The notes beneath the pieces are model-generated. The model saw only the letters and a program-made list of their open reading frames with translations, did not search any database and had not been told where the DNA came from. A program made the position numbers and the translations under genes. This document shows positions 1-64,000 of a DNA stretch of 64,000 bases, one piece after another; the first letter of the stretch is position 1, and the number at the start of each line of letters is the position of its first letter. Origin of the DNA: Anaeramoeba flamelloides (lineage: Eukaryota > Metamonada > Anaeramoebidae); NCBI GenBank assembly GCA_027625915.1, contig JANTQA010000010.1, positions 1 through 64,000 on the forward strand, read 5' to 3'.

Positions 1-517
1 CTAATCCCTGAATCACCTATATTCAAGAAAAATCTGATACTTGAATTATAAAAGAATCTTTTGTGATATTAATCTCATAACGTAAATTTTTGAAAAAAAT
101 TATTTTAATCTAGGAAAAAAAAATGTATAAAAATGTGAAACAATTTATTTATGAGCTTCTAAAGTCATCAACTGACCATAAATAAATCGAAGTATCACTC
201 TATGACTTTGAAATTTTCAGAAAATGACTTACAATTAAAAAAACAAAATCGATCTCTGAAAATAATGTATAAATTTCTTATAATTTGGATCCTTAAAATA
301 ACAATAATAAAACCTTTCAATTAATATGACTGAAATTAAATTTGGAGTAAATTGTTTCTATTTTTTTAATTTTCTCTAACCAAATAGTTTTTGATTTTAG
401 TCCGTGTCTAATATTTTTTCAAATTACTGAAAATAAAAAGCTAAACATTTTTTCTAAAATATCGATTATTTAGGATTTTTTTCTCTTTTCAAGTTTAAAG
501 TCCAACAAATTTTGAGT
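1..517. other. AT-rich upstream region, no gene seen
   Basis: No open frame with recognisable protein similarity, no tRNA-like fold and no repeat that I could match elsewhere in the window. It precedes the start of the calcineurin A gene and would hold its promoter, but I recognise no specific promoter motif. Confidence 0.5.
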
Positions 518-3500
518 ATGTTCAAAAAGAAAACATCAAGGCTTTCAAAAAGTCATTTAAAACTCCAAGAAATCAAAAAAAATGAAGAAAAAGAAGTAAC
601 AAAAAAAGATGAAAAAAAAGATGAAAAAAAAGAAAAAGAAAAAGAAAAAGGAAAATTAGACTGTGGTTCTGATCGTGTTGAAAAAGATGTGATTGAATTA
701 ATAAGAACACCACTCTCAAGTGACTCACTGTATCCAAATGGAGGAACGATTCCTGATCATTTAGCGCTCAGAAAGCATTTCGAAAGAGAGGGGAAATTAA
801 AAAAAGAAGATGTGATTTTTCTTCTTGAAAATTGCAGAAAGATTTTAAAAAAAGAAAAAAATGTGGTCAAATTAAGCTCTCCTGTGGTCATGTTTGGTGA
901 CTTACATGGAAAGTTCTTTGATTTAGTGAATTATATCAAAACAATTGGTGAGTGTGATCCCAAAACCAACAAATTCCTATTTTTGGGTGACTATGTTGAC
1001 AGAGGATTTTTTGGTGTTGAAATCGTTTTGTATCTTTTTGCTTTGAAAATTTGCTTTCCTTTTGGCTGTTATTTACTCAGAGGTTTGTTATTCACCCCTT
1101 TTTATTCCATACTTTTTCATTTCTTTTTCTTCTTTTTCCATTCTTTTTCCAAAAGAAAAAAAAAAGCTGATTGAAGAAAAAAGAATAAAAATCAAAAACA
1201 AAACAAAAAAAAAAAAAAAAAAAAGGAAAAGAGTTATCATAAAGAAAAGAAATCAAAAGAAACAATATTCTAATTTTTTTTGACTTCTTTTTCTTGTTCA
1301 AGCCAAGAAGAAAACAACCGTCAATCAAAAATCAAACAAAAATTTCAAAAGAAAATTGAAATATTCGCCTGAAAAGTTATTTGCAATTTTCAATTTTCTT
1401 TCTTTTTGGTTTTTTATTTTGATATCCACTTTCTTTGGAAATTAAATTCTCAATACCACAAGCATATCCAAGTTTTATGTTTTGTGAGAACTTAAATTCG
1501 GTGTGTAAATGTTAAAAATTGTTTAAAAGAATGTCTCTTTAAGGAAAGACAAAATATTACAAATTTTGGATTTTTGATAAACATTTCATTTATCAAAACC
1601 ATTTATTGATCAAAAAACTTTTTCAAATACTCGAACAAAGCAAGGCAAATTTAAAAAGCAATTTTTTTAACCACTTACAACACTTACTTTTTACACTGTC
1701 GGAAAGTATATTTAACCAATTGTCAATCAACTCTATAAGGTTTTAAAATGAAGTGAGAAGTAAGAGTTAGAGGGGTATTTGGATTTTCGAACCTTTTTAT
1801 GAGAAATGTCAAATTTAGAATTATGAAAATATTTTTGACCAAATTCTAATTTTCGATGAAAAAAAACCTAAAATTTTCAACTGACAAGATTTCTTGACCC
1901 AGCATTCTTTTAAGTCAATAAATGTGTTTTTAGTCTTAAAAGTGATATTAATTGACCATAAAATTCAGATAGCCCTCAACCATTTGGGAAAAAAAAACAC
2001 AACACGATTTTAATTGGAAAACATTTCTGAAAACGAAAAGTAAAGTCAATTAAAAAAAGAAACAAACTAATTTCAAATAATAATCCATTATATTATTTTC
2101 AATCAACCCATCAAATACAATTTAAATCTACTTATTGATCTCAATCTGATAGAGTTGTTTTGGAGATCGCAAAAACAGTAAATTTTTTCATAAATTTTTT
2201 TTTTTTAATGATAGATCAATCAAAGAAAAACCCATTAACCAAAAGGTATTATTATAAAAAGTTTTATTATGTTGAATCCTTCATTTTGTCTTTAATCCTT
2301 TAATTTTTCTTTTACAAATAGATCTTACTTTTTCATTTTCAGGTTCTATTAAGTGTTCACAATTAAAAATACTGTTTTACTTTTTTTCACAGTTTTACTT
2401 TTTTTCCCAAATGGTTAACAAGATTTCTTGACTCGATATTCTTTCGAGTTAATAAATGTGTTTTTATTCATAAAAGTAATATTAGCTAACCATAAAATTC
2501 AGATAGTCCTGAATTTCATTTCATTTCATTTCATTTCATTTCAATTCTCAAAATCATCATTTTTTTCAGTAAAAACATCATTTGACTTCTGAAATGTTTT
2601 ATTTTTAATTGATTTAATTTTTTTTTTTTATTATTAGAAAATAATTCAAAAAGAAATGTTTGACTCTTTATTTCTTTGAACCAAAAAAAAATAAGAAATC
2701 AGAAAACAAATTTATTTTTGTAATTTTAAATACTGATAAATCCCAATAAATGTTTTCAATTTTTTAATTCAATTTCCTTTTTTTTTTTTAAATGTATTGA
2801 CTAAAGTATTGAAAGAAAGAATTTCATTTGTTTAAATCAAAATACGAATTGTAAAAAAGTTGATTTTTGCAGATGTTCTTTGATATGAAATGTTTTGGGG
2901 ATTGAAATAGAAATTTTCTCAAATGGAAATTGAACTAAAAATTTTTTGATATTTTTAGGATTTTTGAAATAAACAAATTAAAACAACACCACATAACAAT
3001 TTAAATATCGAAATAAAACATAATATATACACTTTTTAGAATTTTTTTACCTAATTTTTTTACGACAGATCTTGTATTAAAAAATATTCTTTTTTTATCT
3101 TTTTAGTTTTACTAATTTAACTTTCCAAAATTTTAATATTCGACCCCTTACAAGAATCGCGAATTTTTAAAAATTCACTTTTCATTTGATTATTGAAAAT
3201 AATATAATTACATTTTTTTTTTTTTTTTTTATTGAAAAAGTGTAAATTAAACTCTAAATGTCCTTTTACTTAAATTTCCTCAAAGGTAATTTAAGCGTAA
3301 AATCATAAATTTTACAATTGTTCAAGTAAAAAACACACCCAAAATTTTATGATTGTTTAAAAAGCAAAAGCAAAAAATTTAAAAGAAAAAAGAAAAAAAG
3401 AAATTTAAAAAGGGTTTATAAGAAACAATTGGTAAAAAATCAAAAAAAAAAAAACATGGCTATCTTTAATTAAGAACACACAAAATCACAACCACGATAG

Positions 3501-6500
3501 TTTTGGTTAATTTAATTTGATAATTGATCATGGATGTTCATTTGGGAATCGTTTTTTAATTGTTGTAATTTCTTTTTTCTTTTTGATCTGATATGCTTTA
3601 AACCTTTGGACATTTTTTGCCTTTGCTTTTTCTTTTTTATTTCTCAAGTTACTCATACTTTCGTGTTTCAGTGCCACAGTATTAGCAAGTAACTACTTGC
3701 TTTTTTTCCTTTGTAACTCTTCTTCCCAAGATAAAGAAGATTCAGCCAGTATAAAATGGAAAAAGATAAATAATATCATTACTAGCCTATACTGGCAGTG
3801 TGAATACATTAAAGAATAAATTTAAAAAGATTCACAAATAAAAAATTTATAAAAAAAAATAAAAAATAAAATAAATTCCCAAATGAATTTCTTTGGGAAT
3901 AATTTTCCAAAAAGAAACTTGACAAGAAGAGGAATTTGATTCAGGAAAATATGAAAAAAAAAAAAAGATATTTTCTATATAATTATAATTTATTCTCCAA
4001 AATTTTATAAACCAAAAAAATTGAAATATAATTTCTAATTTTAAAAATTAAATAAAAAATGTAAAATGAATTGCTAAAATTTTGAACTTGTTAAATAAAT
4101 AACTGTTTAATGATCTAAATAGAAAAAAAAAAAAAAAATGGCATTTTATAATTTTTTCAATAGATTATTTGTTAATTTTAATCTTTCAATTCTTTTTTCA
4201 ACTGTTAATCATTTAATTATTATAATTAATTTCTTTATATTTATTCTATTTCTATTTCTTCTTCTTATTTTTTTAATTAATTTTATAGGGTAACCTTTTT
4301 GTCTTTGAATATAATTGAAAAAATGCAGATGAAAAAAAATTAATTTGTTTTTTTGATGAAATTTTAATTACTTTGAATCAATATTTATAAACTGAATATT
4401 GTTCCATTCGTAAGATAATAAATATATCAAACTGGAATTATGATCATATAAAGATTTAAGAAATCATGTTTTTTTTTCTGATTTCTTTGTTTATTTTCTA
4501 TCGAAATAACTTTAGTAAACAAATAATTTTTTAAAAATCATAATTTTCCTGAAATTTTCAATTTCCAATCTTCAATTATATAAACTTACTTTAATTTATG
4601 AATTTAATTTTAAAGTTTAACCCCTTGTTCATTTATCTTTCACTTACTTCAAATAAACCACAATAAACAAATAATTACTGAAAAAAATAAAAAAAAAAAA
4701 ACACAAATTCATAAATTAACTTCAAAAAAAACCTTCAAATAATAAAAAAATTATAAAAAAAATGGATTAATTTTAATCAAAATACAGTTTCAAGATTTTT
4801 GGAACAATTTTTTAAAAAAAAAAATCAAAATAAAAATAAATCTTAATCAATCACTCCAGATATAAAGAAAATGTTTACTAATTTGTGAAAAGAAGAAATC
4901 AAATCCTTAATAATCCTTAATATATCTATGGTGGGATAAATAAGCAATTTAATGTTTAATCTTGGAAAAAAATATTTAAAATAAAATTATAAATCAATAA
5001 ACATTAAAAATTCGAGAAAATTTGAAAATAAAAACTCAGAAAAAAATAAAAATAAGTTCACTTTTCAAATTATGTATTAAAGACATTTTGAGATAAAAAT
5101 TCCTAAATATAAAAAAAAAATGGAACAAATAATAATAAAGAGATTTTTTCTTATTTTTTATTTTTCTATTAAAAATCTATTTAAATTTATTTTTTCCAAA
5201 CTTTTATTTTTTTTTATAAAACATAAAACAAAAAAAATCAAAATATATGATCTTTATAATTTAATGTTAATTTTTTTTCCATCCAATAATTTGATTTAAA
5301 TCAAAAAAAAATAATAATATATATATATATATATATATAATTTAGTTTGGAAATATTGATTTAAATTTAAATTGAAATTATTGATTTTACAAATTAATCT
5401 TTTAATTAAACAATATTTTTTTTAAAAATATTATTTCCTTTTTTTTTAAAAAAAAATAATAAACAAAAACAAATAAAATCTAGGAATCATGAATGTCGAA
5501 ATTTGACAAGTTTTTTTAATTTCAAATTAGAAGTAATTGAAAAATATGATGAAGAAATTTATGAAGAAATTATAAAAACCTTTTATTGTTTACCATTAGC
5601 AGCAATTGTTGACAAACAATTCTTTTGTGTTCATGGAGGGATATCGCCAAAATTGAAAAAAGTATCGATGATCAATTCAATTAATAGGTTTAAGGAGGTG
5701 CCAACAACTGGATTGTTTGGTGACTTATTGTGGTCTGATCCACATCCAAATTATAATGATAATAATAAAACAACAAAATACTTTACCAGAAACAATGCAA
5801 GGAACTGTTCATTTTATTATTCGTACCAAGCTGTGAGAAGATTCTTATTAATCAATAAATTGACATGTATAATCAGAGCACATGAGGCACAAGAAGAAGG
5901 GTTTAGAATGTATTTAAAGATGAAAGAAACAGAATTTCCATCATTAATAACCATCTTCTCAAGCCCCAATTATGTTGGGATCTATAATAACAAATCAGCT
6001 CTATTTAAATACAAGCCAAAGGCAGTAACCATTAAAGAATTCCAAGGTGTATCTGAACCTTATTGGTTACCAAAATTTGTGGATATATTTTCTTGGTCAA
6101 CACCATTTATAATAGATAAAACAGCTTTAATTTGGAACAGCATTCTATCTCTAAAAGATAAAGAAGAGGAGAGTGGGGAAGAAAGTCAAAATCAAAATAA
6201 AAATAAAAATGGAAATGAAAATGAAAATAAAAATAAAAATATTAAAGAAATAAGAAATTCTGATATTAATAAAATTGGAAATAAACAAAATAATATTTTT
6301 TTATCGATCCAAAGAGGAGAAATTATTAAAACCAAAATTGGCTTTTTACAAGTAATAATGAGCGATTTTCTGAAAATGAGAAAGAAAAAAGGAAAACTAT
6401 TTCTTTCCAAAAAGGGGATTAACAATGTTCGAAGAGGGCATTCAATATTATTATCATCTGTTTTGCAACGAAACAAAACAAACTCTTTTCAAATCCAAAG

Positions 6501-6963
6501 TAATAACAACAAGGTTCGAAAAAAAGGGCTGTTAAGATCAAGATCTGTTCAAGATTTTGCCTTAGAAGACATTTTATTATTAAAAAAATTGGCAATGAAA
6601 TTTAATTTAAATTCAAAAAAAAATAAAAAAACAAACATCCAAGACTCAAAAACAAAAAATATTTTAAATAATTCATTTAATAATAAGCAAATTGGAATTG
6701 AAGATGAAGAAGAAAACGAAAATGATAATGATAATGAAAATGAAAATGAATTTGAAAATGAATTGAAAAATCTATCAATTGAACGTAATTTTCAAAATTC
6801 AGAAATTCCACAAACAATTGAAATTGAAAGAGCTTCAGAAATTAAAAAAAAAATAGAAAAAAAAAAAGGATTTCCTAATCTTGAAAAAATCACTAAAAAC
6901 AACACGAACGATGAAGAAAACGATAATGAAGATGAATCTATTTGGATGTTTTCGAATAATTAA
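518..6963 (+). CDS. Calcineurin A (PP2B) catalytic subunit, two exons
   Basis: Ca2+/calmodulin-activated Ser/Thr phosphatase. Exons are 518-1083 and 5484-6963, 681 residues when joined. I chose ATG 518; an in-frame TTG at 512 is unlikely. The PPP metal-site motifs are all visible: GDLHG (127-131), GDYVDRG (157-163), NHE (190-192), His239 in CVHGGISP and His322 in RAHEAQ. Residues 381-410 (PYWLPKFVDIFSW...) match the helix that holds calcineurin B, which separates PP2B from PP1 and PP2A. A basic/hydrophobic stretch at about 467-500 sits where the calmodulin-binding segment is expected. The N-terminus is a Lys/Glu run, and the C-terminal ~180 residues are Asn/Glu-rich with no clear autoinhibitory motif. 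Oddity: the intron splits the RGNHE motif, and GT at 1083 with AG at 5482-5483 leaves the frame one base short. A one-base genomic error, a non-canonical intron or a recently broken gene are all possible. Confidence 0.9.
1881..1979 (+). repeat. Left copy of a ~97-base direct repeat
   Basis: Matches 2416-2513 at roughly 80-85% by eye (shared blocks include ACAAGATTTCTTGAC and ACCATAAAATTCAGATAG). The pair flanks the inverted-repeat element at 1979-2414. No coding content is seen in either copy. Confidence 0.7.
1979..2414. mobile_element. MITE-like element, family 1 (degenerate copy)
   Basis: The ends are inverted: CAACCATTTGGG at the left and CCCAAATGGTT at the right. Inside the right end lie two A/T-rich GTAAAAC-type blocks, of which the left end has lost one. 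The interior aligns with 9899-10337 along its length (for example CCATTATATTATTTTCAATC in both). It has no transposase frame, so it must have been moved by enzymes made elsewhere. Longer divergence and end decay suggest it is older than the 9.9 kb copy. Confidence 0.7.
2416..2513 (+). repeat. Right copy of a ~97-base direct repeat
   Basis: Partner of 1881-1979. It starts immediately after the right inverted end of the MITE-like element and is followed by five ATTTC repeats (about 2515-2542). Confidence 0.7.
3215..3345 (-). mobile_element. LINE 3' end fragment
   Basis: A T-run (poly-A on the - strand), then a short hairpin (GTGTAAATTAAACTC region), then sequence matching the C-terminal end of the LINE copy at 31847-32418 (TTACTTAAAT, AATTTAAGCGTAAAATCAT). 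Only about 130 bases remain, so the copy is strongly 5'-truncated. Confidence 0.7.
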
Positions 6964-7814
6964 TAAATGAATTGTTTTTTTTTTTTTTTTTTTATATTCG
7001 ATTATTAGGGATTTTGATAATAACACTGAATTATCGCAATATTAGCAATAAATACATTATAATATTAAAAAAAATGACGATAATTAGCATAAATTCACAA
7101 CAAATAACTAGAATTTGTCAAAGATAGCATAATCTATGAATTTTCAGAGGTTGATTATATTGTTTCTATAAATCAGAATAATTCTGAGAAACGAATGGTA
7201 TTTTTTTTTTGGTTCTTTTTGTTTTTTTCTTGGATGGAAGTTCCCCAGCCATGCTTTAGGGGATATATTATTTACTTTATTTGATATTATGAACAGAATC
7301 CCCAGTGTCAAATATCCAAACCATTTGATTTATTTTTTGATAAAATTGTTTTTGTATCAATCGCTTCTCCCAAACTCCAATTGTTAACTTCAAGATAGAA
7401 TTTGATTGGAGTTTTTAAGTAAAGGTTATGTCAAATTTTTTAATGAAAGATCGAATGACAAAAATTTTTCAAAAAAAAAACAGTTGTTCTTAAAAAAAAA
7501 ATTTATTTTCTTCATACTATAGGAAAGGATCTTACTTTTGAGAAAATGAGAATTATGAATAATTCATATATTAATATTAATTTTCAGTACTTTTATCAAA
7601 TTTGTCTTTATTTTGATTTAACAAAGAATGAATAAGATCTTAAACTTTTTACCCTTTTTCACCATTTTTGACTTTTTATGTCAAACTTAAAATACCCAAA
7701 CTAAACTACTGAATCAAAAATAAAAAATTAGAAGCTTCTATAAAATATCTCAAGGTTTTAAATTTTTTTTTAAGAAATTTTCTCAAAAAGTTGATTTTTC
7801 GGAACTTCATTTTT

Positions 7815-8065
7815 TTCATTTTTAGTACTAATAAATTCAAATAAATATCTGTAAATTTGTAATTCGTTTTGCAAATTTTTAAAATATTTATACACAAGCT
7901 TTCAATAAAGCCTTTTATTGGTTTAAATGTAATAAAACTTTGAAAAATTGGTTGTTCCTTCAAATATTTTTTCTCTTGGGTTGTTTTAAAAGTTGAGTTA
8001 CTTTATTACAAAAATGGAAATTGAACTAAAAATTATAATGAAATTTCTTCAAATTAAACAGTAAT
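7815..8065 (+). repeat. Dispersed AT-rich repeat, three copies
   Basis: Shares ordered blocks with 17770-18010 (AAATTCAAATAAATATCTG, ACACAAGCTTT, GTTGTTTTAAAAGTTGAG) and more weakly with 2730-2970 (TGGAAATTGAACTAAAAAT). I could not find termini or coding capacity, so its class is unknown. Confidence 0.6.
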
Positions 8066-8281
8066 GTGAAGAGGAGATCCAAATTTAGTCTAAAATCTTC
8101 ATTTTTTCCTTCTTAGATCTCACTGAATAAATAATTTTGAGATTTACTTCCTATAAAAACCTCTGGCAAAAACACACTCTTCTTGGAATTTCAATTGCAA
8201 ATGAAGTTTTTAAAATCTTTAATAATATTAAAAATAACAAAAGAATACTCTGATATAAAGAATCTATATCTAAAGACTATA

Positions 8282-9175
8282 ATCCCTGTTTCAAAAGATA
8301 ATACTTGCTTTTTTTTCAGCTTGTTTCAATTTAAAATCTAATTTATTACTCAATAGTATACCTAAGTTCAAATCAATTTTTAATGTAAGATCTATGTTAT
8401 TTGTAGTAAAATTTCAATTATGAAACAAAATTTTTGATTTTTTTGTTTTTTAAATTTATTTTTTATTTTGATAATTAAAAATATTCTAAAAAATTTATTT
8501 AATTTTTTGAGACAAATTTCCAATTTGATCTTTCATTTTTAGATTTTCCTTTTTAATATTAGAACATTAAGAAAAACCAAGACAATATTTACTTGTTTTT
8601 TGTTGACTTCTTTGATTGGTTAATGTAAAGTAGTGAAAAAAATACCGGACATGAAAAAAATCCCTGACAAGATTTTTAATTGTGAATATTAGAAAAATTT
8701 TTGTGTAATTTCATTTATTTTCAATTAAATCCTTTTTTTAAGAATCAAACTTCTAAAAATTATAGCTCACCCACTTATTAGAATGATGATTAAAGAAATT
8801 GCACTTGTTCAAAACACCATTCAATTAATCAAAAAACAAGAATAAAAATTATCAATTTCCAAACTCTAGTAAACCTCTATAAAATTAGATTGTTTTTCAA
8901 AAAAAGTTGATCTACTTATGCTATCAAACAATTATTTGGGTTTTCAAGAGACACACCACTTTAATGAACTTTAGGTGGGTTTATTATTGAGTTTATAAAA
9001 TATTTGATTATTTATAAAAAGGATTTGATTGAAAATAAAAGAAATTACACAAAAATTTTTCTAATATTCACAATTAAAAATCTTGTCAGGGATTTTTTTC
9101 ATGTCAGGTATTTTTTTCCCTGTTATATAGTTCTTCTCTAAATAAAGAAACACCTTTTTATTTTAAAACTGGATT
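8282..9175. mobile_element. MITE-like element, family 2, split by a later insertion
   Basis: Aligns with 20214-20626: shared AGTATACCTAAGTTCAAATC and GATTGGTTAAT blocks, and inverted ends of the form TGTTTCAAAA...TTTTGAAACA in the better-kept copy. The element is interrupted at 8628-9125 by a family 3 element that the other copy lacks. It has no open frame. Confidence 0.75.
8628..9125. mobile_element. MITE-like element, family 3, with ~100-base inverted ends
   Basis: The two ends are near-perfect inverted repeats for about 100 bases (AAAAAAATACC, GACATGAAAAAAATCCCTGA and onward at the left, their complement at the right). The other family 2 copy carries the unoccupied site (GGTTAATCTATAGG near 20570), which shows a TA target duplicated on insertion, as Tc1/mariner-type transposases do. 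It is 498 bases long with no transposase frame. High arm identity suggests it is younger than its host element. Confidence 0.85.
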
Positions 9176-9898
9176 TAACTTTTATTAACATTTTATTCTG
9201 AAAACCATACTGATTAATTGAATTACAAGTTGCAAAAATATTCTATTCATTTTCTATTTCCTTTTTCAAAAAGTTTTTTAAATTATAACCTACTTCTAGG
9301 GAACTCTGATTGTAAAAATATGAAGAAGAAAGGGAAAATTTTTTCTATTTAGAATTCAAATAACAGTAGGTTTTCTTAACTTTATTCTCATATTCTTATT
9401 TTCTAATTAAAAAACGAAAATTTTTGGTTTACCTTCCAAAATATTTTTCTTAACGTTTATAAATTCATAAAATCCTAAGATCTCGTACAACATGATTTAG
9501 AAATGATATTTTTAGGCAAGAATATAAACTTACATGGGCAACTCTTCGACAAAATTTTAACTTTGCTAATTTGATTGTAACAGTGAAAATTAATAGATCT
9601 TTTGGAAATTGACTTAAAAATTTTCATTTATTAATTGGAAAATAACAGTATTCCAAAAATTAAGAAGAAATATTTTGAAACCATCACCTTTTCCAAATTC
9701 AGAGATTATTTCTTCTGCTTCAATTTCGGTATTTTTTCTTATTTTTGGGTTTCCTTGAATTAATATTGAAAATAATAATTACTCTGAGACGAAAATTAAA
9801 AATTGAATAGGGGTTGTGAGTCAAGAAACCAATAAAACAAAAAGACTAAAGATGATAAATTGAAAGATTAAATTTGAAAAATACACAAACCAAATTTA

Positions 9899-10337
9899 CT
9901 GTTGTGGAAAAAAAGTGAAACTGGAAAAAAAGTGAAACACAGTTTTTAATTGGGAACATTACTGAAAATGAAAATTAAAAGTAAAATCAATAAAAAGAAG
10001 AAACCAATTAACTTCAAATAATAACCCATTATATTATTTTCAATCAACCCAACAAATACAATTTAAATCAACTTGATTTATCGAAATTGTTCTTGCAGTT
10101 TTGGAGATCTTAAAAATAGTCAATTTTTTGAACAAATTTTTAATAATTGATCAATCAAAGAAAAACCCACACTAAAAGATAGTATTTAAAAAACTGTTAT
10201 TGTGATGAATACTTCATTTTGTCTTTATTTATTTATTTATTCTTTTTTTCATTGATCTTACTTTTAATTTTCAGTAAGGTTCCCAATTAAAAACTGTGTT
10301 TCACTTTTTTTCCAGTTTCACTTTTTTTCCATAACGG
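9899..10337. mobile_element. MITE-like element, family 1, well preserved
   Basis: Inverted ends of about 55 bases, almost perfect. Each contains a doubled GGAAAAAAAGTGAAAC unit, followed by AGTTTTTAATTGGGAAC. The outermost CTGTTGTGG (left) and CCATAACGG (right) resemble Tc1/mariner termini. It is flanked by TA on the left and TG on the right, consistent with a decayed TA duplication. No coding capacity. Confidence 0.85.
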
Positions 10338-11275
10338 TGACATAAAAATTATCATTTATTAATTGGAAAATAACAGTATATTTCAAACCCTTTAAGAAAT
10401 AATAAACAAAAAAGAATAATTTTAAACAATACTTCTGAAATACTGTTAATTGTAATAAATTGGATCAAAATTTTCCTTTAAGGACTACGTTCCTTTCCTT
10501 GAAGGGGTTGAGTAATTGTGTTATTTCACTTTCGCTTCTCAAAAAAAATTTTCACACGGTAGAAATTGGACAAAAAAAAAAAAAAAAACATTTTTTGTCA
10601 TCTTTACCTTTTCACGAAGACTATTTTTCTTTGTTATTCAATGAAAAGGAAAATTGTAAATAACAAAAAAAATAATTGCAAAAAATTGCTTTTGGGGATT
10701 TTCAAGTACATTTCAAATTTGAGAACATTTCAAACTTGTAAAAGTAAATTTAAAAAATATTTAGAACAGCTCTAGAAAATAGTGTGAGTTCTGAAAGTTG
10801 AAATGGGAATTCTAAAATATTAAAATCAAAATTTAGCATGATCTAAAAAGGTAAAAATTGGTGAAAATTGTTGAAATTGTCAAAATTTCACATTTTTTCT
10901 AAAAGAAATTCTCCTTGGACAAATATTACTTGGATTACATAACTTATTCAAGGGCGATTTTATCGATTATTTCACTGTTTTCACCGAAAAAGGTAGTCCT
11001 TAACTTTAAAAATAACATATCCAAATTGAAAAAATTTCAAAACAAATTATCATATTATACAATTCTTGACTGGAAATATTCATATTACTTAATGAATGAA
11101 ATAATTTAATGGACTTTTTTAACTATTTTGGAAAACCCAAAGTGAATATAATTACAAATGTTGTCCATTAGAAAGTGTTTTAAAATTGAAGAAATAAAGA
11201 TATTAAAGCAAAGTTTTGAAAATTACTCTCAAAAAAACAAAATCATTTTTTTAAATTAACAAAATTTCTTATCAA

Positions 11276-12761
11276 ATGAGCGAAAAACAAACTGAACAAG
11301 AAACACAACCAACACCAAACTTATACTTGGGAAACATTTCCTTCAATTCAACTGAAAAATCTCTTGAAGAAGCTTTCGTTGAATATGGTGAAGTGTACAT
11401 TTATTTCTTTGTCTTTTTTTAAAAACAAAAAACAAAAAACAAAAAACAAAACACAAAAAAAATAAAAAAACAATGCTTTCTTTAAACCAACAACAAAAAA
11501 TTCACAGAAAGAATTGTTTTGCATCAAAAATTTAAAACTTTCAACTTTGCTTTTTTTCTTTTCTGAAACTTTTTTTTTAATTCTTTTTTACTTCTTTTTT
11601 CACAAAAAATAAAAAAAAAAATAATAAAATAATATAATAAACCTTTGTTCAAATTTTTTTAAAAAACCTTCATAGAAAAGAAGTTACAATCATCAGAAGA
11701 GGAAACAGAAGTTTAGGTTATGGATTTTTAGAAATGGAAACGATTGAAGGTGCAGAAAAAGCAATTGAAGGACTTAACAACCAAGAAGTTGATGAACGTG
11801 AAATCGTTGTTGAATTTGCTAGACCAAAGAAGCCAAGAGAAAGAGGTAGAGGAAGAGGTAGAGGTAGAGGCAGAGGCAGAGGTAGAAGAAGAGGTAGAGG
11901 CAGAGGTAGAGGAAGAGGTCGATACTTCAGCCCTTATGTAATTTTTTTTTTTTTATTTTCTATTTTTTATTTTTCTTTTACAAACGTACCTGACATTAAA
12001 AAATAATAAAAAAAATATGTTCTTTTTCTACAAATGTAGAGAGTACCTTATGGCGGTTTTTACCAAGATCCTTACTATAACCCATATAGAGAATTTGGAG
12101 GATATGAAGAAAGTGGATTTGAAGAAAGAGGTTATGGTGAAAGAGGATTTGGAGGAAGAGGATATGGCGGAAGAGGATATGGCGGAAGAGGATATGGCGG
12201 AAGAGGATTTGGAGGAAGAGGATTTGGCGGAAGAAGATTTGGCGGAAGAAGATTTGGCGGAAGAGGATTTGGCGGAAGAGGAAGAGGACGAGGAAGAGGA
12301 AGATTCCAAAGAAGAAGACCAAATTTCGACGAAAGAAACCCAAGTGAAACTGTTGTCTTTATCAATAACTTCCCATTTGAATTTACAGATGATGATCTCC
12401 TTGAAGCCTTCACAGATTACGAACCTACAAGAGCAAAGGTAATTTTCTCCAAAACTGGTAGATCAAAAGGATTTGGATTTGTTGAATTTGCTAACAAAGA
12501 AAGCAGGGAAGAAGCTCTTCAACTTAATGAAACTGATATTGGCGGAAGAACTGCATACGTGAAAGTCGCCTTTGAAGTTTGTTTTTTTTTTTTTTTTTTT
12601 TTTTTTGTACAAAATTGCATTTTTCCAGTTTTAATATGCTTAATTTTCCCTTAAAAATAATTCACAATAACAATAACACTCTATTAAATGAATCTTTATT
12701 TATTTTTTTTTCAATTAATTAGCCAATTAGAGCTTTTGAAGAAGAAGAAGAAGAAAACTAA
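11276..12761 (+). CDS. RNA-binding protein with two RRMs and an RGG-rich linker
   Basis: Four exons: 11276-11394, 11676-11937, 12040-12576 and 12723-12761, 318 residues; all three introns are GT-AG and keep frame. RRM1 is split by intron 1: RNP2 is LYLGNISF and RNP1 is LGYGFLEM. A basic linker follows, first RG dipeptides, then RGYGG/RGFGG repeats, the usual substrate of arginine methylation and a common RNA- or G-quadruplex-binding segment. RRM2 has VVFINNFPF and KGFGFVEF. The protein ends in PIRAFEEEEEEN. The arrangement recalls nucleolin/GAR-type or hnRNP-like proteins, acting in the nucleus or nucleolus, but I cannot assign an orthologue. The GGA/AGA repeat gives long shadow frames on both strands here. 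Confidence 0.9.
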
Positions 12762-13234
12762 TTCTAATTTCAAGTATTGGTAGTATTTTTTTACTGATCA
12801 TTTTAACTTTTTTTCTTACTTTTTGTTTCATTTCAAATCTTGATCGAAGTCTTAGATTTATTCCACATTTCATATTGAACTTTTCATTCATCTTAACATG
12901 GTAACTATGTCATCAATATAATTTTTATTTATTTATATATATTATTATTATAAAGCCTATTTTTAATAAAACAATTAACTTATTTATTCCAAAATATTTT
13001 GTTTTCTCATTGCTTAGGCTTTAATTTTTTAACATAAAATATATAATATTTTATAAAAATAAAAAAAAAAAAATCATCATCAAAATCATTTTTTAATTTT
13101 TTTATTTTGGTTTGTTATTTTTTTTTTTTTTTCAAACAAAATAATTTTATTTTGATTACTTTATCAATTTTTTACGAAAATCGGTTTTAATCTTAAAGTA
13201 AGTCGATGGGCCATTTTAAAACGAGAGAATTGTA

Positions 13235-13443
13235 AACTCTTTTTCAAAAATTGTGACTCACCTAAAATAATAAATTGAAAAAAAAAAATTATCCTTTAGT
13301 ATTCAAGAACAATTAATAACTAAATATGATTTGTAATTCACTTTTAAGTCATTCTAAATCTATAAAAGCCTGATATATTAAAAATTAAAAAAAATAAAAC
13401 CAAGAACTAAAAAAAAGTGAGTTACAATTTTTGAAATGAGCAT
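13235..13443. mobile_element. Small MITE with ~30-base inverted ends and TA flanks
   Basis: The left end has TTTCAAAAATTGTGACTCAC, and the right end carries its near-complement (GTGAGTTACAATTTTTGAAA). Both sides are bordered by TA (13233-13234 and 13444-13445). 209 bases, no coding capacity. I found no second copy in the window. Confidence 0.75.
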
Positions 13444-13597
13444 TACGGATTTTTTATTACTGAACTTTCACTGAAAAAAAGTTGAACAACAAGATTTTTT
13501 ATGAATAATTAAATCCATTTTCAAAGACATTACATAGTCGAAATTTTCTTAGTGATTGTTTGTATTTTCGAAGATCTCTTTTTTTTTTTCCACATGA

Positions 13598-13604
<7 letters not shown>

Positions 13605-13656
<52 letters not shown>
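13605..13656 (+). repeat. 52-base poly-A run
   Basis: An uninterrupted A homopolymer followed by A-rich sequence. It could be a retrotransposed poly-A tail, but no LINE or SINE body is recognisable upstream of it. Length may be unreliable in an assembly. Confidence 0.8.
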
Positions 13657-13658
<2 letters not shown>

Positions 13659-14589
13659 AAATTAAAAAAAAGAAAAAGAAAAACAAAAATTTGAAAAAGC
13701 AAAACTAAAATTTGCAAAATTAGAAAAAATGATTCTGATCCAAAAATTTGAAAATATTTTTTGTAAAGAATACTGGAATAAACCCTCAAAACAACTCCCA
13801 TTAACATTATAAAGCGAGTCAAAATTTATGAAAAATAGTTTAGTTTGAAAATCAGTCATATTCTTCTTGAATTGTTTACCTATAATACACCCCCCCCTTC
13901 CTTATTTTTTTAATTTTGATGTGAGATAATTATGTCTTCTTGGAACCTTAATTTGTAAATTATTGTTTAGAAAATTCAAAACAAATCTTAATTTTCTTAA
14001 TTCTTTAATAAAAACAAGATAAATAGTGAATCTAAACCCCATTCCATAAATTTGGACACCCAAAATCAAAAATAGTCAAAAAAAAAAACCAATTTATTGT
14101 ATTTTTCCAAACTTAATTTAAAATCTTATTCAAGTTACCGAATATTAATGTTTTAATAAGTACTCATTTTAATCCAAATAAAAGAAAAAAATAAAAAACT
14201 CAAAAATAAAAATCAGTATGCCCAAAATAATGAAACGAGCATTGCAAAAAATGTATTGGTTAATATGTTGAAATTTCACCAACAATTGTTGATCGATCAA
14301 ATGTTAAGATACCATCTACCAATTGTATGTTATTTTTTCATTTAACTAACTCAACACTAACCCTATATTAACCATTGAACAGATTTTTTCCAGATCTAAG
14401 GAAAAAGATTATGTAACTTGAAAAAAGGAAATGAAAAGAAAAAAAAAAAGACAAAAAATGAAATAGTTGATGGTAAAATCAAAATTATTTCCAAATTGAA
14501 TTTAAAGTGCAGTAATGGTGTTCTTTCCACTGTTTAAACTGTGTCCAAATTTTCGGAATATAGTTTATATTTCTAAAAATATCAAAGAT

Positions 14590-14830
14590 ATTCTTCTTTT
14601 TATTCTTCTTCTTTTTTTTTTTGTTTATTTGTATTCCTTCTTGAAACCAAATTTTTTGATTTTTCTAATAGAATGGACAGTTTCAAAGAAAATGATCGAT
14701 TTCTTTAATAATTTATTAAATAGAATGATTTTTACCCAAGTTATAAAGATTTTGATTTTGATATATTTTTACCAGAAAAAAAGAATATATTTTTAGGTAA
14801 TTTGTGAAATTTCTTAATGGATAAATAAAT
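14590..14830 (-). mobile_element. Degenerate LINE 3' fragment
   Basis: Aligns with 22190-22370 of another LINE copy (AATGGACAG..., AAAATGATCGAT, GGTAATTTGTGAAATTTCTTAAT), which covers the knuckle-like C-terminal region. Too decayed to translate. Confidence 0.65.
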
Positions 14831-14924
14831 TTTGAGCATACATATTTGAAAGTTTTATTTTTGCTAGATTAAAAGTGAACCAAAGAAAATATAAATTGAA
14901 TTAAAAATTAGATTTCTTAAATTT

Positions 14925-15605
14925 CCAAAATTTAAAAACCGTACTTAATTTTCGAACATTGGATAACGAAAATATTAATTGACAAACTGAGGAATTAAAA
15001 TTATTAGATTTAGAATTAACGGTTTTACGATTCGCCAAATTGGAAAACTCAACTAGTTAAAAAGTTCAAAAATATCTAAAAATTATAAAACAACAAAATC
15101 GCAATTTTAATTAACAAAAAATTTAAACTGGAAAGTTTCAAAAACAATTCTAAAATTTCGAAATTTTACGGATTATTTAAATAAGTACTCTTATGGAACA
15201 AGTATATATAAAAATAAAAATTGTGATTTATGTAAAGAAAAGTTAAATATTGATATCATCGAAAATTTCAATCATTTTTTATGTTAATGTCCGGCCTATG
15301 AAAAAAATGGATATATATATATATATATATATATAAACAAATTTTATAAAAAACATTAAAAAATTGATAATATCTCTACTATTATTAATAAAAAGAATTT
15401 ATCATGTATATTATCATTAATAAGCGATAATAGAATTTGTGATTCTTTACAAAAATGTCTAAAAAAATGTTTAGAAATTAGATGCGTGTCATCAAGTGCC
15501 TATGTTTTTTTTTATTTCTTAAATTAAAAAAAACCCTAACATCACATACCATAAAAGCAATTTTCTCTCTTCAAAAATAAATAAAAATAAATAAAATCAA
15601 AGTTT
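14925..15605 (+). mobile_element. Degenerate LINE C-terminal/3' UTR copy
   Basis: About 85% identical by eye to the - strand copy at 30654-31766. It covers the C-terminal domain with the remnant CxxC-H-C knuckle (GTGATTTATGTAAAGAAAAG; CATTTTTTATG), and ends with TTTTCTCTCTTCAAAAATAAATA. An (AT)n run interrupts it at about 15308-15337. Its 3' UTR carries an extra ~70-base block (connector plus half palindrome) that the 30.6 kb copy lacks. Confidence 0.75.
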
Positions 15606-15773
15606 TATTTTTAATTTATGAAATTAATCGAAAATTTCTTATATTATCTTTCTAATTCCTCAAATTAAAAAAACCCTTGGTACAAGCTTTGATGGATAAT
15701 CTTCTCCGACTTAATAATTTTTAAAATATTTTTCTTTTCATCCAGAAATATTTGAAATTATTGTTTTTTCAAG

Positions 15774-16726
15774 ATTATATATATAAGCTAAATTTCAAAA
15801 ATAGGGTCATCATTAGTATTTTCTAAATTATTGGTATGTGTGTTGTGTTAACCAAATATTCTGAACCCAATATCTTTTAAAAGTCATTATTGAATATTTA
15901 ATATCAAGAAACAATCTTCTTTTAATGAAAATTTCCCAAAGTTGAATTCATTTTTTTTGTAATTTTTCTTTCAAAATGATTCCATATTTTTATTTTTTAT
16001 GTTAAATGAACAAGAACATTTTTGAAAACCGTTAATATTCAAGAGATGAGATTAATTAGCATTGGAGAAAGGGATTGTAAAATTCAAAGAAAGTAAAACA
16101 CCCAAGAAGTGTTTGCTTCGAAAACAAGTATCAACCAAATTTGCTTTAATGAGTTACAATGGTTCCTTGAAAAGTGAAGAAATAGCAAGATCAAATAAGA
16201 TCTTCTTTTTCTCTTTCATTTGGAGACAATGTGATGAATGTGATCGTATTCATTTTATCTTTGAGTTCTTTGTTGTACATTCAAAAAATTGGTTTTGTTT
16301 TCGTTTTTCTTTTCTTTTCTTTTTCTTTTTCTTTCTTTTGTTGAGATTCTTTTTATCTTGAAAAAGGTATCAAGGAAAGTTTGGGTTGATACCAAATGGG
16401 TAAATAGTAAAAATCTGATAACTCTGATGGAAAGTTGTTTCAAAAGGTTCTTGGAAGCAATGGTGAATCTTAAATGGATAATTTTAAGATGAAAAATCAT
16501 TTCAAAAATAGGGTCAGATTTATTTTTTTCTTTATGTGTTTCTTTTCTCTATTCTTTTATTAGAAATAATAATTAAAACAGAAAAGGGCGTTTTAGACAG
16601 TTATTTGTTAGTTTTAAGTTCTGATTTTACTGGGTTGAGTTTTGGTATTCACTAAATGAAAAATTACAATTTTTTTTCAATCAAAAATTTGCCCCTATTT
16701 TTGAAATTAAGCTTATATATATTTAT
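15774..16726. mobile_element. Inverted-repeat element with an exon-like core
   Basis: Ends are inverted over about 33 bases: AAGCTAAATTTCAAAAATAGGG at the left (trimmed by one to two bases at each margin) and its near-complement at 16691-16725; a further direct copy of the same end motif lies at about 16498. The core (about 16060-16500) is visibly less AT-rich than its surroundings and has two open stretches, one with the segment FIWRQCDECDRIHF and one with KVWVDTKWVNSKN. I do not recognise either and could not join them by a clean intron. Confidence 0.5.
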
Positions 16727-16734
16727 TTTCGAAT

Positions 16735-17645
16735 TACAATCTTTCTATTCTCTAATTAATATTTGCTTTATTTTTCATTTGTGAATAATTTCAGATTGTC
16801 AGAGATATATCTAAAACCAAAAAGTTCTATTTTTTTTTTTTTTTTTTTCAGTTTGAACCTTCTTTCATAAAATGAAAATCTACCATGATCAAATTTGATT
16901 TTAATTTTATAATCACACTTGGAGAATGTGAATTTAAACAAAATAATTTTCATACCTTCTTAATTTACTAAAATATCTTCTGCGTTAAAAAATTTTTGAG
17001 ACAAATATAAATTAACCAGTCCATAAAAAAATGATCAATACATATTACAGTCAGTTTCACTTTTAAGGCACAAACTTTCAACGAAGTTTAAGGCACAATA
17101 AAAATCTCAAATTAAGGCACAAAATTTTGTATTCTAGTAAAATAAATTGCAAAAATTAAAAATTCCAAATTTTGTGCCTTAATTTGAGATTTTTTTGTGC
17201 CTTAAATTTCGTTGAAAGTTTGTGCCTTAAAAGTGAAACTGACTGTAACTTTAAAATTCAAAATTGTATAATATTGGCTAGTTTTTTTTGTTAAACTCGA
17301 TTTACATTTTTTTTAAACAAACTTTAATTTTATATAGTTTGTTTTTTTATTATTTTTTCTTTTGTTTTAACCAAATTCCTAAATATTTAATTTCCGATAA
17401 AATATTATAATTTTAGTGTTTTTAGAGTATTTGAATTCATTACAAATTTTTTAACTTTTTTTAATAATCATATTATTTATTTATCAATTTCCGATTTCAT
17501 TCCACCCATTGTAAAAATTATATCATCTAAATATCGATATTTTTTTTTAACACAGAATTCATTTTTTCAATTAAAAAATGATGAAAAAATCCAAACATCA
17601 AACACAATTAAGGGTTTCATTAATATAATTTAAATGCATCCTTAT
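16735..17645 (-). mobile_element. Degenerate LINE reverse-transcriptase fragment
   Basis: Aligns with the copy at 21984-23166 (AGTCCATAAAA, AATACATATT, AACCAAATTCCTAAATATTT, TTTTTTCAATTAAAAAATGA). It is interrupted by a MITE at 17048-17245. Numerous substitutions leave no useful frame, so it is one of the older copies. Confidence 0.7.
17048..17245. mobile_element. 198-base MITE, family 4, inside a LINE
   Basis: An almost fully foldback element: CAGTCAGTTTCACTTTTAAG at the left and its exact complement at the right, and the GGCACAAACTTTCAACGAA block is also mirrored. Both sides are bordered by TA (17046-17047, 17246-17247). The CAGT...ACTG ends and TA duplication are typical of Tc1/mariner-mobilised elements. 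The homologous LINE at 22.8 kb has the uninterrupted site. Confidence 0.9.
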
Positions 17646-18568
17646 TAAAATTTAAAATATTTAGTCTCGTATTAAATATTTAATCAATTAACTCATTATT
17701 AAAAACTATTTTTTTTGTATTATTAACCCTCTTCGAACATAAAATCCTGAAAGTACCTAAATTTTTAATAATATGAATTGATACTGATAAATTCAAATAA
17801 ATATCTGAAAATTTTCACTTCAATTTCCATTTTTACAAATTGTTTTACACAAGCTTTGAAGAAAGTATTTTATTTCTTTTAAATGTAAAAAAGCTTTGTT
17901 AAATTGGTTGATCTTCATTATGTTCTTTCTCTTGAGTTGTTTTAAAAGTTGAGAACTGAGATTACAAAATGGGGAATTGAAGTAATAATTTTTTCAAATA
18001 TTTTTGAATTTATCAGTATTTAATGGTGGTAAAATTTAAGAAATTTATTATTTTTTTCTCAATTCTTTCATTTAAATTATTAATTCACCTTCTCATTAAC
18101 ATCCAAAAAAAACAAACAAAAAATAGAAATATTTCCCAAATTAAACTATATTTCTTTGGAAACTCTATTTGAAAAATAACCTAAAATAAAGTGAAAATTT
18201 TTACCCCTTTATTCGCCAAATACCAAGAGTTAGAAATTAAGTTTTCTTTATTTATTTGTTGATAAAAATAAATACACAATTGTTTTGAATGTGAGAATTA
18301 CCCCAACTTCATTACCAAAACGTTCAGAGTTTGATTGTAAAATCTCTGCAAACAACACATATCGAAATACATTGGTTAAAAAACAAGAAAAAAAAATCAA
18401 AATCTTTTGAAGAAAAGATCTTTTTAAAAAACGAGATAATTTTACGTCTAACTTCAATTTATAAGTTTTTAATTCAACTTGTATTTGTTTTTCAACTTTA
18501 AGGAAGAAATTAGGTCAAATTGTGATCATTTTTTGTTTTTTTGTTTTTATAAACTCTTTTTTATAAAG

Positions 18569-21500
18569 ATGGATTATCTCAAAGAACAAAAAGACAGCAA
18601 CAAAAAGAAAAAAAAATTTACAAGTAATTTGTTCTTTCCAACAGGATCCACGTCTGATTCTGAAGAAAATGTTTCTGCCTATGAAACAAAGGCAAAAAAA
18701 ACCAAAAAAAAAAAAAACACAAATTTCAGCAAAATAACAAAAAAATACAGATATTTCAAACAAATCGAAGATCAAAAAATGTATCTGAGTTATTCAAAGT
18801 CGCAATTGACAGAAATAAACGATATTACATCATTTAATTCAGCACTTACCACATTAATCTCCAAAATTGTACATTCCAATTTGCTCACATTATCAAAAAA
18901 ACTGGATATTTTAAAGGAATACACAAAAAGTGCTTGTAAAGGGACACTCGGATCTAAAGAACACTACCAAATCTTTGAGAAGGCACTAAATTTAATTGTA
19001 TCTAAATTTCCGAATTTACACTTTTCTTCTTCTCATTACAATATTGTTTCAAAATTTTTTGAATACCAAGTAATTTTTTTCTTAAATAAAAAACAATTAA
19101 GCCCCGAAAACATCAAATCATTGGTATTAATTTTTAATCCTGATTATTACAATTGGGATTTTGTTGAAGAAAACCTCCAAAATGATAAAAAATATTCAAA
19201 ATTTCGTTCACAATATCAGCACTCTTCCGATTTTGTTTTCGTTGATTATGATCCCTTGGAAAAAAAAAATGAAAAAGAAGAAATAAACGAAGTAGAAGAA
19301 CCAGAAAATGAAAACCAAAACGAAATCGAAAATGAAAACAAAAATGAAAACGAAAATGAAAACGAAAAAAACAAGAAAAATAAAAAAAAAAGAAGAGAAA
19401 AAGAAAATGAAAAAGAAATAGAAATTGAACTAGAATCAGAAAACGAAAGTGATGAGAAAAATAAGGAAAAGAATCACCAAAAGGTTTTAAAAAACCAAAA
19501 CAAATTTCAGAACAAAAATGAAATGTTTTCTGTACTTAAGGTAATAATTTTTTTTATTTATCTATTTTTTTTTTTTCTTTTTTTTTTTTTTTTAAATGCA
19601 AACAACACCTTTATTAACTTTTTTGAGATTTTTTTTTTATTGTCATTTCCAAATCTAAACCCTACAATACTCTGAAATTTGTACTTTATCTTTATCAAGA
19701 AAATACTCACACTTTGAAAAATCTTGATTTGTTTAATGAGTATTAGTAGATATTCAAAATGTAGTTTTTTTTTTTTTTTTTGTTTTTTTCTTTCGAATTT
19801 TTGGTGTTGAAAATCCTTTGGATCTTTTGCCAAATTTCTTTGTAATTTTTTCATCCAAAAGAAGTTCGTTTTCACATTCTCATTTTTGGAACAAGAAATC
19901 CAAAAAAGAAGAAAGGAATACTTTTTTCCAATCTTGTTTCATTGTCAAGCTAAGAGTTTCTTCTGATAGTAGTATCTTCAAATCCTTTCTATCCCGAGAT
20001 TTAAGATATCTGCATTTGTGGAGTTAAAAATGGAATCAACTATGAGAGTGTAAATTCCTTCATTACTAAAGTGTACTTTGCTCCAAAATACTTTCTTATT
20101 TTGGAATTTTATTTACCAGATCTAGCTGGGAGTTGAAATTTAAAGGGGAGAAAATTTTGGCTGATTCTCTTTTTTCAATGACAGTGATCAAAATAATACA
20201 TGGACAAAGACTATAATCCGTGTTTCAAAATATTATCCGTGCTTTTTTTTCTTCTTGAACCAATGACAACATCCAAACTACTATCAAATAGTATACCTAA
20301 GTTCAAATCAATTTTGAAAGTAATGGTCTGGTTATTTTCGGTAAAATTTAAATTATGAAGGCCAATAGCCTAAAATTTTCCATAATATTCTCAATTTTTT
20401 TGAAATTTTTTGTTTTTTTGATGATAAAAATTTTATCATAAATTTATGCGATTTTTGAGATAAATTTTGCAATTTGATCTTTCATTTTTAGAATTTCTTT
20501 TTAGTTAATAGAACTTTAAGAAACCAATACCATATTTTTTTGGGTTTATAGTTGATTTTTTTGATTGGTTAATCTATAGGTCTTCTATAACAAAAAAACA
20601 CGCTTTTTATTTTGAAACAGACATTGAATTTTTTTGCACGCTTTATTTTGACTACAGTATTCAAACTTTTCTTTTAATTTAGGATTCTTAGTTTACCCAA
20701 TATATAAACTGAAAAAAAAAGACCAAACAAATAAATATAAAATCACAAATTTCAATCTATTCCCTTGAAAAACTCTAATTGATAAAAAAGAAAAAAAAAA
20801 TGAAAATGAAGTGGAAATTTAATTTACATTTATTAATCAACCAACTATAAAAGAAAAATTTAGTTTATTTTCAAAAAATGATAGAAATAAGTTGCTTTGA
20901 AATTTAGACTGAATTTCTTTTAATCAAATTTTACCAAGATTATTTCAAAAAATGTCTTTTAAATTTATTAAAACATGACAATATATTTGATAATTGTATT
21001 TTTTGAAAGATTTTTTAATATAAACTAAAATTCAAAATTTTCCACACAGTTAAAACAGTTCAAAGAATCACAATAATACAATTCCATTCAACTTAGAAAT
21101 AATTTTGATTTTTATAAAATATGAAAATCATTTTTTCCATCTTTTAGTAGTTTTTTGCTTGCATTTCATTTCATTTTTTGAATTTCCTAACCTATTTGGC
21201 TCGATCAATAGATTTTTGTAACGGTTGATATTAGGTAAAAGTTGAGTTCTTTCAATAGCAGAACTCAAATAACATTAGTTGATGATGTATAACCTTTGTT
21301 CGATCAATATTTCCAATAGAATTTAAACAAATTTATTAATTTATTTTTTTGTTTTTTGCTCTCTCAAAAAATTTTGAACACACCCTTAATTTATTTGTAT
21401 TGATAAATTTTTATTTTTTTTTCTATGGTGGGTATTATAATTTATAAACAATTGATAACATTTCAATTATCGAAAGGTTCTAATTTGGTATTTCTTCTTG

Positions 21501-24500
21501 AATTGATTAAATAAGTTTTTTTTTTTTCAAAAATTAAATTTTGAATTGGAGTTTAGATTAGTGATTTTTAATCCGACTCAAAATGATTTCAATTCAATAT
21601 ACACTTGGAGAAATAAAAAATTCTATTTTTTTATTTTATTTTATTATTTAACGGGGGAGTTGTTAATTCCTCTTATTTACCATTAGGTTTTTTTTAATTT
21701 GAGAAATAAATCGAAAATTTATTTAATTTTCGGTTTATTTCTTAAATTAAAAAAAGTTGCTTTAGCTTTTCCAGAATTTCAAAAATATTTATTAAAATCA
21801 TCGATTTTGCAATACCTTTTTAAATTAAAGATAATCTAACAGTGTTTTTCTTGAGGTTTTTTTTTAATCCATAAAGTGTTCTAGGTTTTTTCGAGGTTTT
21901 CTATTTTATTTGTGAAGTGTTCTAGGTTTTTTTAATTTAGAAATAAACCGAAAATTTATTAAAATTTTCTGTTTATTTATTTATTTTTTTATTTTGAAGG
22001 GAGGAAACTAGTTTCCTCTTACAGCCCTGATTTCTAAATTTTTGTTTAGAAATTTCAATAAAGAGTCATAATTTTCTTTTTTTATCATTAACCAATGATA
22101 AAATAAATAATGAGTCTTTATTTCGAAATAATATCAAGAATATTATTCTTCAATTGCTTATTATTTTTATTTATTTGAATTAATTCCTTAATCCAAATTT
22201 TTCGATTTTTTTCCATAGAATGGGCAGTCCCATAGAAAATGATCGATATCTTCTATTATTTCCTGATTTAAATGTTTTTTTACATAAGTTGCAGAATTTT
22301 GTTTTTAATTTATTTTTTATCATAAACATAAGAATATCTGTTTAGATAATTTGTGAAATTTCTTAATTTTTAAAATGGAAGTTGAACCTACCCATTTTAA
22401 ATATTTTTGTTGTTTGTTGATATTGTTATTGTAATTAATAATTTTTAAATATTCTTGACCTTTCCACCCAGAGCTATTTATAATTAACTTTTGTCTAAAA
22501 TCATTTAGGTCTACATTTAGTAATTTTAAGTTTTCTATTTCCCAATTGATATTTTCATCTTTTTTCTTGGAAAATTTTAATTTTTGTGAAATGTGATCAA
22601 ACCCAAGTATTTCTAATTTTTTTTTGAGTTTATATCTTCTTTTGTAGATTGATATTCTTGCTTGGTCAAGTTTAGCTTCAGTTTTATAAATTATTCTTGG
22701 AGAGTGTGGATTTATTTTTAAAAATTTTGTTACTTTTTTATTTATCCAAACATCAATTGAGTCTAAATCTTTTTGGTTTAAATTAAAAATTACAAGTCCA
22801 TAAAATAATTGGCTAATACATATTGATTTAAACATTTGTAATTTTACTCCATTGGCGAGTTTTTGTTGGCTAAAAATTTTTTTAATTTTTTTAAAACTAT
22901 CTTTTACCTTTTCAAATTTTTTTTTCAAATAGTTTTTCTTTTTCAAACCAAATTCCTAAATATTTTATTTTTGATAGAGTTTTTGACTTTAGTGTTTTCA
23001 ATATTTGGATTCATTCCAAATTCTTGAATAATTTTAAAGATTATAATTAATTTTTTGTCGATTTCTGAAATTGTTCCTTCCATTATTAAAATCAAATCAT
23101 CTGCAAAAATTTGAACATGTTTTGCAAGGTGTTTAATTTTTTCAATTAAAAAATGACTGATAAATCAAAATTTTCTTTTTATTTCAAAAAGTAAAAAAAA
23201 CCTAACGAAAATCTATTGATTTTCCACATAAATAGAAAACTCAAAAAAACCAAACGAAAATCTATTATTTTTCTAAATAAACAGAAAATTCAAAAAAACT
23301 GCTTTTAAGTTTTCCAGAATTCAAAAGAATTGGGAAATAAAATCTTAGATTTGACCCCATTCCTTTAAATTCTCGAAAATATTTTTTCAAGGATTTCTGC
23401 TTTATCAAGAAAATATATTAATTTTTGGAATATACAGAAACTTAAAAAAAAAAACAACATCAAAACAAAATTTAAAATAATAAGCTCTACTTCCATTTTA
23501 AAATTAAGAAACTTCACAAATTATTTTAATAGATATTCTTATGTTCATGATAATAAATTTAAAACAAAACTTTACAACCTCTACAAAAAATCATTCTTAT
23601 TTGGATATTAGATTAAAGATATCGATCATTTTCTTTGGAATTGTTCCAAACTATGGAGAAAATCGATAATTTTGGATTCAAGAATTAACCCAAATAAATT
23701 TAAATAAACAAAAAAATATCTTTGGTATTATTCAAAATAAAGTATCATTATTTCTCTTGGCATTGGTTAATGATTGGGAAAAATATGATCCTTTATTAAA
23801 ATTTCCAAATTAAAAAAAACCTAACGAAAAGTGCCCTAAAGTTCCGTAGAGTTGATAGCTTTTCCAGATTTCAAAAGAATTGAGTAAAATCTTTGATTTT
23901 TCTCCATTCTTTTGAACTCTGGAAAAACCAAAGGTATTTTTTTTTAATTTGTTGTATTATTATTAAAAGGAGAAATTTTCAATTCCTATTATTTTCCCTA
24001 ATTCCTAAACTTATATTTTGAAATTTTTTTATTAGATTCAAACAAACAAAAAAAAAAAATTATTGTATTTAGACACAAATAAGTTATTTACTAATAATTT
24101 ATAAAAAAAATTTTTTCATCTCATTTTCTTTTCCTAAATTCACTTTTTCTTTTGATATTTTCTTAAAACAAGATCAAAAATTAATATTATTTACCTTTCA
24201 AATTAAAATTTTACCACTGATTCTAAAATTAACTAATTTCCTTATTTAAAGGTTGATGATGAAGAAACCTCGCTTTATTTAGTAAAAAATATTGAATTAT
24301 TTGGAAGATTGGGAGGGTTTAATTTATTGTTAAAAGAATTGAGAACTTTAGATGATTCAATTGACAATATTTTTACTACTAAAAATTATTTACAAATTAT
24401 TTCTGAAATGATCCCGTATTTATCTCAAGATTTTGCAGGTAAATTTTTATTACCATTTATCAATATTATTGAAAAAAAGATCGTTAATTATTGGAAACAA

Positions 24501-27500
24501 GTAACAAATAACATTTATGTTAAGCAATTTTATAAATATATTAAACTAATGATTCAATGTATTTCCAGACTTTATGAAATTTATGATATAACTAATAACA
24601 ATTATGGAAATAATAAATTACAATATAAAAAAATACAAGTATTATGCTTATCCTTAATAAAGTATTCATTTATTACTAATGTTGATCGAAATAAAAAAAG
24701 AGGAGGAAATGATATTAATAATCAAAATGAATTATATTATTTAGGTATTAAAATGTTGATAAATTTAATTAATTATGTTTCATCTTTAAATCCGACTAAA
24801 TTTAGATTAAAAAAGAGAAAAAATTATGAAATAAAAGAACAGGATATTGACTTTAATGCTCATATTTATTTTAAAACAACCACTAAGATCACAATTAATA
24901 AAGAATTTATCCAGAAAAGAAATAAACTTTATACAAAATTCTTAAATAAATTTTTTAATTGGATCAAAAAAAATAGAATAATTAAAAAAATGATCAAATT
25001 AAATTCACATTCTGTTGATTTAAATACAAACAATTATGTAATAAAAATTTTACAATACTTTTGTCAAAATTCTTGTTTAACAATTCAACATATCGATTAT
25101 TTATGGCTAGGTATTAATAAAAAACAAAACCAAGTCAAAGAAAAAGTAATAGAAAAAGTAAAAGAAAAAGTAAAAGAAAAAGTAAATGAAAATGAAAATG
25201 AAAATGAAAAAGAAAAAGAAAAAATAAATGAAAAAGAAAAAGAAAAGGAAAATGAAAAAGAAAATGAAAAAGAAAAAGAAAATGAAAAAGAAAAAGAAAA
25301 AGAAAAAGAAAAGGAAAATAAGAACGAAAATGAAAATGAAAAAGAAAAAAAACAAGAAAAGGAAAATGAAAATGAAAATAAAATAACAACCAAAAAAGAT
25401 ATAAAATTAAAAGTAAAAAATAATAAAGAATTAGAGTTAGAAAAAAAGAGAGAAGCAGAACTCTCAATAAAAAGAAATTTAATAATTCGAAAAAATAATT
25501 ATAAAATTATAATTGAACTTGTAAAAATTTTTCCAAGACATTTACTGGAACACATCGAAATAAAAATTAAAGAAATTTCCAATAAAGATTATGATTTTGA
25601 ATTTTTAAAATTAATTAATGATATTACCCTAATAACGTTAAATAGAACAATAAATAAAGAAATCGAAATCGAACAAGAAAATGAAAAAGAAGATGGTAAT
25701 AAAAATAATAATGGAAATGAAAACAAAAAAGATCATGAAGATGATAAAAATGAAAACGGAATCGAAGATGAAAATAATAAAGATAATAAAAATAAATTTG
25801 AAGAAATTTTTGGTTTGAAAATATTTTGGTTTATTATTCAGAATGAATCTCAATTTAACTCAGCAATATCTTCTAAGGCGTTACAATATTTAAATGAAAT
25901 GCTATCATTAAAGGTAGTTTTATCATTTAGAGAATATTTGATTAAACAATGTTTGAAAAATATTATTGAGCATAAGTCTATAATATTATCTTTAGAATTT
26001 TTCCAAAAATTATTAATAAAAGCGTATGGAGGCAATTTTGGAAATTTTAAAAACAATGAAGAAATTTTATTGAATAAAGAAGCAAGGGATCGAATTAAAA
26101 TCAAATTGAATGATCTGATAAAAAAGGAAAATTTATTAGAAATATTTTTTAATGATCTCAAATACTATTCTAAAAAAGCTTATAAAAAAACGAAAGAGTT
26201 TTATTCTTTGACATTAAAAAATAACAATTATAATGATAATGGAAATAAAAATGGAAAGAATAATTTGAATAAAAACAAAATACAAGCCCAAGAATTTGAA
26301 AAGTATATTGATTTCACTTCAATAATTTTGATTGGTAAATACACTCATTTAGATCAAATAAGAAAAAGAATCGAATTTTTAGATTTTCTCTTATTATTTT
26401 CCAAATTAACATTAAAGGAATCTGATTTAAATTTTTTATGGGATTATTTTGTTCTAAATAATATTAGTTTTGTTGAATACAATTTGTTTTTGGAATGGCT
26501 TTTAATGGCGAGAATTGGAAAATCGGAAAATGATATCCTTGAAATAGAATCAACAGATGAAATTGAAGAAATGAAAGACATGGGGTTAGAAATTAACTAT
26601 TTTGTTATGGAAAACTTTTTTTTAGAAAAGCTTTGTAATTATTCTATTAAACTAATGGACAACAAAATCTTTGATGTATTTTTAAAATTTTTTATTTTAT
26701 GTAATTTAAACAAAAAAATATTTGAAGTCAAGACGATTACAAAAAAAATACAAAGTAAAAAAACCAATAAAATAACAAAAGAAAAAATTAATCAAATATT
26801 TTTAAATTCATTAAAAATTTTTCAAATGAAAACACTTTGGAAAATATTCTTTAAGATTAACAATGCTGAAATCATACATAAGATAATCGATTTTATTACA
26901 GATATTCATTTACATTTGAGTAAAAATTTATACAAAAACCAATTTGACAAAAATAGGGTATATAAAATATTTATTGATTCCATCTTAAAAACTATTTATG
27001 ATATCGATCAAAACAGAATTGGAAAAATTAATAAAAAAATAAGTAATAATAATAAAAATGAAATTGATGATCAAACTGATCTCCTAAAAGAAAAAATGGA
27101 AAACGACAATGAAAATGAACAGGAAAATGAAAAAGAACAAGATTATGATAATGAACAAGAAAATGAAAATGAAAAAAAAGAAATAACAAAAATAAACAAA
27201 ACAGATGAAAAACAAGAAAAAAACGAAAACGAAAAAGAAAAAGAAAAAGAAAAAGAGAAGGGGAAGGAAAACGAAAACGAAAAGAAAAAGGAAAACGAAA
27301 AGGAAAAGGGAAATGAAAATGAAAAAAACAATCATAAAAAGCAAAAGGAAAGCAATGAAGGGACAAAATTAATCAATGATAGCATTCGCCAAATAAATAA
27401 AAATTATAATAATAAAATTAATAATAGTAATTTTAAAAAAATTAAATTTTTAAAAATATTAATAAAATTTATAAAAAAATATGATTTAATTTATAAAAAA

Positions 27501-28823
27501 GATATCTTATTATCAAACGAATTGATTCCACATTATGAAAGATTAAATCCATTTCATATCAGAATAAAAATGAAATATTTAAATAAAAACAATAAAATTA
27601 AAAAAGAAATTATTTTAAATTTATATAAAAGAATCAGATTTAAACATTTGAAAAAAATAATTTCCGAAACACTTGGTAATGAGAATGAAATTGAATTCAA
27701 AATTAGATACAATAAATTAGTTTTCCAGGAATTCCATAATGAAAAAACATTAGAGCAATTAAATATCGAAAATAATTCAATTATTTATGTATCCAAACCT
27801 GTATATAAACAAATAGAAAAAAAAACTTGGCGAAACAGTAAAAAAACAATTCTAGTTAATGCGCTGAGTGAATCTTCGGAATCTTCAGAATCTTCAGAAT
27901 CTGAAATTAATTCCAACTATTACAGATTTAATAATTATTATGATGATTCAATTGGTGGAAAAATTAAAAGAATAGGAAGAATAATACAATCCACGGTCAA
28001 CCCAACACAAGAAGAAAAGCAAAACAAAACTCTACAAAAACAAAAAAGAAACCGAAGGAAAAGGAAAAAGAAGGAAAGGCAATTGAAAAAGAAAAAAGAA
28101 GAAAAAAAAAAGAAAAAAAAAATTAAACACGAGCAAAGCAAAGACAAAAATGATCGCTTCCCGGCATACTATTTGTCAAATGAAATATTATTTAATTACT
28201 TTTATTTGGATTTAAATGATGAAAAAAGGAAAATTACTGGATTAATTTGGAAACTAATTAGATTGTTACCAACAAATTATAAATTAATAAATAAATTTGC
28301 TTCAATTTATCCAGAAAAGAAATTACCATTTATGGATTACCAATTTGATTCCAATCTTTATGAAATATTTTTTAAAACAATTAATAAAACATTTAATATC
28401 AAATCAGAACAAAAAAATGATGATGATTCTTTTGATTTAATTAGTGCCGATTTAATTAACATTTTTAATGAAAATGACAATTATTATCATTATTTATATT
28501 GTCTGGAAATCATCTATATAATGATTGTTAAATACCCCGATGAAAACAATTCAAATTTATTGGAATATAAGTTTAATAGGGATACCAGGTGGTGTAAATT
28601 TTTTTTAAAACACAATGGTATACAATGTTTTATTGAATTAATTCAAAAATATTCAAACCATCTGATCAATATTAAAAAACAATTAATAAAAAAAAATAAG
28701 CAATCGAAAAAAAAAGAAAACTTGTTAATATTGAAAAATTTAAAATTTCAAATTATTTTAAAATCACTCAGGATTTTAATGAAAAATTTACATATTATCA
28801 TAATTAAAAACATTGAACAGATA

Positions 28824-28885
<62 letters not shown>

Positions 28886-31800
28886 TACTGTTATTTTATC
28901 AAACTATTTTATTAATTATTTAAAAAATAATGATTTTAATAATTTTTTTCAAAATATATTGAATTATATTTATCAGCTATCAAATTTAATTACAAAGTTT
29001 AATATTTTTGCTCAATATTTGGATGAAATTGTTAATTGTATACAATATTCTTTTTTAGTCTTAAACTTAATATTTCAAAATAAAACTGATTTATGGCAAT
29101 ACATTCAAGAATATTCTTTTGATAAAATTACCTTTCTATTTTTATTTCGAGAAAACAATAAAATAATAAGAAAATTATATCTAACCTTTTTAAAAATATT
29201 ATTAACAGACATTAAACCAGAAAAAAAACAAGAAATAAATTTGCTATTTGCTAAATTGTTTATTAAATTATTACCACAAACCATAAAATATTCAAAAACA
29301 ATGAAACAATATTTCCAATTATTTAATATGACTCTAAATAATTTAAATAATGATTCATTTCAGGAATTAGTATTATTAAATGAACATCTTTTAAATAATA
29401 TTATTAAAACAATAATAAATTTCAAAAATATTAATGACACACCAAAAAAATGTGACCAAGTTATGAAAGGCAATCTTACGCTACTTTCAACATTGGTAAG
29501 AAACGATTTAACAATTAATATGAAAGAACAATTAGAAGAAAAATTTAATTTGATAAATGAATTATTCAATAAATTTTTATTCAGTTATGTTCCAATAAAT
29601 GCATTCCCCAAAAGAGACCACAATTTACCAAAATTAAAAAATATTAAAACTAGAAATATTTGTTATAATTTATTAATAAACTTTGTTCATAATTCAAAAA
29701 AAAATACCTCCATTTTGATCAAAATGGTATTAAAGCAAATGCAATTTATTAAAATCCCAGATGGCTGGGGTTATGTCCCAATAATCAATGAAATTGAAAC
29801 AAATGTTTTGAATTATGTTGGATTAAGAAATCAAGGTAATTTTTAATTTATTTTTTATTTTTTTTTTTATATCATCTTATCTGTTACATTGTATAAGAGA
29901 TTTAATTGTCATCATTATAATTTTTTTTTTTTTTTTTTGTAAAAAGTTTGAAAATATCAAAAAATTTATTCATTTTTAAATGATCGATACAAAATAAAAA
30001 ACAAACTGTTTCCAATTAAATACAAAGAATTAGGAAAACAATTTTTTTTTATATATAGATATATCTATTTGAGGTTAATTTGGCTATAATTTTACTTAAT
30101 AATCAATTTAATAAGCTTTTAATTCTCAATTTTAGATATTCCTAGAAAAATAATTTGTTTTGAATTAAATTCTAGTAACTTGCTCTACCATTTAGTTTTA
30201 CAATTTAGTTTTCTCACTTAGAACAACACTTGAGTCAATATAAGTTAGCAGGCAGAAAAAGTTTTTTTTGAAATTAAAATAAGAAAACCAAATTAGTATT
30301 CATTTTCTTTGAACATCTAAGAATAATAAATTTAAAAAGTAAAAATATTTTTTTTTTCTTTTTTATAAAAAGATCTAGGCACTTATTGGTAGTCATAAAG
30401 TAGGGAAATTGTACTAACATTTTAAATTCACTTTTCAGAAAATAGAAACAACACAATCCTCATAAGAAATTCACTAGATTCAGTACATTAATTTTGAAAA
30501 AGCCAACAAGATCTAAAGAAAGCTCAGTCTTTGAAAAAGTTGAAAAAAGTTCACACAACAAGAGAAAACAAAAAATAATTTTTAAAAACCATAATTTTTT
30601 AATTTATTTTAACATCAAGTCGAACTACATTAACAAAAAAAACTCTAAAATTTTTTTTTTTTTTTTTTTTTATTTTTGAAGAGAGAAAATTGCTTTTCTC
30701 CTGTGTGCCCTAATTTCTAAACTTTTTTTTAGAAATTTTGTTAAAGAATCACAAATTTTATTATCACTTACTAATGATAATATATATGATGAATTCTTTT
30801 TTATTAATAATATCTCTGATATTATTAATTTTTTTTATTTTTTCAAAAAATTCAGATATCCAGATTTTTCGATTTATTTTATAGGCCGGACAGTCCCATA
30901 AAAAATGATCGAAATCTTCAATGATATCAATATTTAACTTTTCTTTACATAAATCACAATTTTTATTTTTATTTTTACTTGTTACATAAGAGTACCTATT
31001 TAAACAATTAGTAAAATTTCGAAATTTTAGAATTGTTTTTGAAGCTTTCCAGTTTAAATATTTTTGTTGTTTGAAATTGCAATTTTGTTGTTTTATAATT
31101 TTTAGATATTGTTGAACTTTCCAACTAGGTGAATTTTCCAATTCGGTTAATCGAAAACTTTTAATTCTAAATCTAATAATTTTAATCCCTTAGTGTGCCA
31201 ATTAATATTTTCATTTTCCAATTTTCGAAAATTTAGTATTGTTTTTAATTTTTTTAAATTTAAGAAATCTAATTTTTCTATCAATTTATATTTTCTTCGG
31301 TATACTTTTAATCTAGCGAGATCAATTTTTTGCTTCAGTTTTATAAATTAATCGAGGTGAATGGATATTAATTTGTAAGAAATTTGTGACTGATTTATTG
31401 ATAAATCTATCAATTCTTTCAAAATCATTTTGTTTCAAGTCAAATATTTCAAGACCATAATAAAGTTGACTTAAAATGAGAGCTTTGAAAGAAGTTATTT
31501 TGACTCCATTGTTGAGTTTATTTTGTTGAAACAATCGATTAAGTGTTTCCAAGGACTTTTCCACTTTTTTGAAATTATATTCAAGATGCGTGTTTTTTTC
31601 TAACCAAATCCCAAGATAAAAAATATCTTTTAATTCTTTTTTATATTTGGTTTTTTTATTATGTGGGTTCATCCCGAATCTTTTTATTATTTCAAAAATA
31701 CTTTCTAAATTAATTTTTAGAGAGATTAATGGCCCTTTCATAATAAGAATAAGATCATCTGCATACAAAACTCTAAAATTTAAAAAAAACAAAGATCTTG

Positions 31801-32513
31801 ATTTGAATATTTACGAAAAAAGAAAAAAAAAATCTTGTTTATTTTTTTATTTTTTTTATTGAGGAGGAAGTGTAGATTACACTCTAAGTGCCCTTTTACT
31901 TAAATTCCCTTTCAGAAATTTAAGCGTAAAATCATAGATTTCACGATTATTAATTAACGAAAATAATTTTAAGCTATCATAATTTAAAATTATTTCATTA
32001 AAATTTAATTTTTTTAACTTTTTCAGAAAAATTAATCTATCTTTTTTATAGGAAGGACATACCCATAAAAAGTGATCAATATTTTCTATTATTTCCTTAT
32101 GTTCATATTTTAAACATAAAGGACAAAATTTATTTGAATTTTTATTTATTCCGTAATAATATCTATTTAAGCAGTTGGTAAATGTTCTGAATTTTAGAAT
32201 TGTTGAACTTGATGGATAACTTAAATATCTTTGATTAATAAATAAATTTTTTTGGTTTTTAATTATTGCGAAATATTTTTGTACCTTCCAAATGGTAGAA
32301 TTCAACAACTCATTATAATTATAATTATAAAATTCCTTTTTAAGAAGGTTTAAACTCTCCGACTTCCAGTTAATTTTATTGTTTATTCTTTGATTAAATT
32401 TTATTAATTTTTCCAGATAAAAAATCTTGTTTATTTTTACAATTTAACTGTTAAACCGAATTCTAAACAACATTAAATAAGATTTTATAATAATACTCAA
32501 TTATTTACCCCCC

Positions 32514-32549
<36 letters not shown>

Positions 32550-35500
32550 TCCAAACATTAAAATAAAATATTTATATTAATCAATAAATAGGAGCCACTT
32601 GTTATATGAATTCTGTATTACAGCAATTATTTATGATTACACATTTTAGAAATGAAATTATTTTAGCAAAAAACTTTAAAAATATCCCATTTCAACAAAA
32701 TCAAAATCAAAATCAGTTGACTAGTAAATTGAAATTAACTGAAGATGAAATAATCTTGGAAAAACTTCAAACTATTTTTTCAAAATTAAAAGAGAGGGAA
32801 CTCAAATATTACAATACAATGCCATTTTGTAAAGTTTTTAAAGATATTGATGGTAATCCAATAAACACACAAGAACAGCAAGATGCTAACGAATTTTTAA
32901 ATGTGCTATTTGATAGAATGGAAAAAGGTTTACAATTTGATCCAAAAAGAAAAAATTTATTAAAGCAAGTATTTGGGGGGACTTTAATTCACCAAGTTAT
33001 TTGCCAAGAAAAAAATCATGTTAGTGAAAGAGAAGAGCCATTTTTCACTTTAAGTGTACAAGTGAAAAATACAAATAATTTAAAAGACTCTTTAGAATTA
33101 TTCATCAAAGGCGAATTATTAAAAGACGACAATCAATATCATTGTGACATATGTAATAAAAAGGTAAATGCTTTAAAAAGATGCTGTATTAAAAATTTGC
33201 CAAATAATTTAATCATTCATTTAAAAAGATTTGAATTCAATTTTGAAAAAATGAAGAATAAGAAATTAAATACTTTTTTCGGATTTCCTTTAGAAATAAA
33301 TTTAAAGGATTCCACTTTAGAAGGAATAACCGAAAAACAACAAAATAATATTAATGATGATGAAAAAGATGATAATGATGATAACGATGATAACGATGAT
33401 GAAAATGAAAATGGAGATCATAATTATGATCATAATTATGATGATGACGATGACGATGACGATGACGATGATGATGAAAATGATGATGATGGAAAAAATT
33501 TGGAAAAATTAGAAGAAAGAGGGAATGATTATTATGAATATGAATTAACTGGAATAGTAATTCATGCGGGCACAGCAGATTATGGACATTATTATTCATA
33601 TATTCGTGAGCCACCAAAATTGTCGAAGAACAATAACAATGACGATCTTGATGATAAAGAAAAAGATGAAAATAAAAATACTTGGAATGAATTTAATGAT
33701 ACAAGAGTAAAGAACTTTGATATAAAAAAACTTGCAAAGCTCACTTTTGGTTCTAAAAAAAATCAAAAATCAAATTTTAAAAAATATAATGCTTATATGT
33801 TGTTTTATACAAGAAAAAAACCAATCGAAATTAAAAAGGAAACTTTTGGTAATGAAAATTTTACATCTTCTTTAAAAATCAATAATGAATTTGATAATAT
33901 AACCGAAGATCAATTAAATATCAATGAACTTGAAAAGAAGAATAATGACCAAGATGAAAAGGCAAAAAATAAAAATCAAAATGAACAAGGAATACGTCAT
34001 AATAATAATAATAATGAAGAAGAAGGAGAAACGGGAGAAAAGGGAAAAGAAAAAGAAGAAGGAAAGAAAAAAGTCCAGGAAATGAAAAAGATGAAGAAAG
34101 AACAAGAAATGATAAACGCAGATATATTTAATCTATCAGAAATTGAATTTGAAGAAGTTTCACTTAGATTGGAACAATATATTTATGATAAATCATTTAC
34201 AGATTTTATTTGGGATTTACTTCACGAATTTCCTTCTTCTTTGGAAAACGATGAATCAAGTAAGAATAAATCATTGATGAAGATTAATAAAGAAACATTT
34301 AATTATGATAGAATCAAATTTGTTACTCTATTTATTTTAAAAATACTTAGTCGAGGTCAAACACCAGAAGAAATTGGAAACTGGTTTGATTCCCTTTCAC
34401 AATTATATGACCAATCATCGTTGGGGAGTAAATGGTTTTTAAAAAAATTAATTAAAGAAAAATCATTATTGCCAAGTATTTTGATTCATAGCCCAAGTGA
34501 ATTAATGAAAGAAGGATTTGTCAAATGTATAAAATCTGCCATGAATTCGATATCAAAAATTGAAAAACTCAATTATTTTAAAACTAAAATTAGAAAAAGT
34601 GGAAAATGTAATCGTAAAAATATGGAAAATGTGCAAAACAAAAATGGTGGTATTAATGAAATTGAAAACAATTATAATGACAAAGACGAAAAAATCAAAG
34701 ATCAAAATGAAAATCAGAAAGAAATCATCTTAAATGAGAATCAAAATGACATTACAGAAGAATTAATTCCAAAATCAATTTTGATTAGATTCCTAAATTT
34801 TATTAAAGTCAATATTAACGAAGAACTAATTATTTACGGAAAGGGAATGAATTGGTATTTTTATATCATTTATACCTTTGGATCAATAGGAAATGATGAA
34901 ATTAATTATTTGATAATTCAAGAAAAACTATTACAGTTTTTATCTTCTTATTTTATTACAAACTATCCTCAAATTATCAAAAATCAAATCAACACTGGCT
35001 ATCAAAAAAAAATTTCGAAATTTAATATATATGATGATAATTATGGATCATATTATAATAATTATGATATTTCCGATTACTCCAGGCAAAGAAAAAAATC
35101 AATGAAATTGAGAAACCAAAAAATTAATCAACAAGAAAGGAAAATTAAAAAATTCTTTTACCCATTAGTACAATTATTTGAAATAATTTTAACAAATTGT
35201 AAAATCGTTACTATTGAGAATAAAAATGAAAATGAAAATGAAAAAGAAAATAAAGTTGAAAAAGAAAACGAGGATAAGGACAAGGACAAGAAAAAGGATA
35301 AAGATCAAGAAAAAGAAAAAAATATTCCGATTACATTTACAACTCAAAAATTATTTCATTGGAGATCCTTTTTACAACAAATCGTAGAAAGACAAATCAA
35401 CTCAACATCATATAGGAAATCCTTTAAAAAATTTCTTATTAACAATCCACACATGACTGAATTTGTTATATCAATCTTGTTAAATACTCTAGAACATGTT

Positions 35501-35779
35501 TGTGATAATGAGAAAGGTAGAAAGCATGTTATTGAAATAATAGGCGATCTTATTGGAATAGATGACCCAAATTCAGAATTAAGAATTTCAATAATTTCAA
35601 TAAACTTTTTAAATAAACTTGAACATTTACATATTAAACAAAATATAGTACGTAAAATTATTCGTAAATGGTGGGGATATTCAGAATCAAATAGCTTATT
35701 CCATAGTTGGCTATTAAATAATCTAGAATTAGTTTCAAAAAAATGTATAAAATTTGATATGGAAATATCACAGAATTAA
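18569..35779 (+). CDS. Giant deubiquitinase of the USP9X/USP24/USP34 group
   Basis: Peptidase C19 enzyme that removes ubiquitin from proteins. Exons 18569-19540, 24252-29835 and 32592-35779 join in frame through GT-AG introns to 3247 residues. ATG 18569 is chosen over an in-frame TTG at 18479. The long N-terminal region is helical-looking, with KEKE/NENE runs; a ubiquitin-like fold is suggested near 1435-1510 (LNLYKRIRFKHLKKIISE...). The catalytic domain starts at about 2180: GLRNQGATCYMNSV with Cys2189 (its codons straddle intron 2), DICNKK and CxxC zinc positions, GTADYGHYYSY with His2518, and NDTRV near 2555. Before the catalytic His sits an Asp/Glu/Asn insertion. A (AAT)n tract (about 28826-28884) encodes a poly-Asn run. 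Family length is 2500-3500, so this is full size. The closest paralogue by motif looks like USP9X; USP34 is the alternative. Confidence 0.92.
20214..20626. mobile_element. MITE-like element, family 2, uninterrupted copy
   Basis: Inverted ends GTGTTTCAAAATA at the left and TATTTTGAAACAG at the right. The interior matches 8282-9175 with the 498-base insertion removed. It carries the empty target of the family 3 element at about 20566-20580. No coding capacity. Confidence 0.75.
21640..21983 (-). repeat. Composite palindromic element, part 1
   Basis: Contains one complete ~70-base palindrome at 21685-21757 (arms TTTAATTTGAGAAATAAA and complement), half of a second palindrome class near 21768-21800, connector motifs (GTGTTCTAGG twice), and the first half of another palindrome that is resumed after the LINE, at 23167. 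The left edge has a hairpin of the LINE 3' type (GGAG...CTCC-like) beside an A/T tail, suggesting - strand orientation. Confidence 0.65.
21984..23166 (-). mobile_element. LINE copy inserted into a palindromic element
   Basis: The longest reverse-transcriptase remnant in the window. Reading the - strand, FADDLILIM (YADD-box variant) lies near 23085-23110, then a frame break, then an open stretch (22320-22946) ending near the knuckle region, then a 3' hairpin (GAGGAAACTAGTTTCCTC, 22014-22031) and an A/T tail. It is flanked by near-identical AAAATTTTCTGTTTATTT (left) and AAAATTTTCTTTTTATTT (right), a target duplication with one mismatch. It is 5'-truncated and broken by at least one frameshift. 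Confidence 0.85.
23167..23400 (-). repeat. Composite palindromic element, part 2
   Basis: Continues the palindrome cut by the LINE at 21984-23166, then two ACGAAAATCTATT-type modules, then a complete CCAGAATTC palindrome (23309-23385; arms ~30 bases with a short loop). Confidence 0.65.
23440..23820 (+). mobile_element. Degenerate LINE C-terminal fragment, + strand
   Basis: Aligns to the complement of 22190-22440 (TTAAGAAACTTCACAAATTA, GATATTCTTATGTT, ATCGATCATTTTCT). It covers the end of the LINE protein and is opposite in orientation to the copy at 21984-23166. Decayed. Confidence 0.65.
23820..23950 (+). repeat. Palindromic module with connector
   Basis: A connector with CCTAACG and AAGTGCCC motifs followed by a near-perfect palindrome at 23862-23935 (arms of 32 bases, centre AAATCTTTGATTT). 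It lies directly after the + strand LINE fragment, where that LINE's 3' UTR would be. Confidence 0.65.
23950..24045 (-). mobile_element. LINE 3' end remnant
   Basis: A/T tail, degenerate hairpin (GGAGAAATTTTCAATTCC) and the TAATTCCTAAAC motif that follows the hairpin in other - strand copies. Under 100 bases remain. Confidence 0.55.
30654..31766 (-). mobile_element. LINE copy with 15-base target duplication
   Basis: Flanked on both sides by AAAACTCTAAAATTT (30639-30653 and 31767-31781), perfect. Reading the - strand it starts inside the reverse-transcriptase YADD box, continues LILIMKGP...FGMNPHNK, then the thumb-like region (LSQLYYGLEIF), then a CDLC...H...C knuckle, a GAGAAAAGCAATTTTCTC hairpin and poly-A. 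Two frameshifts, near 31325 and 31150, break the frame. It is 5'-truncated, and the perfect duplication points to a fairly recent insertion. Confidence 0.92.
31847..32418 (-). mobile_element. LINE copy with 20-base target duplication
   Basis: Flanked by identical AAATCTTGTTTATTTTT-containing 20-mers (31827-31846 and 32419-32438). It carries the LINE C-terminus with an intact CPLC...H...C knuckle in an open frame of 143 residues, the AGTGTAGATTACACT hairpin and a tail. It is a diverged subfamily of the 30654 copy (different hairpin, different end sequence). 5'-truncated at insertion. Confidence 0.92.
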
Positions 35780-36477
35780 TATAAATCATATTTTTTGATT
35801 AATTTATTTTTGACTATTTATTAAGGATACAAGTTTACTTTTATATATTTTATTTTTTTCTTTTTTATTTTTATTTTTATTTATATTTTTTATTTATATT
35901 TTATTATTCATCAATATTTAAAATTAAATTTTAAAAATAATAATATTCAGTAAGAAAATTTTTGACGTTTGTTGGGTTAAATTTTAGATTTTAATAAAGA
36001 TAGCATTTTGCAGAAAAAAATTTATTGTTGAAAGAAGATCACAAATATTGTTATTTGGAACAAATAAGATTAAAAAAACATCTTTATAAAAATAATCTTA
36101 TCAAAGATTGGTTTTCTTTTTGGTAAAGTGAATTTCCTATTTTTACACATATTATGAACGATCCTGAGTATAATTGAGAAAAAATTTCAGTTGAAAATAC
36201 AATTGAATTAAAATTAACATTAAGGGAACCTTTTTTTCGTGTTAAAAGGGCAAACCAATAAAAAATGTTATTGGTGATATTCTATACTTTCTTATTTTAT
36301 AGATACATAACGTTTTAAGCCATTTTAATCTTCTCAGAAACACCAAAAAGGAAAATATTAAAATTTAGATCTATTTTTTCTTTCCATTTTTTCAGCAAAA
36401 GAAATTATTTTTCTTATTATTTATTGAATTTTTCATTAAAAAGTGAATATTCAAAGTTCACCTTTTGACCATTATGT

Positions 36478-36640
36478 TTTCCAGAGTTTAAAAGGATTAA
36501 GTAAAATATTTGATTTTACTCAATTCTTTTGAATTCTGTAAAACCGCCGTTAGCTTTTCTTGATTTTTCTGTTTATTTGTAAAATCAATTGATTTTTCAG
36601 ATAAAATAGAAAATCTTAAGAAAATCATATGCACTCTACA
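36478..36640 (+). repeat. Two adjacent palindromic modules
   Basis: First palindrome 36479-36548 (CCAGAGTTTAAAAGGATT arm against its complement). It is followed by a second class centred near 36591 (CTTGATTTTTCTGTTTATTT arm against ATAGAAAATCTTAAG). A connector (GCACTCTACAGTATTTGGAG) follows. Confidence 0.7.
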
Positions 36641-36929
36641 GTATTTGGAGTACTCCACAAAAATATTTTCAATAATATAAAATTATAAAACATAATTTAT
36701 CAATCAAGGGTATTTAAATTATCCATTAAGTTCAACAATTTACATTTTCAGAATAATTAATAATCGCTTAAATAGATATTACAAGGCATGAAATAAAAAA
36801 AATGAAATAGATTTTATACTTTTTATTAACAATATATACAGAAAGAAACAATAGAAATATCATCCACTTTTTTATGGTATCTGTCCTTCGATTATTACGA
36901 GAAGGCATTATCAAAAAAGTAAGTCATTT

Positions 36930-37480
36930 TTTTTTAAATTTTATAAAAAATCATCTTTGTTAGTTAGGGTATTCGTTAATTGACAATAAAAAATTTAGTT
37001 TAATATTAATACCAATTGAATTTATGACTATGGTATTTATTTCTAAATATGTTTGTTGAAATATTTTCAAACAATGAAAAAAATAAATAAAGCACTTTTT
37101 TTTGTGAAAACAATGTAGAACTAATTCCAATAAAAAAAGGGAAATATAGTAAGTACACAAATGATTTTTTTAACAATTAATTTAAATGTTATTAATACTA
37201 TTTGAAAATTTTCTGAGATTAAAGAAGTTATGAAAACGGTTTTTTCAATCAAAAAGGAAATAATCACCACTCAATTTTCACCTCTCAAAAATATCAGATA
37301 TGATGGATATTAGAAAAATTAAAATATTTTATTTATATAATACAATACTTCGAAATAAATTGAATTATTATTAACATTTGAAAAATGGTATTTAAAGATT
37401 TTATATATTTAAATACTATTTTTGAATATTGATTTTAATAAATATATTTTAAAATACATAAACCCAACTTACCTGGATAT
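36930..37480 (+). repeat. Dispersed ~500-base repeat, copy 1
   Basis: Aligns over its length with 62495-63005 and 63006-63680 (AATTTAGTTTAATATTAATA, GAAAACGGTTTTTTCAATCA, AAAATATCAGAT). On the - strand a short frame (FFHCLKIF...INSIGINIKLNFLLSIN) is shared with the other copies, hinting at a decayed coding segment. Class unknown. Confidence 0.75.
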
Positions 37481-38617
37481 CGATTAGATTAATATTTCTC
37501 AACAAATTAAAAATAATAAAATTCAATAAATTTATTATAAACAAAGACAGTATGAAATTATTTTCATTAATTGATAATCCTCAAATCTAGATTTTAAGTT
37601 TATATTTCAGAAAATGAAAATATAAGTCTACGAGAATAACAACTTAGTACCTAACATATCATCAAGTTTTCTAATTTCTTCATAAAATCTTTTGATTTTT
37701 TAAATAAACTAAAAACCTAAAAAAGTAGAATGGCTTAGAGAGTATAATTCTACTTTATAATTATAATCAGATTAAAAAAAAGTATATTAGAAGAAATATA
37801 TCAAGTGATGTAGATCTGAAAAATGCAGCATAATTTTTTATATATTTAAAACTTTTTTACAAGAGAAAAATAAAAGGAATAATATAAATTATTGTTTTTT
37901 TTTTTTTTATTTTGGTAATTCAATTGATGTTTTTATCCTGAATTAAATTATTTGTGTATGGGGGATAAGCACGCAGGAAAATATGATTTTTATTACTAAA
38001 TAATTGATATTATTTTATTTTTTCAAAACAAATAAAAGAACTTTTCATAAATATTTTAATCTAATATATAATCTTTTACAATTATAAAATGATATGAAAA
38101 AATTTGAGAAAAAAAAACATCAAAAGAAAGACGAAAGCAGAGACTAGGATGAAGAACAGTCCAATTTAAATTTTATATATGGGTTCAGTTCATTATATAG
38201 TAATAATAGAAATATATATTATAAATTGTGAAACTTTATGATTCGCAAATGTGGTATCTAGTAATTAAAATGTAAGCCAAATGATTTTTTTAGATCCACA
38301 AGAACAAGTCTAAATTTTCTTCAAATACTACCCCTTGCCAAAATTAAAAATTATATTTTTACTCAAAGTAACCCTGAGTTGAAAAAATTGAATTAAACTT
38401 TTTATAAAACTAAATAATTAGTATGAAGAGCAAAAGGGCTTATGATTTCAAAATAAATACAGCATATTAAATCTGAAATATATGATGAATTTACATGTAT
38501 TACTAGACTAAGGCAATAGATAGATAATCACTCTATTTCTGTAAAAATAAAGTTTATAACCATAAAGAATCATTTTTTTAAAAAAAATTATTAATCGTAA
38601 AAACTTTTTGTACAAGC

Positions 38618-41094
38618 ATGAGTGGTGAATTTGCTGTAATTCTTAAAAAAGATAACTCAAAATCCGTAATTTTACATGACAAAGAAAAAAAAACAAAGAA
38701 AAGGATCAAACCAAAACAAAAGGTTCTCACTGAAGAAGAGTATCTTGAGGGCATGTCTAAAATAATTGGTCGTGACTATTTTCCTGATCTGGAATCTCTA
38801 AAAAAACAATACCAAGAGTTTATTAACAATTTAGAAGGAATCGAAACAAACACAGAACAAGACTCAACACAAACATCAGAAAATAAAAAAATCAATACCA
38901 ATCTTTCACTTGACGAATACCTATCTACCTATACAAGCGAAGACAATTATTCTTTTGAAGAAATATCAGAAAAGGATCGTAAAAAATTTAAAGCGAATCA
39001 CAAATGGTTAAAGGAGTCAGAAGAGCTCAATAAAAAAATGCAGAAACGTGAAAATGGTCCACACCTTTTGACTTGGTCTTACAAAGCCAAAAATGAATTA
39101 ATGTTTGTTCCAAAAGGGTAAGTAACAACATAAAGATTACAACTAAAGAAATCTTTCTGATTTTAGCATTTTTTTTATTTTTTTAATTTATTACGCTTGT
39201 GGAAGAAAGAGGAAAGTCTATTTTGAAAATCAAAAATAAGACAACGAAATTGGTTGGTAAGTGTAACTCTTAAAAGTGTCTGTAGAAAATAAGTTGAAAA
39301 CATTCTCATTATCTTCAAAGAGATACAATCATTTTTCTGAATTAATTTTACTTTTTCACTGATTAAATTGATCAGTGAGATTTCAAAACAAACCCTTCTT
39401 GTTGTGTGTTGATTTTTCTTTGATTTTTTTTACAAAAAACTCTGAAGGAATTTTAACACAAAACCATAAATACAGATTTTGAAAAATTAAATTATTACAT
39501 GAATGCTCGCTTTACTGACTCATAATCATAGCCCACCAAAAGCTGTAAAAATCAAAATTAACACCAAAAGGTGTAAAAATACACCAACAAGTAACAAAAA
39601 AATTGCTAAGAATTGTATTTCTTTTTTAATTCACCGAGGCAATTATTTACAAAAGTGTAAAAAATAATGTATTAATTATAAAACTTTTTTTGATAAATTT
39701 TCTGTTTTTCATTAAGGAACTAGTCTCTATTATTTTTTTTTTGACCAATTTCTAAATAAGGATTCTTTATCTAGAAATAAGTTTAATATGAAAATACAAG
39801 GGGTCTTTCAAATCTAAGTAATTGACAAAAAATTTTCTCTCAATCTCTATTAAATTTAGGTAAAATAATTTAATAAGACTAGTCCCTTAAAGAAGAAACC
39901 TTTTCCACAAGGCGCACAGGAGAGAGGGGAATCTTGCCAATTTATTTGATGTTTTTAAATGACAAAAAATTCCATTTTTTTAAACAATTACAGATGTTTG
40001 GGTTTGTTTTGAATTTGAAAAAATTATTTTCGATTTTCAAATGTTCGTTTCTACCCACAAACCACTTCTTTTCTTTTTATAAAGACAATAGAATGTTACT
40101 AAATACATCAAATATACTGTCAAGTTTCCTGAACCTTTGTGGGCACACTGTAAAAGTATCATTGTTAATGAAAAAATCACAATTTTATTAAAAAAACTTT
40201 GAAAATTACAGTATCATTTTTTACACTTGTGTAGCTTAAAATTATCGGTGAAATGACTTTAAATTTAAACAACACCTACCAAAAAATTTTGAAATTTCTT
40301 GCTCTAAATTCGTAGAAAATATAAAAATCTTCAAGGCTGTAGTATTTTTGTTTGAATAAGGCCAGTAATGAGATAAAACTCCATTATTTGAGTTTATTGG
40401 TCATGTTACTTCAAATCTATTACCATGAGTCGATTTTAATGAAAAGTTAAAAGTAGAGAAATTCAATCAAAAATTATTTTATTATATTTTAAAAAGTATT
40501 TTTAAAATCATCTCGATGAACCCGGTCTTGTTGAATACTCGTCTAACACCAAAAGGTGTTCTAGTTAAAAAATTGCTATTTTTACACCTTACTTAAATTC
40601 AATATATTGATTCCTTTCATTTGGTCAGTCAATTTTGTGTTTAAAAGTTTATGGTATTTCAGAAAAAGTGGGGTATTTTTTTTTTTGCTATTTAATAAAA
40701 AATAATCTTTGTTAGTGGAGCTATTCGTTAATTGACAAAACCAAATTAAGTTAAATATTAGTACAGATTGAATCAATTGCTCAGGTATATAATTCAAAAA
40801 ATATGTTCATTTAAATATTTCCAAAAAATGAAAAAAAAAAAATAAAGAAAAAAGATCAATTGATTTTATTTGAAGAGAAAGAAGTTCAATTCCTATTTTT
40901 CCATAAAAAGAAAAAAAAAGAAAAAGTGTTTAAAAATATCAGTGGAAAAGAGAGAAAGAAATTTTTTCATTTGAGAAAAGAGGTTTTTAAGTAATCAATC
41001 CATGAAAATAAAAATAGCATTTAGGCAAAGTGAAATAACTTTGAAATAAAAAAATATACACTTTTAAATCTGAAAATTACATTTGAATCAAGAT

Positions 41095-41125
<31 letters not shown>

Positions 41126-42559
41126 AAAACTTTGTTTCTGTCAAAGAATACTATTTTCAAAATATGAATTATTTTTTATAATTTACCTTTAAATAACAAA
41201 TTTAAATTAAGTAGAATAATAAACAGCAGTGAATGTTTGATATCTGTGTGAAGTAAATCTGATAAATCAAATATTTTCTTAAAAATTGAAAAACAAAAAT
41301 TCTTTGTTCCATTGAAAAAAACAAGAGTGTTCATTTTGATCCCCAATTAAAGATCCAAATATAATTTCAATAGAAATAAATATGATTTTTCTACCATCAT
41401 TTTCACGGTTTCAGTAATAATAGAATAACACTTTTTTACCAAGTGACTATATCATTTACGTAAGTAAATAAAAAACAATTAGTTCAAAAAATAAAAAAAA
41501 AAAAAAAAAAGCAAAATGATTCAAATTGATTTCAATTTTGAAATTTTCTAAATAATATTTTACTTCTAATATCCATTCAAACCCTTTAAACAAATGCAAT
41601 TTCACTCAATTACAAATGACCTCTTTGACCGGAAAATGGTTTATTTATGGAAGGAAACAGAGAAAGAGAAAAAGAAAAAAAAAGGGTGTCGAGGGATAAC
41701 AACATAATAAAACTTTAAATATCCATTAAGAAAAGAAAAGAAAAGGAAAGGGAAAAGAGAGATAAAATAAATGATTAAATGTGGCTTACGAATAATAAAA
41801 ACTTCTTTATTCAATAATTTATAATCATTCCCAATTCTTTTCCAATTAATTTTTTTTTTTTAACAACTTTTCAATTTTTATTTTCATGTTTTAATATTTT
41901 TAACTCGTATTAATAGAACAAATCAAAATACAATAGGGACATTTAAAAGGCCGGCTAGGGTGATCTCCCATACAAATACGCGTGTTAATACTGAAGAAAT
42001 TGATGATTCTTCTTCGGTTTCATCTGAAATTTCAACACTTTCTGAAATTGAGGAGACGCCGAAAGTACAAGGGTATGGATTTGTTGCGACACCTAGAAGA
42101 GAGGATGATATCCCAATAATGACTTGGGGGAAAATTGCGAGTTTACCTGTTCGGATTGATACTAACAAAAAGAAAAACAAAACAAAATCGGAAACGATAA
42201 TTAAGCAACTGAGTGGTAAAGCACGATTTCAAATTCCTAAATTAGAAATTGGCGAAAAGGCAGCACTTGAAATGTCAAAAAAAGCTAAAGCAAATTTAAA
42301 AAAAAGGAAACAATTAAGATCATTAAGCAATAATAACCATAATTTGAGAAACAATGGAAATGGGAATAATGTTAATAAAATGTCGCAGGCCGGAATTAAG
42401 CTTGTTCAAAAATTCGGTGGCCGTAGTTTATTTGGTAATCAGTTGCTTTCACCAATGGTCTCATTAAATAATTATAGAAAAACTCCCAAATTGTTGACTC
42501 CATTGCGAAATAACAATTATAATTCAAAAAACAGAAACTTTAATTCAAATCGTAAGTGA
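38618..42559 (+). CDS. ESS2/DGCR14-type spliceosome-associated protein
   Basis: Nuclear protein found with late (C complex) spliceosomes in other eukaryotes. Exons 38618-39117 and 41917-42559 (phase 2, GTAAGT...ATAG) give 380 residues, a little shorter than animal ESS2 (about 480). Family motifs in order: KVLTEEEYLEGMSKIIGRDY FPDL near 34-57; the LDEYLSTYTSEDN SFEE block near 105-125; HKWL; the WSYKAKNELMFVPKG block cut by the intron; then FKRPARVISHTNTRV; then GYGFVATP and IMTWGKIASLPVRI. The C-terminus is Asn/Lys-rich. The last coding bases run into a perfect GTAAGT, so a further small exon is possible. The orthology rests on motif order and spacing and I regard it as strong. Confidence 0.9.
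39118..41916 (+). other. 2.8 kb intron of the ESS2-like gene
   Basis: GTAAGT...TAATAG, phase 2. It holds a partial copy of the ~500-base dispersed repeat (40665-40840), palindromic ACACCAAAAGGTGT motifs near 39556 and 40546, an (AC)n(AT)n run at about 41094-41126, and otherwise plain AT-rich sequence. No internal gene. Confidence 0.85.
40665..40840 (+). repeat. Dispersed ~500-base repeat, partial copy
   Basis: Matches the start of the repeat at 36930 and 62495 (AAAAAATAATCTTTGTTAGT, TTCGTTAATTGACAA, AATTGAATCAATT-like blocks). Only about the first 175 bases are recognisable. Confidence 0.65.
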
Positions 42560-42734
42560 ATGAATAGATGAAATATAAAATATTTATTGAAAATTATTAT
42601 ACAAAATATTTAAATTAACAAACAATCAAAAATAATTCAATAATTTTGGTTTTTTTATTTTTTGATTGACTATTTTTTTTAATCTTATTTTAAAATACTA
42701 CTTTAACAAATATGGCATTATGAGATTTTCGTCA

Positions 42735-42765
<31 letters not shown>

Positions 42766-43714
42766 TTATTGAAATATAAAAGATTCAGTACACAGGTAGG
42801 ACAATTTTTTAAACGGGAAAACTAAAAAAAAACCGCGAATTCCACGCGTTGCGACCGCGTAGAATAAAGAGTTTTTTTACGAAAATTCGCGTTTAATTTT
42901 GAGATTTCTTTATTTCTCTTAATACATCTCAAAATAATTTTAATTATTGGAACTGAAAATAAAGAAATAAAATTTCAAATTAAAATAATGTAATAGAATG
43001 ATTTATTTTATTTATTTAATTTGGCCTGTGACCAAAAAATTTAATTAATCCTAAAATTTACAAATAAAAATTATTTTGTTATAATCAAATACTTTTCGAA
43101 AATAAAATTTTTGATCGATCATAAAAAAACAATAGTAAAAATAAAAAAAAAATAATACTTGTTATTGAAAGTAAATTTCTCAAAAAGTTTGGTTTAAATC
43201 AGTGACATAGATTGTCGAATAATATTTTCTCTTTGTTGGTTCATCAGTTTCCCATATTATGTTGGAGTAAATAACCAATAAGATAGAATGGGTGGATTTA
43301 CTAAAGAAGTAATATTTTAATTCGAAAAAGTTAAATTAAAATATGAAAGGACTTATTACCTCTGTTACAACAAAATTTGAATTTGTGTTTACAACCAAAC
43401 AAAAAATATTTTTTCAAAAAACCTATAAAGCAGTGTTTTGGTTAAAAAAGCAACAATTTTTTTTTTTGAAAAAATTTTTATAATAAGTAAAGAATAAAAA
43501 ATGAAAAATTTTTTTGACAAAAAGACAATATTGCTCACGTAACAAATAACTGTTAAGAAATAAAGATTGGTGAGAATGGGTAGAATAGAAAAAAAAATTT
43601 TTTTTAATTCAAAATCCATCTCCAAAAAATTAGGAATTTAATTGTCTCACTCATAAAAGAAAATATGATTTCATGTGTTGAAAAAAATTACTGATGACAT
43701 TTCACAAGTTAGAA

Positions 43715-43744
43715 ATTCCCTTAAAAAAATTTTTTTAAGGGAAT
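43715..43744. repeat. Perfect 30-base palindrome
   Basis: Two exact 15-base arms (ATTCCCTTAAAAAAA and complement) with no loop. It would form a hairpin in RNA or a cruciform in DNA. No gene end lies nearby, so I do not call it a terminator. Confidence 0.85.
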
Positions 43745-45826
43745 AATTTTTCCTTTTTAAAAAAATTTTTGTGATCAATAAAAATTATAAAGCACAGAAA
43801 AAAATTTTTAGGATAGTAATAAGGGTTTCGGCAAAGAAAATTAATACGATTGGAAAAAACTTTGAAAAAAGAAATTTTGTTGATACGATTTTTTTTTTAC
43901 AATTGTTAATAAGTTATAGATTTTGTATTTTTTCAATTTATACTTCATAAATACCTTATAAGAATTCTAATGATAAATCATTTTTTTCATATTTTGTCTT
44001 AAGTTTGAAACTGTTAATTTTAACTTTATGAATTAAGAAAATTATTACATTTAAATTTCAATTGGTCAGTATTTCATCGAATATAAGGGTATGTTTTCCA
44101 ATACAAAAAAATGTGATCTGATCGAACTTGGAATTGGTAAAAAAGTGAAAATTGCCCTTCTTTTCTTCACATCCAAATACAGATTTTTTTTCAAAGCGTT
44201 TAAAGCGTTTAAAAATTTTAAAAGTTTTAAACAGAAAAACACTTTAACTATTTTTGGGGTTTAAAAAATCCCCAATAAAACGCCTTTTACGCGTTTTACA
44301 CGAAAAAACTCCTAAACAAACGCAAAAACGTGAATTTTCGTTGAATTTAACTCATTTAAATGCTATTACGTCCTACCTGTGTATAATTTTTACTTTAATT
44401 ATTCAGAGTATAAATAACAAAATATTATTATTTAATAATGGTATTTAATAAATTTAGTAATTTTTTTTTATTAAAATTATTAATTTCAAATAATTTTATT
44501 TGTTTGAAAATATTTCTTAATTTTGTAAATTTCTATTGATACATTTAGTCTTTGGATTATTACTAACCCACTCAAATAATTGTTTAGAATGTGTTATTAA
44601 TTATTTATTAAAACGAATCACATTTTGATTATTTTTTAAGTTATAAGTTGAATTTTTCAAAGTATTAAAAAAAGTATCCTGTGAAATTTTGAATAGTCGA
44701 TGTTATATTTTTGTGTTCAATAGAAAAGAATGGATAAAGTGATTTGAAACTATTCTTTGAATAAGGATATATTTTTTTCAAGTTTAAAATAATAATTGAT
44801 ATTTTTTTTAGAATTATGTCGATTATTTTTACTAATTTTTTCTAAAACTTGATATTTTTTTTTTAAAAGTTTTTTTCAGCATTTTTTCATCGAAAAAAAG
44901 ATTTTTTATTTCTTCAAATTTAATAATTTTTTTTTATAATAATTTGAAAATAGTTTTTTATAGTATTTTAAACATATAAAAAATAATAAAAAAAAAAGTT
45001 AGATATTTTTCTCATTTTTATAATGTTCTACCTATTCCCAATTGCCTTTTTTCATTGTTCGAGTTCCTCGACTTGTTGTTTTTTAGGTTTTTATGGAAGG
45101 TAAAAAAAATACAAAAAAAATATAAGAATTGATAAAATTTTTCATAATTAGATCGAAGTTAAAATGAATTTAACTTATGGATCTGAAAAAAATGAACTGA
45201 ACTTAAACATAATGTAATCAAGACAACTAATGTAATTTGAAATCAATTGAAAAGAATGGAATTGAACTTTCCACTTAATCTATTGAGTTATTAATGAACT
45301 ATATTTTTGATTTGGGTCGGTAATATATAAAATATTTTTCAAATAAAAGGGCACACCTCTCAAATCATCAATACCATCGAAATTGATTGTTTATACGATA
45401 ATTACTTATTGGTGATTTTCATTTAAATTATTCATTTTTTCATTTTTCGCTTTTTTTGTTTTATGGATATTGAACAGTTGGAAAATGAAAAAGCAAGATA
45501 AGAAGAAACCAATTTGGTAATAATCTACCTGTGTATAAATGGAAACAGTTTAAGTTTGATTTCGAATGATGTAGAAATAGGAATTAAGAAAGACTATTAT
45601 TGGTTTGATGCATGGAACAAAGAAAAGAGAAATAAAGAAAAAACATTCCAACAAAATACCAGATGAATTGCAGGCTTTATCTTGGAAATGAGATTTTAAA
45701 GAACAAAAGTGTTCTTTAAAGAATTATCAATAAAATGTAAAGAACTTTTTCCCAATTCACCTTGTTCAAAGGTTTTAATTGGGTTTATATTTTTTTTCAT
45801 TACAATTTACAAAACAAGATTTCTCA

Positions 45827-46022
45827 TTTCAAATAAAAGGGCAAACCAATTTTTAAAATATTAAATTTTAATTTTTATTGTTTTGTTTTAATGTGTTTTA
45901 AAGATTCGGTTGAGTGTTTTTTTATGTTTTAAAGCGTTTCTTAGATTTTGGAATGATATTACAATTAATTTGATTCATTTATGAATAATTCTTAAAAAAT
46001 TTTGTGCCCTTTTATTTGAAAA
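45827..46022. mobile_element. Small MITE-like element
   Basis: Inverted ends of about 20 bases (TTTCAAATAAAAGGGCA at the left, TGCCCTTTTATTTGAAA at the right). A third copy of the same end motif lies at about 45336, in the left-end orientation, so a larger nested structure is possible. No coding capacity. Confidence 0.6.
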
Positions 46023-46544
46023 AGAGTTTATTTTGGATTTTACTAAAATAAGATATGTGAAGACTGCAAAAAAATAAAAAAATCAAAAAAAAAAAAAAAT
46101 CAAACCAACTTAAAAGAAGTTTTATAAAATAAATCCCTCTTCGAAAATATTCGGTACTTTAATTTTGTAAACTATTAATAAAGTTCTAAATTAAAATTAA
46201 ATAAAGTAACCAATGTCGTTTGAACTATAGTTTTTCAAATATATAAATCTATTTATTAAAATAATATTTTATCAAAAAAAAATTCCATATAAAAGGAAAT
46301 AAAGACGAAGCCAAGTTAATACTCGGGGTCCAAAAAATAACTCTTTAATCAAGTTTTTTCGTTTGGTTTTATTATTTTTTTGACTCTCAATTATATTTCT
46401 TACTTCTCTTTCGCTTTTTTTTGTCTTAGTTTAGAAATAAAAATTTTCTCTTTTCATTTTTTAAATAAAAGATATCCTTTGAATTATAATCTTACCTACA
46501 TTATGACTATGATAAATTTTAAATAAAATGAATTTAGAGTTTAA

Positions 46545-46975
46545 TTGAGTGGTAAAGCGTGCCATAGAGTGTTTCAAGTGCTGTATAGTACCTAGGAATT
46601 TTTTAATTTTTAAAATGATAACGAAATTAAATGTATTTTCTTTACATTTCAAAAAGTAAAAAAAACTTAAGAGCAGTTTTCTTGGGGTTTTCCGTTATAT
46701 TTGTAAAATATATTGATTTTCGTTAGGTTTTTTGTACTTTTTGAAATAAACCGAAAATTTTTTACAATTTTCTATTTATTTCAAAAAGTAAAAACAACCT
46801 AGAACACTTCACAAATAAACAGAAAACTTAAGAAAATCCAAAAAATTTTTTTTCATTTATTTAATTTGAGAAATAAACCGAAAATTAAATAAATTGTCCG
46901 TTTATTTCTCAAAAAAAAAAAAAAAAAAACCTAACAACAAACAGGGAGTAATTTAGTAGAATCATCTCTCTTCAA
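46545..46975 (+). repeat. Composite palindromic element with LINE-type 3' hairpin
   Basis: It starts with a connector (AAGCGTGCCATAGAGTG ... ACCTAGG), then palindromes at 46729-46792 and 46858-46925, separated by the AACCTAGAACACTTCAC connector and reversed ACTTAAG modules. It ends in a short stem (GGGAGTAATTTAG...CATCTCTC) followed by TCAATAAT and an AT run. The order of parts matches 49555-50110. Confidence 0.7.
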
Positions 46976-47445
46976 TAATCAAATAATATATATGTATATA
47001 TATATATATATTTATATATAATATTAATCCCAATAATTCAGTTCCGAAAATCTTTAAAAATAAGTCTGGTCTTCAGATAATCATATTTTTATTTTATTTT
47101 TCAATTACAGTACAAGTAAAAGTTTTTATAATTTACTATTAAAAATACTTGAAGATTTTTTTTATGGTTACTAGTCCCTAAACTGAAAATTTTCCCAACT
47201 TTTTCATTTCAAAAGGGAATAATAAAGAATTCACTTAGTATCCAAATAAATTCAACTTCAAATTTTGTAAAACCTTCTATTTTAACAATTTTTCAAACAA
47301 TAAAAATTATTTTAGTACTTTTTTGGTTACTGAAAACAAATTGAAAAATCCCAATTAATCATTTTTTAAACAAATCTTGTATCACTATAACTCTTCTTTT
47401 TGCTCAGCCAAATCCATTTATTCGGCTAATAAGATAATCCTGAGG

Positions 47446-49038
47446 ATGAATTCAACAAAACTTGAAGAATATGATTCACGAACATCTACAACTGTTCTAA
47501 ATCAAGAAGAGTTTATGTCAAGTCTTCACTTAACATTTCAAAAGAGATCTGAAGAGATATTTAAAGGGCAGACTGCACTTCGTCTCTCGAACTTTCGTTT
47601 ATTTTTTTTTACATCAAGGTTAGGAAATGTTCGTCCCATAGTACCTTTAACAAAACAAAAAAGCATCCAAAAACAAAAACAAAAACAAAATCAAACAAAA
47701 AAACAGAATCAGAAACAAAAACAAAAACAAAAAAAACAGCAAATGCTAAATGAGGAACAATTAGCGGGTGAATTGGTTTATTATTTAAAACACGTTCAAT
47801 GGTTAAAATTAGAACAGGGGATCCAAGAATCGCCCTTACAGATTGGGAAATTGTTTTCAAATATTAAAAAGTTGCAAATCACAAATTGCGATCTAAGTTT
47901 AATCTTTGATCTTCAGCATTTAATATACCACCAATTAGAAGAAGTGAAGTTCGTCTCAAATATCAACGGAATTGACTTCAACGAATTGTTAACTGTTAAA
48001 GGAGAGCAGAATCTTTATGTTTCTCCATTGAACAGAAAAAAGGCAAATAAGAAAAAAAATAAAAAAAACGAAAATCCCAAGAAAAGTGTTTGTAAATTGA
48101 ACACGCTAAGGGCCATCAAGGCGAACCTTCAAGAAATACCGTCAACGATCAAATCAATAAAGTCCTTAACAAATTTAGATTTACAGCACAACTCAATCCC
48201 ACAGATTGCAAATTTAAATTTGAACCCGTTGCTAAGGAAAGTTGATTTGAGTTATAATTTGCTCAGTTCAATCAAATCGGTAAATTCTTGGGAATTTGGG
48301 AACATTGAAGTCCTTTGCTTGAGAGGAAACAAAATCAAAGATATCTCTTGGTTAGAAAATGTACCAAATCTAAAGATTGTTGATCTCAAAAATAATTTGA
48401 TCGAGAAATTTTCGCAGTTGTATGTTTTTCATAAGTTTATTCGGTTAAAGGAATTGATGATCTCTGGAAACCCAATTTCTTCAATCCCAAATTCAAGAGA
48501 ACTAGCCATTTCATGCCTGGTGACGAGAAAACAAAATACGCTTTTTAACCATAATAATCATGGTAATAATATTAATAGGACGAATAGTTATCATCAAAAA
48601 AATAATAGTATGATGGGCAACAGTGCAAATGATAGGCAAATGGAAACATGTGTTAAAATTTTGGATGGAAGAGAAATCTTGGAAAAGGATATTATAATAG
48701 GAAACCAGCTAAAAGATTCCATTGAAGAAATTGAAGAAACTATTCCAAAATTTTGGAATAAGGTTTGTTTAAAAAGAAACTGGTTATCAAAATTTAAAAA
48801 CAACTGTGCTCAGATTATCAATTCAAATAATAATAAAAGTAAAGACAAAATTTCAAAAACTAAAAAAATACCAATTAAATTAACAAAGCAATGGATCGAA
48901 AAAAAAGAACTTAAAATGGATGTTTCAGAAATAAGAACTAAAATTGAAGACCTTTCTGATGAATGGCCAAACAAATATTTAATATTATTAAAAAAGGATA
49001 ACCAATTCACCACTCGAAATAATAAAAAGTTGTATTAA
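47446..49038 (+). CDS. Leucine-rich-repeat protein, nischarin/STK11IP-like
   Basis: Single exon, 530 residues; ATG 47446 chosen, since the 23 codons upstream start only at a TTG. After a Gln/Lys-rich run (about residues 75-100) come about seven leucine-rich repeats between 140 and 360: LFSNIKKLQITNCDLS, then LRAIKANLQEIPSTIKSIKS, LTNLDLQHNSI, LRKVDLSYNLLSS, IEVLCLRGNKIKD, LKIVDLKNNLIE, LKELMISGNPISS, capped by NSRELAIS. The gap between the first repeats and the rest is filled by a Lys-rich insertion. This layout and the NPIS...R cap are those of the nischarin/STK11IP group, scaffold proteins acting in endosomal or kinase signalling; PX or PH domains are not visible. The C-terminal 150 residues are unassigned. 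Confidence 0.8.
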   Translation: MNSTKLEEYDSRTSTTVLNQEEFMSSLHLTFQKRSEEIFKGQTALRLSNFRLFFFTSRLGNVRPIVPLTKQKSIQKQKQKQNQTKKQNQKQKQKQKKQQMLNEEQLAGELVYYLKHVQWLKLEQGIQESPLQIGKLFSNIKKLQITNCDLSLIFDLQHLIYHQLEEVKFVSNINGIDFNELLTVKGEQNLYVSPLNRKKANKKKNKKNENPKKSVCKLNTLRAIKANLQEIPSTIKSIKSLTNLDLQHNSIPQIANLNLNPLLRKVDLSYNLLSSIKSVNSWEFGNIEVLCLRGNKIKDISWLENVPNLKIVDLKNNLIEKFSQLYVFHKFIRLKELMISGNPISSIPNSRELAISCLVTRKQNTLFNHNNHGNNINRTNSYHQKNNSMMGNSANDRQMETCVKILDGREILEKDIIIGNQLKDSIEEIEETIPKFWNKVCLKRNWLSKFKNNCAQIINSNNNKSKDKISKTKKIPIKLTKQWIEKKELKMDVSEIRTKIEDLSDEWPNKYLILLKKDNQFTTRNNKKLY

Positions 49039-50700
49039 ATTTTGAAATTTTTAAAAAAAAATAATTAATTAAAATAATAATAATTATTTGAAATATTTAT
49101 TTTTGTAATAAAAAAAAAATTATTAGTTTATTATTATTTTTTTATATTTATTTATTTTTATTTTTTTATCTTTTTTCTTATCTAAAAGAAAATGTTGGTA
49201 ATTCAATACATCAATTATTCATCATAAAACAAGTTAAATAAGTTTTAGAAAAAAATGAACCTATAATATTATGATGGGCTTTTCAACATTTACATTATTT
49301 TCATTTTTTTGGTAGAATTTCCTCGTTTCAAATTTCAACAAAAAAATTTTCAATTCCATCAATTGTTTTGGATCAGTTGAAATTTAGAACTAAATTGATA
49401 AAATTGAAAAATTTAAATGATTTTTTCAAATAGAAATCCAATTGTAAAAAAAAATTAGAAAGATCACAAAATAATGTTATTTTTTAAATACCTAAATTAT
49501 AGTTAGGATAAAAAACTATAAAGCTAAGTTTAGAGTTTTAAAAAGTACTATAGAATGACATAGCGTGCCTGGCAAATACCTAGGTTTTTTTTAATCTAAG
49601 AATAAAACCAAAAATTTTTGAAATTTTCTGTTTATTTCTTAAATTAAAAAAAAAATTCCTAATAATGATTTTCTTGAGGTTTCTATTTATTTGGAAAATC
49701 AATAGATTTTCGTTAGGTTTTTTCTTATTTGGTAAATAAAAAGAAAATTTTTGAAATTTTTGGTTTTATTTCAAAAATTAAAAAAAACCTAGAACACTTC
49801 ACAAATAAATAGAAAACTCAAGAAAACCTAACGAAAATCCATGGATTTTCCAAATAAACAGAAAACTCAGTAAAAGTTAACAAAACTTTTCCAGAATTCA
49901 AAAGAATAGAGATAAAATCTTTCATTTTACTCAATTCTTATAAATTCTGGAAAAGCTAAAGGCCATTTTTTTTTAATTTGAGATTTGATTCAAAAACTAA
50001 ATAGATTTTCTTTTTATTTCTCGAAAAAAAAATAAAAACCTAATGACAAATAGGAAGTAATTTTATTGAATTACCTCTCTTCAACAAGAAATTAAATAAA
50101 TAAAAAAAAAATTTATTAATTACTTTTTCAAAAAAAAAAATTCCTTTACCAAAAAATTTTTTACAAGTTCGAAACTGAAAAAAAATAAATTGCTTAAATA
50201 CTATTTATATGTTTTCTGAATTGCTCAAATTTCTTTTTAAAAATCGATTTTTTATTTCAATTAATTATTTTTTTTCTTTACTTTTATTTATTTTCTGTAA
50301 ATCTCCTAATGGATGGTATTATTTTAAGATAGTAAATAAAAGATCTTAATTTGAGAAAATAAAAAGATTCAAAGTACTTAAATCCATTTACAAACTATTT
50401 CCAAAGTTTTTCTGTTAATTATGTTTTTTTATTAAAATAAGTTTCAAACTTTTATCAAAAAAAAACTAAATAATTTAATTTACTCTATGCAAACATGCGA
50501 ATTTTGAATCTAAAATGATTTATAAACAAAACTGTTTTTTTTTTTTTGAATAAAAGTAAAAAATAAATTAATATGTAAATTCAATATTACTAATAATTAC
50601 ATTATCATAAAAATTAAAAATATTTTGTGTTTATTATAAGCATTAATATTAATTAAATATATTAGATTATAATTATCATCGCCAATATTAATTGGTGATA
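49039..50700. other. Gap between convergent genes, with one composite element
   Basis: Lies between the + strand LRR gene and the - strand USP gene, whose 3' ends face each other. Apart from the palindromic element at 49555-50110 I see only AT-rich sequence. Confidence 0.6.
49555..50110 (+). repeat. Best-preserved composite palindromic element
   Basis: Order of parts: head connector (ACTATAGAATGACATAGCG... ACCTAGG); palindrome A 49583-49655; module B 49673-49720; palindrome A again 49717-49790; connector CCTAGAACACTTCAC; module B in inverted orientation 49817-49873 (core AAAATCCATGGATTTT); palindrome C 49878-49955; half palindrome A; connector CCTAATGACAAATA; a stem (GGAAGTAATTT...AATTACCTC); then TCTTCAACAAG and an A-rich tail. 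Nearly all 550 bases are part of some inverted repeat. No open frame. Poly-A tail and LINE-type hairpin suggest spread by LINE machinery. Confidence 0.75.
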
Positions 50701-52734
50701 TTATTTTTTTAAAGAAGTTGTAGAAAATAATTTTTTTTTATTCGTTTGATCTTGAATTTGCTTTAAAAATAATTGATTATCTCGTGTAATTACATTTAGT
50801 AAATCTTTGTTAATCACTTTTTCATTGGTTTCTTCTTTTTTCTCTTCTTCTTCGATCATTTGATTAGTTTTATAAAAATAAATATATGGGGTGTCATAAG
50901 AAAAGAATTTTTGAACGGATTTCAACTTTTCAAAAGAAGTTGGTTTTACTAAACTATCATTAAACAATACCCAATTTTTATTTTTACCATATGTGAAATA
51001 ATGACCAGAATTTGATGAATAGCCTGAATGAATTATTGCAGATGAAAAAGTTAGATTAACCTTGTCAAATTGGAAATTTTCTTCAGGTAATATTTCTGAC
51101 AAATTTTTTTCAATAGATAAAGTTTTTTTGTTAAAAATGAATCTATTTAAAGTAATGAAAAGATATCTTGGGTATTTTGTTATTTGGTTTTTTCTCGTGG
51201 CAACACATTTTTTATTACACTTTGAACAAAAATACATATCATCGCCATCTAGAATTTCAGGTTTTGACAATTCTTTTAACAGCTGTTGAATTGTTGGTAT
51301 CTTTTTTTTATTGGGTTTTGATTTGGATAACAATTTGGATTCTGATTCTGATTCCGATCCCGATCCCGATCCCGATCCCGATCCAGGTTGTGGTAAAGGT
51401 AGCATTAATTGAATAAATTCTTCTTTTTTTTTTGTTATATTATTACATTCTGAACATATTATACTCATCTCTTGTATCCCACCAAAATATTTTTTCCTTA
51501 TTGTTTCATTTAAACTTTCAAGTAAAAAAATGCCAAATTCAGAAGAATCTTGCTGTGTTCTATTAGCATAACGATTTGGCAACTTTTCAAGAAAGGGTGT
51601 TATAGAAATTGCAGCTCTTTTTGATAGTAACAAATAAGCGAAAATTTTTTGTAATTCTTGATTAATTATGATGTTTTTATTATTTTCACTGTAATAATTA
51701 TTTATATTCTCATTCTCACCCTCGCTATCGCTCTCATTCTCATTCTCATTCTCATTATCGTTGTCATTCTCGCTCTGTATCTGATTTGGATTAAAATTAT
51801 TTTTATTTTTATTCTTTTTATTTGATAAATTAAGTTTTAATAATTCGTTTCTGAAAGATTTCAATAAAAATAAACTCTGTATAAATGCATTGATAAAACA
51901 AGTGTTGCCTAAATTTTTTAAACCTACGCCTTCCACAGATCTTTCTTGCTCAATAAAATTTTCAGAGTAATCATACACTTTACTTAAAGATTGATTATCA
52001 AAAGATTTAAACCATGAATTATTTTCCCATATTTCTTTCATTCTCCTTTCTGTAGGTTTTTCATATTTATTCAAAAAATAAACAAAGGGTTCGTATAATT
52101 CAGGAAACCCTCTAAATTTGTAAATTAAACAGTTTATTAACAATAACAATGTTTTAAAAAATTTTTTATGTTGAAGATCTTTGGAGTTTTCCAAGCTTTT
52201 TAATAATTTATAATAATCTTTAATAATTAAATGAAATAAAAATGGTGAAACGGTGATACCCAATAAAACAAATTTGATAAATGGAAATGCACCTAATTTC
52301 AATTTGGCATCAAATAATTGCAGAAAAACATTTCGAAATTTTAATGTTAATAATCCTAATAAATCTTGATAATTCCCCCTTTCGCAATAATAATTGATAA
52401 ATTCAATTAGCCAATTTGAAATGAATTCATCAATTTCCCAATGTAAAATCCGAAATAATAAAATATTAAATTTATATTGAAACATTTGTAAATTACGAAA
52501 ATATATCCCAATGTGGTATGATAAATGAATCGGTATTTTTCGAAGAAAAATTTTTAGGTTTTCAAAATTTGAAAAATTATTAAATTGTTGGATAGTTATA
52601 ATTTTCATTATTTGATAAAACGTATTAGTTAAAAGATTTAGATCAACACTATTTAAATAATTTGAAACAATATTTTGAAAATCTTCTTGATATTGTCTAA
52701 TTGTTTTGATTTCAGTAACTGTTGGTGGCTTCAT
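50701..52734 (-). CDS. Ubiquitin-specific protease, USP35/38-like
   Basis: Peptidase C19 deubiquitinase, single exon, 677 residues, starting at ATG 52734. The N-terminal ~260 residues are helical with no named domain, as in USP35/USP38. Catalytic core: GLKNLGNTCFINAF with Cys279, QQDSSEF block near 400, paired CxxC zinc positions (IICSECN; YFCSKCNKKC), RYLFITLNRF, SSNSGHYFTYG with His578, and VLFNDSLV. A Glu/Asn/Ser microsatellite interrupts the domain at about 320-345 and a (GS)n(ES)n tract at about 450-465. Its orientation is convergent with the LRR gene. Assignment to USP35/38 rests on length and the QQD block; another small USP class remains possible, but the protease call is firm. Confidence 0.88.
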   Translation of the reverse strand: MKPPTVTEIKTIRQYQEDFQNIVSNYLNSVDLNLLTNTFYQIMKIITIQQFNNFSNFENLKIFLRKIPIHLSYHIGIYFRNLQMFQYKFNILLFRILHWEIDEFISNWLIEFINYYCERGNYQDLLGLLTLKFRNVFLQLFDAKLKLGAFPFIKFVLLGITVSPFLFHLIIKDYYKLLKSLENSKDLQHKKFFKTLLLLINCLIYKFRGFPELYEPFVYFLNKYEKPTERRMKEIWENNSWFKSFDNQSLSKVYDYSENFIEQERSVEGVGLKNLGNTCFINAFIQSLFLLKSFRNELLKLNLSNKKNKNKNNFNPNQIQSENDNDNENENENESDSEGENENINNYYSENNKNIIINQELQKIFAYLLLSKRAAISITPFLEKLPNRYANRTQQDSSEFGIFLLESLNETIRKKYFGGIQEMSIICSECNNITKKKEEFIQLMLPLPQPGSGSGSGSGSESESESKLLSKSKPNKKKIPTIQQLLKELSKPEILDGDDMYFCSKCNKKCVATRKNQITKYPRYLFITLNRFIFNKKTLSIEKNLSEILPEENFQFDKVNLTFSSAIIHSGYSSNSGHYFTYGKNKNWVLFNDSLVKPTSFEKLKSVQKFFSYDTPYIYFYKTNQMIEEEEKKEETNEKVINKDLLNVITRDNQLFLKQIQDQTNKKKLFSTTSLKK

Positions 52735-55406
52735 TGACCAATCTATTAAAATCTTGGAGGATTATTATTATTATAATTAAATGTTTGTTTGTTTATGTGT
52801 GTTTAATTAGTTTTGGTTGTACAATTATTAATTTCGTTAATGTTGTTGATTAAAATGTATAAAGAAGTCTCTTTTAATTTTTAATGAAAGAAAATAGTTT
52901 GAAACAATAATTTTTAAAAATTCTTGCACTTACTTGATATTGTTTTTCTTATAACGTATAAGTTTTGGTTATTTCAAAAAATATTATTTTTTTTTAAGCA
53001 AGTAGGTAAATTTTACCATTTTTAAAAATTTTAATTTGGAGAACATTACTGAAAAAGATTTTTTGAGAGTACCACAAGATATTAAAAATATGAAAAAAAA
53101 ATTTTCGTTTCTCTGCTCTATTTGTGAAAAGGTTCCAAAAATAAACCCAGAGTTGAATCTGTCATTTTTCAATTTTTTGGAACATTTTTTTTTTGATTAA
53201 ATTTTTGGTATTATTAAATTATGTTTTGAATCTAGAAATGTGTTTATGTGAATACTTGGAATTAATCATTTAACAAAACAAAAAAAAAAAAAAAATAGAA
53301 CCTAGGAAGGTGTGTATTTTAAACAAATATTTTTCTTTTGAATATCAAACAAGAAAGATCGTCTCACCAAAGAAACTTTTTGAAATCCTATATGGAAATA
53401 ATTTTTCTCAATAAAAGTATATTTTTTAAGATATTTCTTCTTGATCTTCTTAATGTGGAGGAGAATAAACAATTTTTTACCTTGAATTTCTCATCCCAAT
53501 ACTATTTATTATTATTTTAAACAGTAAATGTTTTTTACAACTCTGTTTTCAAAATTGTATTTTCAAATTTTTTTCTCAGAATATGCCAAAACAAAAATAC
53601 TATTTCAAAAATTAAAGTAAAGGATATTTATTATCAAAATTAAAAAATAACTACAAAAGTTCAACACAAAGAGAAAAAGAAAATTTGGTAGAAAAAATTA
53701 AAGAATGATTCGGAATTATTTTGAGTTTTAACGAATTGATAGAAAATTTATTGTTTTCAAATCAAATAAATAAACCCAATAAATATTTTTCTTAAGAGTA
53801 TTTTAAAAAAATATCCTATTTTCTTGAAACAAATCTAATTGAGATGAATTAAATTAAAAATGTAATGTAAAATTCATTTTTATAAATCTTTAGAAATAAA
53901 AAGTAATTTTTTTCTCAAAAATTGTACAAAAGTTTTTTCGATTCAGAATTAAAAATAAAACCAAATAAAGAAGAAATAATTGTATAAAAGATTACAGTTA
54001 AGATCAAGAAATAAATAATTTTTGATTTAATTTTTCTTGATCAAATTTTTTCATTATTTAATTTGGTTTCCAATTTTTTTTGGTTTGAAAATATATTACA
54101 CACTAGGATATAGAACGCTTCCCTATTTAGTAAAATATTCATTTATTTGGTTAAAGAAATGGTTTTAATAATTGAGTTTCACATAAATGGTGGTACTCAA
54201 AATTTTTAAAATGTATATACCCCCTTCACAAAAAAAATATTTTTTTTGAGTTCTTATTTGTTGCTACACTAGTATGAAAAAATAACATTGAAAATTTTAA
54301 GTTAGACAAAACTATTACTTTTAATTAACATTTCATCCTGAGTAATAAAGTTGTAAATTATAATATAATCAACATTCAAGAACTTAAAAAGCTTGGTGCT
54401 GTTGTATTTATTGTTGTTAGTGGTACTACAATTTTTAAAACTCTCTAGCAGAAAAAAGGGTCTTTTTTGGAGGTAAAATTTTTTAAATTCCTTGTAGAAA
54501 ATGAATTTTAGTTAAATTCAACTTTGGGATATTTGTTTAAATAGATAATAACCATAAATTTTGAAAATGCTCTATTCATCTAAAAAAATAACAAAATAGA
54601 GGAAAAAAATTACTAATGATGAATATTCCGTGTCCTGGGTTTTCCAAGATTTATAAGAATCGAATACAATCTATGATTTTACTCTATTCTTTTAAATTTT
54701 GGAAAAGCTACTGGTGGTTTTATTGGTGTTTTCTGTTTTATTTGAGAAAAAAAAATGAAAATTAGAAAAATTTTCGGTTTATTTGAAAAAATAAAAAAAA
54801 AAAACTAACGGAGTGTCCTATGTTTTCCAGAATTTAAAGGGGTAGAGTAAAATCATATGTTTTGACGCTATTCTTGGAAATTCTGGATAACAAAAAAAAA
54901 GTGCCGTGGAGTGCAGTCAAGTGTAGTCAAGTGCATAGGTTTTTTTTAATTTTTGAAATAAATTGAAAATTTATGAAATTTTCTTTTTATTACTTAAATT
55001 AAAAAAAAACTAACGGCAGTTTTCCAGAATTTAAAACAATAAATAATTCTTTAATAGCCAAAATAATTGATACCCCATTGAAAAATCTTTATTAAATATA
55101 TAATTCTTTTAAAATATAATAAAATAACCTCTTAACTGTGAAAAAAAAATTTTCAAATTTGTTACTGTTATATTGAAAAAAAATAGAACCTGGAAAATTG
55201 GATTTTTGGACTTAAATTGTAAAATATCTTGAAAAATAATTTTTGATCAAAGATCTCTTATTAGTCAATAACGTTGCTTCCAATTGAAGTTATTAAAAAG
55301 TGAAAAATTAGCAAATCTTTTAATTTTTTTTTAAAATAATGTTTTTCATGATCTTGTTCTGCTTACCAAAAAATATTTAAAGCAATCAATCAAAATTTAA
55401 AACTCT
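52735..55406. other. Intergenic region, no gene
   Basis: 2.7 kb, shared upstream of the USP35/38-like gene and downstream of the next - strand gene. It contains palindromic modules at 54640-55030. A 62-codon frame at 52984-53172 has no recognised similarity and I do not call it. Confidence 0.6.
54640..55030 (+). repeat. Composite palindromic element
   Basis: Two CCAGAATTT-type palindromes (54643-54712 and 54824-54895), a connector with AGTGCAGTCAAGTGTAGTCA, a palindrome of the AAATAAA class (about 54938-55010) and a further half CCAGAATTT arm. Same modules as 49555-50110 in a different order. Confidence 0.7.
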
Positions 55407-56189
55407 TTAAAATATTAAACCTCTGTTTATTATTGTTCTGAATTTCTCATTTTGATTTAGGAACTTTGTGGATTTATTCAAATCTTCTTTTTTGATTTTT
55501 TTGTTTTTTTTACTGAAAATTTTAAACAATTTATTTTTCAATTTCTTCTTCGTAAATCTTTTCTTTAGAAAGACTTTGTTTTTGTTACCATTTGATTTTA
55601 AGATTTCTTCTTTTTCATATAATTTCTGTAAAAAAGAAAAGGAATAAGAAAAAAAAAAAAAAAGAAAAAAAAATCATACATTAATAATTTGCACATCATT
55701 TTGAGGAATTAAGGAAAAATCCTTCAGGGCAAATTTAATGATAACCCATTTACATTGGCTATTAATTTCTTTTTTAATTAAATGATCAATTAAGATTTTA
55801 ATTTGTTGAATTTTTTCTTGGTCATAATTTTTCATCCTAATAAAAACTTGGCATCGAAGTTGGAACCACGTTTGGAAACGAACTTTCGGAATTTCATTAA
55901 AAAACTTTGTGTCAAAAGTGTTCTGATAAAGATCAAGGTACCTTTCAGAGACAAGATCCAAAATACGATCACAAGTCCAGTGATACAAAAACTCATTTTT
56001 TTGAACTATTTGTTGGCTGTTTGAGTGGCGTAGCGAACAAGCAAAATGCAAAAGAGAAACAATATTTCTTTCCTTTAACTGTTTGGAGTTGACCATAGTA
56101 CGAAGGATTTTTTCCAAATATTGATATTTTTCTAATAAAGTTGTTGTTTCTTGAGTTAGTATTTTTGTTAAGATAACATTGTAGTCCAT
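55407..56189 (-). CDS. Unrecognised 242-residue protein, two exons
   Basis: Exons (- strand) 56189-55680 and 55625-55407; the 54-base intron is GTATGA...TACAG in phase 0. Start ATG 56189, stop TAA. The first 170 residues look like a globular all-helical domain of even composition (LLHFACSLRHSNSQ, FLYHWTCDRILDLVSERYLDLY, RFQTWFQLRCQVFIRMKNY), less biased than most proteins here. The C-terminal 72 residues after the intron are strongly basic (KKRFTKKKLKNKLFKIFSKK), compatible with nuclear or RNA binding. I recognise no family and assign no function. The domain's codon use and the clean splice support a real gene. Confidence 0.7.
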
Positions 56190-56519
56190 TGAATTGTTCG
56201 TTGTTTGGAAAAGAAGACAATTATTTTATCAGTAAAAAGGAAAAAAAATGAATTCTGAGAGGAAATTTAAGGGTGGTATTTATTTGAAGGTGATTTGTTT
56301 ATAATATTTTCAAGACTAGTTTTTGTCTCTTAATATTCTCTTTAATAAAGATCATTCACTTTGATTGGTTTTTTTCTGTTTTGACCTTTGAATTTTGAAT
56401 GTGGAAAAAATTCAACTCCTCTTTTAATTCTGGGTATTTTTTTACTGCAATCGAGCTAAAAAGATTATAATCAGATTCCATTAGAATATATATCAAAAAT
56501 AGAATGATAAAAAGTTATA

Positions 56520-58130
56520 ACTATTTTTTTTTTAATATTGAAGAAGTGTAAATAACACTCTAGATTGTCCTTAAGAATTAAATTTCTGAAATAAAATTTA
56601 AGAGTGAAATCATAGAAATATAATTATTAATTAATGAAAATTAATCCAAACAATCTTGTTTTAATATTATTTCATTAGGATTTATTTCTTTTCATTTTTT
56701 CTGAAATATTAATCTATCTTTTTCATAAGAAAGGCATACCAATAAAAAATGATCATTATTTTCTCTCATTTCTTTCTGTTTATCGTTTAAACATAAAGGA
56801 CAAAATGTACTTGAATTTTTATTGGTTGCATAGTAAAAACTATTTGTTAGAAGTTAGTAAATGTTCTGAATTTTAGAATTGTTGAATTTGAGGTATAAAT
56901 TAGATATATATATATATATATTTGATATTTTAAATAAATAATTTAGATTAGTGATTATTGCGAAATATTTTTGTGGGTGTGTTTTTAAGTATATAGGTTA
57001 CCTAAATGTTCCAGAATTCAAAAGAATAAAGAAAAATCAAATTTTTAATGTATTATATTGAATTCTGAAAAACATAGGACACTTCCGAAGGTTTTTTTTT
57101 AATTTTTGACATAAACAGAAAACTCAAGAAAACCTAACGGTGTTTTTTTTTAATTTGAGAAATTAAATAAATATTCTTCTAAAAAAAGGTCAAAAAAGCT
57201 AAACGCTGTTTTTTTTTTTTTAATTTTAGAAATAAAATATTACAGTGGTTTTCTAAAAATCAAAATAATTGAGTTTAATCTTTGATTTTACTCTATTCTT
57301 TTGAATTTCAAAAAGTTAACTAAATATTAATACCTTTCCAAATTGTAGAATTCGGCAACTCATTATATGTGTATTTTTATATTTCATTTTTTAGTTCGAT
57401 TAAATCTTCAGACTTCCATTTTTTTTATTTGACTATTTTTTGGTTAAATTTTATTAATTATACTCACTTAATCAGAGATAAATTTCCTAATCTATTTTTG
57501 AATTTAAATTTCTTTTTATTAACTGAAATTTCCCAAATTTTCAATTTTATAAATTTTTTTAGAAATAATAATTGATTTATTTCTATTTGTTTTACATATT
57601 CCAGTAATTCATAAAGCAATAAAGGAATTTATATAATTTATTGTTTTTATTTTATAATTGAATATTTCTAATCAATAGGTCAATTATCTTTTTATAGAGA
57701 ATTTAAATAATATAATCTTTAATCTTTTGTTCAGACTTGTTATTGGATAATTGTTTGCAGTAGTTATAGTTTTCGTATATTTTTTTTAAAATTATAAACT
57801 ATATGTGAATTTTTTTCTAAATAAATACCCAAATATTTAATTTTTTTAAAAATATTTCAATATAATTGTTTTATCTTCCCTAGGTTTTAATCCAAATTGA
57901 ATAATAATTTTTTTCTTAGATTGAATTTTATTTCTGATTTAATTTAAAATTAATTTCCTTTAATAATTACAATCGAATCATTGACTAATATTTGACATAA
58001 AGTTATAATTTTATATTTTGTTACAAATTTTAAATTTTTTCCTAATCTTTTTGAGATAAAAATATTTTAATCAGAATAAAATAGATCTTTATGGCCTGTA
58101 TTCAAACAATTTGATAATTATATATCTTAT
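56520..58130 (-). mobile_element. Long decayed LINE copy, interrupted
   Basis: Belongs to the same subfamily as 31847-32418 (AGTGTAAATAACACT hairpin; ATTTCTGAAATAAAATTTAAG; AATGATCATTATTTTCT; GCGAAATATTTTTGT). It continues past an insertion at 56975-57320 with CCTTTCCAAATTGTAGAATTC... and upstream LINE sequence to about 58130, so it keeps more of the reverse-transcriptase region than the intronic copies, though without a readable frame. One of the older copies. Confidence 0.75.
56975..57320 (+). repeat. Palindromic element inserted in a LINE
   Basis: Two CCAGAATTC palindromes (57009-57078, 57246-57316) with CCTAACG-type connectors between. Removing it restores the LINE sequence seen at 32260-32290. 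The LINE bases AAATATT occur on both sides (56963-56969 and 57322-57328), a candidate target duplication. Confidence 0.7.
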
Positions 58131-59674
58131 TGTATAGTAAATAAAATCATTAAGTGAATAAAAAATAAATATGGAATATCTTTTTTCAGATTGATAGTAT
58201 AGGTATCAATGTTTTCCTTCTGAAAAAAAAATATTTTTTGTTTAATTCATATTTTTATTTTTTAAATTTTTCTTTTCAAAAATTTTGTATATTTTCAGAA
58301 TGAAAATATTAAAATTCATATTCTAAATAAATATTAAAATCTAATTTTTAAAAAAGACAACTATATTTCAAAATTCTATGACTTAATTCAATTAATAAAT
58401 TGAAAAAGAAAAAAAAAAATTGTTTACAAGTATTCCCTAATAAATAATTATTAACCAATTCACCAATACACTTTTTTATCATTTTAAACGTTTAAAAACC
58501 TAATATTTTCGACATTAAAAAAAAAAATAAAATAAAAAAAAGTGTTTCACAATTTAACAAAAGAATATTAAGTATTTTCTCTATATGTTCTTTCATCAAA
58601 AAATAGTTAAGAGGTATAATTTTCTTGAATAATTATCTTAATTTTAATAGGAATTAGGAAATCTGATTTTTATCTATTTTTTATTGGTATTTTTAAAGAT
58701 TTTTTCTTAATAAATTTGATCATCAAAAACGAAAAAAGAATACAAAAAAATAAGAATTTTAAAAAGAAATAATAAATAAAAAAAAAGTAAAAAAAAAATT
58801 GAAAAAGTAATAAAAATTTATAAAATTAGAAAAAATCTTTTTTATTATAAAATTAAAGATTTCATTTGATAAAAATCTGAGGCAAAATCACTAAATCATT
58901 TTTTCTAGTATTCTAAAGCCAGTTAACATTTTATAAAGATAGTTAGTTTTCTTTTTCCATTTTTTTTATTTGATAAAATTTATTTAATTACTCCTTTCTC
59001 TTGATAATAATAATGAGATAGTTTAGTTTTCAAAAACTGTGACTATTTTTTAAAAAAAATAAATACCTAAAAAGTGGTATTTAAAGGTTTTTTATCTATT
59101 TTATCTATATTTTTGAAAACTGTTTTAAAAATTAAACTATTAAAAATATAATTTTTAATTAAAAAATTTTTATTACTTTTTTTCAATAGTTTTGAATATT
59201 TATTGGGGTCCTAAAATAGAATAACGGGTAAGAAATAACATATATTTGTTAAATTAATTTTTCGAAAAGATCATAAATAATTTATTATTTTGTAAATGCT
59301 GAGAAAAAAAATCAAATAATAAATAAATAAATCAAAATTAAAAAAAAAATTATTATATATAAAATCTATTATTTATCCAAAAAAAAAGGAAAAAAAAATA
59401 CTGTAATAAGCAATAATATTTAATCTTCAATTCCATTAAAATTCATTAAAACTAAAGTAAAAAAAATGAAATTTTAAATTTCATAGATGGTAGATTTTGG
59501 AGTAGGGTTTATGTTTGAATGATTATCAAAAATAATTTTAAATAATTTAAATTTTCTTTTTTTCTTTTTATTATACTCTTTCCTTTTCCATGTCACTTTT
59601 CCATTCCCTTTTCCTTAATAATTCCCTCTAATTTTATCTTATTTTCTTGCCTCTCTTTCATTTTCTTTTTCATT

Positions 59675-61876
59675 TCATTTTTCTTTTTCTTTTTCTATTT
59701 CCATTTTATTTTTTTTCTCATCTTCATTTTTTCCTTCTTTTACACTTTCTTTATTTTCACTTGTATTTTTAAAAAAGATAAAATTTGAATTTTTTTCTGT
59801 TTTTTTAAAATAAACCGGAATTTTTGGACTGATTTTAAACCCATAAATTCTTGGCACATAAGCATGTTTTGGGCGAATAGGTATGTTGTTTTTATAATTG
59901 TTTAATAGAGAATGTGCAAATGTTGTACCAAAAAATGCACCATCAATTGTTTTTTGGTGTTGATTGGTTGGGTTATAGACTTTTCGGCATTTTGGGCAAT
60001 ATAATTTCATAGAATACTTGAAATTTATTTTTTTTTATAGTTTTTTTAGAGTTATCAATAAAATAAATAAAAATAAAAAAATGAATCAATTTTGTTGTTT
60101 GTGAATAATATAAAATAATAAAAATGATAGGTAAAATTGGGAAAATTACTTGGCCAATTATATCCGAAAGTCCTATTGGCAAGGTTGGTTGCTTTTCACA
60201 GTATACACGAGGGCAGGTGCCAAAATCTTTATTTTTATATTTTTTTTGCTATAAATATTATTCGGTGATTTAAAGAAAATAAAAGAAATAGGATAAATGA
60301 TCAAAGAAGTTAGTCATTTTTAAATAAAAAAATATCTTTATTTGTGTTATATTCTAGAAAGACGAAATTTAATTGAATTTTAGTCATTTGTTGGAAATTA
60401 AAATAAGTAATACAAAAAAAATAATAAATAAATAGAAGTTTTGATAGTAACATGCATTGTTGTGATAGTAGCAATATATTCAAGGTAATATTAAAAAATC
60501 GTAATTAATCTAAATTGATTACAAAAAATCATAAAATCTCGATAATCCACAAAATCTCGAAAAAAGAAAATAAGATTTTTTTTACTAAAAAAAAATTTTC
60601 TTTTCATTTTTTTTTATTTTTAACAAAATACAAAAATTCCTTACAAATTTTATGATCAAACTAATAATTACCCATTTCAACAATTTATCAGTATATAACC
60701 GATGTGTGTTTTTTTAAAATGGGAGTATTGCATTCACAGATTAAATAGCCAAAATTAAGATAGAATAATTTTCATTCTTATTAGTGATCGATCAAAAAAT
60801 CTTTATTATTCTCTAGTCGAGTTTTCTGTACAATTCAAAGTTATGAGAAAAAGAAGAATAATAATAAGAAGAAAAATTGGAAAAAAAATGGAAAAAAATC
60901 TTTTAAATTGGTGATAGTGTTATTAGGTTATTGGAAAAGCTTTTGAAAAGTGAACCATCTCACACTTAATCTTGAATAGAGACAAGAAATGATTTAACCC
61001 AGGAATACTTTCTTTAAAGAACAAGTTAATGGTTGGTTGTTTTTGAAGTATTTTTTTCAACGCAATCTATAATACAAAAATAGACTGAGAAACTATGATT
61101 TACATTTTGTTATTATTGTTGATCAAAAGGATTGAGCGAATACATCAGCAAATCCGTCAAAAGGATAGGTGTGAAAAAAAAAAAAAGTGCTTGTGATAAT
61201 ATAATTGAGAACAGGTATAAATTAGGGTTTACAATATTTGAAGAATGAAAAAAGATTATGGATTTAATGTGAAAAACAAAAAAGAAATGTTCTATTCTTT
61301 GCTGATTGAAATAATATTTACTAAACTCAGGTTTGAAAGATTTGTGAACTAGGCTTTAAAGATAGTAAGGCAATCAAAATAAAGATGCTTTTTGATTTTC
61401 AAAGAAAAAAATTCTGTCAAGGTCTTTGTTTTTTTTGATGAAAGGAAAATTAATTAATAATAAAAAAAAAAAAAAAGCACAACAAAACAAAAAATATATA
61501 CCATAGCAGAAAGGCCTTCTGTTGTTACAATGAATCTTGCATGAATTAACCCATAAAGTGTTTTTGTAATATTATCAATTCGATCAAGTTCTTCCTTTGG
61601 CGTGTTCTCTTGGTTAAGGGACAAAAAAAAAATATTTAATTTTGTTGTTTATGGTTGGATGGAATATCAAAGAAAAAAAAACCAAGAGATACCAGAATCA
61701 AGATCAACTTTGTAATTTCTTATTAAACCAACTGCAAGGTGGTAGTCTGGTATAAAATTTGATAGACTATGTAAATTAAAATCATCAAAATAAAACCATT
61801 TTGAGACCTTACAAAAAACTTTGTTTTCTTTTATTGTCAAAAACCATTTGAGCCACCCGTATTTATGAAATGACAT
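59675..61876 (-). CDS. Casein kinase 2 regulatory subunit beta
   Basis: Dimeric zinc-binding regulatory subunit of the CK2 holoenzyme. Four exons on the - strand: 61876-61693, 61608-61502, 60248-60150, 60016-59675; 243 residues; all introns GT-AG and in frame. ATG 61876 gives [13 protein letters not shown], matching the family start. Core: [15 protein letters not shown], then [53 protein letters not shown], and PRIYGFKI. The zinc cysteines fall at 109, 114, 137 and 140, the same numbers as in animal CK2 beta, so core length is exactly conserved. The acidic loop usual near residue 55-64 is weak here, and the C-terminus is a Lys/Glu tail. Single intact copy. Confidence 0.95.
60249..61501 (-). 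other. 1.25 kb intron of the CK2 beta gene
   Basis: Phase 0, GTATAT...TTATAG. It cuts between EGLSAM and [12 protein letters not shown]-rich, without any repeat that I could match elsewhere in the window. Confidence 0.85.
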
Positions 61877-62494
61877 TTTTTTTTTCAAAAAAATATTGAA
61901 ATAAGACAGATAAATATGAAAAAAATGAATAATATTAGTAATGTTAAGGGATTAGTACCTATTATGGACAACTCTAAGATCAAAGTAAGTTGTCATTGGA
62001 TGCAAATCGAGTTAGTAATCATGTTCAAGTGTCTCTAAAAAATCAATTAGAAAAGTAATAATATTTGGTGATCTTCATCAATTAAATAATATCCTAGTAT
62101 TAGTAAAAAAATCAAATAATTTTAAAAAAAAAAATAGAGATTTAAGATGCAGTTAAATGTTGAACCATCAATCTTAAAGACTTTAAAGTTAAAGAGGTTC
62201 ATTCTGAAAGTTGTCTCAAAATGTGGATTAGATGTATAAAAAATGAGATTTTTCTAAACAATTAAATAATTTCCAAAACAATATTTTGACAAAAAATTTT
62301 CATATTGTGAGAATTTATTGAAATACAATGAGTTTCCAAAGAAAGGAAACAAAAGTACTCAAATTCAAAATTTTTATGTGATACTTGCGAATAAATCTTG
62401 AAATGAAAAAAATAAAAAAATTGTTACTTTTATAAGTCCACAATATTGGACTTTGGTATACTTGATATGTATAAGATATATCTAAAAAGGTGAG

Positions 62495-63005
62495 GGCAAT
62501 TTTTTTTTTATATTTCATAAAAAAGCATGATTTTTAGTGGTAGTATTAATCAATTGACATTAATAAATTTAGTTTAATATTAATAGCAATTGAATCAATT
62601 ACTAAGGTATTTATTTCAAAATATGTTGGATGAAATATTTCCAAAAAATGAAAAAAAAAATAGCACTTTTTTTGTAGTAAACAAGGTACAATCGATTTAA
62701 ATTAACAAACTTGAAATATGGAAAGGGTACAAATGATTTTTTAAATAATATTATGCAGTGGACTTTTTCTAATTCTATTGAAATGTTTTTGTTATTATTA
62801 ATAAAGTTATGAAAACAGTTTTTTGGATCAATCAGAAATTAATAAAATATAAATTGTCCTAACTAAAAAATATCAGATAAAATGGAGATTAGAAATTTTA
62901 ATATTTTTTATTTTTCTAACGTATAATAAGAAATAAATTCAATTATTACCAAGAATCGATAAATGGTATTAAAATATTTTATATAAGTTATTTCCAAAAA
63001 AGTAG
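62495..63005 (+). repeat. Dispersed ~500-base repeat, tandem copy 2a
   Basis: Over 80% identical by eye with 63006-63680 and aligned with 36930-37480. It ends with TTATTTCCAAAAAAGTAGCGG immediately before the second unit begins. Confidence 0.8.
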
Positions 63006-63680
63006 CGGAATTTTTTTTTATATTTCATAAAAAAACATCTTTGTTAGTGGTAGTATTAATCAATTGGAATTAATAAATTTAGTTTAATATTAATAGTAAT
63101 TGAATCAATTACTAAGTTATTTTTTTTCAAAATATGTTGGATGAAATATTTCCAAAAAATGAAAAAAAAAATTATAGCACTTTTTTTGGTGAAAACAATA
63201 TACGGCCAATTACAATAAAAACCTTTAAAATATGGAAAGGTTACAAATGATTTTTTTAAAAATAAAATGCACTTATATGTTTTCAATTCGATTTGAAATT
63301 TTGTTGTGATTAAAAAAGTTCTGAAAACGGTTTTTTCAATCAAAAAGAAAATAATAAACACCAATTTTCACCCCTTAAAAATATCGGATAAAATCGAGAT
63401 CAAAAAATTTAATATCTTTTCTTTATGTAATACAACACTAATAATAAAATTGAATTTTTATCAAGAATCAATGGAGGGTATTTAATGATTTTGTATATAA
63501 AAATATTTTTTTATTATTGTATTTAAAAGATATATCTTAAAAAAAATTTGCCCGGCTTTATAGGAAATAGCTTATTTATATAGTTTTTAAATATTCGATT
63601 TACTAAATATATTTTAAAATAAATTTAATCCACTTTTTTGGAAATAGTTTATTTAGTCATTGGTCTTTGGTATCTCAAAT
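63006..63680 (+). repeat. Dispersed ~500-base repeat, tandem copy 2b
   Basis: Starts with the same TTTATATTTCATAAAAAA block as copy 2a. The - strand frame at 63056-63364 carries LVIDSITINIKLNLL, shared with the 36.9 kb copy. After 63545 two inverted-looking blocks (GGAAATAG twice) follow, one of them the complement of the boundary motif between 2a and 2b. Confidence 0.75.
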
Positions 63681-64000
63681 AGTAATTAAATAAAAAAATT
63701 TAAAAATAAAATTTTTTTAAATAGATTATTATTAGTGAAAAAATACAATAATTTTTTGTTCAATAATTGTTCTATTCGATTTTTTGGAGTCACTTGAACT
63801 AAAGAGCACTAATATTATTTAACTCCAATTATGGACTATTTTAAGAATATAACGACCAATGGTGCCACTAATTCCTTATGGGTTGGGGGTATTATCGTAA
63901 ATATAAAAGCTTTATTACAAATAAAATAAATGTGTTTGTTTTTTTTTTTTTTTTTCTTGCTCCAAAATACAATTTAATTTGGTAATGCTATATTAGACCT

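Follow-up and report, generated by a model that had tools for sequence, protein, structure and literature searches.

At 49555-50110 of the window, by which we mean the whole 64,000-nucleotide stretch analysed here from the start of contig C11 of a eukaryotic assembly (254 Mb, 76 contigs), lie 556 bases that read as one palindrome after another. The question that they raise is what kind of element is built in this way, and how it comes to be repeated. The initial annotation proposed a modular family, with palindromes of three classes (A, B and C) joined by short fixed connectors in different orders, almost every base lying in an inverted repeat and the arms staying paired despite substitution.

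A chain of hairpins upstream of a retroelement tail

Both an inverted-repeat search and folding with RNA and DNA parameters describe 49555-50110 as a chain of hairpins. The predicted RNA minimum free energy is -130.2, compared with -80.9 for shuffled sequences (sd 5.42, z -9.10), and with DNA parameters z is -9.01; in neither case did any of 100 shuffles fold as well, in agreement with the string of hairpins that had been predicted for the transcript. Inverted repeats cover most of 49580-50035, with arms of 69-75 nt at 70-78% complementarity, 53 nt at 89% and 25 nt at 96%, together with three further hairpins with loops of 2, 3 and 8 nt. Not all of 49555-50110 belongs to the string: approximately 50039-50088, at its 3' end, is the tail of a retroelement, and the left flank at 49489-49540 matches another retroelement, F2. 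No tRNA was found in the window, nor any Rfam match at gathering scores. The parts of the locus are as follows.

49489-49552, + strand: 3' part of the F2 carrier, forming the left flank of the string (49489-49540 matches L022, 86.5% over 52 nt; the remainder assigned by position)
49553-49583, + strand: degenerate head (GTGCC...CCTAGG)
49584-49651, + strand: A hairpin 1, from a module query match (arms 33 nt, 85% complementary)
49671-49717, + strand: B left arm (d unit) with GTTAGG end, from a module query
49718-49788, + strand: weak match (8 bits) to the A/Z type, taken as the central hairpin that the B arms enclose
49788-49823, + strand: B right arm (b' unit, with the CCTAGAACACTTCAC connector), from a module query
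49827-49872, + strand: B right arm (d' unit), pairing with 49669-49721 (53-nt arms, 89% complementary)
49886-49955, + strand: C hairpin, from a module query
49966-50036, + strand: A hairpin 2, degenerate, from a module query
50039-50088, + strand: retroelement 3' tail, from the tail query, with the terminal hairpin GGAAGTAATTTTATTGAATTACCTC followed by CTTCAACAA and an A-rich stretch

Short module queries run on the 20 best copies beyond the window and on the sampled pieces described below gave a usual order of head, C or A, B left arms, a central A-like hairpin (Z), B right arms, C, A and tail. The head consists of GAGTGCCGTA units ending in CCTAGG. The B arms are tandem units of 41-49 nt inverted around the centre, with b and d units before it and b' and d' units after, and in many strings the central hairpin is enclosed by them as a palindrome inside a palindrome. 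The A, Z and C units pair over 35-36 consensus positions and have loops of 3-4 nt. Within oriented strings the central hairpin occurs in both orientations (at pair 27/48, C.T in 16 and A.G in 5 of 30). Deletions, duplications and chimeric hairpins are also present; in L030, at 3902-3970, an A outer arm can be read directly as joined to a C inner arm. All eight C palindromes listed for the window (23309, 23862, 36479, 49878, 54643, 54824, 57009 and 57246) were recovered by the C query to within 8 nt, and the named connectors recur in sequence searches. The modular interpretation is thus partly supported: the modules do recur, but their order is largely preferred rather than free.

The strings are abundant and nuclear

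The genome is very A+T-rich (GC 20-24%). A 22-nt connector, CCTAGAACACTTCACAAATAAA, has 5,682 matches in it at up to one mismatch, compared with none for the control, which places the modules genome-wide; an exact search of the prokaryote and viral contig collections found it in neither. The window holds nine strings. A genome sample of nineteen 10-kb pieces (190 kb), taken at round coordinates and mostly on contigs from the module match list, gave 19 matching places, reduced to 16 strings by leaving out a 52-nt match in L030 and a tail-only match in L043 and by merging two neighbours in L037. Extrapolation from this sample gives some 20,000 strings genome-wide, with a wide error. Strong hairpins (24-nt arms at 85% or better, loop up to 8 nt, GC filter) number 10 in the 190 kb and none in each of five first-order Markov shuffles of the sample; 9 of the 10 overlap string modules and the other is an AT microsatellite. 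In the window, string modules account for 4 of 5. The strings are nuclear and do not belong to an organelle genome; contigs run to 24 Mb and carry a ubiquitin hydrolase, other nuclear-type genes and LINEs.

Two stretches of the window of 485 and 427 bases (8634-8669 with 9084-9118, and 9905-9938 with 10298-10331) have ends made of two tandem 17-18 nt units, inverted at the opposite end, and are perhaps another type of miniature element.

Most strings lie in or beside other mobile elements

In the 254 kb formed by the window and the nineteen pieces, 21 of 25 strings lie within 400 bases of a LINE, of F2, of a third element, F3, or of a retroelement tail (9/9 in the window, 12/16 in the sampled pieces). 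In 2000 random placements the mean was 5.8 and the maximum 14 of 25. The F2, F3 and tail queries were partly derived from string flanks, so that these counts are to some degree circular; LINE protein similarity is not circular, and by this alone 10 of the 25 strings adjoin a LINE. In 9 of these 10 the string runs in the orientation of the LINE, by our own assignment, which is not firm for the strings at 23167 and 56997. Four strings have no recognised carrier, and two of these share a flank. Besides the string at 49555-50110, the window contains the following.

15484-15620, + strand: short string at the 3' end of a LINE fragment (LINE matches at 14991-15488)
21643-22028, - strand: string with two retroelement tails; a LINE fragment (22320-22955, -) lies upstream of it
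23167-23390, + strand (orientation not firm): string followed downstream by the C-terminal part of a LINE fragment on the + strand (23483-23647)
23829-23951, + strand: string, from a module query and LINE comparison
36466-36628, - strand: C and B arms beside a LINE fragment (36660-36797, +), in the opposite orientation
46556-46979, + strand: string with a tail in carrier F2
54620-55040, + strand: string lying centrally in carrier F3, between the flanks 54267-54609 and 55028-55357
56985-57335, - strand: string within a minus-strand LINE fragment, which it divides into 57335-57457 and 56623-56973

The string at 36440-36650 is the only one of the ten LINE-adjacent strings to run opposite to its LINE.

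Identification of the LINE rests on the copy in L030, where 2131-3018 matches the reverse transcriptase domain RVT_1 above the cut-off (E 3.4e-17) and the enzyme is weakly similar, among solved structures, to a reverse-transcriptase-like protein and to group II intron and R2 enzymes. The 162-residue LINE piece in the window has RVT_1 and RdRP_1 matches only below threshold, and its comparison with solved structures returned no reverse transcriptase, only six chance-like hits of up to E 1. No relative of the LINE was confirmed among viral contigs. The L030 copy is interrupted by a 357-nt string between INKQ and KYLKW and carries a second string where the frame ends; having a stop and a frameshift further upstream as well, it is not an intact element.

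F2 ends in a terminal hairpin and an A-rich tail of the LINE kind. F3 comprises about 690 bases plus the string, with approximately 345 bases on each side of it and imperfect short inverted ends (CACTAGTATGAAAAAA / CAAGATCATGAAAAAA); its borders are similar in most of the six copies compared (L026:1043-2434, L028, L029, L037, L041 and window 54267-55357). The idea that F3 is itself a giant palindrome was rejected, as its two flanks do not match each other. Two strings at L033:7874-8186 and L033:9470-9782 have left flanks that are 69% alike over about 310 bases and may mark a fourth carrier family.

The carrier retroelements terminate with short hairpins, GGAGGTAATT..AATCACCTC, GAGGAAACTAGTTTCCTC, GGAGAAAAGCAATTTTCTC or GAGGAATTAACAACTCCTCC, followed by CTTCA or GTTAAATAATAA and then by an A-rich stretch, and the stems vary between families yet stay paired (window 50039-50088, 46930-46979, about 30670-30715 on the - strand and 21988-22028 on the - strand; tails of L012, L016 and L020). 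A paired terminal hairpin with a tail resembles the 3' tails of stringent-type LINEs. Read by eye, the LINE frame runs through this hairpin (ending in LEIRAHRRKAIFSLQK and a stop; window about 30670-30770 on the - strand and L030:3870-3920), so that the stop codon of a LINE with a string at its 3' end is a new one, provided by the string.

One LINE site is found both filled and empty

A single position in the LINE frame, S1, occurs with and without a string. The intact LINE reads CAAACAACAAAAA here, and filled copies read CAAACA, the insert and then ACAAAAAA. The empty-site pattern AACAAACAACAAAAATATTTAAAATGG has 263 matches at up to one mismatch and the filled right-junction pattern CTAACGACAAAAAATATTTAAAATGG has 204, with none for either reversed control; for most of the 204 an insert is deduced from the junction pattern, three copies having been read in letters. 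Those three (L048, L049 and L050) each carry a single A hairpin between CAAACA and ACAAAAA, of 88, 89 and 88 nt, respectively, the latter two by coordinates. Such a single capped unit of 88-89 nt is the smallest insert seen. In L048, direct reading of the arms gives 33 pairs without a mismatch. Comparison of these three filled copies with the empty site shows no evident target duplication. The L048 insert starts GTCGTG and is nearly symmetrical. The hallmarks of a Helitron are a 5' TC, a 3' CTRR and a hairpin near the 3' end only, and that assignment was rejected.

The run of A residues at the site differs between the two states: six in 204 filled copies and five in 8, six in 29 empty copies and five in 263 (Fisher 2e-96), one place having fallen in both the filled and the empty lists of six. 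Filled copies being mostly A6 and empty copies mostly A5, the filled ones look like one or a few amplified lineages, although the A6 run adjoins the junction and may instead be a by-product of insertion. The small number of A6 empty copies (29) makes precise excision unlikely as the main source of empty sites. Among the matches listed, 7/14 filled and 25/41 empty copies have no stop in the LINE frame beyond the site (Fisher 0.54), a comparison that used a query from a filled copy and covered those copies that could be matched among 100 listed of the 204 filled matches and 80 of the 100 listed of the 263 empty ones, with most rows of a third list entered, the remaining rows fitting no junction by eye. 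With similar shares stop-free, filled LINEs are not evidently older wrecks, and the suggestion that they are more decayed was set aside.

The lengths of 25 S1 inserts, including those of L030 and L048, were taken by hand from coordinates to an accuracy of a few bases. They cluster at 88-117, 176-200, 258-267, 329-377 and 428 nt, four of them being 357-358, and their best period is 88 nt (R 0.72), equalled by none of 5000 uniform sets. Near-identical lengths may represent one lineage, and when these were merged to 14 values the best period was 85 nt, with 4.1-4.6% of uniform sets as good. This modestly suggests that whole hairpins are gained and lost at an occupied S1.

The two arms of a hairpin change together more often than in shuffles

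The example of a paired change given in the initial annotation, CCAGATTTC against GAACTCTGG, fails on direct reading, as it leaves a T.C mismatch. Double changes that preserve pairing number 71 in the A and Z hairpins, compared with 39.8 when the 3' letters are shuffled (0/300 as high), and 51 in the C hairpins, compared with 38.2 (2/300 as high), and they also exceed all six partner-shifted versions; in these counts related copies contribute repeatedly and the consensus-derived structure favours the unshifted version. Direct reading of L048 and L050 gives four arm pairs that differ, three of them changed on both sides. If pairing of the sense RNA were under selection, G-U pairs should exceed A-C mismatches on the sense strand. 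Instead 88 and 132 were counted in the 103 of 115 hairpins that had a string orientation, mismatches shared by descent counting repeatedly, and the wobble-pair comparison is negative for selection of this kind. At pair 16/58 of the C hairpin the mismatch C.A occurs in 27 copies, beside T.A in 10 and C.G in 9, which fits correction in either direction. We favour homogenisation of the arms at the level of DNA or cDNA.

Proposed colonies of hairpin elements riding in transposons

The reading that we prefer, with a probability of roughly 0.57, is that the strings are colonies of nuclear short hairpin elements, which are carried along by transposons and lengthen into strings. The unit would be a palindrome of about 70 nt, of the A/Z or C type, with a loop of 3-4 nt and capped by TTAGG/CCTAAC ends. 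Such units would sit inside other mobile elements, namely the frame and 3' end of the LINE, the retroelement F2 and the element F3, and would be copied mainly along with their carrier, a route to which the counts point. At an occupied site the string would lengthen, shorten and re-form as units are added beside or inside older ones, with the arms recombining and being homogenised against one another; it is the stepped lengths, the chimeric and inverted hairpins and the paired arm changes that point to growth and arm recombination. The entry of the first unit is best guessed to have occurred during reverse transcription, by template switching onto a hairpin RNA and back. With no target duplication evident and the orientation of the carrier mostly kept, such an entry would fit better than cut-and-paste. 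All of this evidence comes from comparing copies within one genome, in which no unit has been seen to jump. A host function is unnecessary for explaining the pattern.

The preferred order of the modules could instead mean a single long ancestral palindrome that inserted into an old LINE or F2, all else being products of its decay, deletion and recombination, rather than growth from single units. Chimeric hairpins such as that at L030 3902-3970 and the four S1 inserts of 357-358 nt would suit such an ancestor. It appears unlikely in view of the single-hairpin copies with clean junctions at S1, the lengths that step by about 88 nt and the unrelated element types that serve as carriers. A little less likely again is a foldback or MITE-type family of non-autonomous DNA transposons moved by a transposase. 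In Drosophila, Foldback and Galileo have long inverted repeats built of internal repeats, and Galileo has a P-type transposase. The b/d and b'/d' units here likewise form long inverted repeats with internal tandem repeats, the 41-49 nt units being inverted around the centre like the ends of those elements, and strings occur in several host elements. Unlike in Foldback and Galileo, the strings examined showed no protein, and at S1, for which the empty site can be compared, there is no evident target duplication; most strings also keep the orientation of their carrier.

It seems improbable that the retroelements use the string as a functional, structured 3' region of their own, whose hairpins bind the reverse transcriptase or stabilise the RNA and whose pairing is under selection. 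Many strings do lie directly upstream of the retroelement terminal hairpin, in a preferred order and mostly in the orientation of the carrier, with paired arm changes above shuffles. Yet many copies lack a string, the empty-F2-type junction having 237 matches against 263 for a tail that follows a string, being preceded by CCTAACGG (up to two mismatches each), and on the sense strand A-C mismatches outnumber G-U pairs (132 to 88). Strings are present, too, within the frame of the LINE and in F3, an element in which a tail of this kind was not observed. This distribution over LINE frame, retroelement 3' ends and F3 argues for a separate hitchhiking hairpin element and against a part of the 3' UTR. 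Least credible of all is a LINE kept functional because its in-frame inserts are introns or are skipped during translation. The 204 filled junctions and the similar stop-free shares (7/14 and 25/41 among the matches listed) agree with it, the latter weakened by a query from a filled copy and by the use of listed matches only. By eye, no GT...AG pair in L048 would remove just the insert and restore the frame; precise removal also predicts A6 empty sites, yet there are 29 of these compared with 263 A5.

Relation to known hairpin repeats

Palindrome mosaics are known as REP and BIME elements in bacteria, and the mobile byp elements of mitochondria are hairpins within reading frames. The strings differ from both in genome and in sequence. 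The closest descriptions are of organelle DNA. In Volvox carteri the mitochondrial and plastid palindromes are reported as 11-77 nt long (mean 50) with loops usually of 3-5 nt; they are A+T-rich in the mitochondrial DNA, form families with shared arms, occupy intergenic regions and introns, are inserted in one another to give elements of up to 633 nt and are said to appear selfish (PMC2670323). As far as that account goes, the strings are alike in being built of short hairpins of up to about 80 nt with small loops (here an 88-nt insert including its caps) and in nesting palindromes in palindromes (here the central hairpin within the B arms), and unlike in their nuclear location, in lying mostly within retroelements and another repeat element, and in having heads, connectors and a preferred module order. 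Elements in sponge mitochondrial DNA, the double hairpins of Allomyces and the GC clusters of yeast are described as hairpins in tandem, some of them inside genes; the absence of flanking duplications in Allomyces prompted the proposal of an RNA intermediate (PMC2800124). These units are mitochondrial, and transposon carriers are not mentioned in the parts of that account drawn on here, whereas the present strings are mostly transposon-borne. The introner elements of Amoebophrya are outlined as invasive hairpin-forming inserts in genes that are spliced and in many cases have border direct repeats of 3-5 nt (PMC7789003). They resemble the strings as hairpin-forming inserts in protist genes; on that outline they differ in that neither splicing nor border repeats are evident at S1.

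Since these look-alikes are organellar, the strings would be a nuclear variant of their kind rather than a member of it. The initial annotation knew of no named family with this modular design, but organelle palindromic repeats share it. A literature search showed, among the titles listed, none fitting such nuclear hairpin strings, which does not show them to be unpublished.

How hairpin repeats that spread and nest in organelles move is debated, with proposals in both the Volvox study and the account of mitochondrial elements (PMC2670323, PMC2800124). The present strings extend repeats of this design to a nuclear genome, where it occurs at thousands of places and where one LINE site is available in hundreds of filled and empty copies, so that entry, growth and arm homogenisation become testable by comparing copies at S1. 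Tentatively, and with rather less assurance than the reading as hitchhiking colonies, the strings may represent a nuclear mobile class that consists of a hairpin only, which enters transposons leaving no target duplication, probably in RNA form by way of the carrier's reverse transcriptase, rides to perhaps 20,000 places and multiplies there while its arms copy each other. The pattern points to a gene-less parasite of transposons.
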